Shown here in pieces: positions 1 through 64,000 of a stretch of DNA of 64,000 bases. The notes beneath the pieces are model-generated. The model did no database searches and had not been told where the DNA came from. It was given only the letters and a program-made list of their open reading frames with translations. This stretch comes from Bradyrhizobium sp. AZCC 2262 (GTDB lineage: Bacteria > Pseudomonadota > Alphaproteobacteria > Rhizobiales > Xanthobacteraceae). The translations under genes were made by a program, and so were the position numbers. The DNA is taken from the NCBI RefSeq assembly GCF_036924535.1, contig NZ_JAZHRT010000001.1, forward strand, positions 3,224,001 to 3,288,000, written 5' to 3'. Position 1 is the first letter of the stretch, and the number at the start of each line of letters is the position of its first letter.

Positions 1-1
1 G

Positions 2-1747
2 CTCTATCGTTTCACGCCGCTGCAGACGAATTTCCCGGCCAACATGGTGGCGCTCGACGGCGGCCGGCCGCAGGTGATGAACCTGAAGGACCTGCTGACG
101 CTGTTCGTCGCGTTCCGCGAGCAGGTGGTCACGCGCCGCACCAAATTCCTGCTCAACAAGGCCCGCGACCGCGCTCATATCCTGGTCGGTCTTGCGATTG
201 CGGTCGCCAATATCGACGAGATCATTCGCGTCATCAGAACCTCGCCCGATCCGACCACCGCGCGCGACACGTTGATGTCGCGGGACTGGCCGGCCAGGGA
301 CGTGGAAGCGATGATCACGCTGATCGATGATCCCCGGCACCGGATGGCGCCCGACGGAACCGCGCGGCTTTCGCTGGAGCAGGCCAAGGCCATTCTCGAC
401 CTGCGTCTGCAGCGGCTGACGGCGCTCGGCCGCGAGGAGATTTCGGAAGAGCTCGACAAGCTCGCGGTGGAAATCGCGGATTACCTCGACATCCTGCGCT
501 CGCGCGCGCGCGTACAGGCGATCATCAAGGAAGAGCTTGCGGCGGTAAAGGACGAGTTCGCCACCCCGCGCAAAACCGTCATTATCGAGCAGGAAGGCGA
601 GGTCGAGGACGAGGACCTGATCCAGCGCGAGGATATGGTGGTCACGGTCTCGCATGCCGGTTACGTCAAGCGCGTCCCGCTCTCGACCTATCGCGCCCAG
701 CGGCGCGGCGGCAAGGGAAGGGCGGGCATGCAGACCCGCGACGAGGACTTTGTCAGCCGCCTGTTCGTGGCCTCGACCCACACGCCGGTGCTGTTCTTCT
801 CGTCGCGCGGCCAGGTCTACAAGGAGAAGGTCTGGCGGCTGCCGGTGGCGGCGCCCAACGCACGCGGAAAGGCGCTGATCAACATCCTGCCGCTGGAGCA
901 GGGCGAGCGCATCACCACCATCATGCCGCTGCCGGAGGATGAATCCTCTTGGGGCAATCTCGACGTGATGTTCGCCACGACAGGCGGCACGGTTCGCCGC
1001 AACAAGCTGTCCGACTTCGTCGATGTCCGCCGCTCCGGCATCATCGCCATGAAGCTCGGGGAGGGCGAGGCGATCGTCGACGTGCAGATCTGCACCGAGC
1101 GCGACGACGTGCTGCTGACGGCGGCCGGCGGCCAGTGCATCCGCTTCCCCGTCACCGATGTGCGCGTCTTCACCGGCCGCACCTCCATGGGCGTGCGCGG
1201 CATTGCTTTGGCCGAAAACGACACGCTGATCTCGCTGGCGATCCTGCGCCATGTCGAGACCACCTCGGACGAACGGTCGGCCTACCTCAAGATGCGCCGT
1301 GCGGTGGCAGGCGAGGCCGCCGCCGAGGAAACCGCCGAGGCGGAGACCGATGAGGCGTCGACCGCGATCCAGCTTTCTTCCGACCGCTATGTCGAGATGT
1401 CGGCGCAGGAGCAGGTGGTATTGACGGTTTCCGTCAACGGCTACGGCAAGCGCACGTCATCTTACGAGTACCGCACCACCGGCCGCGGCGGCAAAGGCAT
1501 CGTCGCGATGAGCGTCAACAACCGCAACGGCAAGCTGGTGGCGTCATTCCCCGTCGAACACAGCGATCAGATCATGCTGGTGACCGACAAGGGCCAGCTC
1601 ATCCGCTGCCCGGTCGAGGACATCCGAATCGCCGGCCGCTCGACGCAAGGCGTCATCGTGTTCGATACCGCCGAGGACGAACACGTGGTGTCGGTCGAGC
1701 ATATCGGCGACGATGGGGAAAACGGCGAGAATGGCAACGGCGGCTGA
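2..1747 (+). CDS. gyrA: DNA gyrase subunit A, C-terminal two thirds (5' truncated by window edge)
   Basis: GyrA is the DNA-cleaving and DNA-wrapping subunit of gyrase, which introduces negative supercoils. The frame is open from the window edge, with LYRFTPLQTNFPANMVALDG at the start, so the active-site tyrosine region lies outside. About 581 codons remain: the end of the coiled-coil tower followed by the beta-pinwheel domain. The GyrA box QRRGGKG, needed for DNA wrapping, lies at about 698-718. Repeated blade motifs follow, such as GRTSMGVRG and GRSTQGVIV. An acidic Glu/Ala-rich insert sits between blades near 1310-1365, and the tail is acidic and Gly/Asn-rich. The next gene, after about 150 bases, is unrelated. 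Confidence 0.97.
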   Translation, partial: LYRFTPLQTNFPANMVALDGGRPQVMNLKDLLTLFVAFREQVVTRRTKFLLNKARDRAHILVGLAIAVANIDEIIRVIRTSPDPTTARDTLMSRDWPARDVEAMITLIDDPRHRMAPDGTARLSLEQAKAILDLRLQRLTALGREEISEELDKLAVEIADYLDILRSRARVQAIIKEELAAVKDEFATPRKTVIIEQEGEVEDEDLIQREDMVVTVSHAGYVKRVPLSTYRAQRRGGKGRAGMQTRDEDFVSRLFVASTHTPVLFFSSRGQVYKEKVWRLPVAAPNARGKALINILPLEQGERITTIMPLPEDESSWGNLDVMFATTGGTVRRNKLSDFVDVRRSGIIAMKLGEGEAIVDVQICTERDDVLLTAAGGQCIRFPVTDVRVFTGRTSMGVRGIALAENDTLISLAILRHVETTSDERSAYLKMRRAVAGEAAAEETAEAETDEASTAIQLSSDRYVEMSAQEQVVLTVSVNGYGKRTSSYEYRTTGRGGKGIVAMSVNNRNGKLVASFPVEHSDQIMLVTDKGQLIRCPVEDIRIAGRSTQGVIVFDTAEDEHVVSVEHIGDDGENGENGNGG

Positions 1748-1900
1748 GGCCGGTCTGCAGCGAATAGCCCAGGTGGAGCGAAGCGCACCCGGCGCGCCGC
1801 GCCAGGGTTCCCGTGCACGGTAAACCTGCTCTTAACCATAGATTGATACACAGTTGCGGTGTCCGGGTGGTGACCGTCCGGCTAAACGGGAGCGGATATC

Positions 1901-2410
1901 ATGCCCGTCGAGATGCTGACGTATGCCGAGCTGGGAGAAAGGCTCAAAGTTTCCCCGGAGGCTGCCCGTGCTCTGGTGAAGCGACACCGATGGCCGCGCT
2001 CGCGCGCCAACGACGGCAAGACGCTTGTCCAGGTCGATCTCAGCGAATTCAGCCATTCCCCAATATCCCGTCAGCCGCAAGCTCAGGCCGATCACCAGGT
2101 GGTCACCGCCCTAAAGCAACATATCGAGACCTTGCAGACCGAGCTGACAGAGATGAAGGTGATTGCCAGCGGCTATCGGGCCGACTTTGAGAGAGAATGC
2201 GAACGCACCAACAAGCTGTTGGCCGAACTTCTCAAAGCCAGCACGGAAAGCGCGGGAGCCCGGGAAAAGGCAGCGCTGCTCGAAGGTAAGCTATCGATGC
2301 TGACGCAACCCTGGCGACGTCGGCTGGTCGATGCTTTCACCCTTGCCCTGCCACAGGTCGCCTCCAACCCTCGCGAGAGCGCCGGCCCCATAGCCCAGTC
2401 ACAGAATTGA
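1901..2410 (+). CDS. HTH and coiled-coil protein of unknown function
   Basis: The 169-residue product starts with a MerR/excisionase-like helix-turn-helix (about residues 5-45: LTYAELGERLKVSPEAARAL). A Ser/Pro/Gln-rich linker and a long heptad-rich coiled coil follow (about 65-140), then a short basic segment WRRRLVDAF. The start has a good ribosome site (GGGAG, 8 bases upstream). The layout suggests a small DNA-binding or mobilisation-associated protein, as seen repeatedly in Bradyrhizobium and Rhodopseudomonas, but the function is unknown. Part of its coding sequence (2071-2118) recurs as a decayed copy at 37178-37225. Confidence 0.8.
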   Translation: MPVEMLTYAELGERLKVSPEAARALVKRHRWPRSRANDGKTLVQVDLSEFSHSPISRQPQAQADHQVVTALKQHIETLQTELTEMKVIASGYRADFERECERTNKLLAELLKASTESAGAREKAALLEGKLSMLTQPWRRRLVDAFTLALPQVASNPRESAGPIAQSQN

Positions 2411-2482
2411 ACCGGCTTGCCACGCGCCGGGCTCCGGCGTGACCGCCACAAACTTCAGCGCTCGCGTCCGTAGCTGCCAGCG

Positions 2483-2571
2483 GTAGCCCGGGTGGAGCGC
2501 AGCGTAACCCGGGATCGACCGATCCGCCGGCGCGACATTCCCCGAATTTCGCTTCGCCACATCCGGGCTAC
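2483..2571. repeat. Palindromic dispersed repeat (GTAGCCCGG family)
   Basis: The left arm GTAGCCCGGGTGGAGCG (2483-2499) is complementary to the right arm CGCTTCGCCACATCCGGGCTAC (2550-2571), apart from a few mismatches. A related half-copy, tagcccaggtggagcgaag, occurs at about 1766-1785 just after gyrA. This arrangement is typical of extragenic palindromes in Bradyrhizobium. It lies between convergent genes. Confidence 0.7.
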
Positions 2572-2599
2572 GACGCTTGTCGGGCTCTGGCGATTCGCA

Positions 2600-4084
2600 T
2601 CATTCCGCGGCAAACGGCGCTTCGCGCGGCACGATGATCCGGATTTTCGTTCCCGCGCCAGGCTTGGTTTCCAGGTTGATCCGGCCCCCCAAGCGATTCG
2701 TCACGATGTTGTGGACGATGTGTAGTCCGAGGCCGGTGCTGCCCTGGTCGCGCCGGGTCGTGAAGAATGGATCAAACACCTGGCGCTTGACCTCCGGGCT
2801 CATTCCGCAGCCGTCGTCTGAAAACAGCACTTCAACATTGTGCTTCCCCGACGCCTGCGCCGCGATACGGACCGATCCCCGTGCGCCGTCCGGAAAGGCG
2901 TGCACCGCGGAATTGATCACCAAATTGGTGAGCACCTGGCCGTAAGGTCCGGGATAGCTGTTCATGGCGAGATTGGGCTCGCATTCGACGCTGACCGCAA
3001 GATTTCTGCGCAGCCCGTACCGCAGTCCTTTGACGACCTGCCTGGTCACCTGGCCGAGATCAAAGCCTCTCCGGTCCGAAACGTTGCGATCGGCCGCAAC
3101 CTGCTTGAACGACTGTATCAAATCGATCGCGTGATTGAGGTTGATCATGACTTGCGACGCCGCCTCCCGGCCGGCCGCAATGAATTCAGTCAAGGTCGAC
3201 CGACGCACGCCGCCGCCGGCGACATTGGCTTCAAATCGATCGGCCTTGTTGAGGAACGCCGAGGCGACGGTCAAGCTGGTGCCGACGGGGGTGTTGAGTT
3301 CGTGGGCTACGCCGGCCACCAGCCTTCCCAGCGCGGCCAACTTCTCGGTCTGCACGAGACTGTCCTGCGCGGCGCGGAGATCCTCGAGCGATTGCGACAA
3401 TTGCCGCGTGCGTTCCTGAACCTCGGTGAACAGCCGCGTGTTCTCGATGGCGATGACTGCCTGACCGGCGAAGGTTTTCAGGAGCTCGACCTGCGCCCTG
3501 GGAAATAATTGCGGCTCAAGCCGCATGACTGCGATGGCGCCGATCGCGACCTCGTCGCGCAACATCGGCACGACAAGGATGCTGCGATAGCCGGAGGTTC
3601 GCTGCAGTTCGCTGTATCCGCCGGAGATCAGCACATCCGGCTCGTGCACGACGCGGCGCTCGCGAATTGCAACCGAGATCAGATTTTTGCTGGTCAGGGG
3701 GGCCGGGTAGGCCTTGCGCACCGCGGCCACCGATTCCGGAGAGAACTGATCGTGCGCGACCAGATCGACATGGTCGCCATCCCGGCGATAGACCGCGCTC
3801 AGCACACTCTGGCACAGCCGCGCTGCGTTCTTGACGATCCTGTCGAACACCGACTGGATGCCGGTCGGCGAGTCCGAAATGAGGCTCAATATCTCGGCTG
3901 TCGCTGCTTGCCGCTCTCTGGCCTCCTGAAGTTCGATCGCAAGTTGTTCGACGTCCGGTGCGGCGGGAGCTTCGACTTTCGTTTTTGCGGGGCCGGAGAC
4001 GCGCGCCGCTTTTGACGCCTGGCGGCGCTTTGCCGTGGTCGCCGCGCGGTTGCCCGATCTGTTTGGTCCGCCGCCTGCTTTCAT
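2600..4084 (-). CDS. GAF-domain sensor histidine kinase
   Basis: This is a soluble two-component sensor kinase of 494 residues. A basic, low-complexity N-terminus (1-45) and a short coiled coil precede a GAF domain (about 72-218), then another coiled coil and a HisKA-type core. The phospho-acceptor is His261 in GVAHELNTP. The N box is NLVINSAVHAF, and the G boxes are DDGCGM and GSTGLGLHIV. No membrane segment is present, so the signal is probably a cytoplasmic ligand or partner. ATG at 4084 is preferred, with GGGGCAGG just upstream; a TTG at 4096 would add four residues. No response regulator is adjacent. Confidence 0.93.
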   Translation of the reverse strand: MKAGGGPNRSGNRAATTAKRRQASKAARVSGPAKTKVEAPAAPDVEQLAIELQEARERQAATAEILSLISDSPTGIQSVFDRIVKNAARLCQSVLSAVYRRDGDHVDLVAHDQFSPESVAAVRKAYPAPLTSKNLISVAIRERRVVHEPDVLISGGYSELQRTSGYRSILVVPMLRDEVAIGAIAVMRLEPQLFPRAQVELLKTFAGQAVIAIENTRLFTEVQERTRQLSQSLEDLRAAQDSLVQTEKLAALGRLVAGVAHELNTPVGTSLTVASAFLNKADRFEANVAGGGVRRSTLTEFIAAGREAASQVMINLNHAIDLIQSFKQVAADRNVSDRRGFDLGQVTRQVVKGLRYGLRRNLAVSVECEPNLAMNSYPGPYGQVLTNLVINSAVHAFPDGARGSVRIAAQASGKHNVEVLFSDDGCGMSPEVKRQVFDPFFTTRRDQGSTGLGLHIVHNIVTNRLGGRINLETKPGAGTKIRIIVPREAPFAAE

Positions 4085-4161
4085 TACCTGCCCCAAGCCT
4101 CAAGATAAGCCATCGTATCGGCTTAGGGCTGCAAAGGGGAAGGGCGTCCCGCGTCTGCTTG

Positions 4162-4191
4162 GGTCAAAACAGACATGTCTGCTTTTGGACC
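4162..4191. repeat. Imperfect inverted repeat in the 4085-4388 gene-free stretch
   Basis: The segment reads as an inverted repeat centred on AGACATGTCT, with outer arms GGTC and GGACC; the left arm lacks two bases relative to the right. The roughly 300-base stretch 4085-4388 contains this palindrome and no convincing gene. The repeat could be the foot of a decayed element or a regulator site for the kinase gene, which starts about 80 bases away on the minus strand. Confidence 0.4.
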
Positions 4192-4388
4192 ACTGGAGGA
4201 CGCAGAAATGGTGCTGTACGTGGAACGCGCTCGCGTGCCGTTCAGCCTCGCCGGTCGCAAGCCTTGCGGTCTTTCGCGCGTCGGCTTGTTGCATTCTCCT
4301 TTCGTCGAACAGTATTCCTCCGGCTTGGAAAATCCCTTCTCGTAGTGCATTTGCTCATAATGTGCTGAATTTATCGTAGTTTGTGTGA

Positions 4389-4598
4389 GTGACGGATATG
4401 ATTAGTTTTCGTCGTCTTCAGGCTTTGCTGCAAAGCGCTGATGAAATGGCCAAGCTGATTGCTGAACTTTATGACCTTCGAATACGGGTTCAACGGGCCG
4501 AGGCGACAGCGCTTGCCAGGCGGCATGTCGCCGCAAGAAAGTCGGGCGGCGCTGTTGCGGATTTGACCCGGCGGACGGCTGGGACGAGGCTCAACTGA
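4389..4598 (+). CDS. Small helical protein of unknown function
   Basis: The 69-codon ORF begins with GTG at 4389; an in-frame ATG at 4398 is equally possible. The first 45 residues form a regular amphipathic helix (RLQALLQSADEMAKLIAELY), followed by a basic tail. No family was recognised. The helix pattern loosely resembles the small ORF at 57377-57613. The ribosome site is weak, so this is a tentative gene. Confidence 0.45.
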   Translation: MTDMISFRRLQALLQSADEMAKLIAELYDLRIRVQRAEATALARRHVAARKSGGAVADLTRRTAGTRLN

Positions 4599-4742
4599 GC
4601 GGTCGGCGCGAGAGAAAACTCGATCGGTCAGAGGTGCTCCCGAAGGCGGGCGTCGGCATGCAGAGTGCGCCCGCCAGACCAAAAGCAACTCGCGGCCGTC
4701 AAGAGTTCGTGACCGATCCTCCCAGGTTTTGATTGTTTTTGC

Positions 4743-6092
4743 TTATCGTTTGATGTGACGCGCGAGCACACGGTCCACCATCGCCCCGGCCGTTCCGAGA
4801 TAGTTCGATGGCTCGCACAAGGCGGCGAGTTGATCGTGGGGCAGGGCGGATGCGATCGCCGGCCGCCGCAGCAACGCGTCGAGCAGCGGCTCACGGCGCG
4901 TGAAGGCATCGCGGCAGGCGGCGTAGACCTCGTCATGCGCAAGCTGCCGGCCAAGCGCGGGCGCGAGCCCCATCATGACCGCTTCGGCCACGATTAGGCC
5001 GCGCGTGGAATCGAGGTTTCGCTTCATTGCCGCCTGATCGACGATCAGGCCGGAGAGCATGAATTGCGCCTGCGCGAGCGAGCCCGCCGTCAGTAGACAG
5101 ACCTGCGGCAACGCCATCCATTCGGCATGCCACGGGCCGGTGGCGCGCTCGAGATCCTGCACCATGGCGTCGAGCATCAGCGAAGCGGCGTCGCGCGAGA
5201 TTTTTGCGTTGGCCAGCAGAATTTCCGACGAGATTGGATTGCGCTTCTGCGGCATGGTCGAAGATGCGCCGCGGTGCGAGGAGAACGGTTCGAACACCTC
5301 GCCGATCTCGGTCGCCATCAGGATCATGACGTCATAGCCGATCTTGCCGAGCGCGCCGCAGATCACGGCAAGCGTCTGGACCATTTCGACCAGCCCGTCG
5401 CGCGCGACATGCCAGGTAATGTCAGGCTCGGTGAGACCGAGCGCGCGGGCGTAGGCGGCGCGCACGACGAGGCCGCGGTCGCCGAGCGAGGCCAGCGTCC
5501 CCACGGCGCCGCCAAGCTGCGCCTGCAGGGCACGAGGCTTGGCTTGTTCGAGCCGCTCGGCCGAGCGCTGCAGCGCCGAGAGCCAGATCGCAGCCTTGTG
5601 CCCGAACGTGATCGGCAGGGCCTGCTGCAGATGGGTTCGCCCTGCCATCGGCGTATCGCGATGGAGGCGGGCGATATCGGCGAGCGTGGCCATGACCTCG
5701 GTAAGCTGGGTGTCGATCAGCTTAACCGCTTCGCGCAGTTGCAGCACGGTCGCCGTGTCCATGACGTCCTGGGTGGTCGCCCCCCAATGCACGTAGCGGC
5801 CGGCTTCGCCGAGCCGCTCGGAGAGCTGGCGCACCAGGCCGACGATGGGATAGCCGACATTCTCGGTGTCGTGTTTCAATTGCGCGCTGTCGAGTGCAAT
5901 CTCCGGTGCCTTTTGCGCGATCACCTCGGCCGCCTCGCGCGGAATGACGCCGGTTTCGCCCTGGGCCACGGCAAGCGCCACTTCCGCCTGCACATAGGCC
6001 TTGAGGAGGGCTTCATCGGAACATGCCGCCCGCATGGCCGGGGTGGAGAACACGTCGCGATAGAGGACGCTGTCGAACATGGTGCTGGCCAC
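4743..6092 (-). CDS. Fumarase/aspartase-superfamily lyase, 3-carboxy-cis,cis-muconate cycloisomerase-like
   Basis: The 449-residue protein belongs to the superfamily that includes PcaB, PurB and argininosuccinate lyase. The signature loop GASSTMPQKRNP is present at about residues 278-289. The substrate-binding segments GATTQDVMDT and GRTHLQQA are conserved. Length and sequence fit PcaB-like proteins better than genuine PurB. It starts with GTG at 6092, supported by AAGGA six bases upstream; ATG at 6080 is the alternative. It lies just downstream of a ThDP-dependent decarboxylase on the same strand, and the two may belong to one aromatic-acid or hydroxy-acid route. Whether it cycloisomerises carboxymuconate or acts on another substrate cannot be told. 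Confidence 0.85.
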   Translation of the reverse strand: MASTMFDSVLYRDVFSTPAMRAACSDEALLKAYVQAEVALAVAQGETGVIPREAAEVIAQKAPEIALDSAQLKHDTENVGYPIVGLVRQLSERLGEAGRYVHWGATTQDVMDTATVLQLREAVKLIDTQLTEVMATLADIARLHRDTPMAGRTHLQQALPITFGHKAAIWLSALQRSAERLEQAKPRALQAQLGGAVGTLASLGDRGLVVRAAYARALGLTEPDITWHVARDGLVEMVQTLAVICGALGKIGYDVMILMATEIGEVFEPFSSHRGASSTMPQKRNPISSEILLANAKISRDAASLMLDAMVQDLERATGPWHAEWMALPQVCLLTAGSLAQAQFMLSGLIVDQAAMKRNLDSTRGLIVAEAVMMGLAPALGRQLAHDEVYAACRDAFTRREPLLDALLRRPAIASALPHDQLAALCEPSNYLGTAGAMVDRVLARHIKR

Positions 6093-6276
6093 GGCGGTTC
6101 CTTTTCAAAAATGCAAGGCCATAACATTTACATGTGCAAACTTGTCAAGCGCGAGGGGCGGGCGCCGTTGAGGCTCGCGGTGGTCGCGTCCGATCGCGTC
6201 GTCCCTCAAACGCGTGGCGGCCGTCACCCATGCAGCCTGCCATTCCGAAAGCCCGGCAAGCGAAGCTTCAGCGCGG

Positions 6277-7941
6277 CTAGCGCTTGCCTTCGATGGCAAT
6301 CTCGACGAGATACGGACGGTCCGCCGCAACGGCCTTTGCTACGGTGCCGGCGATGTCTTCGGCCTTCTCAACCCGGACAGCTTCGACGCCCATGCCGGCT
6401 GCGAGGCGCACGAAGTCGAGCGCGGGGCCGGTGATATCCATGTTTTGATAGGGATGCTGGGTGCCGGCTTCGAAATTCTGACGCCAGACATCCACGTTGT
6501 GTTTGAGGATGCGGTACTCGTGGTTCGCAAGCACCACGAACACGATCGCAAGCTTGTGGTGCGCGGCAGTCCACAGCGCCTGGATCGCATACATCGCAGA
6601 GCCGTCGCCGGAGACGGCGACGACCGGTCGGTCCGGCATTGCGACCTTGACGCCGATCGCGCCGGGAAGGCCCTGGCCGATGCCGCCACCACGACCGCCG
6701 AAATAATCGCCGAAGCCGCGATAGTCGAAGGCGCGCGCAAGATCGAGGCTGGCCGTAATGCTTTCATCGACGATGACAACATTGTCGGGTAGCCCGCGGC
6801 GAAGTTCCGCGGTGACGCGCGGCATCGAGTTGGGCTGGCGGTTCCAGCTCTTCTCGACGCGCGCGCGATAGGCCTCTTTCTCTTTCGCCTGCAATTCGGC
6901 CAACGAGGCATTGCGGATTTGCGTGGCCTGTTTGAAGTCCGCGCCCGCCTTTGCGCGTAGCGCTTCCGTCAATGCACGGAGGCTGACGGCGATGTCGCCG
7001 ACGATGCCGGCATCGAGCCGGTTGTTGAGTGCGAGACGTTCGGCAGAAGCTTCGATCTGCAGCAGGGACACGCCGTCGGCAATGTGGCCACCCGGCGCAA
7101 ACCAGATGTCCTCGAAGAAGGGACCGCCGATGAGCAGCACGAGATCGGTATCGCCGAGCGCCTTTCGCACCTGCCGGGCGTCGCCGGGGAGCGACTGACG
7201 GTAGCTCGGATGGCTGGTCGGGAAGGGCGCGTGATGCCGCAGCCCTTCGAACCACACGGTTGCTCCGATTGTTTCCGCCAGAGCCACCAGCGCCTGTTCG
7301 CCGCCCGATCTTGCAACGTCGTCGCCGGCGATGATGGCCGGCTTCTTCGACTTCAGAAGCAGCGTGGCCAGCGCTTCCACGCCGGCCGGATCGGGTCGCG
7401 TCGATCGCCACAGATTATCCGGCGTCGACGCATCGACTGCGGTTTCCTGTTCCATGACGTCGATCGGCAGCGATACGAACACCGGGCCCTGTGGCGCGTC
7501 AGTCGCTACCTTGAACGCACGCCGCATGATCGGTGCGATTTCGTCGGCACGCTCGATCTGCACGCTCCACTTGGTCACTGGCGCTGCTATCGCAACGAGG
7601 TCATGGCCGAGCAGCGGATTTTTGAGCCGCATTCGCGTGTCTTGCTGACCGGCAGTTACGACCACGGGCGAATTTGCTTTCAGCGCGCCGTAGAGCGAAC
7701 CGATGCCGTTGCCAAGGCCGGGAGCGACGTGCAGGTTGGCGACGGTGACGCGTCCCGACGCCTGCGCATAGAAGCTGGCGGCGCTGACAGCGACGCCTTC
7801 ATGCAGCGCCATGATGTATTCGATTTGCGGAAATGCCGGCAAGCTGTCGAGCAGCGGCGTCTCTGTTGTGCCGGGATTGCCGAAGATATGGCGCACGCCG
7901 TGCGACACGAACGATTCCATCAGCACACGACGTCCGCGCAT
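6277..7941 (-). CDS. Thiamine-diphosphate-dependent decarboxylase, benzoylformate-decarboxylase-like
   Basis: The 554-residue product has the three-domain ThDP fold: Pyr domain (1-170), central domain (190-330) and PP domain (370-530). The cofactor-activating Glu lies in MALHEG. Counterparts of both catalytic histidines of benzoylformate decarboxylase are visible, in NLHVAPGLGN and FPTSHP. The serine of the GNPGS motif is Thr here. The metal/ThDP motif starts at GDGSAMY, near residue 440. ATG at 7941 has GGGAG upstream; the longer reading to 8106 is less likely. Its substrate is probably a 2-keto acid, perhaps aromatic. The pcaB-like lyase follows on the same strand. Confidence 0.85.
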   Translation of the reverse strand: MRGRRVLMESFVSHGVRHIFGNPGTTETPLLDSLPAFPQIEYIMALHEGVAVSAASFYAQASGRVTVANLHVAPGLGNGIGSLYGALKANSPVVVTAGQQDTRMRLKNPLLGHDLVAIAAPVTKWSVQIERADEIAPIMRRAFKVATDAPQGPVFVSLPIDVMEQETAVDASTPDNLWRSTRPDPAGVEALATLLLKSKKPAIIAGDDVARSGGEQALVALAETIGATVWFEGLRHHAPFPTSHPSYRQSLPGDARQVRKALGDTDLVLLIGGPFFEDIWFAPGGHIADGVSLLQIEASAERLALNNRLDAGIVGDIAVSLRALTEALRAKAGADFKQATQIRNASLAELQAKEKEAYRARVEKSWNRQPNSMPRVTAELRRGLPDNVVIVDESITASLDLARAFDYRGFGDYFGGRGGGIGQGLPGAIGVKVAMPDRPVVAVSGDGSAMYAIQALWTAAHHKLAIVFVVLANHEYRILKHNVDVWRQNFEAGTQHPYQNMDITGPALDFVRLAAGMGVEAVRVEKAEDIAGTVAKAVAADRPYLVEIAIEGKR

Positions 7942-8208
7942 TTTTCTCCCTTTCGATTGCTCTGATCCGTTTTGTGCATCATCGGCCGGGACGCCGTCCA
8001 TGGCAACCGGGCATGGCGCTTTGCGCCCGCGCGGCCGGCTGCGTCTTCCGCATGCTTTGGCCGGAGCTGCGAGCGCAGGTCCGTCTTCTAATTCACAAGC
8101 GAACAACTCGCCTATTGCGAGCGCGCGACTAGAGTAGCTGTTCTGCTGCCCGCAACAGCCACAGCTGAACCGCGTGACTACGGTATCGGAAGATTGTATG
8201 CTTGTCGC

Positions 8209-8787
8209 ATGGGACTACTGATCTTCAGCACCAACGTCACCTTAGACGGCTGTGTCGACCACCAAGAAGGAATCGCCGACAACGAGACACACGCCTTCTT
8301 CACTCGCCTCATGGACGAGAGCGGGGCGATGCTGTGGGGCCGCGTCACGTACGAGATGATGGAGGGCTACTGGCCAGCGGTCGCCCGCGGCGAAGCAGAG
8401 GTACCGCCGCCGATGCGCGAGTGGGCGGTTAAGCTGGATGCCAAGCCGAAGTACGTGGTGTCGTCAACGCGAAACGACTTTCCGTGGAACAATAGCCACC
8501 ACATCGCCGGTGACCTGCGAACAGGCGTGCAGAATCTCAAGGGTGCGACCCCGGCGGGCGTGCTCCTCGGTAGCGGCAAGCTCGCGGCTGAGCTGGATCG
8601 GCTGGATTTGATCGACGAGTACAAGTTCCTCGTTCACCCCAGGATCGTCGGCCACGGCCCCACTCTGTACGAGAGCGGCTTGCCGAGCGCGCGACAGCTC
8701 GAATTGGTTTCGGCGAAGCCGCTCCGCAACGGCGTTGTTGCTATGCACTACCGACGCTCTTTGACGAAAGTCGCAAGGCAGGAATAG
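8209..8787 (+). CDS. RibD C-terminal/dihydrofolate-reductase-like family protein
   Basis: The 192-residue protein matches the RibD-C family of small NADPH reductases. It opens with MGLLIFSTNVTLDGCVD, has the strand/helix motif MLWGRVTYEMM, and the nucleotide-binding segment GVLLGSGKLAAELDRLDLIDE near residues 125-145. Such proteins are stand-alone relatives of the riboflavin reductase domain and usually have no assigned substrate. ATG at 8209 fits the family start; a TTG at 8194 is possible. No clear ribosome site is seen, so translation may be leaderless or weak. Confidence 0.85.
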   Translation: MGLLIFSTNVTLDGCVDHQEGIADNETHAFFTRLMDESGAMLWGRVTYEMMEGYWPAVARGEAEVPPPMREWAVKLDAKPKYVVSSTRNDFPWNNSHHIAGDLRTGVQNLKGATPAGVLLGSGKLAAELDRLDLIDEYKFLVHPRIVGHGPTLYESGLPSARQLELVSAKPLRNGVVAMHYRRSLTKVARQE

Positions 8788-8835
8788 CTCATGGCCGGGT
8801 TTTCTCTGCGGCAACAAAATTAATGAGTATGCGAC

Positions 8836-10761
8836 CTAGATCTCGATCTCCGTGCCGAACTCCACCACCTGCTTGGTCGGCACGCCGAAGAAGGCCGCCG
8901 AGCGCTCCGCGTTTCGTTGCAGGAACGCAAACAGGGCTTCCCGCCACACCCACATGCCCGGGATATCCTCGCGCGGAATGATGGTCTCGCGGCCGATGTA
9001 ATAGGTAATGTCGCTGAGGTCGATGCCCGGCAGCTTGCCTTGCTTGCAGGCGAGGATCAGCCCCTCGTAGAGCGTCGGATATTGCATGAAGCCGTAATGC
9101 AGGATGACGCGGGTGATGCCCGGGATGATCTCGACGATCTCGGCGCGGTCCTCGTCGGAGATGCGCGGGGCCTCCTCGATCAGCACGGTCACCAGCAGCA
9201 CGCGCTGATGCAGCACGTGATTGTGCTTGACGAATTGCGTCAGCGCCAGCGGCACCCCCGTGGGTGAGGACGCCATGAACACGGCGGTGCCGGAGAGCCG
9301 CGCGTGGCAGCGGTTGACGGCGGTCTCGATCAGATCCTCTTCCGGCTGGCGCAGGTTTCCGCGTGCACGCTCCACCAGTTTGACGCCGCTGCGCCAGGTC
9401 AGCATCACGAAGGCGATGATCGCTGCGAGCAGCAGCGGAAACCAGCCGCCCTCGAACAGCTTGACGGAATTGGCGGCAAAGAAGACGCAGTCGATGGCAA
9501 AGAAGAATCCGTTGACCGCGATCACGATGAACGGCGAATAGCCCCACTGGATCGCCACCAGCGCCGCCAGCAGTGTGGTGATGGCCATCAATAGCGACAC
9601 GGCGATGCCGTAGGCGCCGGCGAGGGCTTCCGAAGAGCCGAAGTGCAGCACGGCTCCCAACGTCGCCGCCGCCAGCAGCCAATTCACCAGCGGCACGTAG
9701 ATCTGGCCGATCGCGTCGCTGGTGGTGTGCTCGATATGCATGCGCGGCAGGAAACCGAGCTGGATCGACTGCTGTGTCAGGGAAAACACGCCCGAGATGA
9801 TGGCCTGCGAGGCGATCACGGTGGCGAGGGTGGCGAACGCGACCAGCGGGTAGTGCACCCAATCGGGCGCGAGCTGGTAGAACGGATTTTCAAGCGCGGA
9901 AGGGTCGGTAATCAGCAGCGCCGCCTGCCCAAAATAGTTCAGCACCAGCGCGGGCAGCGCCACCGCGAACCAGGCGAGCCGGATTGGAAATCGTCCGAAA
10001 TGGCCCATGTCGGCGTACATGGCCTCGCCGCCGGTCACGGCCAGAAATGCGGCGCCGATAATGGCAAAGCTGACGTGGAAGTTCTGGTGGATCAGGAAAT
10101 CGAAGGCATAGAGCGGGCTGACGGCGGCGAGCACGCCGGGCGCCATCACGATGCCGTGGATGCCGAGCGCGGCGAGCACGGCGAACCAGCCGACCATCAC
10201 GGGACCGAATATCCGGCCGATAAAGCTGGTGCCTTGCCTCTGCATGACGAACAGCCCGATCAGGATCACGACCGTGGCCGGCACCACGGCGGGCGCGAGC
10301 ACGGGCGCGTCGACCTTCAGGCCTTCGATGGCGCTCAGCACCGAGATCGCCGGCGTAATCGCGCCGTCACCATAGAGCAGGGCGGCGCCGATGAGGCCCA
10401 CCACCAGCAGCTTCGCGCGCCACGTTCCGGCCGGCGCATGGCGCGCGTGGAGCAATGCCAGCAGCGCGACGATGCCGCCTTCGCCGCGGTTGTCCGCGCG
10501 CAGAATCAAAAGCGCGTATTTGATCGAGATGATCAGGATCAGCGCCCACAGGATCAGCGACACCACGCCGAGGACGGCGTCCGGTGTCAGCGGCCCGCCA
10601 TGGGTGGCGGCCTTCGCCGCTTCCTTCAGGGCGTAGAGGGGGCTGGTACCGATGTCGCCATAGACGACGCCAAGGGCGCCAAGCGTGGCTGCTGCGGGGA
10701 GTTGAGAGGAATGGCCGGCAGTTGCAACTGGCGTACTGGTCACTGGCACCCCCATTGACAT
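8836..10761 (-). CDS. kup: Low-affinity potassium transporter Kup
   Basis: Kup is a K+/H+ symporter of the inner membrane. The 641-residue product has the family signature GVVYGDIGTSPLYALKE at residues 33-49, about twelve hydrophobic helices to residue 440, and a cytoplasmic C-terminal domain of about 190 residues. Other family segments include NRGEGGIVALL and GGEAMYADMGHFGRFPIR. The start is ATG 10761, with an alternative ATG at 10755. It converges with the RibD-C gene. Rhizobiales often carry two or more kup copies; only one is in this window. Confidence 0.96.
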   Translation of the reverse strand: MSMGVPVTSTPVATAGHSSQLPAAATLGALGVVYGDIGTSPLYALKEAAKAATHGGPLTPDAVLGVVSLILWALILIISIKYALLILRADNRGEGGIVALLALLHARHAPAGTWRAKLLVVGLIGAALLYGDGAITPAISVLSAIEGLKVDAPVLAPAVVPATVVILIGLFVMQRQGTSFIGRIFGPVMVGWFAVLAALGIHGIVMAPGVLAAVSPLYAFDFLIHQNFHVSFAIIGAAFLAVTGGEAMYADMGHFGRFPIRLAWFAVALPALVLNYFGQAALLITDPSALENPFYQLAPDWVHYPLVAFATLATVIASQAIISGVFSLTQQSIQLGFLPRMHIEHTTSDAIGQIYVPLVNWLLAAATLGAVLHFGSSEALAGAYGIAVSLLMAITTLLAALVAIQWGYSPFIVIAVNGFFFAIDCVFFAANSVKLFEGGWFPLLLAAIIAFVMLTWRSGVKLVERARGNLRQPEEDLIETAVNRCHARLSGTAVFMASSPTGVPLALTQFVKHNHVLHQRVLLVTVLIEEAPRISDEDRAEIVEIIPGITRVILHYGFMQYPTLYEGLILACKQGKLPGIDLSDITYYIGRETIIPREDIPGMWVWREALFAFLQRNAERSAAFFGVPTKQVVEFGTEIEI

Positions 10762-10872
10762 CGCGTCCGCCGGATCAGCCGAGGGGCGCGATCAAATACC
10801 AGTGTGCGACGAGACGCCGCAAATTGCCATGGGGTTCCGATTGTCGCCGTGGACGGCGCCGCCGAAATCGAA

Positions 10873-10902
10873 GAGGTCCTCGGGGGGCATCCCGAGGACC
10901 TC
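10873..10902 (-). terminator. Strong hairpin after the 85-residue exported-protein gene
   Basis: A perfect 12-bp stem GAGGTCCTCGGG/CCCGAGGACCTC encloses a six-base loop. It lies about 40 bases past the stop of the minus-strand gene at 10944-11201. The downstream tract is only TTCGATTTC, so termination may need help or the hairpin may mainly protect the 3' end. Confidence 0.6.
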
Positions 10903-10943
10903 AAACCAGAGCAATCTGGCAGCAACTGAAAAGGTGGACGCCC

Positions 10944-11201
10944 TTACGGCGTACGATCAGCGGTAACCAGGCGCGCTTCCTTCACCATCGACTTGGAGCC
11001 GGCGGTACGGAGGCAGGACGCCTCGAAATTCGGCCAGGCCTGCTGCGAGCAATCCTTGCCGACGGTACGGATATCCAGGCGATCACCCTTGGCGAGCGCC
11101 TGCGGCACACTGGCTTCGACCTGGGGGGCAAAGCCGGGCAATACGGTCAGCGCAGCCGCAATGAACGCAGCAGCAGCGATTGCGGAAAAAGCCTTGATCA
11201 T
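10944..11201 (-). CDS. Small exported protein with two cysteines
   Basis: The 85-residue protein has a clear signal peptide (MIKAFSAIAAAAFIAAALTV, cut after about residue 30). The mature part of about 55 residues carries KDCSQQAWPNFEASCLR. The two cysteines (C51 and C63) probably form a periplasmic disulfide. ATG 11201 has AGGGGA seven bases upstream. The C...QAWPNFEASCLR pattern recurs in small exported proteins of rhizobia with no known function. A set of GTTTCGTC elements lies 90-150 bases upstream. Confidence 0.85.
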   Translation of the reverse strand: MIKAFSAIAAAAFIAAALTVLPGFAPQVEASVPQALAKGDRLDIRTVGKDCSQQAWPNFEASCLRTAGSKSMVKEARLVTADRTP

Positions 11202-11291
11202 GACGGTCCCCTGTCGTGGGCCTTGGCGGCCCCGTCGCTTCGTTGGATGGACTTGTAGCCAGCGCAAGTTTCCGGCCGTCTTCGCCAACTC

Positions 11292-11347
11292 CGAAAATGG
11301 TTTCGTCGGGCCCGAGTTTTGTTTCGTCGTCCATTGGCGGACGAAAC
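11292..11347. promoter_or_regulatory. GTTTCGTC repeat cluster upstream of the exported-protein gene and coaD
   Basis: GTTTCGTC occurs at 11300-11307 and 11321-11328, and its inverse GACGAAAC at 11340-11347, so the last two form a perfect inverted repeat with an 11-base spacer. The 18-base string GAAAATGGTTTCGTCGGG is repeated exactly at 36852-36869 between two other tiny genes. The regularity suggests a regulator site shared by small-gene promoters. The regulator is unknown. Confidence 0.45.
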
Positions 11348-11406
11348 ATTGCCGGCCCGCCCCGGGGAGACGCCCGGGGCCCGGGACTGGTTCATTGGCC
11401 GATCCG

Positions 11407-11450
11407 AAAAAAACCGGTCCAGGGAGGAACCGGGTCCGGCTTGCCGGACC
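11407..11450 (-). ncRNA. Candidate small RNA 3' module: two hairpins and a U-tract, antisense to the coaD leader
   Basis: Read on the minus strand, the segment gives a hairpin GGTCCGG/CCGGACC, then CCGGTTCC-TCCCT-GGACCGG with one bulged base, then seven T residues. This is a convincing intrinsic terminator facing away from coaD. No minus-strand gene lies upstream, so the transcript would begin within or antisense to the coaD start. The terminator loop displays CCTCCCT, an anti-Shine-Dalgarno sequence. It could be a trans-acting RNA or a simple antisense stop. The 5' end is unknown. Confidence 0.45.
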
Positions 11451-11475
11451 GCCCGGGGCGGGGTAGGAGGGACCC

Positions 11476-11973
11476 ATGCCCCGTATCGCGCTCTATCCCG
11501 GCTCATTCGATCCCGTCACCAACGGCCATCTGGACGTGGTGAGGCACGCCGTCACCCTGTGCGACCGCCTGATCGTCGCGGTGGCGGTCCATTCCAGTAA
11601 AAAGCCGCTGTTCTCGATCGAAGAGCGCCTGGCTATGCTTCAGGAAGTATGCGGACCCATCGCCCAGAAGGCTGGCTGTGCCTTTGAGTGCGCGACTTAT
11701 GACAATCTTACTGTCACAGCGGCCCAGAAGGCGGGCGCGACCATCATGATTCGCGGACTGCGTGACGGCACCGACCTCGACTACGAGATGCAGCTCGCCG
11801 GCATGAACGAGACCATGGCGCCCGAAGTGCATACGGTATTCGTTCCGGCCTCCCCGGCGGTCCGCCCGATCACGGCCACACTGGTGCGCCAAATCGCCCA
11901 GATGGGCGGGGATTTCTCCGCTTTCGTGCCGTCATCGGTCGCAGCCCAGCTCAAGGCCAAATTCACCAGCTAG
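11476..11973 (+). CDS. coaD: Phosphopantetheine adenylyltransferase
   Basis: CoaD transfers AMP from ATP to 4'-phosphopantetheine, the penultimate step of coenzyme A synthesis. The 165-residue length is standard. The nucleotidyltransferase motif lies at residues 7-18 ([12 protein letters not shown]), and [12 protein letters not shown] and the ISSTxxR-like region near [11 protein letters not shown] are conserved. The start ATG has GGAGG seven bases upstream. Three genes follow closely on the same strand (two cyclophilins and an exported protein), in an order common in Bradyrhizobium. Confidence 0.97.
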
Positions 11974-12020
11974 CCGCCCCGTCGGCGCTCCTCGACCCGA
12001 CCTCTTGATCCGGAGTTTTC

Positions 12021-12563
12021 ATGATCCGCATTCTCGCACTCGTCGCCGCGCTCGTCTGTGCGGTTCCTGCGATCGCCCAGCCGCTGCCCGCCAATCTCGA
12101 CAAGGCGAATGCGATCGTGATCGACACCACCAAGGGCCGCATCGTGATCAAGCTGCGGACCGATCTGGCGCCCCAGCATGCCGAGCGCATCAAGCTCCTG
12201 GCGCGCGAGGGTTACTACAACAACGTGCCGTTCCATCGCGTGATCGAGGGATTCATGGCGCAGACCGGCGACGGCAAGAATTTCAACGGCACCGGCGGTT
12301 CGAAATATCCGAACCTGGCGGCCGAATTCTCCAACGTGCCGTTCAAGCGCGGCATCGTCGGGATGGCGCGCGCGGCAAGCAACGATTCCGCCAATTCGCA
12401 ATTCTTCATCATGTTCGCGGAAGGCGCGTCGCTGAACGGGAAGTACACCGTGATCGGCGAAGTGGTGTCGGGCATGGACGTGGTCGACAAGATCAAGCGC
12501 GGCGAACCGGTCGCCGATCCCGACAAGATGGTGAAGGTGCAAGTCGCATCCGACGTCAAGTGA
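12021..12563 (+). CDS. Exported peptidyl-prolyl cis-trans isomerase (cyclophilin type)
   Basis: This 180-residue cyclophilin has a signal peptide (MIRILALVAALVCAVPAIAQ) and should act on folding of periplasmic proteins. Core motifs are present: FHRVIEGFMAQTGD, GIVGMARA and NSQFFIMF. The central Trp of human cyclophilin A is not obvious, as is usual for bacterial short forms. It lies 47 bases after coaD. It is clearly paralogous to the cytoplasmic cyclophilin at 12984-13448, and the two flank a small exported protein. Confidence 0.95.
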   Translation: MIRILALVAALVCAVPAIAQPLPANLDKANAIVIDTTKGRIVIKLRTDLAPQHAERIKLLAREGYYNNVPFHRVIEGFMAQTGDGKNFNGTGGSKYPNLAAEFSNVPFKRGIVGMARAASNDSANSQFFIMFAEGASLNGKYTVIGEVVSGMDVVDKIKRGEPVADPDKMVKVQVASDVK

Positions 12564-12567
12564 GGCC

Positions 12568-13008
12568 ATGATTTCGGCGCGCAGCAAGCCATCTGTCTGG
12601 TTTGCCGCCGCTCTCGTATGGCTTGCGTCGGCGGTGCACGCGCAGGCCCAGCCGCAGCAGCTTGACACCATCAAGGACGTCTTCGCCAAATTGCTTTCGT
12701 GCTGGCAGCCGCCGCCTGCCTCGCGCGCCAACCCGATGGACATCACGGTTATTGTCAGTTTCAACCGCGAAGGCGCCATTCTCGGTCAACCACGGATTAC
12801 CTATGAATCCGCAAATGCCGGCGATAACGACCGGATCGCGTACCGGATTGCCGTCATGGAAACATTGCAACGCTGTGCGCCGTTGCCATTTACCGAGGGA
12901 CTGGGCGGTGCGGTTGCCGGCCGGCCTTTCGCGGTCACTTTCAGAACCCGCAAACGTCCACCCAAACCTGAAGAGAAAAGAGCATGGCTGATACAGAAAA
13001 TACTTTGA
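12568..13008 (+). CDS. Exported protein with TonB-C-like fold signature, unknown role
   Basis: The 146-residue product has a signal peptide ending near AQAQ. The domain resembles the TonB/TolA C-terminal fold in pattern: a conserved Cys (LLSCWQPPP), DITVIVSFNREGAILGQPRI, then YRIAVMETLQRCAPLPF. It starts 4 bases after the upstream cyclophilin stop, and its 3' end overlaps the next cyclophilin start by 25 bases, so the three genes are almost certainly co-transcribed. The role is unknown; the position between two isomerases suggests envelope biogenesis. Confidence 0.8.
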   Translation: MISARSKPSVWFAAALVWLASAVHAQAQPQQLDTIKDVFAKLLSCWQPPPASRANPMDITVIVSFNREGAILGQPRITYESANAGDNDRIAYRIAVMETLQRCAPLPFTEGLGGAVAGRPFAVTFRTRKRPPKPEEKRAWLIQKIL

Positions 13009-13448
13009 TTCTTGAAACCACCCAGGGGCCCGTCACGATCGAAATGCGCCCCGATTTGGCGCCGGGTCACGTCGCCCGGATCAAGGAGCTGGTGCGCGAG
13101 GGATTTTACGACGGCATCGTGTTCCATCGCGTGATCGAAGGTTTCATGGCGCAGACCGGCTGCCCGCATGGCACCGGCACCGGCGGTTCCGGCAAGAAGC
13201 TGAAGGCCGAGTTCAACAAGGAACCGCATGTCCGCGGCACCACCTCGATGGCCCGCGCCGCGAGCCCGGATTCCGGCGATAGCCAGTTCTTCATCTGCTT
13301 CGACGACGCCTCCTTCCTCAACAACCAGTACACGGTCTGGGGCAAGGTCACGTCAGGCATGGAGAACGTCGACAAGATCAAGCGCGGCGAGCCGGTGCAG
13401 AACCCCGACAAGATCGTCAAGGCGCACATGGCGCTGGACGAGGCGTAA
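12984..13448 (+). CDS. Cytoplasmic peptidyl-prolyl cis-trans isomerase (cyclophilin type)
   Basis: The 154-residue cyclophilin lacks a signal peptide and so acts in the cytoplasm. Motifs FHRVIEGFMAQTGCP, TTSMARA and DSQFFICF are intact. It is very similar to the exported paralogue upstream, sharing the GEPV-x(2)-PDK-ending block near the C-terminus. The start overlaps the preceding gene, pointing to translational coupling (AAGAGAAAAGAGC before ATG). A palindromic repeat separates it from queA. Confidence 0.95.
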   Translation: MADTENTLILETTQGPVTIEMRPDLAPGHVARIKELVREGFYDGIVFHRVIEGFMAQTGCPHGTGTGGSGKKLKAEFNKEPHVRGTTSMARAASPDSGDSQFFICFDDASFLNNQYTVWGKVTSGMENVDKIKRGEPVQNPDKIVKAHMALDEA

Positions 13449-13457
13449 TATTTCAAC

Positions 13458-13556
13458 CCGTCATTCCGGAGGCCGCGCGACGCGCGGCAATCCGGAATCT
13501 CGAGATTCCCCGATGCGCGATTGCGCATCTGAGGTTCACGCTTCGCGTGCCCCGAC
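13458..13556. repeat. Palindromic dispersed repeat (CGTCATTCCGG family), copy 1
   Basis: The segment has nested palindromes: CGTCATTCCGG, a CGCGCGACGCGCG stem, aatctcgagattccccgatg, and GCGCGATTGCGC. The core aatctcgagattccccgatg is identical in the copy at 28031-28153. This repeat family is widespread between Bradyrhizobium genes. Here it sits between the cyclophilin gene and queA and may stabilise or end the upstream mRNA. Confidence 0.8.
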
Positions 13557-13580
13557 GTCAAAATGAGGCGTACCGGCGCC

Positions 13581-14657
13581 ATGCGCACCGATCTCTTCGA
13601 CTTCGAGCTCCCCCCCACGAGCATCGCGCTGCGGCCCGCCAGCCCGCGCGATGCGGCGCGGATGCTCGTGGTGCAGACGGACGGCGTGTTGCATGACCGC
13701 ACCGTCGTCGAGCTGCCGCAATGGCTGCAGCCCGGCGACCAGCTCGTCGTCAACGATACCAAGGTGATCTCTGCCCAGCTCAAGGGCCGCCGCATCGGCC
13801 GCGAGACTGAGCCGAAGATCGAGGCGACGCTGATCAAGCGGCTGGACGGCTCGCGCTGGCAGGCGCTGGTCAAGCCGGCGAAGAAGCTCGCGCCCGGCGA
13901 CATCGTTCGCTTCGGCAATGAAGGCAAGGTCTGCCTGCTCGGCCATCTCGATGCCGAGGTCGAGGCCAAGGGCGACGAGGGCGAGATCACGCTGTCGTTT
14001 TCGTTTCACGGGCCGACACTTGATCAGGCCATCGCCGATCTCGGTACGCCGCCGCTGCCGCCCTACATCGCCTCCAAGCGCACGCCCGACGAGCAGGATG
14101 CCACCGACTACCAGACCATGTTCGCGGCCAATGAGGGTGCGGTTGCGGCGCCCACCGCGGGGCTGCATTTCACGCCCGAGCTTGAAGCAGCGCTGCGCGG
14201 CCGCGGCGTCGAACTGCACCGGCTGACCTTGCATGTCGGGGCAGGGACCTTCCTGCCGGTCAAGGTAGAGGAGACCACTGAACACCGGATGCATGCCGAG
14301 TGGGGTTCGATATCGGCCGCTACCGCCAGCGCCTTGAACGCTGCGCGCGCCAAAGGCGGGCGCATCATCGCTGTCGGCACCACGTCGCTGCGGCTATTGG
14401 AGAGTGCCACGACTGAAGACGGCGCCATTCAGCCATTCGACGGCGAGACCTCGATCTTCATCACGCCCGGCTATCGCTTTCGCGCGGTCGATATTTTGCT
14501 GACCAATTTCCATTTGCCGCGCTCGACGCTGTTCATGCTGGTGTCGGCGTTCTCCGGGCTCGACACGATGAAGCAGGCCTATGCGCATGCGATCGACCGT
14601 GGATACCGGTTCTATTCCTACGGGGACGCATGCCTGCTGTTTCGCAGGCCCCATTGA
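13581..14657 (+). CDS. queA: S-adenosylmethionine:tRNA ribosyltransferase-isomerase
   Basis: QueA transfers the ribosyl group of S-adenosylmethionine to preQ1 in tRNA, forming epoxyqueuosine. The 358-residue product starts with the family N-terminus [11 protein letters not shown] and has the conserved [36 protein letters not shown] and [10 protein letters not shown] blocks. ATG at 13581 fits this; an upstream in-frame ATG at 13563 adds six residues. tgt, which acts one step earlier, lies 8.4 kb downstream on the same strand. Confidence 0.96.
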
Positions 14658-14716
14658 GGCAAAAAGCCGGGCGTCTTGCTTCCGTGGCGCGTGACAACGC
14701 GGACAGCCGCATCTCG

Positions 14717-14797
14717 AAAAAAAGCCCGCCGGTGCGGCGGGCTAAAGGTTCAGGGAGGAAGCGCTTTGACATCAAAGCGCCAATATCTGTCTCCTCG
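14717..14797 (-). ncRNA. Candidate small RNA resembling suhB/mmgR (alpha-r8) family
   Basis: Read on the minus strand, the region gives a hairpin GGCGCTTTGATGTCAAAGCGC, a single-stranded TTCCTCCCTGAACC, then a perfect terminator stem AGCCCGCCG/CGGCGGGCT and seven T residues. No minus-strand protein gene precedes this terminator, so it most likely ends an independent RNA of about 80 bases. Hairpin, CCTCCC linker and GC terminator together match my memory of the alphaproteobacterial suhB/mmgR sRNA. A second copy with the same architecture occurs at 42111-42185. The rest of the queA/14975 gap holds no other feature. Confidence 0.62.
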
Positions 14798-14974
14798 ATT
14801 CGGCTGCTACCGCCAAGATCGTATAACTACCGGCTTCCAGACATCTCGCGTGCACTGTTGCATCGCTGCAACCATGCGGGTGCGCGGCATGCGTCGGCGC
14901 TTTCGTACCTCGACGCCGAGGTTCCAACGGTTCCTGCCGTCGGATAGGGTGCGCGCCATCATCTGGAGAACTTG

Positions 14975-16285
14975 ATGGACTTTTCGAGCATTTTTGCGCG
15001 CATCGTCGCGCTGATCGGCGCCGTTGCGCTGCAGTGGCGCCGTCTGCAGGGATCCGCGCCTGCGCCGGCCTGGGGCAACGCGCCGGCGATTCCGGAGGCG
15101 AAGCCGCAAGGGGCCATCCCGACGCTCAAGATGCCGACGGCCCAGGGCTGGAGCGACGGGCAGAAGCCAACCGCCGCCCCCGGGCTCAAGGTCAACGCGT
15201 TTGCGAAAGATCTGGACCACCCGCGCTGGATCAACGTGCTGCCCAATGGTGACGTGCTCGTCGCTGAATCGACGCAGATCGCGGGGCCGCCCAGGAGCGT
15301 GTTCCACTATGCGATGCAGGCGACGATGCGGCGCGCCGCGGCGCTCGGCGTCAGCGCCGACCGCATCACCTTGTTGCGCGACCCTGATGGTGACGGCGTT
15401 GCCGAAGGACGCGGGGCTTTCATGGAAGGGCTGAGCCAGCCGTTCGGCATGGCGCTGGTCGGCGACACCTTTTACGTCGGCAACACCGATGGCGTGGTCG
15501 CCTTTCCGTATGTGGCGGGCGCGGACCGCATCACCGCCGAGGGGCGCAAGCTCGTGGCGTTCAAGCCCGCCGGGCACTGGACGCGGAGCCTGCTGCCGAG
15601 CGCGGACGGCAAAAAGCTCTATGCCGGCGTCGGCTCACTCAGCAACATCGCCGAGAACGGCATGGAAGTGGAGGAGGGCCGCGCCGCGATCTATGAGCTC
15701 GATCTGGCCGGCGGCACCAGCCGCATCTTCGCCAGCGGGCTTCGTAACGCCGTGGGCATGGCGTGGGAGCCCAACACCGGCGTGCTCTGGACCGTCGTCA
15801 ACGAGCGCGACGGCCTCGGCGACGAGACGCCTCCGGACTATCTGACCTCGGTGCGCGACGGCGGCTTCTACGGCTGGCCCTATTGCTACTGGGGACAGAC
15901 GGTGGACGACCGGGTGCCGCAAGATCCGGCCATGGTCGCCAAAGCGATTCAACCCGATTACGCGCTCGGCGGGCATACCGCCTCGCTCGGCCTGTGCTGG
16001 ATGCCATCAGGTACGCTGCCGGGCTTTCCGGACGGCATGGTGATCGGCCAGCACGGCTCCTGGAATCGCAGCACGCTGAGCGGCTACGCCGTCGTCTTCG
16101 TGCCGTTCGAGAACGGCCGCCCCTCCGGCCCACCGCGGGATATTCTGACGGGGTTCCTCGCGCCCGACGAGAAGGTCTCCTACGGACGCCCGGTCGGCGT
16201 CACGCTTGGCCCCGACGGCTCGTTGCTGGTCGCAGACGATGTCGGCAACGTCATCTGGCGCGTGACGGGTGAGCGACAGGGCTGA
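14975..16285 (+). CDS. Sorbosone-dehydrogenase-like PQQ-type beta-propeller protein
   Basis: The 436-residue protein matches the L-sorbosone/soluble glucose dehydrogenase family of six-bladed propellers. Motifs are HPRWINVLPNGDVLVAES, GLRNAVGMAWEP, VNERDGLGDETPPDYL and HGSWNRSTLSGY. The N-terminus has one hydrophobic segment (IFARIVALIGAVAL) that may be a signal anchor. It probably oxidises an aldose or sugar lactone in the periplasm, but the substrate is unknown. ATG 14975 has GGAG six bases upstream. An IS element begins 70 bases past its stop. Confidence 0.88.
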   Translation: MDFSSIFARIVALIGAVALQWRRLQGSAPAPAWGNAPAIPEAKPQGAIPTLKMPTAQGWSDGQKPTAAPGLKVNAFAKDLDHPRWINVLPNGDVLVAESTQIAGPPRSVFHYAMQATMRRAAALGVSADRITLLRDPDGDGVAEGRGAFMEGLSQPFGMALVGDTFYVGNTDGVVAFPYVAGADRITAEGRKLVAFKPAGHWTRSLLPSADGKKLYAGVGSLSNIAENGMEVEEGRAAIYELDLAGGTSRIFASGLRNAVGMAWEPNTGVLWTVVNERDGLGDETPPDYLTSVRDGGFYGWPYCYWGQTVDDRVPQDPAMVAKAIQPDYALGGHTASLGLCWMPSGTLPGFPDGMVIGQHGSWNRSTLSGYAVVFVPFENGRPSGPPRDILTGFLAPDEKVSYGRPVGVTLGPDGSLLVADDVGNVIWRVTGERQG

Positions 16286-16354
16286 GCGATCGCGACGGTT
16301 CGTGTCCGTGCGCGATTGAAGCCGCGATGACGGCCCTATCTCCGTCACCCTGAG

Positions 16355-17879
16355 AGCTTGTGACGCTTTTGGCCGCTGCGGAGCTTTGGAGCGAGGTGGC
16401 GGCTGCTCGTCGGGGCAAATGGCGGTTTTGGGGTTTGAGTTTGTCGATGAGCTCTCGTTTATGCACTGCAGAGGCGGTTGCCTTGCAGGATGTTGTTGGT
16501 GAGGGCGTACCAGAGCACGACGGCGCGGACCTTTTCGATGCCGCGCACGGTTAATTGCCGCAGGTCCCAGTTGCGCCAGCGGGCATGGATGCACTCGCAA
16601 ATCGAACGGGGCTTGTACCGGGCCTTGCCCGCTTCGCTCGCCATTCGCGCGCGCCAGGCCAGTACCCCCGGGCCGTCGCCGCGCCGCGGCAGGTACGGAT
16701 CGGTGCCGTGCTTGGATTGAGTGGGCGGACAAAAGACCTCGACGCCCTCGGCATGCGCCCATTCGATGTCCTCCGCGCTGCCAAAGCCGCCATCGACGAG
16801 ATGGTCTTTGGGCAGACCGCCAGGGCGCGTGCGCTGCCGCTCCAGCATGGGACGCATCAGGCCGCGGTCGGACCCGGTGTTGCAAATCCTGGTGTCAACG
16901 ACGATCTGCTGGCCGGCCGCACTCGTTACCTGCACGTTGTAAGCTGGGCGGAAGCCGCCGTCGGCCATCTTCATGACCCGTGCATCGGCGTCCGTCGTGG
17001 ATGCGCGCGGCTCCTTCGGCTTCTTGCCATTGCCGCGCTTTTCTTCGCGCTCCTTGCGCTGCTGCTTGATCTCGGCCAGCGCCGTCTGCGCCGCTTTCAC
17101 GCGCGCGCGGCGCTCCCGCGCGGCTCGCTCCTTGGCCGCCCGGGTGCGCTGATTGCTGGCGTCCGAGCGTGTATCGACCTCGCGCTTGAGATCTTCCACC
17201 GCTGCCTCAGCCTGTGCCAGGTGCCGGTCGAGTGTCGCCTCGCGCCGGAACGAGGCGGCTCCCGCGCTGGCCCGGACCCGCACCCCATCCTGCGCCAGCG
17301 TCTCCAGATTGACGAGGCCAGCCTTCGCCAGCGCCGCCAGATGCTCGCTGAGCAGCCGGTCCAGCAGATCGGCGCAACCGACCCGGAAGTCCGCCAGCAT
17401 GTGATAGTTCACCGACACGCCACCGCACAGCCAACGATAGGCATCGTGGCTCTCGCACAGCCGCTCCAAGGCGCGTGCGCTGCCAACGCCCTCGCTGGTG
17501 GCATAGAGCCACAGCGCCAGCAAAAGCCGCGGCGATGTCGCGGGGTGACCGGGGCGGTCGCCCCTGGCTTTGATCCGGTTCTCCAGTTCACTCAGATCAA
17601 GCTCTTCGACATAAGACCAGATCAGGCGCACCGGATGGTCTTCCCCGATCAGGCTCTCGATATCCACCGCGCGCAACGCGATCTGGTCGCGTTGCGGTTC
17701 ACGCAGCCGCGGCGCGCCGAGCGGCGCCGCTTCGGCTTGCGGCTTCGCCTGATCCGGCAGGTCTCCAAACAATTCATCGGCAGCCATCATCGCCTCCCGC
17801 GAATCCATATCGCCAGAGAATCACACTGCATTAGCTATCGGCTAGACTGGCTTGCCCGACGTCAAAAAAATCACACTCT
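16355..17879 (-). mobile_element. IS1182-family insertion sequence, complete
   Basis: The element is about 1525 bp with one transposase gene. Its ends form an imperfect inverted repeat: AGCTTGTGACGCTTTTGGC at the left and, on the reverse strand, AGAGTGTGATTTTTTTGAC at the right (13 of 19 match). It is flanked by CTGAG on both sides (16350-16354 and 17880-17884), consistent with a short target duplication. It has landed inside a palindromic dispersed repeat, whose left end (ccgtcaccctgag) and right part are now separated. The transposase frame is intact, so the insertion is probably recent. Confidence 0.8.
16459..17808 (-). CDS. IS1182-family transposase
   Basis: The 449-residue DDE transposase is full length. 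The N-terminal domain has the IS1182 pattern DHPVRLIWSYVEELDLSEL and HPATSPRLLLALWLYATSEG. A basic coiled coil (about 195-260) carries an REREEKRGNGKK-type segment, after which the catalytic region has DADARVMK, IVVDTRICNTGSDRGLM, LVDGGFGS and the Arg/Lys-rich C-terminal block. The predicted start is ATG 17808; ATG 17787-17790 has a closer GGGAGG. No frameshift is needed for expression. Confidence 0.92.
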   Translation of the reverse strand: MDSREAMMAADELFGDLPDQAKPQAEAAPLGAPRLREPQRDQIALRAVDIESLIGEDHPVRLIWSYVEELDLSELENRIKARGDRPGHPATSPRLLLALWLYATSEGVGSARALERLCESHDAYRWLCGGVSVNYHMLADFRVGCADLLDRLLSEHLAALAKAGLVNLETLAQDGVRVRASAGAASFRREATLDRHLAQAEAAVEDLKREVDTRSDASNQRTRAAKERAARERRARVKAAQTALAEIKQQRKEREEKRGNGKKPKEPRASTTDADARVMKMADGGFRPAYNVQVTSAAGQQIVVDTRICNTGSDRGLMRPMLERQRTRPGGLPKDHLVDGGFGSAEDIEWAHAEGVEVFCPPTQSKHGTDPYLPRRGDGPGVLAWRARMASEAGKARYKPRSICECIHARWRNWDLRQLTVRGIEKVRAVVLWYALTNNILQGNRLCSA

Positions 17880-17985
17880 CTGAGGAGGCCGCAACGCGGC
17901 CGTCTCGAAGGGCGACGGCCCGACTGGGGCCGTTCACCCTTCGAGGCTCGCTGCGCTCGCACCTCAGGATGACGGGTCGAGAGGC
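17880..17985. repeat. Right part of a palindromic repeat split by the IS1182 element
   Basis: The segment contains ctgaggaggccgcaacgcgg and later cacccttcgaggctcgctgc and cacctcaggatgacgg. The outer arms (ccgtcaccctgag at 16342-16354 and cctcaggatgacgg at 17972-17985) are complementary, showing that the IS interrupted one palindrome. This repeat type (CCTCAxxCTGAGG with CTTCGAGGCTCGC) is common in Bradyrhizobium genomes. Confidence 0.7.
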
Positions 17986-17998
17986 ACGCTGGTCAGCC

Positions 17999-19024
17999 TC
18001 ATGCCATCGCGCGCTGCGGCAACAGCTCCGCAATCTGGATCGCATTCAGCGCCGCGCCCTTCAGCAACTGATCGGCCGAGACGAACATCGAGATCGAATG
18101 GCCGCTAGCGTCGCTGAGATCCTTGCGGATGCGGCCGACGAGAACGTCGTCCTGGCCCGACGCATCGATCGGCATCGGGAAGTAGTTCCTGGCGCGGTCG
18201 TCGACGATCTTGACGCCCGGTGCGTTGGCCAGGATCGCGCGCACGTCAGCTTCCGTGATCAGCTTTTCGCATTCGAAGGTGATCGCCTCGCAATGGGCGC
18301 GCAGCACCGGCACGCGCACGCAGGTGACGCCGATGGCGATCTTGTCATCCTCGAAGATCTTGCGGGTCTCCTTGATGACCTTGGTCTCTTCGTCGTTATA
18401 GCCGGTCTCGGGATCAACAGCCGTGTTGTGGCTGAACAGGTTGAAGGCGTAGGGGTGCGGGATCGCCTTGGGCTGGAAGGCGCGGCCTTCGAGATGAGCG
18501 CGGGTCGATTCCACCAGCTCCTGCATCACGGCGGCACCGCCGCCGCTCGCCGCCTGATAGGTCGACAGGATGACGCGCTTGATGCGGTTCTGCCGGTGGA
18601 TTGGCCACAGCGGCACCAGCGCGGTGATCGCCGAACAGTTCGGGACGGCGATGATGCCCTTGTGCTCCCGGATGCGGCCCGCGTTGATCTCCGGGATCAC
18701 CAGCGGCACGTTCGGGTCCATGCGGAAAGCCGAGGAATTGTCGATCACGACCGCGCCGGCCCTGACGGCCGCAGGTGAGAACTTCCAGGAGGTGCTGCTA
18801 CCTGCCGAGAACAGCGCGATGTCGACGCCCTCGAACGACTTTTCGGTGAGCTCCTCGATCACGATCCTCTCGCCCCGGAAATCGACGGTCTTGCCGGCCG
18901 AGCGGGCGCTCGCCAGCGCCTTGAGCTTGCGCACGGGAAAACCGCGCCGGTTCATGGTGGCGATGAATTCGGCGCCGACAGCGCCGGTAACGCCGGCAAT
19001 GGCAACAACGGGTTCGTGGCTCAC
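17999..19024 (-). CDS. asd: Aspartate-semialdehyde dehydrogenase
   Basis: Asd reduces aspartyl phosphate to aspartate semialdehyde, the branch point to lysine, threonine, methionine and diaminopimelate. The 341-residue enzyme has the NADP-binding GVTGAVG near the N-terminus, the active-site Cys130 in VPNCSAI, and the conserved STYQAASGGG and CVRVPVLRAHCEA blocks. It starts with GTG at 19024 with AGAGGA upstream. A promoter, a 23-codon ORF and an intrinsic terminator lie directly upstream, suggesting attenuation. The IS1182 insertion is about 120 bases past its stop. Confidence 0.96.
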   Translation of the reverse strand: MSHEPVVAIAGVTGAVGAEFIATMNRRGFPVRKLKALASARSAGKTVDFRGERIVIEELTEKSFEGVDIALFSAGSSTSWKFSPAAVRAGAVVIDNSSAFRMDPNVPLVIPEINAGRIREHKGIIAVPNCSAITALVPLWPIHRQNRIKRVILSTYQAASGGGAAVMQELVESTRAHLEGRAFQPKAIPHPYAFNLFSHNTAVDPETGYNDEETKVIKETRKIFEDDKIAIGVTCVRVPVLRAHCEAITFECEKLITEADVRAILANAPGVKIVDDRARNYFPMPIDASGQDDVLVGRIRKDLSDASGHSISMFVSADQLLKGAALNAIQIAELLPQRAMA

Positions 19025-19063
19025 GGGTCTATCCTCTTTGGTTGAGCATCAATGCTGCGGGCA

Positions 19064-19097
19064 ATAAAAAAGCCCCGGTCCTTTTCAGGCGGGGCTT
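19064..19097 (-). terminator. Intrinsic terminator between a 23-codon leader ORF and asd
   Basis: On the minus strand, AAGCCCCG and CGGGGCTT form an 8-bp stem with a 12-base loop, followed by TTTTTTATT. It lies 40 bases before the asd start and 26 bases after the 23-codon ORF. If it works efficiently it would cut off asd transcription from the upstream promoter, unless readthrough is regulated. Confidence 0.75.
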
Positions 19098-19122
19098 CGG
19101 TTCAGATAACGCGATCGTTCGA

Positions 19123-19194
19123 CTACGCGCGCACGGCTCCCGAGCCCCCGGAGGGTGCTTTGGTTTTCGCGGTCGCTTTGGTCGAAGTCGTCAT
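19123..19194 (-). CDS. 23-residue Thr/Lys-rich peptide ORF upstream of asd
   Basis: The ORF encodes MTTSTKATAKTKAPSGGSGA plus VRA. Of the first 12 residues, five are Thr and three are Lys, both end products of the pathway that Asd feeds. A promoter (-35 TTGACG, 17-base spacer, -10 CATAAG) ends eight bases before the ATG, so the message may be leaderless. A terminator follows. This is the arrangement of an amino-acid attenuator leader, although the Thr codons are not contiguous and no alternative antiterminator has been worked out. It could also be an unrelated microprotein. Confidence 0.45.
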   Translation of the reverse strand: MTTSTKATAKTKAPSGGSGAVRA

Positions 19195-19202
19195 GGGGCG
19201 GA

Positions 19203-19231
19203 CTTATGCGGCAGCTTTGAACTGCCGTCAA
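19203..19231 (-). promoter_or_regulatory. Sigma-70-type promoter with palindromic spacer upstream of asd leader
   Basis: TTGACG (19226-19231) and CATAAG (19203-19208) are separated by 17 bases, close to the housekeeping consensus. The spacer contains GGCAG-TTCAAAG-CTGCC, a palindrome placed where a repressor would block polymerase. The predicted transcription start falls at or next to the ATG of the 23-codon ORF. Confidence 0.6.
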
Positions 19232-19278
19232 CGGGTTTTGGCCTCATCCGCGGCTGCAACGGGGGCAGACGAGCCCCA

Positions 19279-19884
19279 TCATCGCCGCCCTGCCGCGCCG
19301 GGAGGCTCGAGGATCACCTCCTTCAGGTCGCTGCCACTCATGACGACGATTGCGAAATTCAGCCGGCCGCGTTCGCGGATCAGGCCGCCGCTGATGGCCT
19401 TGCCCGACGCCGCCTGCTCGGCCACGCGAATGGCATCCGCCAGGCGGTGCCGGATCGTTCTGAGGGCAGCGAGGTTGCTGCGGTCCTCGGCATCAAGTTC
19501 CTTCAGGGGCAGGGCAGCTTCGCCGCCGACGATCTTGCCGGTCCTGGCGTCGATGGCGTGGTGCCAGACGCGGTCATTGTGAAGGGTCTTTACCCGGTAG
19601 ACCGGTGCATCCGATGCGCCGTCGAAGCTGACATCGGCGGTCGTCGCGCCGGCATGCAGGGCTTCGGCGATGGCCATCGCCTGGCTCAGCGAGACAGCCG
19701 ACCCGCGGAAAAGCGCAAGCTCGCGGCTGACCGCCTGCTGGTCGGACGCGGCGCCATCGCCGGCCTCATTGCCGAGCGAGGCTGGCTCGCTGATCGGCGA
19801 CGCGATGGCATAGGCCGGGGCAGGGAGGATGATCGCCACCAGGGCGATTGCAAGCAACTGTCTCCAACATCTCGGCGTACGCAT
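19279..19884 (-). CDS. Exported PepSY-like protein
   Basis: The protein (201 residues from ATG 19884, with GGAGA seven bases upstream; ATG 19899 is possible) has a signal peptide ending near PAYA. The mature part has two PepSY-like units. The first contains VSLSQAMAIAEALHAGATTADVSF with WHHAIDARTGKIV, and the second TIRHRLADAIRVAEQAASGKAI with LNFAIVVMSGSDLKEVIL. PepSY proteins often inhibit peptidases or sense envelope signals. A candidate structured RNA and an operator lie just upstream. Confidence 0.85.
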   Translation of the reverse strand: MRTPRCWRQLLAIALVAIILPAPAYAIASPISEPASLGNEAGDGAASDQQAVSRELALFRGSAVSLSQAMAIAEALHAGATTADVSFDGASDAPVYRVKTLHNDRVWHHAIDARTGKIVGGEAALPLKELDAEDRSNLAALRTIRHRLADAIRVAEQAASGKAISGGLIRERGRLNFAIVVMSGSDLKEVILEPPGAAGRR

Positions 19885-19944
19885 GTTTGCAGTCTCCATC
19901 CTTGAGCCTGTCTCTAACGGCCGAGGGGCCGGATCGTCTTGTAC

Positions 19945-20080
19945 AAAAATGCGGCCGACCCCTTGGAGGTATATGGGTCGGCCGCGGAACGTCGCAAACG
20001 GGGCTGTACCACCGTTTGCGGCGATCGAAGCGGCGCGAGCCCCGCCGGGACTGGAGAGCAGGAACCCGCACTTCGCTTAT
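19945..20080 (-). ncRNA. Candidate structured RNA between tetR and the PepSY gene
   Basis: A promoter at 20087-20115 would start a minus-strand RNA near 20080. It would contain a perfect 9-bp stem CGCAAACGG/CCGTTTGCG (19993-20020), then a perfect 11-bp stem GCGGCCGACCC/GGGTCGGCCGC (19951-19985) followed by ATTTTTG. The loop of the second stem is ATATACCTCCAAG, which displays ACCTCC, an anti-Shine-Dalgarno motif. It could be a small RNA, a regulated leader of the PepSY gene, or simply the tetR terminator with an internal promoter. Confidence 0.45.
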
Positions 20081-20115
20081 AACAAAACCATACCGTATCG
20101 TTTTGTTTCGGTCAA
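20081..20115 (-). promoter_or_regulatory. Promoter overlapped by a TetR-type palindromic operator (copy 1)
   Basis: On the minus strand TTGACC (20110-20115) and TATGGT (20087-20092) are 17 bases apart. The spacer and -10 are covered by the palindrome AAAACCATACCGTATCGTTTT (20084-20104), extended by AAC and GTTT arms. Nearly the same palindrome lies at 22295-22319 upstream of the patatin gene. Placement over a promoter is what a TetR repressor site would show, and a tetR gene lies adjacent. Confidence 0.65.
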
Positions 20116-20164
20116 GGATGCCGCCGTGCCGTCCCGCGCGCAAAACTCCGTTCTCACGGAATTG

Positions 20165-20941
20165 TCAGCGAGAAGGGCGCCGCCGAATGGTTCCCTTGGG
20201 GATGGACTGAACGCGGCTCGATGGCCCAAGCGCACCGGCCAGGAACAGCCTGATCGCCGAGCGCATGCGTTTTTCGGCGGACTTCATTTCCAGCGGCGTT
20301 CCGAACGTCGCCATGCGGTGCGTGTGACCGACGACCACGTCGAGAAAGACCTCAGCCGCGATGCCGGTGTCCTCGACGTCCATGGCGCCTTGTGCGACCA
20401 ATTTATCAAAGAAGCGCGCGGTCGTGGACACGGCCTTCAACCAGCCTTCCTCCTTGCCGAGTTTGGCAATGTCGGGAAAGTTGATGGCCTGTGACGTCAT
20501 CATGCGGCTGAACGCGACGGCATCGGGTCCGCAGGTAAACATCAGCATCTCGCGCCCGACCTCGATCAGGCGCTGCTCGACTGAAATGTCCGAGGAACGC
20601 GTGAGCTGCATCTCCGCCGCTTCGGCAAGCGGAGCAAGCCAGCGCGCAATTTCGCGCCTCAGCACCTCCGCAAACAGCCCGCGCTTGTCGCCGTAGCGCG
20701 AATAGACGGTGGGCTTGCTGACCCGGGCTGCTTCCGCAACCGCATCGAGCGAGGTCGCATCGTAGCCCCGGTCCAGGAAAAGACGGGTGGCAACTTCGAT
20801 CAGCCGCTGATCGCGCTCGATGGCGGCGCTTTTCGTCGGCCGGCCGCCGCGCGATTTTGAAATGTCTCGTCTTGCCGGTCTGGCCTTGGTCGCAGTCAAT
20901 CCCATGCCCATTGATTCCTGCGCGGTCGTGATATCAGTCAT
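20165..20941 (-). CDS. TetR-family transcriptional regulator
   Basis: The 258-residue protein has a basic N-terminal extension of about 40 residues with several Lys/Arg. The TetR DNA-binding domain follows: LIEVATRLFLDRGYDATSLD, then VAEAARVSKPTVYSRYGDKR at about 65-85. The C-terminal ligand domain (about 95-235) is of AefR-like type (GREMLMFTCGPDAVAFSRMM). A start at ATG 20911 is possible. It lies about 100 bases downstream of the patatin gene on the same strand and probably shares its transcript. Its likely operators are the ATAC(C/G)GTAT palindromes at 20081 and 22295. A separate TGGCC-N5-GGCCA palindrome sits at 20982-20996. Confidence 0.9.
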   Translation of the reverse strand: MTDITTAQESMGMGLTATKARPARRDISKSRGGRPTKSAAIERDQRLIEVATRLFLDRGYDATSLDAVAEAARVSKPTVYSRYGDKRGLFAEVLRREIARWLAPLAEAAEMQLTRSSDISVEQRLIEVGREMLMFTCGPDAVAFSRMMTSQAINFPDIAKLGKEEGWLKAVSTTARFFDKLVAQGAMDVEDTGIAAEVFLDVVVGHTHRMATFGTPLEMKSAEKRMRSAIRLFLAGALGPSSRVQSIPKGTIRRRPSR

Positions 20942-21041
20942 TGTTCTATAACGCGCTGTAGGAGGGGCGTCATCGCCAATCTGGCCGAATTGGCCATGTC
21001 ATCAACGGTCCAGGTAGCTCGTCGTTCCGCTCCTGCGTGGT

Positions 21042-22220
21042 TCACGGAAGCGTCGAGACCCAGGCCCGGCCCGACGCAGCCTTCTCATAGCCATGCTGAT
21101 AAAGGGCGCGCATATAGGCGGTGTCGAATCCCTCCGAGCGCGATGCGGGATAGTCGCGCTCAATATAGGACAGATGGAAGCCCCATCGATTGCGCTTGGC
21201 GAAATCGTAGGTGGAGAAGATGACCGAGCGCGTCTGTGACTGGGTGATCGACGACAGGCTGCGTGAGGCGACATCGAGCGTGCTGTTGGACACGAGCTCA
21301 AAAGTTCGTTCGAGCTTCTTGTTGACGAGGATGTAGATGTTCATCCGGCTGTTTCCGGGCAGACGGCCCTGGAAGAGCAGGGCATCCGGCAACGTCAGGA
21401 CCGGAGCGGTCACGCCGCCGTCGACATGCATCTCCTCAAAGCGCCGGCCCTGGCCCTCGGCTTCGATCAGGATCGGCGGGAAGACCAGGGGAATGCTGGC
21501 CGAGGCCGCCATCACGTCGCGAAACAGGACCAGCGCCTCCGGTGAACCGACGGCAGCGATTTTCCCCATGTCCCAAACGACCGTGCGTTGGGTGTCGAGA
21601 TCGGTCGTCACCACGAGCAGTTTTCGGCCCTTGGCATTTTCGCGTGCAACGGCGGCCAGGATCTCCGGCCCGACATAGCGGGCCACCAGCTCGCGCAGTC
21701 GCTTGTTGCCGAACAGACCGGACCCGAACAGCACGCGGATGATGCTGGGATCATCGAGCAGGCTCGAAGCTATGCCGCTGGTATAGACCTCCCGCAGCGT
21801 GTCGTCGTATTGGGATCCGAGAAACGCAAAGGGCGCAATCAGGCCGCCGGTGCTTACGCCTGAGACGACCGAGAAGGTCGGGCGGGTGCCGGCTGCGGTC
21901 CAGCCGTTCAACACGCCCACGCCATAGGCGCCATCGGCGCCGCCGCCGGAGAGCGCAAGATAGGTCCTGCTCGAGGAGAGGTCGTCTTTCTCGAAACGGA
22001 ATTTTGTGACGGGTTCGTCGGTGTAGCGCCGCAGGCCGTCGAGCTCGAGCACACGGGAGCCAGAGGCCTCCGCAGCGCTGTAGGGCGTCCGCGGCAGGGA
22101 CGTGCAGGCGGCGAGCGCGAGGCTGCACAGCAGGACGGCTGACCGGAGCAGGCGTGAGCCTGTCCTCCCAGTCCGGCCGTCGGAGCGGACTGATCCAGTC
22201 AGGAAAGAGGGGAAGGGCAT
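21042..22220 (-). CDS. Patatin-like phospholipase, predicted lipoprotein
   Basis: The 392-residue protein has a lipoprotein signal with lipobox LALAAC (Cys39). The patatin catalytic elements are complete: oxyanion hole GGGADGAYG (about 92-100), nucleophile Ser123 in GVSTGG, and the dyad Asp in HVDGG near residue 270. It should hydrolyse lipid acyl esters at the inner or outer membrane. The promoter overlaps a palindromic operator about 75 bases upstream, and tetR follows downstream. Confidence 0.92.
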   Translation of the reverse strand: MPFPSFLTGSVRSDGRTGRTGSRLLRSAVLLCSLALAACTSLPRTPYSAAEASGSRVLELDGLRRYTDEPVTKFRFEKDDLSSSRTYLALSGGGADGAYGVGVLNGWTAAGTRPTFSVVSGVSTGGLIAPFAFLGSQYDDTLREVYTSGIASSLLDDPSIIRVLFGSGLFGNKRLRELVARYVGPEILAAVARENAKGRKLLVVTTDLDTQRTVVWDMGKIAAVGSPEALVLFRDVMAASASIPLVFPPILIEAEGQGRRFEEMHVDGGVTAPVLTLPDALLFQGRLPGNSRMNIYILVNKKLERTFELVSNSTLDVASRSLSSITQSQTRSVIFSTYDFAKRNRWGFHLSYIERDYPASRSEGFDTAYMRALYQHGYEKAASGRAWVSTLP

Positions 22221-22294
22221 TCGCCGTCAGTCACCGTACACACGCACTTGCCGCCGCCGGCCTCATCGCTAGCGGCGTTTCGTGCCCCGTTCAT

Positions 22295-22324
22295 AAAACT
22301 ATACGGTATCGTTTTGTTTAACAA
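22295..22324 (-). promoter_or_regulatory. Promoter and TetR-type palindromic operator (copy 2) of the patatin gene
   Basis: AAAACTATACGGTATCGTTTT (22295-22315) is a palindrome nearly identical to the one at 20084-20104. On the minus strand TTGTTA (22319-22324) and TATAGT (22298-22303) could form a promoter with a 15-base spacer under the operator. The site lies about 75 bases before the patatin start. Confidence 0.6.
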
Positions 22325-22421
22325 GCGGGAGGCTGAGGCGCCCGGGCGGCTCAATTGTGTCCGGCGTGGGACACGGGCTTTTCGCCCACCCATACGCGCT
22401 TTTTAGTGTTTACCTGGCGCC

Positions 22422-22754
22422 TTAGCGCCAGGCTGCCGGCTCGCAGGGAGGATTATTCCACGGACCTCCGGCAAACTGGCCACTGTCTGGAGCCCGGACG
22501 CAGTGAACGACGCGGGAGGGAGGGATGGCTGCGCCGTTTCTGTCGCGCCACGCCGCCCTGGTGCGGGTTGCCGGTTCGCAGGGAGGATTATTCCACGGAC
22601 CTCCGGCAAACTGGCCAGTGTCTGGAGCCCGGATGCAGTGAACGACGCGGGAGGGATGGATGGCTGCGCCGTTTTTGTCGTACCATGCCGCCATGGCCGG
22701 ATTAGCGAACATGGCCGCGGCGATCAGTCCTAGCGAAACAAGCTTCTTACTCAT
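22422..22754 (-). CDS. Small exported protein made of two tandem near-identical 45-residue units
   Basis: The 110-residue product has a signal peptide (MSKKLVSLGLIAAAMFANPA, cut near AMA). Two copies of a unit follow, with core RVVHC-(I/V)-RAPD-(T/S)-GQFAGGP, each with two Cys and ending WNNPPCEP. ATG 22754 has GGAG eight bases upstream. The units differ at few positions, showing a recent in-frame duplication of 135 bases. No family was recognised. A perfect FNR/FixK-type box lies upstream, so expression may rise at low oxygen. Confidence 0.8.
   Translation of the reverse strand: MSKKLVSLGLIAAAMFANPAMAAWYDKNGAAIHPSRVVHCIRAPDTGQFAGGPWNNPPCEPATRTRAAWRDRNGAAIPPSRVVHCVRAPDSGQFAGGPWNNPPCEPAAWR
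22434..22703. repeat. 135-bp tandem duplication inside the exported-protein gene
   Basis: Bases 22434-22568 and 22569-22703 are near-identical direct repeats of exactly 45 codons each. Runs such as ggaggattattccacggacc are identical in both. The high DNA identity at third codon positions points to a recent duplication or gene conversion. Confidence 0.9.
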
Positions 22755-22814
22755 TTGCGCGTCTCCATATGATATCAGTGATGGAACGACTGCGACGAGA
22801 GACATCATCAAGTG

Positions 22815-22828
22815 TTGATCTATATCAA
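22815..22828. promoter_or_regulatory. FNR/FixK-type binding site TTGATCTATATCAA
   Basis: The palindrome matches the FNR/FixK consensus TTGAT-N4-ATCAA perfectly. Its centre is about 67 bases upstream of the start of the minus-strand exported protein at 22754, so with a -41.5 site the transcript would begin near 22780. In Bradyrhizobium, FixK2 uses TTG(A/C)-N6-(T/G)CAA boxes. It also lies within the 311-base gap before tgt, but more than 230 bases from that gene. Confidence 0.65.
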
Positions 22829-23065
22829 CCTCGTTCCCGAATACGGCGGCTGATGACCGCTCTGGGTCATCGCTACTGAAATAGGGTATCCGCGCGACGT
22901 CCGCTTTCCTCCCAATAGCTACCGTAATATCGCGCCAACTGAGGCAAAGTGCCGAGTTTTATCCAGCTGCAAGGGAGCCCGAGTGTTTCCGTGTTGGGCA
23001 CCAAGCGTCAGATTTCATCCACTGGGCGGTTGATTGGCCGTTCTCGGCACGCAATAAGCAGCGCC

Positions 23066-24199
23066 ATGAGTCTTCCCAATCATTTCGAATTACTCGCCAC
23101 CAATGGCGCAGCCCGCAGCGGCCGCCTGACGACGCCGCATGGCGTGGTGCAGACGCCTGCCTTCATGCCGGTCGGCACCGCCGGCGCGATGAAGGGCATG
23201 CACTGGCGCGAGGTGCGCGATGCCGGCGCCGATATCGTGCTCGGCAACACCTATCATCTGATGCTGCGGCCGGGCGCCGAGCGCATCGCCGCGCTCGGCG
23301 GCCTGCAGACCTTCACCGGCTGGAACGGGCCGATGCTGACGGACTCCGGCGGCTTCCAGGTGATGTCGCTGTCCGACCTGCGCAAGGTCAGCGAGCGCGC
23401 CGTGACCTTCCGTTCGCATATCGACGGCGCCAAGGTCGAGCTGTCGCCGGAGCGTTCGATCGAGGTGCAGCGGCTGCTCGGCGCCGACATCGCCATGCAG
23501 ATGGACGAGTGCGTGCGGCTGCCTGCGGAGCGCGCCGACATCGAGCGCGCGATGCGGCTGTCGCTGCGCTGGGCCGAGCGCAGCAAGCGCGCGTTCGAGA
23601 CCGCGCCCGATGGTTACATGCTGTTCGGCATCGTGCAGGGCGGCGACATTCCCGAGATGCGCCATATCAGTGCGCGCGGACTGGTCGAGATCGGTTTTCA
23701 TGGCTACGCGATCGGCGGGCTTGCGGTCGGCGAGCCGCAGGCGGTGATGCTGTCGATGATCGAGGAAACCGCGCCGGCGCTGCCGGCCGATCGCCCGCGT
23801 TACCTGATGGGCGTCGGCACGCCCGAGGATCTGATGGAGGCGGTGGCGCGCGGCATCGACATGTTCGACTGCGTGCTGCCGACCCGGAACGGGCGCCACG
23901 GCATGGCGTTCACCCGCTTCGGCCAGATCAATCTGCGCAACGCCCGCCATGCCGAAGATCCGCGGCCGCTCGATGAGGAAAGCGAATGGCCGTCAGCGCG
24001 CAACTATTCTCGCGCCTATCTGCATCATCTGGTCAGGTCAGGAGAAACACTCGGCGCGATGCTGCTGTCGGAAATCAACGTGGCGTATTACCAGCACCTG
24101 ATGCGGGGCATGCGCGAGGCGATCGCAAACGGCACGTTCGAGACATTCCAAAAACAAACGCGCGCCGGATGGGAGCGCGGTGACATCGTTCCGCGATAG
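23066..24199 (+). CDS. tgt: tRNA-guanine transglycosylase, lacking all four zinc ligands
   Basis: Tgt exchanges guanine 34 of GUN-anticodon tRNAs for preQ1, the base-exchange step of queuosine synthesis. The 377-residue protein keeps the catalytic aspartates Asp93 (LTDSGGFQVMSL) and Asp268 (FDCVLPTRNGRHG) and the RNA-binding region. In E. coli Tgt the zinc site is CxCxxC plus a His. Here the aligned residues are Ser306, Trp308, Ala311 and Ile337, within the otherwise conserved LDxExxxxxxRNYSRAYLHH and YYQHLM contexts, so the structural zinc is probably absent. ATG 23066 gives the normal length. Confidence 0.95.
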   Translation: MSLPNHFELLATNGAARSGRLTTPHGVVQTPAFMPVGTAGAMKGMHWREVRDAGADIVLGNTYHLMLRPGAERIAALGGLQTFTGWNGPMLTDSGGFQVMSLSDLRKVSERAVTFRSHIDGAKVELSPERSIEVQRLLGADIAMQMDECVRLPAERADIERAMRLSLRWAERSKRAFETAPDGYMLFGIVQGGDIPEMRHISARGLVEIGFHGYAIGGLAVGEPQAVMLSMIEETAPALPADRPRYLMGVGTPEDLMEAVARGIDMFDCVLPTRNGRHGMAFTRFGQINLRNARHAEDPRPLDEESEWPSARNYSRAYLHHLVRSGETLGAMLLSEINVAYYQHLMRGMREAIANGTFETFQKQTRAGWERGDIVPR

Positions 24200-24269
24200 A
24201 ATCTATTTTTAATTTGACGCGATTTCTTTACGCGAACCGGGAGCCACTTCGCTCGAAAACGCTATGCCG

Positions 24270-24485
24270 TCAATTACAGGCGAACCTCTTGACCGAATGC
24301 TTGGTCACGAAGCCGTAACCGCAGGTGTCGCAGGTCCAGAGATAGCTGATCACATGATCGTTGAGATAGGCGGAAGCTTCCGCCGCCACCATGGTGTCGG
24401 CACACACGGGGCACGTCGGCAAATCACAGCCACGCGGATCGGGCCGATACGCTGCGGGCGACAGGAGTTCAGCAATTCCTGACAT
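24270..24485 (-). CDS. Small zinc-ribbon protein
   Basis: The 71-residue protein carries two CxxC knuckles, CPVC and CDTC, separated by about 25 residues (LWTCDTCGYGF). That spacing fits a zinc ribbon. A short Pro-rich N-terminus and a basic tail flank it. ATG 24485 has GAGG six bases upstream. It is convergent with tgt. No function is known; such proteins are frequent in Bradyrhizobium. Confidence 0.82.
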   Translation of the reverse strand: MSGIAELLSPAAYRPDPRGCDLPTCPVCADTMVAAEASAYLNDHVISYLWTCDTCGYGFVTKHSVKRFACN

Positions 24486-24708
24486 CGTGACCTCACCTCT
24501 GGTTCAGCTCACGACCAAAGTATAAGCAGAAACCTTTGACGATGTCGCAACACAAATGCGTTGATTTCACGTTATTTAGCGACTTTCTTGTTTTGCGATG
24601 CAGCGAATTCTTCGCGCCCGCAATTCCGGCTTGCGCGTCGAGGCGACCGCCTCCTAAGTATGGAAAACCGCTTATTCCCCGCACATGATCGCTTATGGGA
24701 GTGTTGAG

Positions 24709-25686
24709 ATGGATGCGTCGTCAGCCGCGAGTGCAGTGCAACGTCCGGGGCGGGGTCGGGTTTTCGACTCCATCGTCGATGCGATCGGTGACACCCCGAT
24801 CGTCCGCTTGCGCAAATTGCCGGAGGCGCATGGTGTTAGCGCAACCATCCTGGCCAAGCTCGAATACTTCAATCCCGCCGCGAGCGTGAAGGACCGCATT
24901 GGCGCGGCGATGGTGATCGCGATGGAGAAGGCCGGCGTGATCAATGCCGATACGGTGCTGATCGAGCCGACGTCAGGCAACACCGGCATCGCGCTGGCGT
25001 TTGTTGCGGCCTCGCGCGGCTACCGGCTGAAGCTGGTGATGCCGGAGTCGATGTCGATCGAGCGGCGCAAGATGCTGGCCTTCCTCGGCGCCGAGATCAT
25101 CCTGACGCCGGCAGCCCAGGGCATGAAGGGTTCGATCGCGACCGCGGAGGAACTGGTACGCACCACGCCCAACGCGGTAATGCCGCAACAGTTCAAGAAC
25201 CTCGCCAACCCCGAAATTCACCGCCGCACCACGGCGGAAGAAATCTGGAACGACACCGGCGGCAACATCGATTTCTTTGTTGCAGGCGTCGGCACCGGCG
25301 GCACCATCACCGGCGTCGGACAGGTGCTCAAGCCGCGCAAACCGTCGTTGCAGATCGTCGCCGTCGAGCCGGAGGAAAGCCCGGTACTGGGCGGCGGGCA
25401 ACACACGCCGCACAAGATTCAGGGGATCGGCGCCGGCTTCATTCCGGACATCCTGGATCGATCGGTCATCGACGAGATTGTCAGGGTCAACGGGCCGACG
25501 GCGATTGAAACCTCGCGCGCCCTGGCGCGCATGGAAGGCATTCCCGGCGGCATTTCCTCGGGCGCGGCGATCGCGGCGGCACTCGAGATCGGCAAAAGGC
25601 CCGGGAGCGCCGGCAAGACCATTCTCGCCATCGTGCCGTCATTCGCCGAGCGTTATTTATCAACCGCACTGTTTGAAGGAATCTAG
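24709..25686 (+). CDS. cysK: Cysteine synthase A (O-acetylserine sulfhydrylase)
   Basis: CysK makes cysteine from O-acetylserine and sulfide with PLP. The 325-residue enzyme has the PLP lysine in ASVKDRIG, the substrate loop [11 protein letters not shown] and the phosphate-binding [11 protein letters not shown] Ser/Ala-rich N-terminal extension of about 17 residues precedes the core. ATG 24709 is favoured by GGGAG seven bases upstream; ATG 24685 is possible. A BrnA-like gene follows after two bases, so the two are surely co-transcribed. Confidence 0.95.
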
Positions 25687-25688
25687 CG

Positions 25689-25928
25689 ATGGCAGACCAG
25701 CCGCGGCGGCCGAGAACCCTGAACGACGCGCGCACCGAGGCCGAGGCGGCGTTCAAGCGCACGACCACCAAGGTCGCGGAAGCGCCGCCGAAAACGCCCG
25801 CGCTGCCCGGCGTGAGGGAATTGGTATCGCTGCGCATCGATCAGGACGTGCTGGAATATTTCCAGGAAGGCGGTCCCGGCTGGCAGGACCGCATCAACGA
25901 GGCGCTGCGAAAGGCTGCGGGAAAATAA
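25689..25928 (+). CDS. BrnA-like antitoxin-family protein without a toxin gene
   Basis: The 79-residue protein ends in the BrnA signature VSLRIDQDVLEYFQEGGPGW followed by QDRINEALR, a ribbon-helix-helix-like DNA-binding region. The first 45 residues are charged and probably flexible. BrnA usually pairs with the RNase BrnT encoded just upstream. Here the upstream neighbour is cysK, and no BrnT is visible nearby. It may be a solitary regulator, perhaps of its own operon. An intrinsic terminator follows. Confidence 0.85.
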   Translation: MADQPRRPRTLNDARTEAEAAFKRTTTKVAEAPPKTPALPGVRELVSLRIDQDVLEYFQEGGPGWQDRINEALRKAAGK

Positions 25929-25980
25929 ATCGCCGCGAGCACGCATTTTGATTTTGCGAAGCGCATAATGAAAATGAAAA

Positions 25981-26003
25981 AGGCCCGGGATGAACCCGGG
26001 CCT
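25981..26003. terminator. Bidirectional intrinsic terminator after cysK-brnA and the caspase-like gene
   Basis: A perfect 9-bp stem AGGCCCGGG/CCCGGGCCT with loop ATGAA is flanked by A-runs on the left and T-runs on the right, so it works in both directions. It lies between two convergent transcription units. Confidence 0.92.
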
Positions 26004-26027
26004 TTTTGCAGATGGATCGCGTGCGCC

Positions 26028-27437
26028 TTAGCGCAGCATGCCGCCCATGACGCCGCCGATGAAGCGCCCGGCGCCGGCGGGATCAGGACCGCTGTTGTTG
26101 TAGTGCCGCTGCGGCTGGGGTTGGGCCTGCTGACTAGCACCAGTGTTGGCGCGGCGCTTGGGCCGCTCCTCATCCGAACTCGCGGTCGGCGGGGCCGCGA
26201 CGATCTCGCTCAGCAGCGCCTTGTGCTGCAGCCTGTTGAGGTAGCCGCTCTTGGGATAGCCGCGGGCGGCTTGCCAGCGCGTGATCACACCGCGGGTGGC
26301 CTGATCGAACTGGCCAGTGGCCTTGATGTCGAAGCCGAGCCCGGTGAGGCGGCGCTGCACGTCGCGCCGCTGGCCCTTGTCGAGGCCGATCTGATCCTCG
26401 GTGGTCTGGTCCGCTTCCTCCTTGAAGGTCGCGGGATCGACGCCCGTGGTCAGGTTGCGGGTGGCGTCGGGTTTGGGACCGGACTCAAGCGATGCGATGC
26501 GCGACAAGGCCAGCGAACGGAACTGACCGTTGGGATAGTTGCTCAGATAGGCGTTGAGTTCTTCCGGCTTGTTGGAATCCTTGATCGAGCGCCAGAACTC
26601 CAGTTCCACGTCCGATGCCTTTGAAGGTCCCGCTGCCGGTGTCGCAGCCGCCACGGCGCCGGGCGCGGGCGCGCCGTTCAGATAGACCGAACCGATCAGG
26701 TTGGTGTGCCCCCAAGGCAATTGTCCCTTGTTGGTCTCTTCGTTGACCTGGGCGCGGACCTTGGTCATCGCCTGCTGGATCTCGGCGCCGGGCTGGGTGA
26801 GGTTGGCGAGCAGGGCGCGGGTGAACGGGCTGTTGGAGCCTTCCTGGCCGTCGAGCGCGGTCTGGCCCGGGCCGGTTGCGAACGCGATCAGCGTGCCTTC
26901 GCCGGATTTCATTTCGGCCAGACCCGTCTGCACGTTGACGCTGCGGGTCGCGGAGTTCGACTTGATCTTGGCCGCAAACGGGTTGTCGCGGCAGGCATCG
27001 AGGAACACCAGCTTGACCTTGGCGTCGCCCATGGTCTGCTCGAGCGTGAGGTCGATGTTGATCGCCGCGCCGAGCTTGACGTCCATTTCGGATTTGATGT
27101 CGGCGTCGATCGGCAGCAGATAGTTGGTGCCGGAGATGGCAATGCCGTGACCGGCATAGAAGAACAGCGCGACGTCGGCGCCTTGCGCCTTCTTGCCGAA
27201 GTCGAGCAGCCGCTCGGTCATCTTGTCGCGCGTGAGATTGGAGCCCTCGACCACTTCGAATCCGACATTGCGCAGGGTCGCGGCGATCGCCTTCGCATCG
27301 ACCGACGGATTCGGCAGCGGGGCTACGTTCTTGTAGGCGCCGTTACCGACGACAAAGGCCACGCGCTTGTCGGCGCTGGCGGTGCCCGCCGTAAGGACCA
27401 TGCACATGACGGACAGAATGAGGGTTGGGTAGCGCAT
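26028..27437 (-). CDS. Exported caspase-like (peptidase C14) protein with C-terminal peptidoglycan-binding-like domain
   Basis: The 469-residue protein has a signal peptide (residues 1-22) and a caspase-hemoglobinase domain to about residue 245. The catalytic dyad is intact: His97 in FFYAGHG and Cys149 in FLDACRDNPF. A linker with SEL1/SPOR-like WRSIKDSNKPEELNAYLSNY follows. At about 375-435 lies a peptidoglycan-binding-like repeat (RRDVQRRLTGLGFDIKATGQ), then a low-complexity Gln/Gly tail. ATG 27437 has GGGGG upstream. It is probably a periplasmic orthocaspase-like protease or pseudo-protease. A CRP-type palindrome sits about 150 bases upstream. Confidence 0.9.
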   Translation of the reverse strand: MRYPTLILSVMCMVLTAGTASADKRVAFVVGNGAYKNVAPLPNPSVDAKAIAATLRNVGFEVVEGSNLTRDKMTERLLDFGKKAQGADVALFFYAGHGIAISGTNYLLPIDADIKSEMDVKLGAAINIDLTLEQTMGDAKVKLVFLDACRDNPFAAKIKSNSATRSVNVQTGLAEMKSGEGTLIAFATGPGQTALDGQEGSNSPFTRALLANLTQPGAEIQQAMTKVRAQVNEETNKGQLPWGHTNLIGSVYLNGAPAPGAVAAATPAAGPSKASDVELEFWRSIKDSNKPEELNAYLSNYPNGQFRSLALSRIASLESGPKPDATRNLTTGVDPATFKEEADQTTEDQIGLDKGQRRDVQRRLTGLGFDIKATGQFDQATRGVITRWQAARGYPKSGYLNRLQHKALLSEIVAAPPTASSDEERPKRRANTGASQQAQPQPQRHYNNSGPDPAGAGRFIGGVMGGMLR

Positions 27438-27580
27438 AGGAAATCCCCCTGAAGAATCGATAAAGGCTTTGGTTCTAACGCTAGACGGACAGTACAGAAA
27501 ATCGCCCGCTTCGCGCCACAAAAAAGCGGTGCGACGACCAAATCCGGCGCCATCCGTTACCGATGCGCCACGCGCCGTCG

Positions 27581-27596
27581 CGTGATCCAGATCACA
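27581..27596. promoter_or_regulatory. CRP/FNR-type palindrome CGTGATCCAGATCACA (copy 1 of 3)
   Basis: The site matches the CRP pattern TGTGA-N6-TCACA with one change. Close relatives occur at 37968-37983 and 56371-56386. It lies about 150 bases upstream of the caspase-like gene and beside a decayed transporter gene. Confidence 0.5.
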
Positions 27597-27612
27597 GCCA
27601 GGCAAATAAAAT

Positions 27613-27900
27613 TCAGCTTGGGGCGGACGCCTTAGTCGAAGGATTCGGTTTCAGGTTCAACAGATTGCCGGTGAGAATCAGCGCAGCGCCGAGCACGGTG
27701 AACAGATCCAGCCGTTCCGAATAGATCAGCCAGCCGGCGGCAGCGGTCAGGGGAACCCGCAGGACGTCCATCGGGATCACCACGGTAGCGTCGGCATGCA
27801 GCATCGCCCGCGCCATGCAGTAGTGGGAAAACGTGGAGAGCCAGCCGGCCATCCACAGCGCGGCCAGGGTTTTGGATTGGGTGCGGTCCATTCGGGAAGC
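27613..27900 (-). pseudogene. C-terminal fragment of an EamA/DMT-family transporter
   Basis: The readable frame holds KTLAALWMAGWLSTFSHYCM, ATVVIPMDVLRVPL, and LFTVLGAALILTGNLL, which are the last membrane helices of an EamA drug/metabolite transporter. Such proteins normally have ten helices and about 300 residues. The upstream two thirds is missing, and the sequence preceding the fragment becomes unrelated before the palindromic repeat at 28031. This is a deletion remnant. Confidence 0.75.
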
Positions 27901-28030
27901 TTGAGGGGTTGGGGCAGGCCGGTATCGGCGAGCGCGCCACAATTTGCAATGTGCATGTGCGGCGGGGCAGCGATGGGCGGTGTCGCAATTTCGCTGTGGG
28001 AGCGGCTGCCGGTTCAGTGCTAAGGAGCGC

Positions 28031-28153
28031 CGTCATTCCGGGGCGATGCGAAGCATCGAACTATGATGTGCTATTGCACATCGGAGAATCTCGAGATTCC
28101 CCGATGCGCAATTGCGCATCTGGGGTCTGGTCCTTCGGACCATCCCGGAATGA
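28031..28153. repeat. Palindromic dispersed repeat (CGTCATTCCGG family), copy 2
   Basis: The outer arms CGTCATTCCGG (28031-28041) and CCGGAATGAC (28144-28153) pair, and internal palindromes GATGCGAAGCATC, aatctcgagattcc and gtccttcggac nest inside. The core is identical to the copy at 13458-13556. It borders the deletion that removed the DMT transporter. Confidence 0.85.
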
Positions 28154-28174
28154 CCAAGAGGGAGGAATCTACGC

Positions 28175-28573
28175 ATGCGTATCTTGCAACCGGCCGAATG
28201 GTCGAAACCCCGCGGCTTCTCGCACGGTGTCGAGGTCGACGGCCCCGGCAAATGGATCGTGCTGGCCGGCCAGACCGGCGGCGACGAGAAGGGCGATTAT
28301 GCCCCGGACATGGCGGCGCAGGTCGGCACGGCGCTGAAGCGCATCATCAAGCTGCTTGGAGAAGCCGGCGCGGGACCGGAGCACATTGTCCGCCTGACCT
28401 GGTACCTGACCAGCCGCAGCGAATACGAAGCTGCAGGTGCGGGCATCGGCGCGGCCTGGAAGGAAACACTCGGGCGCAATTTTCCGCCATCGACGCTGCT
28501 CTACATCGACGGGCTGGTCGACGTCAGGGCCAAGGTCGAAATCGAAGTCACCGCCTACGTGCCCAAGGCTTAG
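28175..28573 (+). CDS. RidA/YjgF-family protein
   Basis: The 132-residue protein matches the RidA family, which hydrolyses reactive enamine/imine intermediates made by PLP enzymes. Motifs are KWIVLAGQTGGDEKG, EHIVRLTWYLTSRSEYEAAG, and the C-terminal VRAKVEIEVTAYV with the conserved Arg that binds the substrate carboxylate. GGAGG lies nine bases before ATG. The stop codon sits inside a 13-bp tandem repeat. Confidence 0.92.
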   Translation: MRILQPAEWSKPRGFSHGVEVDGPGKWIVLAGQTGGDEKGDYAPDMAAQVGTALKRIIKLLGEAGAGPEHIVRLTWYLTSRSEYEAAGAGIGAAWKETLGRNFPPSTLLYIDGLVDVRAKVEIEVTAYVPKA

Positions 28574-28616
28574 TGCAAAGGCTTAGTGCAAAGGGTTAGT
28601 GCAAAGGCTTAGTGCC
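28565..28616 (+). repeat. 13-bp tandem repeat (four copies) at the end of the ridA-like gene
   Basis: The unit aaggcttagtgca is repeated at 28565, 28578, 28591 (one change) and 28604 (one change). The first copy contains the TAG stop of the upstream gene. Because 13 is not a multiple of three, copy-number changes do not extend the protein: the stop in unit one always acts first. It looks like recent slippage. Confidence 0.85.
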
Positions 28617-28695
28617 CAAGGCGCAACCAGACATCAAGGACCGGCCGCTTTCCACGTGAGGCGCGCCGGAAAAGACAAAAGGATATCGTGAGCCA

Positions 28696-28896
28696 ATGAC
28701 CAATCGATCGACCTCTGCCGACTTCGTGACCGCCTTCGCAACCGGCTGGCCCGAGCACCAGCCCGACATCATGGTGTTGTCGCTGACCACGCAGCGCGGC
28801 GTGCTGGATTTTGCGTTCAACAAGGAGCAGGCTTTGTTGATCGCCAAGACGATCAAGGAGACCGCGGCGAAGCTCGAAAAGCCGAAGACGAGTTAG
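28696..28896 (+). CDS. Small conserved-looking protein of unknown function
   Basis: The 66-residue protein has a compact pattern: a helix (ADFVTAFATGWPE), strand IMVLSLTTQRGVLDFAFNKE, then helix ALLIAKTIKETAAKLEK. It has no signal or membrane segment. It follows the RidA-like gene by 120 bases and may share its transcript. No family was recognised. Confidence 0.72.
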   Translation: MTNRSTSADFVTAFATGWPEHQPDIMVLSLTTQRGVLDFAFNKEQALLIAKTIKETAAKLEKPKTS

Positions 28897-28921
28897 GCTG
28901 CCGATCGCCAAGCCCCGAAGC

Positions 28922-29024
28922 TGTCGTCGCCCGCGAAAGCGGGCGATCCAGTATTCCAGAGACGGCGGTGATTGAACCGAGAAGCGGCGGCGCACTGGAT
29001 ACCCGCTTTCGCGGGTATGACGAC
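28922..29024. repeat. Palindromic dispersed repeat (GTCGTC-GCGAAAGCGGG family)
   Basis: The left arm gtcgtcgcccgcgaaagcgg pairs with the right arm cccgctttcgcgggtatgac (29002-29021). The middle is loosely complementary (cgatccagt/cactggat). This is a third palindrome type between genes in the window and a familiar Bradyrhizobium intergenic element. Confidence 0.75.
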
Positions 29025-29033
29025 TGCGGCCTA

Positions 29034-29588
29034 TTACTTCGACAGGGTAATATTGGCGGCGCGGAACTGGCTGTCGGCCCTCATGGCGATCGACTGCTTG
29101 TTGCCGGTGGTCTTCAACGAGATGTTGGAACTGAAACCGGCCGCCTGGGCGATCACCTGGAAGCTGCCGTTGGCGCCACGACCCTGAATGTTGCCGCCGA
29201 CATTACGGCTGGTTTCGCTCCAGTTGCCGGTAACCTCGCCGCCTTGTGCGACCACCGCTGCCAACAGATTGAACCTGTAGGCGTCGCTGGCGCAGGTGAG
29301 GCTCATGTCCATGCTGGCGCCGGCCACCTTGTAGGTCGCCCGGCAGCGGATCCGCTCGCTCGAACCGTCGTCCAGCGTCACGGTGCCGGGGCCGGACCAG
29401 GTGCCGGCCATGCCGGCGAACGCACTGGACTGGGCGTAGCTGGTGGAGGCCGCGAAGGCCGTCAAAAAAAACGCGACGGCTGCAAATGTCAGCCGCCGCG
29501 CTTTGGCGAAAAATTCTGAAACCTGGCTCGTCTTACTGACGGGACGCTTCCCATCGACCGCTGCACGCGACACCCGCTGAAGCGCCAT
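29034..29588 (-). CDS. Exported protein of unknown function, possibly two beta-sandwich-like repeats
   Basis: The mature part begins after the signal-like RRLTFAAVAFFLTAFAASTS-YAQ. It contains GTWSGPGTVTLDDGSSERIRC, CRATYKVAG, LTCASDAYRFNL and GGNIQGRGANGSF, typical of a small secreted beta-rich domain with two Cys. The start is uncertain: ATG 29588 puts about 30 residues before the hydrophobic core and overlaps the upstream gene by 56 bases; 29573 (GTG) is an alternative. The gene directly upstream has a related beta-rich design, so they are likely co-transcribed. Confidence 0.78.
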   Translation of the reverse strand: MALQRVSRAAVDGKRPVSKTSQVSEFFAKARRLTFAAVAFFLTAFAASTSYAQSSAFAGMAGTWSGPGTVTLDDGSSERIRCRATYKVAGASMDMSLTCASDAYRFNLLAAVVAQGGEVTGNWSETSRNVGGNIQGRGANGSFQVIAQAAGFSSNISLKTTGNKQSIAMRADSQFRAANITLSK

Positions 29589-29886
29589 TCCATTTCCCCG
29601 ATCCGGAGTTGCCACTGAGTTGACCGTTCGCATATGCACCATTGATCGAGACTTTCACAAGCCCCCCGCTTCCGACGCTGCCGGAAACCGGGCCGCCCGA
29701 AATCTTGCCGTCGGTGACGTTCACGGTCGAGGTAGTCTGCGCATCGCAACTGCCCGTTTTTGTGACAACGGTAACTTGCCAAAGGCCGTCATAGGGCGAC
29801 TGAGCGGAGGCCGGAGCTGCGGCAACGGTCGCGGCGGAGGCAAGAAACGAAGCAAACAAAATGTCGCGGATGCGGTTGGAACGCAT
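29533..29886 (-). CDS. Small exported beta-rich protein
   Basis: The 117-residue protein has a signal peptide (MRSNRIRDILFASFLASAAT, cut near ASA) and a mature domain with YDGLWQVTVVTKTGSC, GKISGGPVSGSVGSGGLVKV, NGQLSGNSGSGKWNG and a second Cys. It resembles small secreted beta-barrel-like proteins common in Bradyrhizobium. The 3' end overlaps the next gene, suggesting an operon of two related exported proteins. Confidence 0.82.
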   Translation of the reverse strand: MRSNRIRDILFASFLASAATVAAAPASAQSPYDGLWQVTVVTKTGSCDAQTTSTVNVTDGKISGGPVSGSVGSGGLVKVSINGAYANGQLSGNSGSGKWNGASAGVACSGRWEASRQ

Positions 29887-30087
29887 GGATCAATTCCTTG
29901 AGATGTGTGTGATGACGCGCCTTATCTGGTCACAATGTGTCCAAACTTGGGTGCGCCGCAACACTGTGGAAAGTTCCCGAATTTCAAACACATCAAGGTG
30001 AATCCGGTTCCGGATGGGGAACAAGAAATTTGCCGTTTTGGCCACGATTCGCGCATGATTCGGCCGCTTGAGGTACCAGGATAGGGA

Positions 30088-30687
30088 TCAATGTTTAGCG
30101 TCGGACAGACCCGGCGCTTTGGTGGCGAATTCCTCGTCCTGTGGGGTGGCAGGCAGGCTGTTGTGGGTCCTGGCGTGAAAGATGACGTCAGCGAGCAGCT
30201 TCTGGCCGAGCGGGGCCAGCGCGCGCTCCCAGAGTTCGCGCGCGGTCTCTCCTTTTCTGACAAATACCCACTCCTGCGCGGCGATGGCGCCGGCATCCAT
30301 CCGGTCGGCGAGGTGGTAGACGGTGCCGCCGGCGATTGGGTCGCCCTCCTTGATGGTCCATTCGACCGCGGCGATGCCGCGATGCCGGGGCAGGAGCGAG
30401 GGGTGATAGCCGACGCCGCCGAGTTTGGAGACGGCCAGTGCTTCCCGGGTGACGCGGGCATGGCTATGGGCGGTCACGATCAGGTCGGTATTGGGCGCGA
30501 TCTCGGACGCGATGACGCGTTTCGGATCGGCCTGCACGACAACCTCGATCCCGGCGGCCTGCGCGGTGGCGGCAAGCCGGTCCTCGCCATCGTGAACAAC
30601 GACGCGGACGATATCGACCCCGTGTTGCCGCAGCGTGTTGAATGTCGTCACGCCGAAATGGCGGGAACCAACCAGGGTGATCCGCAT
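30088..30687 (-). CDS. Formyltransferase-family protein (Fmt/PurN fold)
   Basis: The 199-residue protein has a formyltransferase N-terminal domain without the C-terminal tRNA-binding domain of Fmt. It opens with MRITLVGSRHFGVTTF. The motif GYHPSLLPRHRG keeps the catalytic His and the SLLPxxRG loop, but the Asn of the usual NxH pair is Gly here. The catalytic Asp lies in MDAGAIAAQE. It may formylate a small amine, for example in sugar or siderophore chemistry, but the substrate is unknown. No related gene is next to it. Confidence 0.85.
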   Translation of the reverse strand: MRITLVGSRHFGVTTFNTLRQHGVDIVRVVVHDGEDRLAATAQAAGIEVVVQADPKRVIASEIAPNTDLIVTAHSHARVTREALAVSKLGGVGYHPSLLPRHRGIAAVEWTIKEGDPIAGGTVYHLADRMDAGAIAAQEWVFVRKGETARELWERALAPLGQKLLADVIFHARTHNSLPATPQDEEFATKAPGLSDAKH

Positions 30688-30997
30688 GTGTTCTGTCCGT
30701 CGTCGTTAATCAGGCCGGTATGCCGATAGCACACCATGGCGGCCTGTTTCGACGCTGGCCCGGGAGCGCCGGGGTTATCAACAGGGCGGACTGGCGCAGC
30801 CAACCCTTGGCGGCGCAACTCGGGCAGGGCGCGGCCTCGCCCGGGACGACCGGACAGAAGCGGATCGGCCGGCATCGAGAACGTGACGAGTTGGCCGAAG
30901 ATCGATGAGACGCGCGTGACGTGAGAGGCGTCACATCGGCAACCAACGACGCAGCGCTATGGTCGGGCCAACGCCAGCCACCACGGACCCCACCAGC
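30688..30997. other. Gene-free stretch between the formyltransferase and a membrane protein
   Basis: About 310 bases hold no supported gene. Minus-strand readings with Cys/Pro-rich text are open but lack a start site or family resemblance. The two flanking genes diverge, so both promoters should lie here; no strong consensus was seen. Confidence 0.4.
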
Positions 30998-31543
30998 ATG
31001 AAACGCTTTTTGATCTTCGCCGCCATCGCGCCGCCACTCGGCTTCGTCGTCGCGTTCTGGGTGATGCTGCAGATTGCCAACTGGCTTGCGGGCAGCCCGA
31101 TCACGTTCGATGTCGCCCAAATCATGATGCTGCCGACGATATATCTGGTCGGGTTGATCCCGGCGCTATTGGCTGGGTGGTTCGACCATGCGCTGGCGAG
31201 GCGCAACGTCTCTTACCGCATCGCGCTCACGGCGCCGTTCGGCTACGCGATCAGCTACCTGCCGCTGGCAGTAGCGTTCTGGATAGGCTTCGGCCATGGG
31301 CCGTATGTCCTGCTGTTCGGCCTCATCGGCGCGGTGCCGTCAGCGGTGTGTTCCTGGCTCGCCGCGGAACGGCAGGCGCCTGACCTTTGTTCCGTCACCA
31401 TGACAGTATTCGCAGCTCTGGCCGGGTGTAGTCCGGGATCGGTTGCTGGAGCGGTCCGGACTGTTGTTCGGCCGCCATCTGCAGTCGCGCCCGCAGGTCG
31501 GCGCTGCACTGCTTCATCTGGTTGCGCAACTCGCGCCGGCTGA
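30998..31543 (+). CDS. Membrane protein of DUF5413-like type with a shifted C-terminus
   Basis: From ATG 30998 the first 130 residues hold four hydrophobic helices (FLIFAAIAPPLGFVVAFWVM, IMMLPTIYLVGLIPALLAGW, YRIALTAPFGYAISYLPLAV, YVLLFGLIGAVPSAVCSWLA). The remaining 50 residues are Ala/Arg/Pro-rich and antisense to the small gene at 31395-31640, so they are probably not native sequence. The true protein may once have ended near residue 135. The DUF assignment is tentative. Confidence 0.7.
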   Translation: MKRFLIFAAIAPPLGFVVAFWVMLQIANWLAGSPITFDVAQIMMLPTIYLVGLIPALLAGWFDHALARRNVSYRIALTAPFGYAISYLPLAVAFWIGFGHGPYVLLFGLIGAVPSAVCSWLAAERQAPDLCSVTMTVFAALAGCSPGSVAGAVRTVVRPPSAVAPAGRRCTASSGCATRAG

Positions 31544-31640
31544 AAGTGGTGAGGGAGTGATCGCTGAGCTGCTGCCAGGCAGCGCGCAGCCACTGTTGCA
31601 TGGCGCGGATATCGGAATCGAGCACCTCAGGCTGGTTCAT
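31395..31640 (-). CDS. Small helical protein of unknown function
   Basis: The 81-residue product has a long amphipathic region (IRAMQQWLRAAWQQLSDHSL, LRNQMKQCSADLRARLQMAA) and a Pro-rich tail. Codon use and composition look coding, while the opposite-strand reading does not. It overlaps the 3' end of the membrane-protein gene by about 150 bases in tail-to-tail fashion. No family was recognised. Confidence 0.65.
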   Translation of the reverse strand: MNQPEVLDSDIRAMQQWLRAAWQQLSDHSLTTFSRRELRNQMKQCSADLRARLQMAAEQQSGPLQQPIPDYTRPELRILSW

Positions 31641-31818
31641 TCCGCCGGAATCTCAAAACGTGATCGCGCCACAATTAGGCCTGATTCTCGCGCCGCCGCC
31701 TACTCCGTAGCAATGCGGACGGCAGGAAAAACCGCTCACATGGAAGCAGGTGGACCTGGAAGCAGGGGAACGTGCGCGCCACATGATCGTTGCAAGGGTG
31801 GCTCCTGGAGAGACCTCG

Positions 31819-32220
31819 ATGTCCCGCAATTCGTCGCTTGTTCTCTTCGTGGCGCTCGCCCTGATCGTCCCCGCCAAGGCATTTGCGCAATTGACGCCGC
31901 CAGCCGGCTCGGCCGGGGCCGGCAATTCGTCGATATCAGGCGTGCCGTTCGGCCCGGCCAATCCCCGCGCGCTCTCCGATCCCAGCGGCATCGGCAACGC
32001 CGCGAGTGTCCCACCGCTGCGTCCCTACACCCCGCCGCCGGTAACTTCCTACGGCGCGGTCGATACGCCATCGCCGCGCGCACGGCTCGCGACATCGCCC
32101 TATACCGGCGCCTCGCAGCGGATCATCAGCGCGCGCCAAGGTCAGCCACGAAAGCCGCCGGGTCGGCGGCGGGCGCGACCCGAGGTGAGCAGCTTCACGG
32201 GGATCTGCCGGGGGTGCTAG
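31819..32220 (+). CDS. Exported Pro/Ser/Gly-rich protein
   Basis: The 133-residue product has a clean signal peptide (MSRNSSLVLFVALALIVPAK, cut near AFAQ) with GGAGAG eight bases before ATG. The mature part is low in hydrophobics and rich in Pro, Ser and Gly (GNSSISGVPFGPANPRALSD, LRPYTPPPVTSYG), with a basic stretch RKPPGRRRARPE and two Cys at the very end. It is probably disordered in the periplasm. Function unknown. Confidence 0.8.
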   Translation: MSRNSSLVLFVALALIVPAKAFAQLTPPAGSAGAGNSSISGVPFGPANPRALSDPSGIGNAASVPPLRPYTPPPVTSYGAVDTPSPRARLATSPYTGASQRIISARQGQPRKPPGRRRARPEVSSFTGICRGC

Positions 32221-32407
32221 CCGTCAAACTGCGATTCACCCCACCAGGAGCGACCACGCAAAAAGACGGGCGTTTCAATGTCCGGCCTTCGCGGGGAACG
32301 ATTTTCTCTTGCCCGACTTATGCAAGGTTAGCTCAGCGGCCAAGCGTGCTGGTCTTGCATCCTGTGATGCCGGGTATCGCGTAACGAATTTTGCCCTCGG
32401 GGCAGGG

Positions 32408-34750
32408 ATGGCGGGAATGAACATCCAGCAACGGACGGCCGAGATTCTTTCCCCGCCAGGCCTGTCCACCACCCCGGAACTCGCTCCAACGCCTCGCGAT
32501 GAAGGGCTGGGCGCGCGCGAAGCGAGGCTGGCTGTCACCTACGAACGCGTTGGCGTGGGCATCGTCGAGGTCGACGAGGCCGGACGGATGCTGCGCGTCA
32601 ACCAGAAGGTCAGCGAGCTGATGGGACACGAGGCGGCCGACCTGCTCGGCCGCTGCATCTTTGACGAGACCTCGCCACAGGACGTCGCGCAGGATCTTGC
32701 GCAGTTCAGGCGGCAGGTCGCGGGCGAAATTGATCGCTACACCATTGAAAAGCGTCTCGCCCGCAGGGACGGCTCATACTTCTGGGCGGAGGTGACGTCC
32801 TCTAGCGTTCGAGATGCGTCGGGAAATTTCCTTTACGCGGTGCGCGTTCAGCATGACATCAGCGCCCGCAAGGAGACCGAACAGGCGCTGGTACGCCGCA
32901 GCGAAGAGCAGGCGGCACTATTCCGGTTCTCCGAAAAGCTCCAATACGCCACGTCACTTCCAGACGTCTACGACGCCGGCCTGGATGCCATCCTCGCCGC
33001 ACTGGCCTGCAAGCGCGCCTCCATTCTGCTGTTTGATAATAGCGACGTGATGCGTTTCGTCGGATGGCGGGGCCTGTCGGACGGCTACCGACGCGCCGTC
33101 GAAGGCCATTCGCCATGGGACAGGGACGAAAGAAATCCGCGTCCGGTCTACTTCGAGGATATCGGCGTTTCGGCTCTTTCGGTTGCGCTCAAGGAAACGA
33201 TTGCGCGAGAACACATTGCAGCGGTCGCTTTCATTCCGATCCTGATCGGCGGCCGGCTCGCCGGAAAATTCATGGCCTATTACGACAGGCCGCATCGCTT
33301 CACCGAACCGGAGATCGACGTCGCGCTGACGCTCGCGCGGCAACTCGGCTTCGGTATCGCGAGGCTGAGGGCGGAACAGGCGCGGAGCGCCGCCGAAGAG
33401 CGTGCGCAGCAGCTCGTGTTCATCGTGGAATCCTCCGATGATGCGATCATCAGTAAGGACCTCGACGGGATCATCCGGACCTGGAACTCAGGCGCCCAGC
33501 GGCTGTTCGGCTATAGCGCCGGCGAGGCCATCGGCAAGCCGGTGACCATTCTTTTCCCGCCAGGATCCGAAGACGAGGAGCCCGGGATCCTGGCGCGTGT
33601 ACGGGATGGTGAACGAATCCACCATTATGAAACTGTTCGCCGGCGGAAGGACGGCAGCCTCCTGGACATTTCGCTGACCGTCTCGCCAGTGCGCGACGGC
33701 GCAGGACGCATCGTCGGCGCATCGAAGATCGCCCGCGACATCACCGATCGCAAGGAAGCCGAACGAAAACTCCGGGAGAGCGAGCAGCGTCTCTCCGAAT
33801 TGCTGGCGGCTATACCGGCGGCGATTTACACGACCGACGCGCAGGGGAAGGTTACCTACTTCAACGAGGCGGCCGCCGAATTCTCCGGCCGGACGCCCGT
33901 GCTCGGCAGTGACGAATGGTGCGTCACGTGGAAGCTGTTCCTGCCGGACGGCACGCCGCTTCCGCACGACCAGTGCCCGATGGCGGTGGCGCTCAAGGAA
34001 GGGCGCGCCGTGCGTGGCGCCGAAGCGGTCGCGGAGCGGCCGGACGGGACGCGGGTGCCCTTCATTCCCTTCCCGACGCCGCTGCGGGACTCTTCCGGCA
34101 AGATCAACGGCGCCATCAACATGCTGGTGGATATCAGTGAACGGCGGCAGGCGGAAACCCAGCAGCGGCTTCTGCTCGATGAACTCAATCACCGCACCAA
34201 GAACAACATGCAGATGCTGCAGTCGCTGCTGTTCTCCGCGGCAAGAACCGCGCACAGCGAGGAGGCGCGGAAGGTCCTGAACGAAGCCAGCGCGCGGATC
34301 GCGGCGATGGCGGCGGCGCAACGCGTGCTGTACGGCCGCAGCGATGCAAGTCGGTTCGATGCGAAAGAATTTCTGCCGGCGGTCTGCCAGACCATCCGGC
34401 AATTGCTGCCGCCGGAGGCGCGCATCGAGTGTGGCGCAGCGCACGGCGTGCTGTCCAACGACGTGGCGATGCCGCTCGCGCTGATACTGAACGAGCTTCT
34501 GACAAACGCCGTTAAGCACGGCATCAAGGATCATGCGAGAGAGTGCGTCCGGGTCAGCTTGACGGAGCATGACGGGCAGCTCGCGCTCTGCGTCGAGGAT
34601 GAGGGCGAGGGGTTCGACCTGGAAGAGGCGCGCAAGAACTCATCCGGACTGCAGCTCGTCCTCGGCCTCGCGCGCCAGCTGCGCGGGACGCTTTGCATCA
34701 CGAAAAATCCGTCGCGGGCGTGCCTCGAGTTCCCCGCTTCAAAAATCTAG
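32408..34750 (+). CDS. PAS-GAF-PAS-PAS sensor histidine kinase of HisKA_2/HWE type
   Basis: The roughly 780-residue soluble kinase has a PAS domain (about 50-160), a GAF domain (about 175-335), two further PAS domains (about 345-460 and 470-590), and a HisKA_2-type core. The phospho-acceptor lies in LLDELNHRTKNNMQMLQSLL, the N box in LILNELLTNAVKHG, and the ATP lid in DEGEGFD and SSGLQLV. Such kinases often serve general-stress or light/redox responses in Alphaproteobacteria. The start could also be ATG 32417. A single-domain response regulator follows after 11 bases. Confidence 0.93.
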   Translation: MAGMNIQQRTAEILSPPGLSTTPELAPTPRDEGLGAREARLAVTYERVGVGIVEVDEAGRMLRVNQKVSELMGHEAADLLGRCIFDETSPQDVAQDLAQFRRQVAGEIDRYTIEKRLARRDGSYFWAEVTSSSVRDASGNFLYAVRVQHDISARKETEQALVRRSEEQAALFRFSEKLQYATSLPDVYDAGLDAILAALACKRASILLFDNSDVMRFVGWRGLSDGYRRAVEGHSPWDRDERNPRPVYFEDIGVSALSVALKETIAREHIAAVAFIPILIGGRLAGKFMAYYDRPHRFTEPEIDVALTLARQLGFGIARLRAEQARSAAEERAQQLVFIVESSDDAIISKDLDGIIRTWNSGAQRLFGYSAGEAIGKPVTILFPPGSEDEEPGILARVRDGERIHHYETVRRRKDGSLLDISLTVSPVRDGAGRIVGASKIARDITDRKEAERKLRESEQRLSELLAAIPAAIYTTDAQGKVTYFNEAAAEFSGRTPVLGSDEWCVTWKLFLPDGTPLPHDQCPMAVALKEGRAVRGAEAVAERPDGTRVPFIPFPTPLRDSSGKINGAINMLVDISERRQAETQQRLLLDELNHRTKNNMQMLQSLLFSAARTAHSEEARKVLNEASARIAAMAAAQRVLYGRSDASRFDAKEFLPAVCQTIRQLLPPEARIECGAAHGVLSNDVAMPLALILNELLTNAVKHGIKDHARECVRVSLTEHDGQLALCVEDEGEGFDLEEARKNSSGLQLVLGLARQLRGTLCITKNPSRACLEFPASKI

Positions 34751-34761
34751 GGCGGTCATCG

Positions 34762-35241
34762 ATGACGCCACAGCACAGCGCAGGGCATTTCGCGCCGCCG
34801 TCCGGGCCGGACCGCAACCGGCCGCTGCCCGCTGAAGAGGCCCGACGGATGGAAGACAAGCAGGGCCCGCTGCGCGTTCTCGTCGTCGAGGATGATTTTC
34901 TCATCGCCATGCAAACCGAAGTCGCGCTGACCACGGCCGGCTTCGAGGTCGTCGGCCCGGCCACGACCGCCGAGGAAGCCGTCGCGCTGGCCGGCGAGGC
35001 GCAGCCGGCGCTCGCCGTGATGGACATTCGTCTCGCCAGCACCCGCGATGGCATCGATGCCGCACGGCAATTGTATCAGGACTTCGCCATTCGCTGCATC
35101 TTTGCGACCGCGCATGACGATGCCCACACGCGCGGACGCGCCGAACCCTATGCCCCGCTCGGATGGCTGCCGAAGCCGTACACCATGGCGTCGCTTGTCG
35201 CGGTGGTTGCCGAAGCTGTCGCGATGCTGCGCCGGCCGTAG
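34762..35241 (+). CDS. Single-domain response regulator
   Basis: The product (159 residues from ATG 34762, or 130 from ATG 34849 with GAAGAGG eight bases upstream) is one receiver domain. Conserved residues are visible: acidic pair in VLVVEDDF, phospho-acceptor Asp in AVMDIRL, Thr in FATAHDD and Lys in WLPKPYT. It has no output domain, so it likely passes phosphate on or binds a partner. The upstream kinase is its obvious cognate. It is convergent with a small exported protein two bases away. Confidence 0.93.
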   Translation: MTPQHSAGHFAPPSGPDRNRPLPAEEARRMEDKQGPLRVLVVEDDFLIAMQTEVALTTAGFEVVGPATTAEEAVALAGEAQPALAVMDIRLASTRDGIDAARQLYQDFAIRCIFATAHDDAHTRGRAEPYAPLGWLPKPYTMASLVAVVAEAVAMLRRP

Positions 35242-35242
35242 C

Positions 35243-35653
35243 TCAGTCCCGATAGTAGTACCGGCCCCGCGGCGGGCGTTGGTAGTACCCGTCGCCGTAA
35301 TATTGTTGACGCCCCTGCTGATATTGCGGCGGCACCATCCCGTTCGGGTAACATTGGCCATCCCTGACGTCGACGTCGGCGCCATTCCCGCACGGAACGG
35401 GGTAACGGCCGCCGCGATAGTAACGCGGATATTGCCGTGCAGCCTGATCTTGCGGCGCCAGATAGCCGTTCGGATAGCAGAGGCCATCTCGCGCGCTGAC
35501 ATCCCAGCCGTGGCCGCATGGCGGCGGATGGACGGGTACACCGTATTGCACGGTTTGAGGCAACACAGGTGCAGCAAAGTCAGGTGCAACGGCGCTTCCG
35601 GGCACCATGCTCAACTGAACAGCCAGTGCTGCGGCGGCAATGCTGACGATCAT
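35243..35653 (-). CDS. Exported Tyr-rich protein with paired CG(H/N)G-CYPNG repeats (paralogue 1)
   Basis: The 136-residue product has an N-terminal signal (MIVSIAAAALAVQLSMVPGS). Two copies of a 25-residue motif follow: PPCGHGWDVSARDGLCYPNG and PVPCGNGADVDVRDGQCYPN. The tail is Tyr/Arg/Gln-rich (RQQYYGDGYYQRPPRGRYYY). Each motif likely closes by one disulfide. GGAG lies eight bases upstream of ATG. The next gene on the same strand is a clear paralogue. Function unknown. Confidence 0.82.
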   Translation of the reverse strand: MIVSIAAAALAVQLSMVPGSAVAPDFAAPVLPQTVQYGVPVHPPPCGHGWDVSARDGLCYPNGYLAPQDQAARQYPRYYRGGRYPVPCGNGADVDVRDGQCYPNGMVPPQYQQGRQQYYGDGYYQRPPRGRYYYRD

Positions 35654-35870
35654 GTTCTTTCTCCGATCAAACCAGAAGCTGCCGGCGTTTCCGCGACACG
35701 CCGACCGGTCGCCCGATCAGGATCGAGGGCTGCTGTTGCATTGATGCAAATATATCAAAACATGCCCTGAATATCCGATGAACGCATTTCAAGTATCGGA
35801 AGCGCAAATCCCTGCAACGGTCGCTAAGAGAGAGCCGCTACTCGGCGAACAGATGTTCAGCGTCGCCGCG

Positions 35871-36248
35871 CTATCGCATTTCGAAGTAACCGTTTCGTCG
35901 ATAGTGATAGCCCGGGCGGCCTTCCTGATACTGCCGTGGTACCGCGCCCGTCGGGTAGCAGAGCCCATCGCGAATATCGACGTCTGCGCCGTGACCGCAC
36001 GGGACCGGCCGCCGGCCGCCGCCGTACTCAAGGGGATAATAGCGGCCCGATTGAAATTGCGGCGGCACCATCCCGTTCGGGTAGCACTTGCCGTCTCGCT
36101 CATCGACATCGTAGCCGTGGCCGCACGGCGGTGGATGGCCGTGACGGCGGTACCGGATTTCCTGCGCCAGGGGGATGCTTTCGTTCACCGGGTGGGCCGG
36201 TACCCCCAATTGTAGCGCGAGGGCTACGCCGGCAATGCTGGCGAACAT
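35871..36248 (-). CDS. Exported protein with paired CGHG-CYPNG repeats (paralogue 2)
   Basis: The 125-residue product begins with a short signal-like stretch (MFASIAGVALALQLGVPAHP). It carries PPPCGHGYDVDERDGKCYPN and PVPCGHGADVDIRDGLCYPT, matching the neighbour at 35243-35653, and the middle reads MVPPQFQSGRYY against MVPPQYQQGRQQ in the neighbour. GGAGG lies nine bases before ATG. The pair arose by tandem gene duplication. Confidence 0.82.
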   Translation of the reverse strand: MFASIAGVALALQLGVPAHPVNESIPLAQEIRYRRHGHPPPCGHGYDVDERDGKCYPNGMVPPQFQSGRYYPLEYGGGRRPVPCGHGADVDIRDGLCYPTGAVPRQYQEGRPGYHYRRNGYFEMR

Positions 36249-36614
36249 CTTTCGGTCCCTCCAGTGAACACGGAATCTCCCCTGCGGCCGATGTCCGCTA
36301 CGGACAATGGCTGCGGGGATTATACGTTTCCATATCGATGCCGTGTGTGCCGTCGGGAAGGCCAGCCCGCGAAATCAGGACATCCCTTCAAGCGCGACGT
36401 TCCTGCGGCAGCCGGCAATGCCGACACAGTCATAGACCATCGCGCAATGGCGGCTGGACGGGCAATTCACCGCCCCCCCAGGCGTGCAAACCAAAGGCCG
36501 CCCGGAGGCGGCCTGATTTAAGCTCGGGAAGCGGGGAGGGCGACAACAGGCCGCCTGCGTCCGGCTGACGCACTGAGGCAACGCCTGCGGCGCTCGAGGC
36601 GAAAAGCTGCGAGC
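36249..36614. other. Gene-poor stretch with a hairpin at 36495-36514
   Basis: Besides the perfect stem AGGCCGCC/GGCGGCCT with loop CGGA (36495-36514), which may end the minus-strand 28-residue gene at 36615, no gene is convincing. Minus-strand Cys-rich text (GCRRNVALEGMS) and plus-strand readings are open but have no supported start. Confidence 0.4.
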
Positions 36615-36701
36615 CTAGCCCGCGCGGTAGGCATCCAGTGCATGGGCGGCGAATATGCCCACGCTGATCAGGGCGAGGATAGCGGCTGAGAGTTCGATCA
36701 T
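36615..36701 (-). CDS. 28-residue single-pass membrane microprotein
   Basis: The ORF encodes MIELSAAILALISVGIFAAH followed by ALDAYRAG. One hydrophobic helix spans nearly the whole protein, with a short polar C-terminus. Support comes from a near-perfect ribosome site, GGGAGG seven bases before ATG, and clean composition. No function is known. Confidence 0.6.
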   Translation of the reverse strand: MIELSAAILALISVGIFAAHALDAYRAG

Positions 36702-36947
36702 TGACCGGCCTCCCGCTCGTGGATTGTCGCCAGGAATCTGCTGCCTGACTGATTCCAAATGAAATCGAAGAAGAACTGCATGCTGGCCGTCCCTGTTTTA
36801 TTGACAACCAGGTACGCAGCTCTTTGTTTCAGGACGTTTTCGTCGGCTCGGGAAAATGGTTTCGTCGGGACGTTGGCGGCAACTGAATGATGACAATTTC
36901 GCGGCGGGAGTGCATGCTTTTTGTGACACCAGCGGAGTGATTCGGTC

Positions 36948-37052
36948 ATGCTGGAAGCCATCGTATTGTTGCTGGGCGTGAGCACGTGCGCCCTGATCCT
37001 CATTGCCTTCTGGGGCCTCGACCTGCTCGGGATGCGTCGTCGCAGAGGATAG
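36948..37052 (+). CDS. 34-residue single-pass membrane microprotein
   Basis: The ORF encodes MLEAIVLLLGVSTCALILIA then FWGLDLLGMRRRRG. A single hydrophobic helix is followed by a positively charged tail, fitting a cytoplasmic C-terminus. GGAG lies ten bases before ATG. Like the 28-residue gene on the other side of the same intergenic region, it lies next to the GAAAATGGTTTCGTCGGG element. Confidence 0.6.
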   Translation: MLEAIVLLLGVSTCALILIAFWGLDLLGMRRRRG

Positions 37053-37177
37053 CGTGGTTCTGGTTCAGTGCGGATCGTTGCCGCGAGTAGCGCCGGCACG
37101 AGGTTGTCACGCGCCTCTGAGGTGTGACCCGTCAGCCATGCCTTTCGGGCTGGACGGCTTGTCATGGCGGGGATTTT

Positions 37178-37225
37178 TCTGCCGCAAGCACAGGCCGGTC
37201 ACCAGGTGGTCACCGCCCTAAAGCA
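37178..37225 (+). pseudogene. 48-bp duplicated fragment of the 1901-2410 gene
   Basis: Bases 37178-37225 match 2071-2118 at 45 of 48 positions, including ggtcaccgccctaaagca. In the source gene this encodes part of the linker and coiled coil. No start, frame or flanking similarity is kept here, so it is a remnant of a decayed paralogue or a small transposed piece. Confidence 0.7.
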
Positions 37226-37252
37226 GAAAATACAGGCTTCGCGCCGCCACCA

Positions 37253-37486
37253 TCAGTGCCAATGGCGGCGGTGATGACGATGGCCCCCGTAGTGACGATG
37301 TCCCGTTCGCCACCAACCATAGCTCGTGTAGGGGTTTCCGCGACCGTAGTTCTGGCAATTTGCGTTCGGATAGAACTGGGCGCACCAGCCCGGATTGGTA
37401 ATGACGTGCTGCGCCGATGCCGGGCTGGCGAGCGCGGACAGGAACGATAAGGCAACAGCGCCAAGCAAGATCGTTGGTCTCGTCAT
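37253..37486 (-). CDS. Small exported His-rich protein
   Basis: The 77-residue product has a signal peptide (MTRPTILLGAVALSFLSALA, cut near ASA) and a short mature part with WCAQFYPNANCQNYGRGNPY (two Cys). It ends in a His/Arg cluster (GHRHYGGHRHHRRHWH) that could bind metal. The AAGG ribosome site is modest. It belongs to a common type of tiny exported rhizobial protein. Function unknown. Confidence 0.8.
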   Translation of the reverse strand: MTRPTILLGAVALSFLSALASPASAQHVITNPGWCAQFYPNANCQNYGRGNPYTSYGWWRTGHRHYGGHRHHRRHWH

Positions 37487-37704
37487 CGCAGCCTTGCCTG
37501 TTTCCTGTTTGCGACTTTAACGGCGATTGGTCGTAAGGGTTCCTGTTCTCCATGGACGCCCGGGGACTCGATCGGATTGCGTGACGCCGGCCCTTTGCTT
37601 TTTCACCGAGCGCACGAAGCCTGCGACTCGCCGCGGCGTTCACTGTGGAGCGCGGAAGCAAAGCCGACCCGCACGGCTCCAATCGGCCGCTGCATTATCG
37701 ACTT

Positions 37705-37896
37705 CTAGGAATCGCCTGGATGAGGCTCAGTACGTCGGCTCGCGCTAACCGGGCTGCCATCGACATCATCCATAGCATCGCAAATTGCTTCCGGGATCTC
37801 ACGCCTTTCAGGCGGCGAGATCAAAAGTTGCCTTCGCATTTCTGCGAGGCGGGCACGGCAGTATTCGCGGTAGAGGAGGTCGAATAAAGCGGGCAT
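37705..37896 (-). CDS. Small basic protein of unknown function
   Basis: The 63-codon ORF starts with MPALFDLLYREYCRARLAEM followed by RRQLL, an amphipathic basic helix, and ends with a flexible polar tail. The N-terminal pattern recalls small Bradyrhizobium proteins I have seen, but no family is named. A CRP-type palindrome lies about 80 bases upstream. The ribosome site is weak. Confidence 0.55.
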   Translation of the reverse strand: MPALFDLLYREYCRARLAEMRRQLLISPPERREIPEAICDAMDDVDGSPVSASRRTEPHPGDS

Positions 37897-37967
37897 GATC
37901 TAATCTCGTTGTTTGGAGTTGATCTGCACCATCAACTCCAAACTATCATCTATCGCAGGCTCCAAGT

Positions 37968-37983
37968 TGTGATCTAGATCACA
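37968..37983. promoter_or_regulatory. CRP/FNR-type palindrome TGTGATCTAGATCACA (copy 2 of 3)
   Basis: The site is a perfect 16-bp palindrome matching the E. coli CRP core TGTGA-N6-TCACA. It lies about 80 bases upstream of the minus-strand 63-codon gene and 170 bases upstream of the Spy/CpxP-like gene. Related sites are at 27581 and 56371. Confidence 0.6.
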
Positions 37984-38145
37984 GCCTGTCGCGGACTTTC
38001 ATTCCGAAGGAAAAACAGGCGGGGATGATTGGGGAGGGTGGCTCGGTTATTTCGCGTGAACCAGCCTTGGTTGGTTCCCCTCCGGAACTTTTGGTTCCAT
38101 CGGGCGTTCTTGTCTCGCAGAAATCGGCGGCGCCGGGAGCGTGCC

Positions 38146-39375
38146 ATGTCGAAATTCCCTGTTGGAATCCTCGTTCTTGGAGTGTCCTGTTTGTTTCTGG
38201 CCACCGAGCCGTCGAGCACCGCTCAGGCAAGAGGCCTGCACATTCGGATTGGCGGCGGCCCCATCGGCATCGTGAGATCCATTGCCTCGCTGCCTTTCCG
38301 AGGCCTGCATGGCCGTCGCGGCGAGCGCGTCAGAATGGCAAACCTTCATGACGAGGCGACCGGCGCGGTGCCGCGCGCCGATGTCACCCGCGGCGCCGAC
38401 TGGGTCACGAAGCCGGTGGCGCGGGTGCAGGTGGGAGCCGCCGCCGCGCTGGCGGGCTGGCACGGCCGCCGTGGCGCGAGCGGGTGGTGGCAGCATGGCG
38501 ATGGCGGGTATGGATGGGTGGGCCCGTTGTTTTGGCCGTTCGCCTATTACGATATCTACGACTACACGGTCTGGGGCGACGGCATCGGCTTCTGGGGCTA
38601 TGGCTATCGCGATATCTATGCCGCGATATTCACGCCCTATGGCTATGAGGACCTCACCCGCTATATGGCGCCCCCGCGCAATCGGCGGCATGGCAGGCTC
38701 CCTTCGCTCGCACAAATCTGTGGCGATGACGCAAGCGAGTTTGCCGGTCTTCCGATCAAACAGATCCGGCAGGCGATCCTGTTGAGCGAGGAGCAGCGCG
38801 CGGCGCTCGACGATCTTGCCAACGCGTCAGTCCAGGCCGCCCAGATCATCCGCGCGGCCTGCCCGGCCGAGGTTGCGTTAACGCCGTCTGGCAGACTCGC
38901 CGCGATGCAACAGCGCCTGGAGGCGATGAAATCCGCGATCTCAAGTGTAACGACGCCATTCGAGACATTCTACGAACTGTTGGACAACGACCAGAAGGGC
39001 AAGCTCGTCGAGGTGTCCGGTCAGCGCGCGCCATTTGCGCCCAAGGTTCCCGCCGCTCAGAGCTGCGCGCCGCCCGAGGTGCTGCCATGGCCCGGCAGCG
39101 AGATCGAGGCGAGGCTGCATCTGAACGACTCACAACGTGGGGGACTGGACGCGCTTCAGCGGATGAGCGTGCTCGCCAGGAACACGCTGAATTTCAATTG
39201 CCAGCCGGACGAGAACCTCGCTCCGCCCGACCGGCTTGCGACAGCCGATACAAGGCTCGACGCCATGCTGGACGCGATCAAGCTGCTGCGGCCGGCCCTG
39301 GACGATTTCCTTGCGACGCTGAGCGACGAGCAAAAGGCTCAATTCGAGACCATCGGGGCAAAGCGCACGAGCTGA
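38146..39375 (+). CDS. Exported Spy/CpxP-like protein with LxxxQ repeats
   Basis: The 409-residue product has a signal peptide (MSKFPVGILVLGVSCLFLAT, cut near AQA). Its first half is Gly/Arg/Tyr/Trp-rich (GWVGPLFWPFAYYDIYDYTV). The second half has four helical units, each with an LxxxQ turn: LSEEQRAAL, LDNDQKGKL, LNDSQRGGL and LSDEQKAQF. These resemble the LTxxQ motif of Spy/CpxP envelope chaperones. GGGAG lies seven bases before ATG. It probably responds to envelope stress. A plus-strand terminator follows. Confidence 0.85.
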   Translation: MSKFPVGILVLGVSCLFLATEPSSTAQARGLHIRIGGGPIGIVRSIASLPFRGLHGRRGERVRMANLHDEATGAVPRADVTRGADWVTKPVARVQVGAAAALAGWHGRRGASGWWQHGDGGYGWVGPLFWPFAYYDIYDYTVWGDGIGFWGYGYRDIYAAIFTPYGYEDLTRYMAPPRNRRHGRLPSLAQICGDDASEFAGLPIKQIRQAILLSEEQRAALDDLANASVQAAQIIRAACPAEVALTPSGRLAAMQQRLEAMKSAISSVTTPFETFYELLDNDQKGKLVEVSGQRAPFAPKVPAAQSCAPPEVLPWPGSEIEARLHLNDSQRGGLDALQRMSVLARNTLNFNCQPDENLAPPDRLATADTRLDAMLDAIKLLRPALDDFLATLSDEQKAQFETIGAKRTS

Positions 39376-39417
39376 CGGATCAGCCGGTAATGATCTCTTA
39401 AGGCCTAAGGCCAGGTA

Positions 39418-39450
39418 GCCGTCGCTAAATCGTTATAGCGGCGGCTTTTT
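39418..39450 (+). terminator. Intrinsic terminator of the Spy/CpxP-like gene
   Basis: The stem GCCGTCGCTA/TAGCGGCGGC (one T-G pair) encloses an eight-base loop and is followed by TTTTT. It lies 43 bases past the stop codon at 39375. Confidence 0.85.
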
Positions 39451-39454
39451 GCCA

Positions 39455-39498
39455 CCAAACTGCCACCAGTTTGGCCGACGAATCGCGCGTGTTAGAAT
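39455..39498 (+). promoter_or_regulatory. Promoter and palindrome of the cold-shock gene
   Basis: The perfect palindrome CCAAACTG-CCAC-CAGTTTGG (39455-39474) overlaps a possible -35 TTGGCC (39471-39476). TAGAAT (39493-39498) is a good -10 after 16 bases. The predicted start near 39505 leaves a short 25-base leader before the GTG start. Confidence 0.5.
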
Positions 39499-39529
39499 TC
39501 CACCTTTTTCATTCGCGGGAGATACTGAA

Positions 39530-39733
39530 GTGGCGATAGGGACAGTGAAGTGGTTTAACGCAACCAAGGGGTACGGATTTATCCAGCCGGACAACGGCGG
39601 CAAGGATGTCTTCGTGCACATTTCAGCCGTTGAGAAGGCCGGCCTGAGCAGCCTCAATGAGGGTGCGAAGGTGAGCTATGAAGAAATGAGCAACCGGGGC
39701 AAAACGTCCGCGGAAAATCTAAGAGTCGGGTGA
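39530..39733 (+). CDS. Cold-shock-domain protein
   Basis: The 67-residue CspA-type protein binds single-stranded RNA and DNA. Both ribonucleoprotein motifs are present: KGYGFIQP (RNP1) and VFVHISA (RNP2), with the FNATKGYG opening. The start is GTG at 39530 with GGGAGA eight bases upstream; ATG is usual for the family. The upstream reading from 39449 is not protein-like. A terminator follows directly. Confidence 0.94.
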
Positions 39734-39739
39734 AATTCA

Positions 39740-39770
39740 AGCCCGCTGGTTCACGCCGGCGGGCTTTGTT
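39740..39770. terminator. Intrinsic terminator after the cold-shock gene
   Basis: AGCCCGC and GCGGGCT form the stem, with TTTGTT on the plus side. It also overlaps the end of the convergent 60-residue gene and may serve both. Confidence 0.75.
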
Positions 39771-39933
39771 CCGGCGAATTGTCCGCAGGCTCACGTGACC
39801 GACGGTTGCGTGCGCTGTGCTCGGTCATCGCTTTCACGGCCTCGGTCTCGTCGGCGCAAAAAGCAATGCTTTGCCGATCCGCAAACACGAGCCATTGATG
39901 ATGACCAACTTCCGTGATGACGTATTCGGTCAT
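39751..39933 (-). CDS. Small protein of unknown function
   Basis: The 60-residue product has a compact N-terminal half (MTEYVITEVGHHQWLVFADR, then AFCADETEAVKAMTEHSA) that resembles small DUF2188-type single-domain proteins, and a charged Pro/Ser tail. GGAGG lies five bases before ATG. It is convergent with the cold-shock gene. The family assignment is a guess. Confidence 0.7.
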   Translation of the reverse strand: MTEYVITEVGHHQWLVFADRQSIAFCADETEAVKAMTEHSARNRRSREPADNSPEQSPPA

Positions 39934-40043
39934 TCCGGCCTCCGGCGTGTAAATACACCTTACGACGGCGGCCTTGCTGTTTTGTTAACCACAATCCACC
40001 ACGGTCCTGGTGACCTTCTGGTGGGTCACGCGTATTGAGTAGG

Positions 40044-40075
40044 GCCGTCGCCGGGAATACCTGCGACGGCTTTTT
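40044..40075 (+). terminator. Intrinsic terminator in the leader of the 77-residue gene
   Basis: A perfect 8-bp stem GCCGTCGC/GCGACGGC with an 11-base loop is followed by TTTTT on the plus strand. It lies only 12 bases before the ATG of the next plus-strand gene, and no plus-strand gene precedes it within 300 bases. It therefore ends either a short RNA or a regulated leader. Confidence 0.7.
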
Positions 40076-40087
40076 GCAGGTGAGTCG

Positions 40088-40321
40088 ATGGATTTTCAGG
40101 CTTTCACGAATGACAGCCTCACGATGATGTACGCCGCCGTCCGTGGTGCTTTGGCTGCCGACGACGAGGCTGAACGGCAGGGCGGCGAACCCAAGTTCAA
40201 GGTCCGCGATACGCCAGAGTGGAAGAAACACGCAGCGGACCTGGAATCCGAAATGCTCAGGCGGGGCATGCTATTCGAGGTCATCGATTGGGCTGAGGGA
40301 CAAGGATCCCTGCCGCTTTAG
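40088..40321 (+). CDS. Small acidic protein of unknown function
   Basis: The 77-residue product is soluble and mostly helical (NDSLTMMYAAVRGALAADDE, then WKKHAADLESEMLRRGML). AGGTGAG lies three bases before ATG. A strong terminator hairpin sits directly upstream, so its expression may be controlled by readthrough. No family was recognised. Confidence 0.78.
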   Translation: MDFQAFTNDSLTMMYAAVRGALAADDEAERQGGEPKFKVRDTPEWKKHAADLESEMLRRGMLFEVIDWAEGQGSLPL

Positions 40322-40703
40322 AGTTTCCGGGTCGCCGGCTTCGGTCCCGCGCTCACGGCGCACGAGCGTCGGGCGCAGAAGGGAGAGATCGAGCGCCAGC
40401 TGGAACGGGGGTCACGTCAATCTCGGGCCCGGTTCGTCGCGTTTGAAATAATGCTTTATCGGGAATGCTGGCGAAGAGCCCTCGTAGTACCGAATTACCG
40501 CTTTTACCCGAAACAGAAAGTTGCTAATCTCCGCCCTGCCTTTGAGGCTGGGAGGCCGCAGCGGATTTATTTTGCGGTGACGGTTGCTACCGTTGAGGAC
40601 CAGTCCGACGAGACCTGCCGATCCTGCCGTGACGTATGCTTGCCGGAATGGAGTCGGAATCCTCCAAGGAATTGCAAGAGGCACAAACATCTAGAAAAAC
40701 GCG
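40322..40703. other. AT-richer gene-free stretch at the edge of the accessory block
   Basis: No supported gene is seen. The 18-base string GGCTTCGGTCCCGCGCTC at 40337-40354 recurs exactly at 42020-42037, so the two copies flank the decayed methyltransferase and PilZ genes as direct repeats. Confidence 0.45.
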
Positions 40704-41570
40704 ATGTACCGTAATGTTCGAGTATCCGAGCTGATGCGGAGTATCGTGCGATCAACACCTTTAGTCTCGGATCTTTATCGCTATCACTATACGTTCTTCC
40801 GGCAGACCACGGCTTGCCGCGGGGTCTTTCGTTCCTTTGATGAGGCCCACTTGGCTGCTGCAAGGATTGCTGACACCGGTTACGGCGACGTCATCGTGGC
40901 GCCGGAAATTATCGCGGAAACGACGCACATTCGGCGCCGCGATTATCCGATCCTGTTTTGGCTGGAAGATCCTCAATCTCGGCGGCAATGCAGGCTCTGA
41001 ATTCTTTACTACCGGCAATTCATCAATCTCTCAAACGATGTTCAATGGACCGTCTGGGAGTTGCCGCAGACAGTCGCATTTGGGCAGCAGATGAGGAAAA
41101 CCCTTGAAGTGCCGGGGCTCCATTTCACATCCGAGATCGCCGGCGCGGATGCGGACATCGTAATTACCTGCGGCGCCATGCAATACTTCGAGCATGACTT
41201 GCCCATATATCTACGATACCTGCGGCGGTTACCAAAACATGTCTTTGTGAACCGCGTTCCCCTGATTGAAGAACAGACGTTCTTTACGCTGCAGAACGTG
41301 GTCAGGCATTTCGTTCCATACCGTATCCAGAATCACCTGGAACTGATCGGTTCTTTGGAGCAGCTCGGTTATCACCTGATCGACGGTTGGTATGAAGATC
41401 ACGAAATCATTATTCCGTTTCATCCAGAATGCCGCGTGACCCGCTTTTATGGATTCTATTTCTGTCTCGGCGAAGTAGACTCCGATTGCTGGAGGACCGA
41501 CGCGCTCACCGTTGCAACGCGCGCAAGGGAGGCGATGGGACTACACGATCAGTCATGCCTTACGCACTGA
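40704..41570 (+). pseudogene. TIGR04325-like methyltransferase gene disrupted by two compensating frameshifts
   Basis: The frame from ATG 40704 (YHYTFFRQTTACRGVFRSFD, then DYPILFWLE) stops at TGA 40998. Between about 40972 and 41006 the homologous text is in the +1 frame (ILNLGGNAGSEFF, the SAM-binding DxGGxxG-type loop). It then returns to the first frame (YYRQFINLSNDVQWTVWELP and onwards: ITCGAMQYFEH, FVNRVPLIEEQTFFTLQNVV, IPFHPECRVTRFYG). Together these match the TIGR04325 methyltransferase family, often found with exopolysaccharide or sugar-modification genes. The gene is therefore decayed, unless the sequence has two errors. Confidence 0.75.
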
Positions 41571-41618
41571 CCGCGGCTGGCCGCGCTCGCGCGTTCCGAG
41601 CTTCCGCCTTTTTAGGCA

Positions 41619-41876
41619 TCATTCAGGGGGGCTTAAAAATTTGACGCCGCAGGTATTTCCGTTGCGCCACACCACGCGGCAGCGCTCTGTCGTTTTGAAG
41701 CCATCTAATGACAGAGCGAATTTGAAGGCCGCAGTGTGATGCGTCGGTGAATGAAGCATGGCTCCGTCGCGGTGACAGTTCACCACCAGGCAGGGATAAC
41801 AGCCGCGAATACCATCAACGGAAAGGAGCGCGGGCTGGTTGATTGCAATGCGTTCCAGGGCTCGACGTTCAAACAT
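41619..41876 (-). CDS. PilZ-domain protein with a degenerate second motif
   Basis: The 85-residue protein is a single PilZ domain. The RxxxR motif occurs in ERRALERIAI (Arg5 to Arg9). The second motif, normally (D/N)xSxxG, reads NCHRDG, with His in place of Ser. Hydrophobic beta strands follow (ALLSVDGIRG, CRVVWRNGNTCGVKF). PilZ domains bind cyclic di-GMP, and the altered motif may weaken binding. Confidence 0.85.
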   Translation of the reverse strand: MFERRALERIAINQPALLSVDGIRGCYPCLVVNCHRDGAMLHSPTHHTAAFKFALSLDGFKTTERCRVVWRNGNTCGVKFLSPPE

Positions 41877-42110
41877 CAGACCATCCCCAAAAAATTAAAT
41901 AACCGGGGCAGTAATCGGCGCAGATTAGACCGTCGAGCGATCTTTAAAAGTAAGGCCGATTAACCTTTTAAAATTGTAGGGAACAACCTTAACGCTCCGC
42001 TCGGTGGCCTAAGGAGCATGGCTTCGGTCCCGCGCTCCTGACAGGGCGGGCTCCAACGTGAGAATGGGAGAAACATGGCAGAGCACGTGACCGACGACAG
42101 CTCCGGTCGC

Positions 42111-42185
42111 AAAAAAGGGCCGCCGGCGTTCGGCGGCCCAAGTCTTGGGAGGAACGCGCTGAGAAGCAAAGCGCCTCTTGAGCCC
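42111..42185 (-). ncRNA. Candidate small RNA, second copy of the suhB/mmgR-like family
   Basis: On the minus strand the segment reads GGCGCTTTG-CTTCTC-AGCGCG, then TTCCTCCCAAGACTT, then the perfect stem GGGCCGCCG/CGGCGGCCC and six T residues. Hairpin, CCTCCC linker and terminator line up with the element at 14717-14797, which shares GGCGCTTTG, AGCGC and TTCCTCCC in order. No minus-strand gene feeds this terminator closely; the gene at 42357 ends 170 bases before it. The remainder of the 41877-42356 gap shows nothing else. Confidence 0.58.
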
Positions 42186-42356
42186 GTCACACGCACACAA
42201 TGGCAGGAGATTGTTTCCGGGCGTCTTCGTTCAAACCGGAAAATGGCTGCAGGACGGTTTCTTCGGAACCGTCGCGGCGAAGTCAGTTCACGGTATCGAG
42301 AGGCCCCGCGTTCGCCGGTTCATGCCGGCGGGCCGTCGGCGAACCTGTTTGGCTCC

Positions 42357-42617
42357 TTAACGACACACGATGCGCCCTTGCTGCTGCGAACACACAGCCG
42401 TCCCGGGCCGTGGAAGTTGCGGAGGTTGGACTGGAAGGACTGTAGGGCCCGTCATCGAACACGCCGTCATTGGGCAGACTGCCGGAACCGTATCGCCAGG
42501 ACTCGAACAAACGGACTGCATCCATCCGTTGATGCACTGGCAAGCACATCTTGCCTGCACTTCTGTCGAACAGATCAGTCCAAAACCGAGGACTGCCATT
42601 TTCAGAGATTGTGTCAT
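42357..42617 (-). CDS. Exported Cys-rich protein
   Basis: The 86-residue product has a signal peptide (MTQSLKMAVLGFGLICSTEV, cut near QA). The mature part has eight Cys in the order CACQCINGWMQSVC, VCPMTAC, AVCSQQQGRIVC, separated by Pro-rich VLPVQPPQLPRPGTAV. This Cys/Pro spacing matches a family of small exported proteins I recall from Bradyrhizobium (CQCVNGxxQxxCxS...). The ribosome site is weak. Function unknown. Confidence 0.78.
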   Translation of the reverse strand: MTQSLKMAVLGFGLICSTEVQARCACQCINGWMQSVCSSPGDTVPAVCPMTACSMTGPTVLPVQPPQLPRPGTAVCSQQQGRIVCR

Positions 42618-42857
42618 CCGTCGATTGCACAGCTCAGTTGCGGCGTTACTTCCTGAACAGCCCCTACGGTGTTGGTGGGCAAGGAGACGTTGGATAACGC
42701 CAAAGCGCTCTACCGTGTTTCTACGGAATCCTCAATCCTGTGGAAAACTGTATGCTGGCTCTTGCCGGGGCTGGATTTCATTCCGAACAAATTTGACCGG
42801 CAGGGGTCGCGCGAATGCGGCCCTTTTTGATTCCGGACGTAATCGACGCACGCTTAG

Positions 42858-42914
42858 TCAATGCTTCGTGACGTAGTCGGCCGCGTCCTTCAGCGTGAGC
42901 AGCTTCCGGCCGTC
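42858..42914 (-). pseudogene. Short fragment of a DGR(Q/K)LLTL(R/K)DAA-family gene
   Basis: Read on the minus strand, DGRKLLTLKDAADYVTKH and a stop are visible, out of frame with the UvrD fragment that precedes it. The same text occurs as DGRQLLTLRDAANHI in the intact gene at 56892-57182. This is the start of that family joined by recombination to a helicase remnant. Confidence 0.65.
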
Positions 42915-43541
42915 GCAAGAAGCGTTCCCGCGAAGAATATCCTGAAGCGATCTGCTCTAGCTGGATCAGGTCTGCCAGTCGCGTTTCCGCGTCCTCATGG
43001 ATGCGGTCGAGGTGCGGTTCGTACCAAAGGCGCGCGCGCTCCAGATCAACGGGCCATTCGGAATATCGGAGATTGTCCATAGTTTCGACGAAGGCTTTCC
43101 AGTCGCTGCCGGTGCGCGGTGGCACCGGTATGTTCGCGAGCACCGCGATCGGGTCGGCGGCCTCGGCCATGCGGTTGAGCACGCGCTGCGCGGTTGCGGA
43201 TCCGATACCGGGCAGCAGATGCAGAAGGCGAAACCCGACGACGCGATCGCGCGGATTTTCGGCGAAACGCAGCAACGCCAGCATGTCCTTGATGTGAGCG
43301 GCGTCGAGAAACTCCAGTCCAACGAATTTTACGAATGGGGTGTTCCGACACGTCAGTTCGATTTCGAGCGGACCGCTGTGGCTCGATGTCCGAAACAGCA
43401 CGGCCTGCTCCTTGAGAAGCGTTCCGGACTCGCGGCCCTCCAGGATACGTTCGACGATGAAGCGTGCGTGGCCGGCTTCATCGCGCACCGTGACGAGTTG
43501 CAGATTGACGGCCTTCGCGCTGAAGGGGATCGACTGAAAGC
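42915..43541 (-). pseudogene. C-terminal fragment of a UvrD/PcrA-like helicase
   Basis: The minus-strand frame contains VTVRDEAGHARFIVERI, AVLFRTSSHSGPLEIELTCR, VKFVGLEFLDAAHIKDMLAL and FRLLHLLPGIGSATAQRVLN, matching subdomain 2 of UvrD-family helicases. It has no ATP-binding N-terminus: the frame ends upstream at a stop near 43557, and the last helicase motifs are missing. At about 42914 it runs into an unrelated fragment. It is a remnant. Confidence 0.75.
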
Positions 43542-43601
43542 CTGGCTTCCAAGTATTAGCCGGCTATGCGCTAATGCCCTGGTTGCAATTAATTACTTCA
43601 T

Positions 43602-43808
43602 TCAATCCGCCGAAAAGTACCGTATTGCAAATTCAATCTGACCGTCGGGAAGTTGCCTCCAATTCTCAATGGTTGGTGTTAAGCCATCCCGCGGGTTCTG
43701 ATCGATAATCTCGCGTGCTTTGCGGCGAGCCGCATCAATGGGCAGCCGAAATGTATCTCGGAGCTGCGCGTCAGAAACTCGCACCGCTAAATCGCTGGGA
43801 CGAACCAT
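43602..43808 (-). CDS. Small protein of unknown function
   Basis: The 68-residue product starts at ATG 43808 with GGAGG seven bases upstream. The sequence (MVRPSDLAVRVSDAQLRDTF, then LTPTIENWRQLPDGQIEFAI) is well ordered and soluble, and recalls small conserved Bradyrhizobium proteins. It lies beside the decayed helicase fragment. A longer reading to 43895 is less likely. Confidence 0.72.
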   Translation of the reverse strand: MVRPSDLAVRVSDAQLRDTFRLPIDAARRKAREIIDQNPRDGLTPTIENWRQLPDGQIEFAIRYFSAD

Positions 43809-44139
43809 ATCGGACCTCCAAGGTGCACCGCTAATCGTGAGCGCCCCAGTTCGGAAATTTGCAATTGTGGTCTTAATTTTGTCCCCGCTGTCCACCGCGA
43901 TCCACAGGGCGTACAGCCGTTACATCGGCGAGTGCGAGGATAGGGGATAGGCGCCCAATTGCGGTACGCTTGGCCCAAGCCTGCAAACGCGATCAGCGGG
44001 ACAATATCCATTCGGTAAAATACTGCCTGCATAGAACACAAGAACACAATTAGTCGCGCGTAATCAAATTTGCGCTATTGAATCGCCTTAGTCTGCGCAC
44101 GATTTAAAACAACGATTAACTGGTATGTTCTAATCAATC
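43809..44139. other. AT-richer gene-free stretch upstream of the H-NS-like gene
   Basis: No supported gene is seen in these 331 bases. The last 100 bases before the H-NS-like gene are AT-rich (for example gcacgatttaaaacaacgat), a composition typical of promoters that H-NS proteins silence. No strong promoter hexamers were fixed. Confidence 0.4.
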
Positions 44140-44481
44140 ATGATGAGGACTGTCGTGACACGAAGCACTTTGAACGCAATGTCCATCGACGAACTATGGG
44201 CGCTTCACGAAAGAATTGCCGCTGACCTTGCGGCAAGGTTGATTGCTGAGAGAGAGGCGCTTGAGCTTCGATTGAAACAACTCAATTGCGTTGGTCTCAG
44301 CAGGCAAAACGAACCATCGGGAGCGCGCCGGCGGTACCCAAAAGTTTTCCCAAAGTTTCGGAATCCCGATCACCCATCGGAAACCTGGGCCGGACGAGGT
44401 AAACAGCCGCGCTGGCTTACTGCGCAGTTGAAAACTGGTAAGCGGATCGACGACTTTCGAATTGATCGGGTGGCCGCGTAA
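44140..44481 (+). CDS. H-NS-family nucleoid protein
   Basis: The protein (113 residues from ATG 44140; GTG 44155 has a better ribosome site, GAGG) has an N-terminal helical oligomerisation region (MSIDELWALHERIAADLAAR). The C-terminal DNA-binding motif of HvrA/H-NS type is ETWAGRGKQPRWLTAQLKTG. Such proteins silence AT-rich, often foreign DNA. It lies in the middle of the AT-richer accessory stretch. Confidence 0.88.
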   Translation: MMRTVVTRSTLNAMSIDELWALHERIAADLAARLIAEREALELRLKQLNCVGLSRQNEPSGARRRYPKVFPKFRNPDHPSETWAGRGKQPRWLTAQLKTGKRIDDFRIDRVAA

Positions 44482-44486
44482 GGCGT

Positions 44487-44645
44487 TTAGTTTATAGATC
44501 TCGCGATCCGCGCTTCTACTTTGCGAACTTTTTCGCGGAGCGCTTGCACTTCGGCCATTTGCTTTGCGAGGTTCGGGAACGGCCTGACTGGCTTCGCTGA
44601 AAGATTCAGCTTTCGTTTCGGCGAGGGCGGGGCGATAGATTTCAT
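44487..44645 (-). CDS. 52-residue basic protein of unknown function
   Basis: The ORF encodes MKSIAPPSPKRKLNLSAKPV followed by a helical second half, EVQALREKVRKVEARIARSI. Lys/Arg-rich with a short coiled coil, it resembles tiny Bradyrhizobium proteins. It is convergent with the H-NS-like gene, 5 bases away. The ribosome site is weak. Confidence 0.55.
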   Translation of the reverse strand: MKSIAPPSPKRKLNLSAKPVRPFPNLAKQMAEVQALREKVRKVEARIARSIN

Positions 44646-44962
44646 TCGCATTTGCGCAAATTCCAAAATCTAAGTTTAAAGATCGCGCCACAAGAGCTGC
44701 ATGGACTAATTATGCGAGCATAAGGGATCGCCCAAAGTCGTTCGCTTTCTAGACTTTTCTGGGGTGTCGCTGCGGCGCAAAACGAACGGAAATGCGGCGG
44801 TCTGCTCGCGATGGGCGCGCTATGTCACTTGCGAGGTACGAAACGCGCGAAATATCCGGGATCTTACGGGTGCAAATTCCGGTTCTTTTCGCGCCGCACG
44901 CGCACAGAATCGCCCCAAATCAAGACAACTCAAAGCTGTCGCCGATACGTGAAGGGGCTCAC
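44646..44962. other. Gene-free stretch between two small genes
   Basis: About 317 bases hold open readings without protein-like composition or ribosome sites. Nothing else was recognised. Confidence 0.4.
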
Positions 44963-45130
44963 GTGGGAATTATGGCTTGCTTGCAGATTTGGCTGATCGC
45001 GAACGCGCTGATTCTCGCGTGGGCATTGTGGCCCGTTGCACCTGAGAAGCCTCAAATCGAACCATCCTTGAAAGATCCGGCACGGGGGCAGGCAAAGGAA
45101 TCCGTGCCGGCCGCCGTGAACTTCACGTAA
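44963..45130 (+). CDS. Small single-pass membrane protein
   Basis: The product of about 55 residues starts at GTG 44963 (AAGGGG seven bases upstream) or ATG 44972. One hydrophobic helix (CLQIWLIANALILAWALWPV) is followed by a charged Pro-rich tail (PEKPQIEPSLKDPARGQAKE). No family was recognised. Confidence 0.6.
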   Translation: MGIMACLQIWLIANALILAWALWPVAPEKPQIEPSLKDPARGQAKESVPAAVNFT

Positions 45131-45418
45131 GTCCCGGATTCAATCGATCGGATTGCAATTCGTTCCTATTTGCTGGCGGGCGGCCTCGTTCGATGAGGGT
45201 TTCAAAAACGCAACCCCCGCGGCGCGGACGGCGGAGTTGTCCAGGGAAGCGGGATAGGGATCGCACCGCGCTATCTCAGAATACGCGAAGTCAAACCCGG
45301 CTTATCGGCTTGGTGAGTTTTTGAGGTCACTCGCATGGTGGCTGGCGTACCAGGCAGTCGGTCGTTCGGTGAACGTTTGACGTTCTAGGGAGTTACTCTC
45401 CCTCACAGAGGGTATCCA

Positions 45419-45652
45419 ATGACCGAGATCAAAGAGCACATGGAAGTCATCGGCGCCGACGGCGTTCATGTCGGTACCGTCGACAAGGTCGAAGGCGGTC
45501 GCATCAAGCTGACGAAAAAGGACAGTGGCGAGGGCTCTCATAAGGGCCATCATCACTTCATCGACAAAGGCTTGGTTGCCGAAGTGGAGGGCAACAGGGT
45601 TAGGCTCTCGGCGAATGCAGATGTCGCGGTGACGATGGAAGAGGAAAAATGA
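45419..45652 (+). CDS. DUF2171-domain protein
   Basis: The 77-residue protein matches the DUF2171 pattern: HMEVIGADGVHVGTVDKVEG, IKLTKKDSG, then HHHFIDKGLVAEVEGNRVRL. It is a small soluble beta-barrel-like domain related to PRC barrels. A run of three His in the middle is notable. GAGGGT precedes the ATG. Function unknown; the family is sometimes linked to stress. Confidence 0.88.
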   Translation: MTEIKEHMEVIGADGVHVGTVDKVEGGRIKLTKKDSGEGSHKGHHHFIDKGLVAEVEGNRVRLSANADVAVTMEEEK

Positions 45653-45762
45653 AGTTGGCACGGCAATTCGGTTCGTGATGAAGCCGTACGCCATCGTTCT
45701 GTCCGATGTCGAAAGCGGGCCGGCCCCAAACCTGGATTTCTATTGGGTGCGCGCATCCCACT

Positions 45763-46128
45763 TCAGCTTTCGATTTTTTCCTCAATGGTCCGCCGACGCT
45801 CGTTCAATCGATAACGGTGCCAGTGCAACACTGCGCCGACGATCAGCGGCGGCGCCAATGCGCCGCCGATCATGAAGTCTGGCAACGGCGTTGGTGAAAT
45901 CCATTCGATCGCCATCGACGCCACCAGCCAAAGCGACACAAGTATCATCGCGAAATCGATCTTGGGAATTCGAAGAAAATAGCAAAGCGCGGTACCGATA
46001 GCCGCTGGACCGGTTGCTGCAGCGATCAAGTAAAACGTCAATTCTTTGGGTGTCAAAAAATCAACCACCATTGATCCCAACAACCAAAGGGCCGCAAACA
46101 TGACCGCGATATCGATCGGATGCCGCAC
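45763..46128 (-). CDS. Four-helix membrane protein with an internal duplication
   Basis: The 121-residue product has four hydrophobic helices in two similar halves: IDIAVMFAALWLLGSMVVDF with LTPKELTFYLIAAATGPAAI, and IDFAMILVSLWLVASMAIEW with ISPTPLPDFMIGGALAPPLI. The halves share the ID-A-L-SLWL-SM-D/EF pattern, pointing to gene duplication and fusion. It starts with GTG at 46128 with AGGA eight bases upstream. Function unknown. Confidence 0.78.
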   Translation of the reverse strand: MRHPIDIAVMFAALWLLGSMVVDFLTPKELTFYLIAAATGPAAIGTALCYFLRIPKIDFAMILVSLWLVASMAIEWISPTPLPDFMIGGALAPPLIVGAVLHWHRYRLNERRRTIEEKIES

Positions 46129-46393
46129 GCACTAATCCTCGCAAAAGCCTGGCATACCCAACGGCAACCGCCGGCGGAGAGCAAGCCTGGACCCGCGAAA
46201 TCCGCTCGCGAGGGCTTGGGCGTACTTTACGTGCACTGCACCCAAGCCGGGGGACCAGCGAGGGCATGGCTACGGGCACCGGGGCGAGGGGTGGGCCCAC
46301 CGGAAATCCATCCTTCCTCTCGAATGGCAACGTCCATGAGTTGTCCGTAACCGGGCGTTCCGCTAAATTTTCAGGAAGATTCGGAGGGCACCG

Positions 46394-46765
46394 GTGCGCA
46401 AAAGCACAGATTTTCTTCTCAGGCTCAGACCGTGGTCTTCGGAAGCCTTTGTGGTGGCCTTGCTGGCGACCATCGCCGCGAGCATCGTCCAGGAGGCGAT
46501 CGCCACGTTTGGCGTTACGCTGTACTTCGCGACCTTCTTCGTGGCGATCATCGTAGTAAGTCTTTTGGCGGGCGCTCCGGCGGGCACCTCTGTTGCCGCG
46601 ATCGCTATTCCTATCGTTTGGTGGGGATTTCTACCGCCGCAGTTTGAGTTCTCGCCGCTTAATGGCGACGATTATCATCGTTTCGCGATTTTTCTGGTGT
46701 TCGGTGGACTGGCAATTTCCGCCTGCAGTCTCTACCGCGAGGCTCTCGCCATCTTGCGGAGATGA
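46394..46765 (+). CDS. Stand-alone DUF4118-like membrane protein
   Basis: The 123-residue product has four hydrophobic segments (AFVVALLATIAASIVQEAIA, LYFATFFVAIIVVSLLAGAP, GTSVAAIAIPIVWWGFLPPQ, FAIFLVFGGLAISACSLYRE). It matches the DUF4118 membrane domain usually fused to sensor kinases such as KdpD, but nothing follows it here. It starts with GTG 46394 with GGAGGG six bases upstream. It may be a truncated kinase or a free sensor module. Confidence 0.8.
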   Translation: MRKSTDFLLRLRPWSSEAFVVALLATIAASIVQEAIATFGVTLYFATFFVAIIVVSLLAGAPAGTSVAAIAIPIVWWGFLPPQFEFSPLNGDDYHRFAIFLVFGGLAISACSLYREALAILRR

Positions 46766-46932
46766 TCTGGAAAACGCGTGAGGCGGCCGGAAGCTGTTCG
46801 CCTCCGGCGCGCGTTCCAAACAGGAAGCTTTTTCCCGTGCAGATACCGAACTGCAATTCAGTTGAAAAGACCCGCCGGGAGCCTGACCAAATTTGTTTGA
46901 AACCGGAGCGAGCCCAGTCCGTTCCTATAGTC

Positions 46933-47073
46933 ATGGGACAGAAGCATCCGCCGCCCCCGGCAGACGAATCAAAAGACAAGCCGTGGCGCACCGACCAGGC
47001 ACGGCAGGCCGCCGAAGAGTACGCCAACGACCAACGGGAAATCCTCAAGAAGCTCCGCAAGCCAATCAATTGA
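46933..47073 (+). CDS. 46-residue charged protein
   Basis: The ORF encodes MGQKHPPPPADESKDKPWRT then DQARQAAEEYANDQREILKK, ending in LRKPIN. The WRTDQARQ-EEYANDQREI core is a pattern I recall from small Bradyrhizobium proteins. The longer reading upstream to 46762 is not protein-like. No strong ribosome site is seen. Confidence 0.58.
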   Translation: MGQKHPPPPADESKDKPWRTDQARQAAEEYANDQREILKKLRKPIN

Positions 47074-47152
47074 TAGGGCCGCCCCAGGACGTAGCGGCGC
47101 GCCTCGCAGAGCCGGAAGCCGTTGCGTCCTCGAAGACGGGAAACAGGCGCGA

Positions 47153-47184
47153 GGCGCTGACCTCTTTGATATCCCGCGAGGGGA
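47153..47184. repeat. Short dispersed repeat (GGCGCTGACCTCTTT...CCGC), copy 1
   Basis: The string GGCGCTGACCTCTTT, then a TAT and CCGC-AGGGGA, is shared with 47659-47690 with about four changes in 31 bases. The two copies bracket the 98-residue gene at 47335-47631. Confidence 0.5.
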
Positions 47185-47334
47185 CCACCTGCCGGGCTAC
47201 ATTCTGCTTTGATCCGACGCAATCAAACTCGCTCGTTAGGCTTGCGCGTTAAGCTTGATGTAGATCCGCCGCGCGCGCTCCGAGCCGCGGGGGCAAGCAC
47301 CGGGCGCAATCCCGGCGCTGCGTAACCTTTACAG

Positions 47335-47631
47335 GTGAGGTTAAATCTATGGAAGCGTTGCCCCGTCTTCGAGGTGCGGTATGACGAGGCTGTGCTTATT
47401 GGCGACAAAAATTATGTCTTGGATGATGATGGCAACCGTGTCCTGATCGGCTTGACGGTCGAAGAGACGCGGGAGTTCTTCGAACTTACGGATTTGCTTG
47501 CGTGGATCAATGAGGGGAAAACGCTTTCGTCCATCGACTGGGCGGCACCGGAAGAGATGCGCTGGTTGAAGCTCATCCAAAAGCATTTCGCAGCTCTGGA
47601 TGAATTACTGCGTAATAGAACTAAGCACTGA
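47335..47631 (+). CDS. Small protein of unknown function
   Basis: The product (98 residues from GTG 47335) is well ordered: FEVRYDEAVLIGDKNYVLDD, NRVLIGLTVEETREFFELTD, and a helical end MRWLKLIQKHFAALDELLRN. It resembles small Bradyrhizobium proteins of the GLTVEET type. The start is uncertain. Confidence 0.65.
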   Translation: MRLNLWKRCPVFEVRYDEAVLIGDKNYVLDDDGNRVLIGLTVEETREFFELTDLLAWINEGKTLSSIDWAAPEEMRWLKLIQKHFAALDELLRNRTKH

Positions 47632-47658
47632 CTGATGCTTAGCGCGGAGGGGCAGGCG

Positions 47659-47690
47659 GGGCGCTGACCTCTTTCGTATGCCGCAAGGGG
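47659..47690. repeat. Short dispersed repeat, copy 2
   Basis: This is the second copy of the element at 47153-47184. The shared core is GGCGCTGACCTCTTT followed by TAT, CCGC and AGGGGA. No function was recognised. Confidence 0.5.
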
Positions 47691-47831
47691 AGTGGCGTGG
47701 TTTCCGCTGGACGCTTGCCCTTTAACTCACCTGACGCGCAAACGCATTGGAGTGCTATGGCGGCCCTATCGTCCGGGCTGCTCCCAAGCCCGGCCGTCGG
47801 TCAGCGTTGCCTGCCTGCTGAGCGCGACCTG

Positions 47832-48827
47832 TCAGGTAATCGTCTTGAGATAGAGACTGGGATCGAAGTACTTGCTTGCCGGCGTGAAATCCTTGACGCC
47901 GGCATTGGCCATGAAGAAGTCGGTCGACTGCTGCAGCCAGTTGGTGACCGTGCCGTCCGAATAATACTGCTTCCACTCGCGCGAGGTGAACATCTTCTGG
48001 GCCTTGAACGACTCGTTGATGTCGGCGAGCGGCGTCTGGCTGTAATGCGCCTTCTGCAGCTTTTCCATGGCCTCCGCACTGTTCGCTAGGATGTAGTCGT
48101 TCGCTTCCGCCCACCCCCTGATCAGCTTGCCGAGGGTTTCCTTGTTTGGTTCGTAATAGTCGTTGGCGGCCGCCCAGCCGCCGATGATCGCGGCCTGGGG
48201 ATAATAGGCGGAAGCGTCCGCCAGCTTGACGGCGCCCGGCACCTTGTCGCGGACCGTCACGTTGAACGGCACCCAGAGCGCTACGGCAGGAACGGCGCCG
48301 GAAATGAACGCCGTGACGGCCGCCGGCATGGTCTGGTTGACGAGTTCGACCTCCTTCGGGTCGATCTTGTTGGCGCGCAGGGCCTTGTCGAGGAAGACAT
48401 GCGCCGTGGTCCCGGTCGCCGTGGCGATCCGCTTGCCTTTCAGGTCGTCGAACGACTTGATGCCCTGATCGGAGCGCACCCAGAGCTGCGCCGTCGCCAC
48501 CTCGATGTCGTTGATGAGGAACACCTTGCCTTGGCCGCGCGCGGGGAAGTTCGACAGCACGGCGCCGGTTGCCAGCACGTCGAGGCTGCCGCCGATCAGG
48601 GCCTGAAAGATTTCGAGGCCGGTGTTGAACTGGCGCAGTTCGAGATCGAGGCCCTGCTCGTCGAAGGTCCCGCGGTCCATGCCGGTCCAGATCTGGCCGT
48701 CGACGGCGACCGTGTGGAGATAGCCGACACGGACCTTGGTCTTCGCCTGGGCGATCGCGGGCGCGGCAGCCGCAAATCCGCCGAGAGCTATTCCGGCGGT
48801 CGTGGTCAGGAATTGTCGTCGATCCAT
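47832..48827 (-). CDS. ABC transporter substrate-binding protein (TauA/NMT1-like)
   Basis: This periplasmic binding protein of 331 residues feeds the ABC transporter encoded by the next two genes. A twin-arginine-type signal is likely (MDRRQFLTTTAGIALGGFAA). The NMT1/TauA fold shows in VRVGYLHTVAVDGQIWTGMD, GLDLELRQFNTGLEIFQALI and GSLDVLATGAV. The ligand may be a sulfonate, nitrate or an organic acid such as the substrate of the divergent catabolic genes. It is the last gene of the minus-strand operon. Confidence 0.92.
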   Translation of the reverse strand: MDRRQFLTTTAGIALGGFAAAAPAIAQAKTKVRVGYLHTVAVDGQIWTGMDRGTFDEQGLDLELRQFNTGLEIFQALIGGSLDVLATGAVLSNFPARGQGKVFLINDIEVATAQLWVRSDQGIKSFDDLKGKRIATATGTTAHVFLDKALRANKIDPKEVELVNQTMPAAVTAFISGAVPAVALWVPFNVTVRDKVPGAVKLADASAYYPQAAIIGGWAAANDYYEPNKETLGKLIRGWAEANDYILANSAEAMEKLQKAHYSQTPLADINESFKAQKMFTSREWKQYYSDGTVTNWLQQSTDFFMANAGVKDFTPASKYFDPSLYLKTIT

Positions 48828-48854
48828 GGCGTCTCTCCTCCGCTTGTTTGTTGA

Positions 48855-49673
48855 TTATTCCGAAAATGAAGCTGGCCGCATTTGCGCCTGCTGCGCCCGG
48901 TATTCGTTCATTACGAGTTCCCGGATATGGCTTCTCAACTCGCCGAACTCGGGTCGTTCCTGCAGCGATTCATCGCGCGGATAGGCAAACGGGATGTCGA
49001 TGATCTCCTTGATGCGTGCGGGGCGCGCGGTCACCACCACGATGCGGGAAGCAAGGTAGATTGCTTCCTCCACCGAATGCGTGATCAGCATGACGGTCTT
49101 GCCCTCGGTGGCGAGCACCTTGAGCAACAAATTCTGCATATTGGCCCGCGTCTGCGCGTCGAGCGCGCCGAACGGCTCGTCCATCAGGAGGAATTGCGGC
49201 TTCACCGCGTAGGCGCGCGCGATTGCCAGCCGCTGCCGCATCCCGCCGGACAGATGCTTTGGGTAGGAATTGGCGAAGTCCGCCAGCCCCATCAGTTCGA
49301 GATAATGGTTGCAGATCGCGTCACGCTCGGAGGCGGCGACGCGGTTGGCCTTCAATTGCAGCCCGAAACCGATGTTCTGCCTTACCGTCAGCCACGGGAA
49401 TACGCCGTACTCCTGGAAGATCACGCCCCGTTCCGGCCCCGGTCCCTCGACCGGATGGCCGTCGAACAGAACCTTGCCGGTCGTGGGCTTCTGAAAGCCG
49501 GCCAACATGCTCATCATCGTGGTCTTGCCGCACCCGGAAGGTCCGATGACGGCGATGAAATCACCGTCATTGATGTCGTAGGAGACGTCCTCGACCACCT
49601 TGAGGCTGCCCTTCGGCGTCTCGAAGGTCAGCGAAACATGGTCGAACCGGGCGCGCTTGATGGTGTCGGTCAT
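48855..49673 (-). CDS. ABC transporter ATP-binding protein (SsuB/TauB-like)
   Basis: The 272-residue ATPase has Walker A GPSGCGKTT, signature LSGGMRQR, Walker B LLMDEPFGAL and H-loop ITHSVEEA. It energises uptake with the adjacent permease and binding protein. Its ATG at 49673 overlaps the permease stop by four bases (ATGA), so translation is coupled. A longer reading to 49694 is unnecessary. Confidence 0.94.
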   Translation of the reverse strand: MTDTIKRARFDHVSLTFETPKGSLKVVEDVSYDINDGDFIAVIGPSGCGKTTMMSMLAGFQKPTTGKVLFDGHPVEGPGPERGVIFQEYGVFPWLTVRQNIGFGLQLKANRVAASERDAICNHYLELMGLADFANSYPKHLSGGMRQRLAIARAYAVKPQFLLMDEPFGALDAQTRANMQNLLLKVLATEGKTVMLITHSVEEAIYLASRIVVVTARPARIKEIIDIPFAYPRDESLQERPEFGELRSHIRELVMNEYRAQQAQMRPASFSE

Positions 49674-50440
49674 GCGACGGCCCGTTCCTGCCATACCAAC
49701 AGGCGGGCGCTGATCTTGCGCAGGATCAGGTCCATGATCAGCGCGATCAAGCCGATGCAGATGATTCCGACATAAATCACGTCGAGCAGGAAATAGGTGG
49801 AGGCATTCTGGATCATCGCACCAAGCCCCCGTTGCGCAGCTATCAGTTCGGAGGCGACCAGCGTTGCCCAGGCAACGCCCAGTGCGACGCGCAGCGCGGT
49901 CAGGATATGCGGCACCGTCAGGGGGATGATGACCTTGCGAAAGATTTCGAACTCATGGGCCCCCAGCGTCTGCGCGACGCGGATGTAAAGGGGCGTGATC
50001 TGCGACACGCCTTCATACATCACGATCACGCCCGAGAAGAACGCGGCGTAGAACAGGATGACCAGCTTGGCGACCTCGTCGACCCCGAAATAGACGATAA
50101 CCAGCGGGATTAGCGCGATCGGCGGCAGCGCGCGGAAGAAGTTGATCATCGGATCGGCGAAGGTGCGTGCAGGCCGGTACCAGCCGAGCAGGAAGCCAAC
50201 GGGCACCGCGACCGTGATGCCGAGAATGACGCCCAGGAATACCCGGCGCGTCGACGTGTAGATGTCGAGCAGCAAGTTCTCCCGTGTCAGCAGTTCGAAG
50301 AATTTCGCCGCAACCTGATGCGGGGCGGGGATCAGGGATGCGTTGACGAACCCGCTCCAGCGCACGGCATACCACAGCAGGACAGCGCCGACCCACGGCG
50401 CAAGTCCCAACAAAAAGCGTCTTGTGACACTGCCTTCCAT
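49670..50440 (-). CDS. ABC transporter permease (SsuC/TauC-like)
   Basis: The 256-residue inner-membrane protein has about six helices. The cytoplasmic loop that docks the ATPase lies near residues 155-185 (VAQTLGAHEFEIFRKVIIPL). It is the first gene of the permease-ATPase-binding-protein operon, which diverges from the enolase/GMC/GntR genes. A palindrome GGTCAT-N12-ATGACC lies 39 bases before its start. Confidence 0.93.
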   Translation of the reverse strand: MEGSVTRRFLLGLAPWVGAVLLWYAVRWSGFVNASLIPAPHQVAAKFFELLTRENLLLDIYTSTRRVFLGVILGITVAVPVGFLLGWYRPARTFADPMINFFRALPPIALIPLVIVYFGVDEVAKLVILFYAAFFSGVIVMYEGVSQITPLYIRVAQTLGAHEFEIFRKVIIPLTVPHILTALRVALGVAWATLVASELIAAQRGLGAMIQNASTYFLLDVIYVGIICIGLIALIMDLILRKISARLLVWQERAVA

Positions 50441-50465
50441 TCGACGTTTCCAGCGGCGTTTGCAG

Positions 50466-50502
50466 TTGATCTTGATCAGGTCATATTATAAATAGGATGA
50501 CC
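50466..50502. promoter_or_regulatory. Divergent promoter region with GGTCAT-N12-ATGACC palindrome
   Basis: A perfect inverted repeat GGTCAT (50479-50484)/ATGACC (50497-50502) overlaps TATAAA (50487-50492), a plus-strand -10 paired with TTGATC at 50466-50471. Its centre is equidistant from the two divergent genes. The GntR protein encoded 2.8 kb downstream is the natural candidate binder. Confidence 0.5.
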
Positions 50503-50533
50503 ATACAAGAGGCGTCAGCTCGGATCTCCAGAC

Positions 50534-51662
50534 ATGGCATCGGCGACATTCATCGTTCACAGCGTTCAAGCGTTCTGCTTTCGCTATCCACTATCGACGC
50601 CGGTCGTGACGTCGTTCGGCAAGATGCTCAATCGTCCCGTCGTGTTCGTTCGCGTCGAGGATGAGGACGGCCATGTCGGCTGGGGCGAGGTCTGGTCGAA
50701 TTTTCCATCGAGCGGCGCCGAGCACCGCACCCGGCTCGTCAACGAAGTATTGGCGCCGGCAATCATCGGGTTTGTGGCCAGCCAACCCCAAACGATCTTC
50801 GAAAAGCTGACGCAGGATACCGCGGTACTCGCGCTGCAATCGGGCGAGCCGGGCCCGTTCGCGCAGGCGATCGCGGGCATCGACCTCGCGATCTGGGACC
50901 TTTACGCGCGGCGGCGCCAGACGGCATTGTGGAAGTTGCTCGGCGGGCAACGCCGTCAGGTCAAGGTCTATGCCAGCGGAATCAACCCGACCGGATCGCG
51001 GCAAATGGCCGAGGCCGCCTTGCGACGGGGGCATCGTGGGTTGAAGCTGAAGATCGGCTTCGAGCCCGCGGCCGACGATGCCAATCTGGCTGCGCTTCGT
51101 GATCTCGTTGGCGATGGCATGCTGGCCGCAGACGTCAACCAGGGCTGGTCGATCGAGCAGGCGCTGGAGCTTGGCCCTCGGCTGGCCAAATACAATCTGA
51201 CCTGGCTCGAGGAGCCGATCCGCGCCGACCGGCCGTGGCAGGAGTGGCAACGCTTGCGTGAACGCATCAGCGTGCCGCTTGCGGCCGGCGAAAACATCGC
51301 AAGCCCAGCCGGGTTTGCGCAGGCGCTCGGGGACGACGTGTTGCGGGTGGTTCAGCCCGATATCGCAAAATGGGGCGGGCTCAGTGCGTGCACCGGCATT
51401 GCGCGCGACATCATCGGTTCGGGCAAGATCTTTTGTCCGCATTATCTCGGCGGTGGCATTGGCTTGCTGGCATCGGCACACCTGCTTGCCGGGTGTTGGC
51501 GGCGATGGCCTGCTCGAGGTCGATGCCAATGACAATCCGCTACGCGAGGGTTTCTGCGGTCCCGTCGCTGACGTGCGCGACGGCGCCATCACGTTGAACG
51601 ACAGCCCGGGGCTCGGGATCGAGCCGGAACTGTCGTCGATCACACAGTACCGGACCGCGTGA
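50534..51662 (+). pseudogene. Mandelate racemase/muconate lactonizing enzyme gene with a +1 frameshift
   Basis: The product is an enolase-superfamily enzyme. The first 320 residues are intact: GWGEVWSNFPS, the KxK base in LKLKIGF, metal ligands in AADVNQGWS, WLEEPIRAD and GENIAS, and CPHYLGGGIG. At 51494 an extra T in GGGTGTTGG shifts the frame, and translation ends at 51532. The natural end continues in the other frame (VGGDGLLEVDANDNPLREGF to a TGA at 51662). Without the shift the protein would be about 375 residues. Either the gene is freshly broken or the base is an error. It leads the catabolic operon. Confidence 0.8.
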
Positions 51663-51663
51663 C

Positions 51664-53259
51664 ATGGCTGCGCAGGGGTATGAGTATATCATTGTCGGCG
51701 CGGGCTCGGCCGGTTGCGTGGTCGCAAATCGCTTGTCGGCTGCCCCTTCGTGCCGTGTTTTGCTGTTGGAGGCCGGCGGGTCGGACCGGAATTTCTGGCT
51801 CAAACTCCCGGTCGGTTACTACCGCACGATCTATAATGAGCGTTTCTCGCGTCTTTTCCGGACCGAGCCGTGCGAAGGCACTGGCGGGCGGGCGATTATC
51901 TGGCCGCGTGGCCGCGTGATCGGTGGGTCATCGTCGATCAACGGTCTGATCTTCATCCGCGGTCAGCATGAGGATTTCGACGATTGGGAACGGCTCGGTG
52001 CGACCGGGTGGAGCTATCGCGACGTGCTGCCGTATTTCCGCCGCTACGAACGCTACCGGGGTGGTGACAGCCAGTATCATGGCGGCTTCGGCGAATTCGA
52101 GGTGTCGGAGTTGCGCAACGACAACCGCGCTTCAGCAGCATGGGTCGATGCCGGCGTCGAGTTCGGACTGCCGCGCAATCCCGACTTCAACGCAGAGACG
52201 ACCCTGGGCGTCGGCAGTTATCAACTAGGCATTGGCCGGCACTGGCGTTCCAGCTCCGCGTCGGCCTTCTTGCAGCCGGTTGCCGATCGCCCGAACCTGA
52301 CCATCGTGACCGGCGCGCAGGTCAGCAAGGTCGTGTTCAAGGGAAGTGCGGCCTCCGGCGTCGAGTGGGTCAAGGACGGGAAGATTGCCATGGCCTCCGC
52401 CGACCGCGAAGTCATCCTGTCGGCCGGCGCGCTGCAGTCGCCGCAAATATTGCAGCTCTCGGGCATCGGCCCTGCTGGCTTGCTGCGGGATCTCGGCATT
52501 CCCGTGATCGCCGATGCCCCTGAAGTCGGACGCAACCTGCAGGACCACTATCAGGCGCGCCTGATTGTCCGGCTGAAGGAGAAAATCTCGCTCAACGACC
52601 AGGTCAGAAACCCCGTCGAACTCGCAAAGATGGGTCTGCAATGGATGCTTAATGGCAGCGGGCCATTGACCGTCGGCGCCGGGCAGGTCGGCGGCGCGGC
52701 ATGCACCGAGCACGCGGTCGGCGGACGTCCCGATGTGCAATTCAACGTGATGCCGCTGTCGGTCGACAAGCCCGGCGACCCCTTGCACCACTATTCGGGA
52801 TTTACCGCGTCGGTGTGGCAATGCCATGGGCAATCGCGCGGCCGGCTGGCGATCCGTTCGACCGATCCGTTCGATCAGCCGCTTATCGAGCCGAACTACT
52901 TTGCGGCGGAAATCGATCGAAAAACGATGGTCAGCGGACTCAAGATGTTGCGGGCAATCTACCGGCAGAAATCCTTTCGACAGCTTTGGGATATCGAAAT
53001 GGTCCCCGGCGAAGCCGTCGACAGCGACGCCGGCCTGTGGGATTTCGCGCGCACCACCGGTGGTACGGTGTTTCACTGCGTCGGCACCTGCCGAATGGGA
53101 AGCGACGACCAATCGGTGCTTGATCCGCAATTGCGCGTTCGCGGTGTCGACAAATTGCGCGTGATCGACGCGTCGGTGATGCCGCAGATCACCTCCGCCA
53201 ACACCAATGCCACGAGCCTGATGATCGGGGAGCGCGGCGCCGCCCTTGTCCTGTCCTGA
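51664..53259 (+). CDS. GMC-family oxidoreductase (choline-dehydrogenase-like)
   Basis: This flavoenzyme of 531 residues oxidises an alcohol using FAD. The dinucleotide motif is IIVGAGSAGCVVANRLS (residues 8-24). The GMC signatures are GRVIGGSSSINGLIFIRGQ and the later GALQSPQILQLSGIGP. The catalytic His region is TGGTVFHCVGTCRMGSDD, and the C-terminus is NTNATSLMIGERGAAL. It starts two bases after the enolase-family gene's natural stop, so the two are coupled. The substrate is probably an alcohol from the ligand imported by the divergent transporter. Confidence 0.94.
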   Translation: MAAQGYEYIIVGAGSAGCVVANRLSAAPSCRVLLLEAGGSDRNFWLKLPVGYYRTIYNERFSRLFRTEPCEGTGGRAIIWPRGRVIGGSSSINGLIFIRGQHEDFDDWERLGATGWSYRDVLPYFRRYERYRGGDSQYHGGFGEFEVSELRNDNRASAAWVDAGVEFGLPRNPDFNAETTLGVGSYQLGIGRHWRSSSASAFLQPVADRPNLTIVTGAQVSKVVFKGSAASGVEWVKDGKIAMASADREVILSAGALQSPQILQLSGIGPAGLLRDLGIPVIADAPEVGRNLQDHYQARLIVRLKEKISLNDQVRNPVELAKMGLQWMLNGSGPLTVGAGQVGGAACTEHAVGGRPDVQFNVMPLSVDKPGDPLHHYSGFTASVWQCHGQSRGRLAIRSTDPFDQPLIEPNYFAAEIDRKTMVSGLKMLRAIYRQKSFRQLWDIEMVPGEAVDSDAGLWDFARTTGGTVFHCVGTCRMGSDDQSVLDPQLRVRGVDKLRVIDASVMPQITSANTNATSLMIGERGAALVLS

Positions 53260-53273
53260 CCGGAAACCGTGCC

Positions 53274-53996
53274 ATGGATTTGATCTCCGATAGTCACGTT
53301 CCGAAATATGCGCAGATCGCCGACATTTTCCGGCAACGGATCGCGCGCGGCATATGGGCCAAGGGCCTGCGGCTGCCGGCCAACGAATCGCTCGCGGCCG
53401 AATTTGGCGTCTCGCGCGTCACCATCCGCCAGGCGGTCGAACTATTGGCGCGCGACGGGGTGATCGAGGCTCAGCAGGGACGCGGAACTTTCGTGACGGG
53501 TACGCTGAAGCAGGATCGCTGGCTCAGGGTTGAGACCACGCTGTCCGATCTCGCCGAGGTCTACCGCGATACGTCACCTGAAATCATAAATATCTCTGAG
53601 AGTCGAACCGACGCACCGTTGCTGGCCGGGGATGGCAAGGCGGCGGCGCATTACGTGTTCATGCGCCGGGTACATTCGCGCAACGGCCGGCCTTACTGCG
53701 TGATCTCGATCTATCTCGATGAAAAGATCTTCCGGAAATACCCGAAGCGTTTCCGCAAGGAGACGGTAATTCCGATTCTGAAGGATATGCGCGATCCCGC
53801 GATCAGCAGCGCGTGGCAGACGCTGACGATCGGTACGGCCGATCTGGAAGCGGCGAGGCTGCTGCAGATACCGTTGAACTCACCGGTTGCCGAAGTCCGG
53901 CGAGTCTTCACCACGGCCGACCGCACAGTCATCTATCTCGGCGAAGTCACCTATCGCGGCGACTTTATCCGGATCGACATGGATTTGCGCCCCTGA
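53274..53996 (+). CDS. GntR-family regulator with UTRA ligand domain
   Basis: The 240-residue HutC-type regulator has a winged helix (residues 10-80: YAQIADIFRQRIARGIWAKG, then SRVTIRQAVELLARDGVIEA) and a UTRA ligand domain (about 90-235: HYVFMRRVHSRNGRPYCVIS). It lies 15 bases after the GMC gene and should control the catabolic operon and the divergent transporter by binding the GGTCAT palindrome at 50479-50502. The inducer is unknown. Confidence 0.93.
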   Translation: MDLISDSHVPKYAQIADIFRQRIARGIWAKGLRLPANESLAAEFGVSRVTIRQAVELLARDGVIEAQQGRGTFVTGTLKQDRWLRVETTLSDLAEVYRDTSPEIINISESRTDAPLLAGDGKAAAHYVFMRRVHSRNGRPYCVISIYLDEKIFRKYPKRFRKETVIPILKDMRDPAISSAWQTLTIGTADLEAARLLQIPLNSPVAEVRRVFTTADRTVIYLGEVTYRGDFIRIDMDLRP

Positions 53997-54223
53997 ACAG
54001 CGCCGCCGCCGATCGATCGATGCCCTCGCCCCAGGTTTCTGAACTGTACGGCATCGCTCATCGACGCCTGGTCATGGCGCGAGATTGCCTCTGAGCGGCT
54101 TCGATTGCGCTTGCGAGGCATGAAGCTTCGTTGAGGCTTGCGCTGGAAAGTAGTTTGAATGCATGCTGGTCAATGGTCGGGCAATTGTTCGCCTATTGAA
54201 CAAATGAGATTGGCGCAAACGAC

Positions 54224-55924
54224 ATGCGACACGCCAGGAAATTGTTGATCGTTGGAATTATCGCCGGCTGCGCGCTGTCGGAGCACGCGGCCGCCCAGCA
54301 GGCGGATTTGAATTCGCCTGACCTCGTCCTGGTGAGCGGGAGAATCCTCACCATGGACAGCCGGTCGTCAGTGGCTGAAGCGTTGGCTGTCCGTGATGGA
54401 AAGATACTGGCGGTTGGAAGCGATGCGGCGGTCAGGCCGATGGCCGGACCGCAGACACGCGTCATCGATCTTGCCGGAAAATCCGTCGTTCCCGGCTTGA
54501 TTGATACCCATGCGCATTTCGGTGCGGCGGGTCTTGGCGATTACGTCGTCAATCTCGGTCCGGCAAAAAGCGTCGCAGGGGCGCTCGAACTGCTGAAGGC
54601 GTTCGTCGCCAGGAAAAAGCCCGGCGAGTGGATCATCACTGGCGGTTGGCATCCACCGTCACAGCTCGTGGAAAAGCGCTATCTAACCCGCCAGGAAATC
54701 GACAGCGTCGCGCCGAACAATCCGGTCTATCTGCGTACTGTTGGTCACTTTGCGATGGCCAACAGTCTCGCCCTGCAGAAGGCCGGGATCGACAAAACCT
54801 CGCCGAACCCGAGCGGTGGCTCGTTCGAAAAGGATACGTCCGGCGAATTGACCGGCGTTCTCGTCGAGACGGCGATCCCGCTGGTCGAGAATCTCGTGCC
54901 TCCCTTTACCGAGGATGAGGAGATCCGGCAGTACAAGATCGCCGAAGGCGTGCTGAACAGCTACGGAATCACCAGCGTGGTGGAAGGCGCGACGACGGCG
55001 CGTGATACGCGGACGTTGCAGAAGATCGCCCTGTCGAACGCCGCGACACTGCGCGTCGGCCTTATGTATCGCCCCGAACCGCCAGCCGAACTATCGGCTT
55101 GGGAAGCGATCATGAGCGGCGGCGGTGCGACATCCGGTTTCGGCGACGACTGGCTCAAATTCGGCGGCATCAAGATATTCTACGACGGCGGCATGACGCT
55201 GAGGACCGCGATGATGCGGGACGTCTATCCGGATTCCCACGATAACTATCGCGGCATCGCCCAGCAGACGCCGGAACGGTTGAAGCAGCTGGTTTCGATC
55301 GCCAACAAATCGAATTGGCGCGTCGGCGTTCACGTCGTCGGCGATCTCGGCGTCGATCAGGTGCTCGATGCCTTCGAAGCTGCCGACAAGGAAAAATCGA
55401 TCCGGGATCGCAGATTCATCCTGATCCATGCGAGCCTGATCCGGCCGGAGCAGATGGACCGCGCGCGTACATTGGGCGTTCGGGTCGACTTTCAAAACGT
55501 GTTCATGTGGGACAAGGCCGCTACCGTCGAACGCTTCCTCGGAAGGGCAACCGCCGATCGCGCGCTTCCCACCAAAACCCTGATCGACAGGATGGGCCTC
55601 GACAATTTGGGCGCGGGCACGGATTTCCCGGTCAATCCGATCAATCCCTTCCTCAACATCTACATCATGGTGACGCGGAAGGACCCGAATGGGAACGTCT
55701 ACGGCGCCTCGGAAGCGATCAGCCGCGAGCAGGCTCTCCGCCTCTATACCAGCGCCGCATCACGATACATGTTCGACGAAGGACGCAAGGGCACGCTCGA
55801 AGCCGGAAAGCTGGCCGATCTTGCGGTCCTCTCCGCCGATATCATGAGCATCCCGGAGGACCAGATCAAGGATATCAAGGCCGATATGACGATGGTGGGC
55901 GGCAAAGTCGTGTTTCAACGTTAA
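54224..55924 (+). CDS. Exported amidohydrolase (YtcJ-like)
   Basis: The 566-residue metal-dependent hydrolase has a signal peptide (MRHARKLLIVGIIAGCALSE, cut near AAA). The amidohydrolase motifs are VVPGLIDTHAHFGAAG with the HxH metal pair, VGVHVVGDLGVDQVLDAF, ILIHASLIRPEQMDRA and GAGTDFPVNPINPF with the metal Asp. The C-terminal KAGKLADLAVL-type strand is conserved. It acts in the periplasm on an unknown amide or ester. A weak start at 54224 is the only good one. Confidence 0.9.
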   Translation: MRHARKLLIVGIIAGCALSEHAAAQQADLNSPDLVLVSGRILTMDSRSSVAEALAVRDGKILAVGSDAAVRPMAGPQTRVIDLAGKSVVPGLIDTHAHFGAAGLGDYVVNLGPAKSVAGALELLKAFVARKKPGEWIITGGWHPPSQLVEKRYLTRQEIDSVAPNNPVYLRTVGHFAMANSLALQKAGIDKTSPNPSGGSFEKDTSGELTGVLVETAIPLVENLVPPFTEDEEIRQYKIAEGVLNSYGITSVVEGATTARDTRTLQKIALSNAATLRVGLMYRPEPPAELSAWEAIMSGGGATSGFGDDWLKFGGIKIFYDGGMTLRTAMMRDVYPDSHDNYRGIAQQTPERLKQLVSIANKSNWRVGVHVVGDLGVDQVLDAFEAADKEKSIRDRRFILIHASLIRPEQMDRARTLGVRVDFQNVFMWDKAATVERFLGRATADRALPTKTLIDRMGLDNLGAGTDFPVNPINPFLNIYIMVTRKDPNGNVYGASEAISREQALRLYTSAASRYMFDEGRKGTLEAGKLADLAVLSADIMSIPEDQIKDIKADMTMVGGKVVFQR

Positions 55925-56094
55925 GCGGCTGCGTCGATCAGCGATCCTCGCAACGCGACCCGCATCATGATGAAAAGAGCAAAATGATCTGATTGCCCGG
56001 ATGCTATCGGGTCTCTTGCCGCGCTCCACCACCAGCCTCGACCCCATGATTGGGCGCGTTGACGATAATGGGCGCGAGGTTTCGGCCCCGCGCC

Positions 56095-56319
56095 CTAAAG
56101 TGGAGTTTTTAGCTTTGGCACGACTGGTTTCTTGTGCTCGGTCACGTAGTGCCACACCACGTGGCTCATTGAGTGAGCGCTGTGAGCTATGCGCTGAACA
56201 ACACCGTCCCGGTTAGGTTCTAACCACAGGCCGGTTGCGATCATGATGGCCGCGCCAGCCACAAGGACCGCAATATCGAGCCTGAGCCAATTCGGTACGC
56301 GCTTCGCAGGTTCGGTCAT
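56095..56319 (-). CDS. Small single-pass membrane protein
   Basis: The 74-residue product has one hydrophobic helix (LDIAVLVAGAAIMIATGLWL) after a basic N-terminus and a His-containing C-terminal tail (RIAHSAHSMSHVVWHYVTEH). GGGAGGG lies nine bases before ATG. A CRP-type palindrome TGTGATCTAGTTCACG sits 52 bases upstream of the start. Function unknown. Confidence 0.75.
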   Translation of the reverse strand: MTEPAKRVPNWLRLDIAVLVAGAAIMIATGLWLEPNRDGVVQRIAHSAHSMSHVVWHYVTEHKKPVVPKLKTPL

Positions 56320-56370
56320 GACGTGGACCCTCCCACGCCCTGCATTCTCCGACCGGCACGGGCAAGGTGT

Positions 56371-56386
56371 TGTGATCTAGTTCACG
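56371..56386. promoter_or_regulatory. CRP/FNR-type palindrome TGTGATCTAGTTCACG (copy 3 of 3)
   Basis: The site matches the CRP core TGTGA-N6-TCAC(A) with one change. It lies 52 bases upstream of the minus-strand membrane protein and about 120 bases upstream of the plus-strand 61-residue gene. Confidence 0.55.
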
Positions 56387-56503
56387 TATTCGGGAAAAAG
56401 TGGCAATTGGCCGCAGGCGGCGGCTTTTTCGTACCCGCCCGTTGAAACAAAGCAGTCATAAGGCTGTTCATGAACATTAACCCTCGCGCAAATGCGGGAC
56501 TTC

Positions 56504-56689
56504 ATGTGTAGCGAGTGCATCCAGATCGACCGAAAGATTGAGCATCTGAGAACGCTCGCGTTGCGGGTATCGGATCAGCAAACGCTCAATGGCATTGCGG
56601 ATTTAATCGCAGAGTTGGAGGCCAAAAAGCTGGCTCTGCACCCTCAACAAAAAACGGCCCCGGAACGGGGGGAGGCTCGGGGCCGTTAG
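56504..56689 (+). CDS. Small coiled-coil protein
   Basis: The 61-residue product starts at ATG 56504 (MCSECIQIDRKIEHLRTLAL) and is mostly one long helix with two N-terminal Cys (CSEC), then DQQTLNGIADLIAELEAKKL. It recalls a family of small Bradyrhizobium proteins of MCPEC...DQQTLNGI type. Its last codons also form the stem of a terminator at 56653-56687. Confidence 0.72.
   Translation: MCSECIQIDRKIEHLRTLALRVSDQQTLNGIADLIAELEAKKLALHPQQKTAPERGEARGR
56653..56687. terminator. Hairpin terminator with an anti-Shine-Dalgarno loop
   Basis: The perfect 10-bp stem AACGGCCCCG/CGGGGCCGTT encloses a 15-base loop. On the minus strand the stem is followed by TTTT, then GTTG, and the loop reads AGCCTCCCCCCGTTC, carrying CCTCCC. 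It overlaps the end of the plus-strand gene and follows the minus-strand genes from 57182. Confidence 0.65.
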
Positions 56690-56737
56690 TTTAGTTCGTC
56701 GCCTTGGAGCGAACAATGCTCTTACATCTAACGTGCC

Positions 56738-56882
56738 TTAGCCGCCTTCGGTTCCTAAAACCTCATAGTCGAAGGCCACCCCTTCCGGATCGTTCTCCGC
56801 AAACCAGGTTTCCGCGGCGTCCACATTTGCGAACACCCTGATGTGCTCGGCATCGCCGACCTGCTTGCTGGTGTTGATATAG
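56738..56882 (-). pseudogene. Small KQVGDAEHIRVFA-type protein gene with a frameshift at its start
   Basis: The minus strand encodes RFVYINTSKQVGDAEHIRVF, then ANVDAAETWFAENDPEGVAF and a TAA stop at 56738. This frame has no start codon: it is shifted by one base relative to the ATG at 56893, which overlaps the stop of the upstream gene (ATGA). One missing A after ATG would restore MNRFVYINTS. I recall this protein as common in Bradyrhizobium. It is either a recent frameshift or a sequence error. Confidence 0.6.
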
Positions 56883-56891
56883 ACAAAACGG

Positions 56892-57182
56892 TCATTGGTC
56901 TCTCTTCAGCTTGCGCTTGCCCCAATGTGTTTCTTTGCGCCCGGGATTGAACACCCGCTCGACGTGGCGGTTTAAAGCCCGCATGACACCGATCCGAGCC
57001 AACATCGTAGGGCCGCCGGTCCCTCCAACGAGAATCAGCGCCTCCATGGCGGTCTGCCATTCGGGCGCGGAGTGCTCCGCCTTCGGCAGCTCCATGATGT
57101 GGTTGGCGGCATCCCTTAGGGTGAGAAGCTGCCGGCCATCCGGAAACGGTATCGGATCCTCAAACAGGGCAGACCAGGGCAA
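56892..57182 (-). CDS. DGRQLLTLRDAA-family small protein
   Basis: The product of about 96 residues probably starts at TTG 57182 (MPWSALFEDPIPFPDGRQLL), since the longer reading upstream is not protein-like. It continues with TLRDAANHIMELPKAEHSAP, EWQTAMEALILVGGTGGPTM and LARIGVMRALNRHVERVF, ending in a basic tail. The same opening occurs as a fragment at 42858-42914. The gene ends in an ATGA overlap with the frameshifted small gene. Function unknown. Confidence 0.62.
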   Translation of the reverse strand: MPWSALFEDPIPFPDGRQLLTLRDAANHIMELPKAEHSAPEWQTAMEALILVGGTGGPTMLARIGVMRALNRHVERVFNPGRKETHWGKRKLKRDQ

Positions 57183-57376
57183 TAAATTACTCGGGGCAAT
57201 GATCTTGGGTGTTCCGCCCCGGGAGGGCAAAGTCAATCTCGGGAGCAAGGCCAGGTGCCTAGAAGTATCAAGGCGCCAGCCAAATTGCCATTTTTTCCCG
57301 TAGTTGGAACGACTCTTCTCGCTGTGCTTTTTGTAGTGCGTCGTGTCATGGCGCAGCGCCGAGGGAGTGGAACCAC

Positions 57377-57613
57377 ATGAGAGTTCCTCTGAGTTCAATG
57401 CTATTTCGCCGTGCACCTGCATCCGACGATGATCTTAAAGTCGCTATGGAAGAACTCTGGACATTGCGGACCGAGGTGGCGGCAGCCGAACGGGCGGCCC
57501 AGGCAGCGTCAGCAGACACGCTAGGTCAGTCCGCCACCCCGTCTTCGCACTATGCCAGAAACGCTGTAGTTCTGCGTTTCCACCACCGGCGAAACCGTGC
57601 CGACCGGCAATGA
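57377..57613 (+). CDS. Tentative small helical protein
   Basis: The 78-codon ORF has a helical middle (DDDLKVAMEELWTLRTEVAA, then AERAAQAASADT) and a basic end. It loosely resembles the ORF at 4389-4598. Composition after residue 50 looks less coding. No strong ribosome site is seen. Confidence 0.4.
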   Translation: MRVPLSSMLFRRAPASDDDLKVAMEELWTLRTEVAAAERAAQAASADTLGQSATPSSHYARNAVVLRFHHRRNRADRQ

Positions 57614-57717
57614 TTGGTTCGACGAGATCAACTTCGCACCCGAATTTTCATCGGGCAGTCGATGCCTTCTCGCCGCGCAACCGTGCCGCATACTTCCTCT
57701 CTGCCCAGTCGCGCTGA

Positions 57718-57917
57718 TTGCGCCAGCAGGCCACGTGGGAGGGTTACGGCTATCAGCACGTCCAGGCGATCACCGTGGCGATTGATCAGTGCGCAGAGAA
57801 GGCGCTGGGCAACCGCGACTACTTTCTCAACAAGCCGTACGGGTTGGGTAGGGGCGCTGACGTAACGGCCGACCTAAAGCGGAAGTCGCCCGTCCGCAAC
57901 ACTGTTCAAAACAGATA
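57718..57917 (+). CDS. Tentative GYxxVQAI-type small protein, start unclear
   Basis: The frame from TTG 57718 encodes WEGYGYQHVQAITVAIDQCA, then EKALGNRDYFLNKPYGLGRG, a pattern I recall from small Bradyrhizobium proteins (YDYVQAIxxAID-Y--GNRxFF). It lacks a good ribosome site and the family's N-terminus, so it may be a decayed copy. The tail overlaps the next minus-strand gene by 12 bases. Confidence 0.45.
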
Positions 57918-58046
57918 GAAGGTCCCGATCAGCAGGCCCGCGGAAAAGGACCAAAGCCCCAGGGTGCAGACGGATACGACGCGCACGAGGTTGCGAATCT
58001 GCACCTCGAATTCCTCATCCGTTGTCTCACGGAAACTAGCTGCCAT
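57906..58046 (-). CDS. 46-residue single-pass membrane protein
   Basis: The ORF from ATG 58046 encodes a polar N-terminus (MAASFRETTDEEFEVQIRNL) and one hydrophobic helix (VVSVCTLGLWSFSAGLLIGT). AGGA lies eight bases upstream. This is a tail-type membrane microprotein of unknown function. Confidence 0.7.
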   Translation of the reverse strand: MAASFRETTDEEFEVQIRNLVRVVSVCTLGLWSFSAGLLIGTFYLF

Positions 58047-58218
58047 TGGCGCTGTCCTGCCCCAGCAGGCGTTGGACGGATGTATGCACAAATCATGGTG
58101 AAGGTGGGGCATTTGCGCCCGGTCCCGGGTCGGAGCCGTTCCCCCATGTTCGCAATAGTCAGGGCCGCTTCAATCAATGCTGCTGCCGAGGATTTCCAGA
58201 TCGGGGCTTTGGGCTAAA

Positions 58219-58236
58219 AATACCTGCTAAGGTATT
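58219..58236 (-). terminator. Intrinsic terminator of tRNA-Lys
   Basis: On the minus strand AATACCT-TAGC-AGGTATT forms a perfect 7-bp stem followed by TTT(A). It lies about ten bases past the CCA end of the tRNA gene. Confidence 0.85.
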
Positions 58237-58246
58237 GATTATTCAT

Positions 58247-58322
58247 TGGTGAGCGCGGAGGGACTCGAACCCTCGACCCCATGATTAAAAGTCACGTGCT
58301 CTACCACCTGAGCTACGCGCTC
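58247..58322 (-). tRNA. tRNA-Lys(TTT)
   Basis: The 76-base gene folds as a cloverleaf on the minus strand. The acceptor GAGCGCG pairs with CGCGCTC, the discriminator is A, and CCA is encoded. The D arm is GCTC-AGGTGGTA-GAGC, and the T arm contains GGTTCGAGTCC. The anticodon loop CTTTTAA gives anticodon TTT, reading AAA and AAG. A terminator follows. Confidence 0.97.
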
Positions 58323-58466
58323 ACTCGCCGCGCTGTGTAGGGGGCGGGCCCCTGCGGGTCAATAGTGCCGGCGCGACAAAACGGCACTCGCGTAAGTCGA
58401 ATTTTCCTTGTGCCCGTGATGCTTAGCAAGGCTTGTTGAAGCGGACGGGGGCCCGTTCATCCACCG

Positions 58467-61295
58467 TCAGTTCGCCTCGCGGCGAATTTCGGACGCTACC
58501 GGCTGGGACTGGCTGCCGACCGCCGGCAGGCGGACCGGGCGCAGCCCGATCAGTTCCGCCGTCCGCACCGCGCTGTTGCGCCAGAAGGCGAAGGAATTGG
58601 TGCGGGAGTTTTCCAAAAGCGCAATCGCAACCGCCGCGAGGAACGGCAGGCTTTGCAGCACCAGCACGCCCGCGAAGATGTAGATCTCGCGCACCTGTTT
58701 GTAGCCGTTCGTCACAACCAGCACCGTGGCGCCGACCAGGAGCAGCACGCCGATCACGGCTTCCCAGAACGCCTGGAATTCGATCGACATCCGCGACAAC
58801 CCGCCCTTGGAGGTCCGGGCGAAGGCGATATGCTCGGTGATCAAGCCCTGCGCCACCGCGCGCGATACCGTCCACTGCACGCTCATGGCTGCGATCATGG
58901 CGCCCAGCATCTGGCCGGCCTTGATCTTCACCCGAAGACGATAGAGCGCGATGAAATGCACGAGCGATACGACAAAGGAGGCGATGATCGGCAGCGTCAG
59001 GATCTTGTCGGGAATCGCGATGTCGGCAAACGCCACGATCGGGACCCAGATCAGGTTGAGGATCGCGACCACCACGCCGAGGCTTTCGGCCCCCAGCCAG
59101 TTCAGCCAGCCCAGCGAAAATTCGCGGCGTTGGTCCGGCGATAGCCGGCTCGCGCCGGGCATGAAGCGCCGCCAATGCTTCTTGACGATCTGGAGACCGC
59201 CATAGGCCCAGCGGTGACGCTGCTTCTTGAACGCCTCATAGGTGTCGGGCAGCAGACCCTCGCCATAGCGCACGTTGGTGTAGTGCGTCAGCCAGCCCTG
59301 CTGCTGGATGGTAAGGCCGAGATCGGTGTCCTCGCAGATGGTGTCGCTGGACCAGCCGCCGGCCATGTCCATCGCCGCGCGGCGGATCAGGCACATCGTG
59401 CCGTGCACGATGATGGCGTTATGCTCGTTGCGCTGAACCATGCCGATGTCGAAGAACCCGGCATATTCGCCGTTCATGATGTAGTGCATCAGCGAGCGGT
59501 CGCCGTCGCGATGCTCCTGCGGCGCCTGCACCAGGCCGACACGCGGGTCGGCGAACACAGGAACCAGATCCTTCAGCCAGTCCGGATGCACGACATAGTC
59601 GGCGTCGATGATGCCGATGATCTCGGCGTCCACGGCGGTGCGCTCCATGGCGATGCGCAGCGCGCCGGCCTTGAAGCCCTGCACCTTCTCGGCATTGATG
59701 AACTTGAAGCGTTCGCCGAGCGTGCGGCAGTGGTCCTGGATCGGTTGCCAGAACTCCGGATCGGGCGTGTTGTTGATGATGCAGACGCATTCGAAATTCG
59801 GATAGTCGAGCCGCGACACCGCATCCAGCGTCTGCTTGAGCATCTCGACCGGCTCGAAATAGGCGGGAATGTGGATCGAGACTTTTGGAAAGGCGACGGC
59901 GTCGCCGATCGTCGCCGGCGGCATCGGCTCGGCGCTCTTGGCAACCAGCCGGCGCGGACCGTGGCCGAAGGCCACGGCTGCGATTTCGTCGATGCGCGCC
60001 ATCGCAATAAGAACCAGCGGCACCAGCAGGATCAGGCCGAGCGTCAGCGCAAACGCCGAGCCGAACACGAAATAGTGCCCGGTCCAGTAGGCGAACACGG
60101 TGGAAGTCCAGGCGCCGACGCCGTTGGCCGCCGCCGACAGCACCAGCGCCTGCATGATGGTCGGCTGCTCGATCCGCAGGATCGGCAGGGACATCAGGAT
60201 GCCGACCAGGAGCGCGATCGCCGCTAGCTTCCAGTAGTTCTCGTTCACGATCGGCCCGGTCCACGAAAATTTCGGCTCGCGCGACGCATCGAGAATGCCC
60301 CAATAAGGTCCGACGCCGCCTTCGAAGAATTTCCAGGGCTGATCGATCGCCTCGACGATGTTGTAGTCCATGCCGATGGCTTCGGCGCGGGCGACGAAAT
60401 TGCGCAGCACCGAGGCCTGCTCGAACCTGCCAGGCTCGGCGTTTCGCAGATTATACCCGGCGCTGGGCCAGCCGAATTCGGCAATGACGATCCGTTTTCC
60501 CGGAAACTGGTCGCGCAACAGCTGGTACATGGCGACAGCCTGATCGACGGCCTGCTTGTCCGTAAAATTCTCCCAGTAGGGCAGCACGTGCGCGCCGATG
60601 AAATCCGCGGAATTGGCGAGCTGAGGATGGTCGCGCCAGATGTTCCAGATTTCGCCTGTTGTCACGGGAACATTGACGGACTTCTTGATCCGCTGGATCA
60701 GCTTTCCCAGCCGATAGACGTTGTTTTCCGCAAGCGTCCATTTCAATGCTTCGGCACGCTTGTCGTCAGGCTGCGCTTCCGCTTCCCGAACCCGCTGGTT
60801 TTCCTCGTTGAGTATCCGCGCGGCCTCCGCGGGTTCGAGCCCGGTTTCGGCGATCGGCCCAAGGTTCTCGAGCGGGACCGCTTCACCCCGGAACACGGTT
60901 TCGTTGCCGACCACGACCCCGATGACATTGCTGTTGCGTCGAGCCAGGCTGATGGCCGCCTCGATCTCGCGCTTGTTGCGGTCCTTGTCCTTGTCGATCC
61001 AGGCGCCGACCGTGACCTTGACGCCGAATTCCGCGGCAATCGGCGGCACCAGTTCGTTGCCTTCCGTCGAGGAGTACAGGCGGATCGCTCGCGTCAGGGT
61101 GGAGAGTTTCTTCAGGTCGGCGCGAACCTTCTCAGCATCGCCGTCAGCGACGGTGTGACCCGGTTCAAACGGCGTGTAGGAGAGGCTGGGCAGGATGCCG
61201 CGGAAATCGGGGGCCGGCTGCTTTTCCTGGAACAGGCCCCACAGCCCGGCGTGAGCTGCGGTCACAAACAGCAGAACGGCGACGACGGCACGCAT
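58467..61295 (-). CDS. ndvB: Cyclic beta-(1,3)-glucan synthase: GH17-like domain fused to a family 2 glycosyltransferase
   Basis: This inner-membrane enzyme of 942 residues matches NdvB of Bradyrhizobium, which polymerises periplasmic cyclic beta-glucans used in osmotic adaptation and nodulation. The N-terminus (1-360) is a GH17-type domain with acid residues in VVGNETVFRGE and IAEFGWPSAGYN. Membrane helices lie around 365-450. The family 2 transferase domain (about 475-720) has the acidic motif IIDADYVVHPDW, CEDTDLGLTI and QRHRWAYGG. Further helices fill the C-terminus. It divides the locus with ndvD and ndvC upstream. No clear ribosome site precedes ATG 61295. Confidence 0.92.
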   Translation of the reverse strand: MRAVVAVLLFVTAAHAGLWGLFQEKQPAPDFRGILPSLSYTPFEPGHTVADGDAEKVRADLKKLSTLTRAIRLYSSTEGNELVPPIAAEFGVKVTVGAWIDKDKDRNKREIEAAISLARRNSNVIGVVVGNETVFRGEAVPLENLGPIAETGLEPAEAARILNEENQRVREAEAQPDDKRAEALKWTLAENNVYRLGKLIQRIKKSVNVPVTTGEIWNIWRDHPQLANSADFIGAHVLPYWENFTDKQAVDQAVAMYQLLRDQFPGKRIVIAEFGWPSAGYNLRNAEPGRFEQASVLRNFVARAEAIGMDYNIVEAIDQPWKFFEGGVGPYWGILDASREPKFSWTGPIVNENYWKLAAIALLVGILMSLPILRIEQPTIMQALVLSAAANGVGAWTSTVFAYWTGHYFVFGSAFALTLGLILLVPLVLIAMARIDEIAAVAFGHGPRRLVAKSAEPMPPATIGDAVAFPKVSIHIPAYFEPVEMLKQTLDAVSRLDYPNFECVCIINNTPDPEFWQPIQDHCRTLGERFKFINAEKVQGFKAGALRIAMERTAVDAEIIGIIDADYVVHPDWLKDLVPVFADPRVGLVQAPQEHRDGDRSLMHYIMNGEYAGFFDIGMVQRNEHNAIIVHGTMCLIRRAAMDMAGGWSSDTICEDTDLGLTIQQQGWLTHYTNVRYGEGLLPDTYEAFKKQRHRWAYGGLQIVKKHWRRFMPGASRLSPDQRREFSLGWLNWLGAESLGVVVAILNLIWVPIVAFADIAIPDKILTLPIIASFVVSLVHFIALYRLRVKIKAGQMLGAMIAAMSVQWTVSRAVAQGLITEHIAFARTSKGGLSRMSIEFQAFWEAVIGVLLLVGATVLVVTNGYKQVREIYIFAGVLVLQSLPFLAAVAIALLENSRTNSFAFWRNSAVRTAELIGLRPVRLPAVGSQSQPVASEIRREAN

Positions 61296-61510
61296 CGGGG
61301 GCTAAACCATACGGGGCTGCAATTTGAGGTAAGCGAACCCGTCCCCTAGGCTCGACCGACACGGCGGCATCATAAGGATAGTCCTGCCCTGCAATTTCAC
61401 AACTGGAATGACGCCGTGACTTTTTTAAGGACGGCGTTTCCAGGGCGCGACCAATCCAAACGCCGGATCAATAGGAACGTTCCGCTGAACGTAGCCTGAA
61501 TGCCGGGCGT

Positions 61511-62077
61511 CTATTTCGCCGGGGCGGCAGGTGCTGCGCCGGGAGCCGGCGAGGGCGATGCATTGCCGGCGGTCGCAGGTACCGCCACCGGCGCCGGGCT
61601 TGCCGCCGCGGCAGCCTGGGGCTGGGCGCCCGGATTGATCCAGCAGACGTGGATGCGGCTGTCGAGGGTTTCGGCCACCTTGGGATCGATCTGCCCGCCA
61701 AAGCGGGTCAGGCAGCGGAAGGCCGCCTGGACATGGCCGCCGGGGCAGCCGAACCGGTCGTAGAGATCGAGATGCCGGAATGCGGTGTCGAGGTCGTCGC
61801 GCCACATCAGGCGAACCACCCGGCGGCCGAGCCAGACGCATTCGGGGTTTCCGCCCGGGCCGTTGATGGCCTGGGCGGCCTCGACGAATTCGTCGGCCTT
61901 GCGCTGGTTTTCCTTGTTGGCGTCGGCGGCATTGGCCGGCGGCTTGCCGGACTGATCCTGGGGGGCGGGGGTGCCGCTCTGGGCAAACGCGCCAGCGGAT
62001 CCGATCAGGAGGGCCAGGCCGGCAGCGGCGAAGCGCCACAAAACCGCAACTCTTGGATCAAGCAACCGTCGACGCAT
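61511..62077 (-). CDS. ndvD: Exported beta-(1,3),(1,6)-glucan biosynthesis protein NdvD-like
   Basis: The 188-residue exported protein sits between ndvB and ndvC, the position and type of Bradyrhizobium NdvD. A signal peptide ends near AFAQ. The mature domain (about 60-145) holds CVWLGRRVVRLMWRDDLDTA, DLYDRFGCPGGHVQAAFRCL and SRIHVCWINPG, with four Cys. The last 40 residues are Ala/Pro-rich. It is likely an accessory factor in the periplasm for glucan synthesis or cyclisation. It diverges from ndvC. Confidence 0.85.
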   Translation of the reverse strand: MRRRLLDPRVAVLWRFAAAGLALLIGSAGAFAQSGTPAPQDQSGKPPANAADANKENQRKADEFVEAAQAINGPGGNPECVWLGRRVVRLMWRDDLDTAFRHLDLYDRFGCPGGHVQAAFRCLTRFGGQIDPKVAETLDSRIHVCWINPGAQPQAAAAASPAPVAVPATAGNASPSPAPGAAPAAPAK

Positions 62078-62324
62078 ACATTCCCCGATTAGTTTCCAGC
62101 CACGCGGCTGGGGTGGTGGTCTGGCTTGTTGCCGCCCAAATTGGTCCCCAATGCGGCGGAGACATCAGGTGATTCACATGCCGGGTATTTCGGATTTTGT
62201 CCAGCAAACTCACAACTTTATCGTGGCGGTGGCAAAACTGCCGAAGGCGGCGCGGCGGAATAGGGGTACCGTGCATCTTGGCAGAACGCCGTTGAACGGG
62301 TAATCGACGGTCCCCGCCCGGAGG

Positions 62325-63950
62325 ATGGAACCGATTTCTCTTCGTACGCCGCTGGCGCTTCTCCTTTCATCGCTAGGTATGATCGCGGCCCTTTGGTGGT
62401 GGCTGGCCACGCCGATTACGCTCGCGCGCGCGCCGATCGATCCCAACGCAAAGCTGCAATGCGTTTCCTACGCCCCGTTCCGTGGCGCGCAGACGCCCCT
62501 GGTCCCGACCACCCAAATCTCCCCCGAACAGATCGCGCAGGATCTGGCGCAGCTCGCTGAGATCACCGACTGCGTGCGGACCTATTCGATCGAGAACGGG
62601 CTCGACCAGGTTCCGGCACTGGCTGCCAAGGTCGGGCTGAAGGTGATCCAGGGGATCTGGCTCTCCAGCAACCGGATCAAGAACCTCGCCCAGATTGCGG
62701 TTGCGATCGAGCTGACCAAGGAGCACCCGGGCGTCATTACGGCGCTGGTGGTCGGCAACGAGGTGCTGCTGCGCGGCGAGATGACGACGTCGGATCTCGC
62801 GGCCCATATCCGCTCGGTCAAGTCGCGGGTCACCGTGCCCGTCACCTATGCCGACGTCTGGGAATTCTGGCTGCGCAATCGCGAAGTCTATGACGCCGTC
62901 GACTTCGTCACGATCCACATCCTGCCGTACTGGGAAGACATCCCGGTGCGCGCGAAATTCGCCGCCGGTCATGTCGACGATATCCGCAAGCGGATGGCGG
63001 TGGCGTTTCCCAACAAGGAAATCCTGATCGGCGAAACCGGCTGGCCGAGCGCGGGCCGGATGCGCGAAGGCGCGCTGCCGTCGCGCACCAACCAGGCGCG
63101 CGTCGTGTCTGAAATCCTTGATCTGGCCAAGCGCGAAAAGTTTCGGGTCAATTTGATCGAGGCTTATGACCAGCCTTGGAAGCGTCAGCTCGAGGGCACC
63201 GTCGGCGGCTATTGGGGCATGATCGATGACGCGCGGCGGGCGGTGAAATATCCGCCCGGAGAGCCGATCAGCAATTATCCGTTCTGGAAATGGCTGATGG
63301 GATGCGGGATGGCGCTGAGCGCCTTCGTATTCCTGGCGGGCTGGCTGACGCTGCGGCGGCGGCCGTGGAAACCGGGACTCGCCGCGTGGATCGCGGTCGG
63401 GACCTCGGCGACGACGGCCGGCATGCTGCTCGGGGTTGCCGCCGACAAGATGTATTACGAGAGCTACGGGGCAGGGGGCTGGTTGCAATGGGGCGCGCTG
63501 TTGGCCGCCGGCATTGCCTCGCCGATGCTGTGCGCCTACGCCGCGATGTCAGGACGGCCGCTGCCGACATTCCTCGAACTGCTCGGACCGCGCGACATCA
63601 GAACCAAATCGGTGCTGACGGCGCTGCTGGGCTTTGTGCTCGCTGTCACCACGGTGATCGCGGCGGGAACCGCGCTCGGCTTTGCGTTCGATCCGCGCTA
63701 CCGCGATTTTCCGTTCGCCTCATTGACGATGGCGGTGGTGCCGTTCGCGGCCTTGATGCTGCTCAACCGGCCGAAAGAGGGCGTGCGCCCGATCGCCGAA
63801 TCCGCTTTTGCCGGCTTGCTGGTGGCGGCCGCGCTGTTCACCGGCTTCAACGAGGGCAACCAGAACTGGCAGTCGATGTGGACCTGTGCGGTCTATCTCT
63901 TGCTGGCGCTTACGCTGTGGCGGGCGCGGGCCGTGCAAATCCCAAAATGA
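62325..63950 (+). CDS. ndvC: Beta-(1,6)-glucan synthesis protein NdvC-like: GH17 domain plus membrane helices
   Basis: The 541-residue product matches NdvC, needed for the beta-(1,6) linkages of Bradyrhizobium cyclic glucans. An N-terminal anchor helix (LALLLSSLGMIAALWWWLAT) is followed by a GH17-type domain (about 45-325) with the acid residues in VVGNEVLLRGE and LIGETGWPSAG and the substrate strand VTIHILPYWEDIP. About eight membrane helices end the protein (335-535). It likely transfers glucan branches at the periplasmic face. ATG 62325 is immediately preceded by GGAGG, unusually close. Confidence 0.9.
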   Translation: MEPISLRTPLALLLSSLGMIAALWWWLATPITLARAPIDPNAKLQCVSYAPFRGAQTPLVPTTQISPEQIAQDLAQLAEITDCVRTYSIENGLDQVPALAAKVGLKVIQGIWLSSNRIKNLAQIAVAIELTKEHPGVITALVVGNEVLLRGEMTTSDLAAHIRSVKSRVTVPVTYADVWEFWLRNREVYDAVDFVTIHILPYWEDIPVRAKFAAGHVDDIRKRMAVAFPNKEILIGETGWPSAGRMREGALPSRTNQARVVSEILDLAKREKFRVNLIEAYDQPWKRQLEGTVGGYWGMIDDARRAVKYPPGEPISNYPFWKWLMGCGMALSAFVFLAGWLTLRRRPWKPGLAAWIAVGTSATTAGMLLGVAADKMYYESYGAGGWLQWGALLAAGIASPMLCAYAAMSGRPLPTFLELLGPRDIRTKSVLTALLGFVLAVTTVIAAGTALGFAFDPRYRDFPFASLTMAVVPFAALMLLNRPKEGVRPIAESAFAGLLVAAALFTGFNEGNQNWQSMWTCAVYLLLALTLWRARAVQIPK

Positions 63951-64000
63951 GCAGGCCGATCGCAATTCCCGACAGCACGATGTTGTAGAGCACGATCCCC
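63910..64000 (-). CDS. C-terminal end of an unidentified membrane protein (truncated by window edge)
   Basis: The minus-strand frame open at the window edge encodes GIVLYNIVLSGIAIGLLILG then FARPAPATA and a TAA stop, a hydrophobic helix with a short tail. It overlaps the ndvC end by about 40 bases. Too little is visible to name it. Confidence 0.45.
   Translation of the reverse strand, partial: GIVLYNIVLSGIAIGLLILGFARPAPATA

Follow-up and report, generated by a model that had tools for sequence, protein, structure and literature searches.

A Thr/Lys-rich leader ORF and a probable attenuator upstream of a second asd gene in Bradyrhizobium

A leader unit in front of a second asd gene

The window analysed here, a stretch of 64,000 nucleotides that belongs to the 9.48 Mb genome of Bradyrhizobium sp. 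AZCC 2262, carries on its minus strand a promoter followed by a short leader ORF, a hairpin with six T, and an asd gene (Table 1). In the initial annotation this arrangement had been read as a possible attenuator of asd, and most of the parts listed there are present as described: The near-consensus promoter consists of TTGACG and CATAAG 17 bases apart, and a promoter was found in all 91 loci of the Bradyrhizobium group that we compared, i.e. the window, the best 80 of 439 asd loci and ten loci from whole-genome searches. The ORF has 23 codons with exactly five Thr and three Lys among its first twelve residues, the hairpin with T6 behind it forms an intrinsic terminator (99% of cells paired in 77 leaders), and asd has a probable ribosome site of its own, GAGGA. 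The gene is indeed asd, but not the sole one: It is a second paralogue, and the other, ordinary asd of the genome is 45% identical to it and has no such leader upstream. The leader ATG (19194, minus strand) lies 8 bases 3' of the -10 element, and this short distance suggests that the mRNA is probably leaderless and starts at or next to the ATG.

Table 1. Features of the leader unit and of asd in the window
Feature	Position	Strand	Evidence
-35 element TTGACG	19226..19231	-	sequence; TTGACG in 90/91 loci
-10 element CATAAG	19203..19208	-	CATAAG in 90/91 loci; 17-base spacer after -35 in 91/91
Leader ORF MTTSTKATAKTKAPSGGSGAVRA, 23 codons and TAG, probably leaderless	19123..19194	-	23 codons in 79/81 loci
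Control codons 2-12 (Thr 2, 3, 5, 8, 11; Lys 6, 10, 12)	19159..19191	-	per-codon counts, 75 leaders; ribosome scan, 77 leaders
Strand 2, antiterminator half within the ORF	19140..19148	-	folding with upstream part masked; core pairs invariant in 77 leaders
Small hairpin GGCTCGGGAGCC, overlaps strand 2	19135..19146	-	one flipped pair in 14/77 leaders
Strand 3, common to antiterminator and terminator 5' arm	19091..19100	-	folding, 77 leaders
Intrinsic terminator, hairpin (strands 3:4, about 19098-19069) and T6 (19071-19066)	19066..19098	-	99% of cells paired, 77 leaders
GAGGA, probable ribosome site of asd	19032..19036	-	sequence
Second asd (type 2), GTG start, 341 aa	17999..19024	-	TIGR01296, 393 bits (cut-off 324.2)

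The promoter spacer had also been described as palindromic. The palindrome exists in the window, but an inverted repeat of five or more is found in only 17 of the 91 spacers; we have therefore rejected the idea of an operator at this position, and the palindrome is probably incidental. Neither the promoter nor the terminator of the leader unit was listed by a general pattern scan, which accepts only -10 elements ending in T and hairpin loops of up to 8. Taken by itself, the leader has a fold energy that is only mildly out of the ordinary (z -1.78; an equally good fold was obtained for 11 of 200 shuffles), and it is conservation rather than fold energy that places the unit above chance. An ORF present by mere chance was rejected because its length, its Thr/Lys codons and its AAA usage are kept across the leaders. 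Two further features of the window are an IS1182-family transposase gene directly 3' of asd (NF033551, 370 bits; 16459-17808, minus strand) and a match to the suhB (mmgR) small RNA family RF00519 (42102-42175, minus strand; 42.8 bits, gathering score 41).

The second asd, called type 2 here, was searched for in several genome samples. Some asd match was obtained in 193 of the 199 genomes of an order sample, and type 2 (at least 60% identity) in six genomes of the same genus, the window's own included, and in genome G087. The family sample yielded type 2 (E up to 1e-100) in 12 of 198 genomes, eleven of them from the same genus and one being G270, and the class sample (E up to 1e-95) in 28 of 385. 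Among the best 80 of the 439 loci, Bradyrhizobium lablabi (94%) and B. jicamae (93%) have the closest named proteins. We inspected 32 further genomes of the class with a type-2 asd (24 with the leader, 8 without); all 32 possess another asd, which is 40-47% identical to the query. In a plasmid collection no named carrier of type-2 asd was found; the best identity was 51.8%.

Conservation and spread of the leader

Promoter, leader, terminator and asd occur together in 91/91 loci of the Bradyrhizobium group (best 80 of 439 included), with a single ORF frameshifted: In L114, the loss of one base after codon 17 disrupts the leader frame. In the same set, again with the best 80 of 439, TTGACG is present in 90 loci, the spacer of 17 in 91, CATAAG in 90, and the ATG at 8 bases after the -10 hexamer in 84. 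In a set of 81 loci (the window plus the best 80 of 439), 79 ORFs have 23 codons; there are 24 in L037 and 22 in L054. The ten loci from the whole-genome searches all have promoter and leader, and L085 and L033, both among the 91, are probably one contig. Judged from the record titles, 76 of the best 80 of 439 loci are from Bradyrhizobium. The unit is present in two Bradyrhizobium diazoefficiens records, L049 and L053. The record of L017 (JAUEPE010000002.1) is titled Frankia sp. RB7 and has a Bradyrhizobium-like asd with the leader; it is probably misnamed or mixed.

Conservation of the leader codons in relatives had been proposed as a check of the attenuator, and it turned out to be pronounced: Thr or Lys stands at codons 6, 8, 10, 11 and 12 in 73 to 75 of 75 distinct 23-codon leaders (codon 2, 11; 3, 61; 4, 46; 5, 73; 6, 75; 7, 1; 8, 73; 9, 59; 10, 75; 11, 74; 12, 73; 13, 58). 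At codons 14-22 neither residue occurs in any of the 75, and at codon 23 four leaders have one. The cluster corresponds to the end products of the pathway, as in attenuators of the trp, his and thr type. Codon 6 is Lys AAA without exception (75/75), and Lys is encoded by AAA in 165 of 181 leader codons as compared to 18 of the 1469 Lys codons in 80 asd genes; the preference is weaker in 44 distant leaders (59 of 101 Lys codons). It has been argued that the sensitivity of an attenuator depends on the choice among synonymous control codons (PMC1183508). The C-terminal end of the peptide is fairly conserved in the 75 leaders as well.

Outside the Bradyrhizobium group, the leader precedes type-2 asd in 44 loci and is absent elsewhere. 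By eye, 17 of the 26 class-sample genomes from other genera have a Thr/Lys-rich ORF of 22-30 codons with a similar hairpin, and eight are without a leader; the remaining one, L137, was left out. The leader is present in G270 and G087, and in all five genomes of the class that were added from a phylum sample. Nine asd genes from other classes (49-52% identity) were inspected, and the leader is absent in eight of them; the ninth, L155, was misplaced and left out. Five order-level searches, one of which added nothing, gave 20 further distinct loci with the leader, and 30 without (L161, L163, L174-L192 except L185, and L203-L212); twenty additional matches from one of these searches lie outside the counts. 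Of the individual cases, L162 has few Thr/Lys codons and a hairpin with a U-run and matches the leader model at E 3e-7, and in L186 an upstream ORF contains Thr but there is no such hairpin, which applies to L184 to a lesser degree. In the distant lineages, the C-terminal part of the peptide varies widely, and the richness in Thr and Lys as well as the hairpin are kept. Many lineages also share a short stretch resembling GC-x-CATAA or CATCA, located behind the leader stop and ahead of strand 3.

In a tree of 86 asd proteins, from which L137, L155 and L030 were left out owing to their short translations, the 46 rows of the leader group, L114 included, form one clade (99/91), and the leaderless type-2 rows fall outside of it. 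In a second tree of 78 chosen rows, 13 leaderless rows form one clade (100/98) that is nested among the leader-bearing rows on weakly supported branches. A single gain of the leader, perhaps with one loss, would explain both trees.

Predicted alternative pairings and the position of the ribosome

The 5' arm of the terminator hairpin (strand 3) can also pair with the 3' part of the leader ORF (strand 2). For 77 distinct leaders we folded the free RNA up to strand 3 with a ribosome at each codon, masking everything as far as 12 bases 3' of the first A-site base. Pairing between strand 3 and the ORF (P>0.5) is predicted in 58 of the 77 leaders at codon 2, in 63 at codon 3, in all 77 at codons 4-9 and in 75 at codons 10-12; the number is 30 at codon 13, 63 at codon 14, 11 at codon 15 and zero at codons 16-24. 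The Thr/Lys codons thus occupy the stretch in which stalling is predicted to leave strand 2 free. An alternative antiterminator stem, the second point that had been proposed for a check, therefore exists; it is conserved and predicted in 75-77 of the 77 leaders at codons 4-12.

Several results speak against an attenuator or limit what the scan can tell. The pairing is predicted for 24 of 77 leaders even without a ribosome, and antitermination is predicted for 63 of 77 at codon 14 although there is no Thr or Lys at this position. The effect of position is partly a matter of geometry, as a ribosome near the stop codon masks strand 2. We shuffled the ORF tails of eight chosen leaders with preservation of the dinucleotides: For seven of them the observed value was reached in 0-10 of 200 shuffles, and for L071 in 49 of 200, but a pairing probability above 0.8 was obtained in 19-64 of 200 shuffled tails. 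According to these folding controls, the pairing of strands 2 and 3 beats chance, yet it is not rare by itself in such GC-rich RNA. Within the group, covariation is not informative for the antiterminator, and the cores of terminator and antiterminator hardly vary in the 77 leaders. Three outer antiterminator pairs that we had defined in the window do not persist in many of the other sequences, which argues against the attenuator. A hairpin 1:2 would serve as a protector that ensures termination if the leader is not translated; its three named pairs are formed in 81% of cells, no better than when the hairpin is slid by one. The small hairpin over strand 2 gave 14 double-change cells, a number attained in 0 of 500 shuffles; this may be a single event, and the flipped pair changes the peptide.

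Many of the distant leaders have no U-run after hairpin 3:4, an observation against a terminator-based attenuator. Many of them have instead a hairpin 5:6 over the Shine-Dalgarno site of asd, and strand 4 is complementary to strand 5. We asked in a swap test how well each strand fits its own partner compared to the partners of other lineages (2000 permutations). The test used 25 of 45 leaders, chosen after inspection: 17 close relatives of the chosen leaders were omitted, as were L131, L140 and L194, for which the hairpin finder had taken the 4:5 pairing for hairpin 3:4. For 4:5 and 5:6 it was restricted to 21 leaders, without the window, L117, L118 and L121, where no such hairpin was seen. 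A value as low was reached in 10 of the 2000 permutations for 2:3 and in none for 3:4, 4:5 and 5:6, and the own partner was better than the mean of the others in 16/25, 22/25, 13/21 and 17/21 leaders, respectively. The better fit of a leader's own strands 2 and 3, seen in these 25 chosen leaders, argues for the attenuator. As far as sequences can be compared, our work establishes the parts of the leader unit, their conservation and geometry, the codon bias and the coevolution of the pairings across genera.

The chain of helices suggests that stalling may free strand 4 to pair with strand 5, and thereby open the ribosome site of asd. This idea rests on the swap test and is weakly backed by equilibrium folding, in which, averaged over 44 distant leaders, the accessibility of the ribosome site of asd is 0.46 with the ribosome on the Thr/Lys codons and 0.40 with the ribosome at the stop; several of these leaders exhibit no difference or the reverse. 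The zero obtained late in the ORF in one ribosome-position scan is trivial, since the region that was counted lies under the ribosome there; the same scan used a wrong hairpin for four leaders (L131, L140, L088 and L148). Helix chains and mechanisms overlapping the ribosome site have been ascribed to Lopatovskaya 2010 (as cited in PMC4833913).

In our opinion, the second asd is very probably controlled by a ribosome-mediated transcription attenuator whose signal is the charging state of tRNA-Thr and tRNA-Lys; the conserved Thr/Lys codons and the conserved alternative stem support this interpretation, which the initial annotation had offered as a possibility. For the events themselves, i.e. the start of the transcript, translation of the leader, stalling, termination and read-through, we infer the following course: RNA polymerase would begin at the ATG or immediately beside it, followed by a ribosome that translates the short leader. 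If Thr and Lys are ample, the ribosome would reach the stop codon and cover strand 2, strand 3 would pair with strand 4, and transcription would stop before asd. If Thr or Lys is short, the ribosome would stall on codons 2-12 and strand 2 would stay free to pair with strand 3, so that no terminator is formed and asd is transcribed.

Related leaders, known systems and possible functions

We built a covariance model from 37 leaders and ran it over the 385 genomes of the class; the E-values are rough. Matches at E up to 0.01 were obtained in 166 genomes, many of them weak. Apart from type-2 asd, 31 places (E 8e-16 to 5e-6) and ten more, mostly weaker, were inspected. In the 31 places the leader is followed by thrS (14), another asd (six), dapA (four), or another or no evident gene (seven: L240, L246, L250, L258, L261, L264 and L266). 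Six thrS genes were tested and matched TIGR00418 (L233, L242, L245, L253, L254 and L255), and the other eight were judged from their translation; five of the six threonyl-tRNA synthetases lack the N-terminal part, with the match beginning at profile position 170-172 of 565, and that of L253 has full length. Five of the six other asd genes were tested and matched TIGR01296, and L241 was assigned by translation and tree position; the six form two clades outside type 2 in the 78-row tree. The dapA assignments are based on TIGR00674, with scores above the cut-off for L259, L260 and L265 and just below it for L262. In L259, the leader frame continues past the usual stop position and comprises 40 codons.

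The codons of these leaders seem to follow the downstream gene: The share of Lys in the sum of Thr and Lys is 0.10 in 13 thrS leaders (L263, identical to L257, was omitted), 0.29 in the six asd leaders and 0.60 in the four dapA leaders. The comparisons (Mann-Whitney p 0.005, 0.018 and 0.003) concern small samples of related sequences and are only indicative; the leader starts were chosen by eye among several in-frame ATG, with a slight effect on the counts. The window's own genome has a second leader, MNKLRSAALTTTATAYGGSPAGCVR, outside the window (L254; G000:C1:3528799-3528909; E 5e-7) with a GC-rich hairpin, which precedes a short threonyl-tRNA synthetase gene (TIGR00418, 435 bits). Similar leaders with a hairpin and a T run but no evident gene close behind were seen in L250 (same genus, G035; MIKSSRTFNRNHMTRFGWAVGGVAR) and L258 (G712; MTRFVRTANRKHMTRVCRAVEGVVR). 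Leaders with the same kind of hairpin are located before or near acetyltransferase-like and ABC transporter ATPase-like genes in L240, L270, L271, L272, L276 and L261, in one case 294 bases away from an AAC(3)-IV-like acetyltransferase gene.

These related leaders bear on what the leader of the second asd may sense. It might respond to Thr only, or to a general slowing of translation, including that caused by ribosome-targeting antibiotics, rather than to Thr and Lys jointly. Thr codons do outnumber Lys codons in most leaders, and some related leaders are found near acetyltransferase or ABC transporter genes; however, the Lys AAA at codon 6 in 75/75 leaders, the rarity of AAA among the Lys codons of asd, and the few Lys codons of the thrS leaders as opposed to the dapA leaders make such a signal improbable. 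We attach an equally low probability to the idea that the leader acts mainly in trans, either as a terminated small RNA of about 130 bases or as a peptide with a function of its own. There is a precedent in the trp attenuator RNA of S. meliloti, rnTrpL, and its leader peptide peTrpL, both described as acting in trans (PMC7298713, PMC10117765), and the end of the peptide is fairly conserved. Yet the conserved hairpin over strand 2 flips along with a change of the peptide, the peptide ends of the distant lineages differ widely while Thr/Lys richness and hairpin persist, and the leader unit keeps to asd. Finally, it is hardly credible that the hairpin is an ordinary terminator shielding asd from transcription that arrives from upstream, next to an incidental ORF: GC-rich hairpins with T runs are common, and some weak matches of the model are plain terminators behind genes (L274, L275, L277), but in 91/91 loci (best 80 of 439 included) the unit contains the promoter, in front of ORF and terminator, and the ORF is conserved in length, Thr/Lys codons and AAA usage.

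The attenuator proposed for the second asd may be compared with known systems. The thr operon (thrABC) of gamma-proteobacteria is controlled by an attenuator with Thr and Ile control codons. It resembles the present leader in having control codons of the pathway in a leader ORF, a terminator and an antiterminator, but differs in the combination of Thr with Ile and in the controlled gene. With all families of Rfam release 15, there is no match in the leader at the gathering score, and at E up to 1 only two chance matches (18.8 and 19.4 bits); a known riboswitch, a T-box or an Rfam leader such as the thr leader, the lysine riboswitch or the asd motif was rejected on these grounds. The asd RNA motif RF01732, a candidate structured RNA that is also named after asd, is listed for Lactobacillales (PMC2864571) and gives no match here. 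The leader mRNA of rnTrpL is reported to start at the AUG of the leader ORF (PMC10117765), as proposed here, but has Trp codons, a 14-residue peptide and trpE as the gene.

Among the closest known systems is SEP5 of Sinorhizobium meliloti. Hadjeras et al. 2023 demonstrated its translation and regard it as possibly a leader peptide; it lies in the 5' UTR of a gene termed 'aspartate dehydrogenase', carries six Thr and three Lys codons toward its 3' end, and is described as conserved only in Sinorhizobium (PMC10117765). The initial annotation knew of no described leader of this type for asd in Rhizobiales; this does not hold, since SEP5 has already been proposed as a possible Thr/Lys leader in this order, in front of the ordinary asd. 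Indeed, an S. meliloti record has an ORF ahead of its ordinary asd that ends in KTTAKTTTKTV and matches SEP5. Similar ORFs precede the ordinary asd of a Rhizobium and a Shinella, with none in a Methylobacterium, and by eye 15 of 24 upstream regions of the ordinary asd in the order contain one, so that such ORFs are more widespread than stated. Thr/Lys-rich ORFs with these codons mostly near the stop were seen before the ordinary asd in L091-L102, L104, L108, L110, L213, L214 and L216. SEP5 and the present leader are alike in being small ORFs that lie within the 5' UTR of asd genes of one order and contain clustered Thr/Lys codons, but they belong to different paralogues, the cluster is at the end of SEP5 and at the start of the present leader, and SEP5 has about 39 codons from the nearest ATG as compared to 23. 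SEP5 does not match the covariance model of the present leader (E 0.06), and among these ORFs of ordinary asd genes, six of which were tested, there was no match at E up to 0.01. Ribosome-mediated attenuation is a known kind of control; our searches of the open literature yielded no description of a leader and terminator at the second asd, Vitreschak 2004 and Lopatovskaya 2010 being known to us as references only. The main texts of papers on small ORFs and start sites of B. japonicum (PMC5082802, PMC4842269) and of a survey of premature terminators (PMC2965389) do not name asd.

It is tempting to speculate, with about even chances of being right, that the Alphaproteobacteria possess a class-wide, modular family of leader-peptide attenuators that place spare amino-acid genes under the control of the matching tRNA charging: type-2 asd and two or more other asd clades (for Thr and Lys), thrS, mostly encoding short enzymes that lack the N-terminal part (for Thr), and dapA (for Lys). 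In this family, the stalled ribosome would act via the mutually exclusive helices 2:3, 3:4, 4:5 and 5:6, with an intrinsic terminator at the end of the chain in some lineages such as Bradyrhizobium and, in other lineages, a hairpin that covers the Shine-Dalgarno site. The status of a spare copy is established for asd only, not for thrS or dapA. The same build with other codons in front of thrS and dapA provides an internal control: A change of the codons should alter which amino acid is sensed. A comparison of lineages whose helix chain ends at a terminator with those in which it ends at the ribosome site would show how attenuation can move between transcription and translation. In the Bradyrhizobium lineage, the Thr/Lys leader of the window type is found on the second asd copy only, and a single leader that would read Thr and Lys jointly at the branch-point enzyme suggests a backup enzyme that is switched on by shortage. 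It would also give a function to small ORFs that are missed by annotation pipelines.
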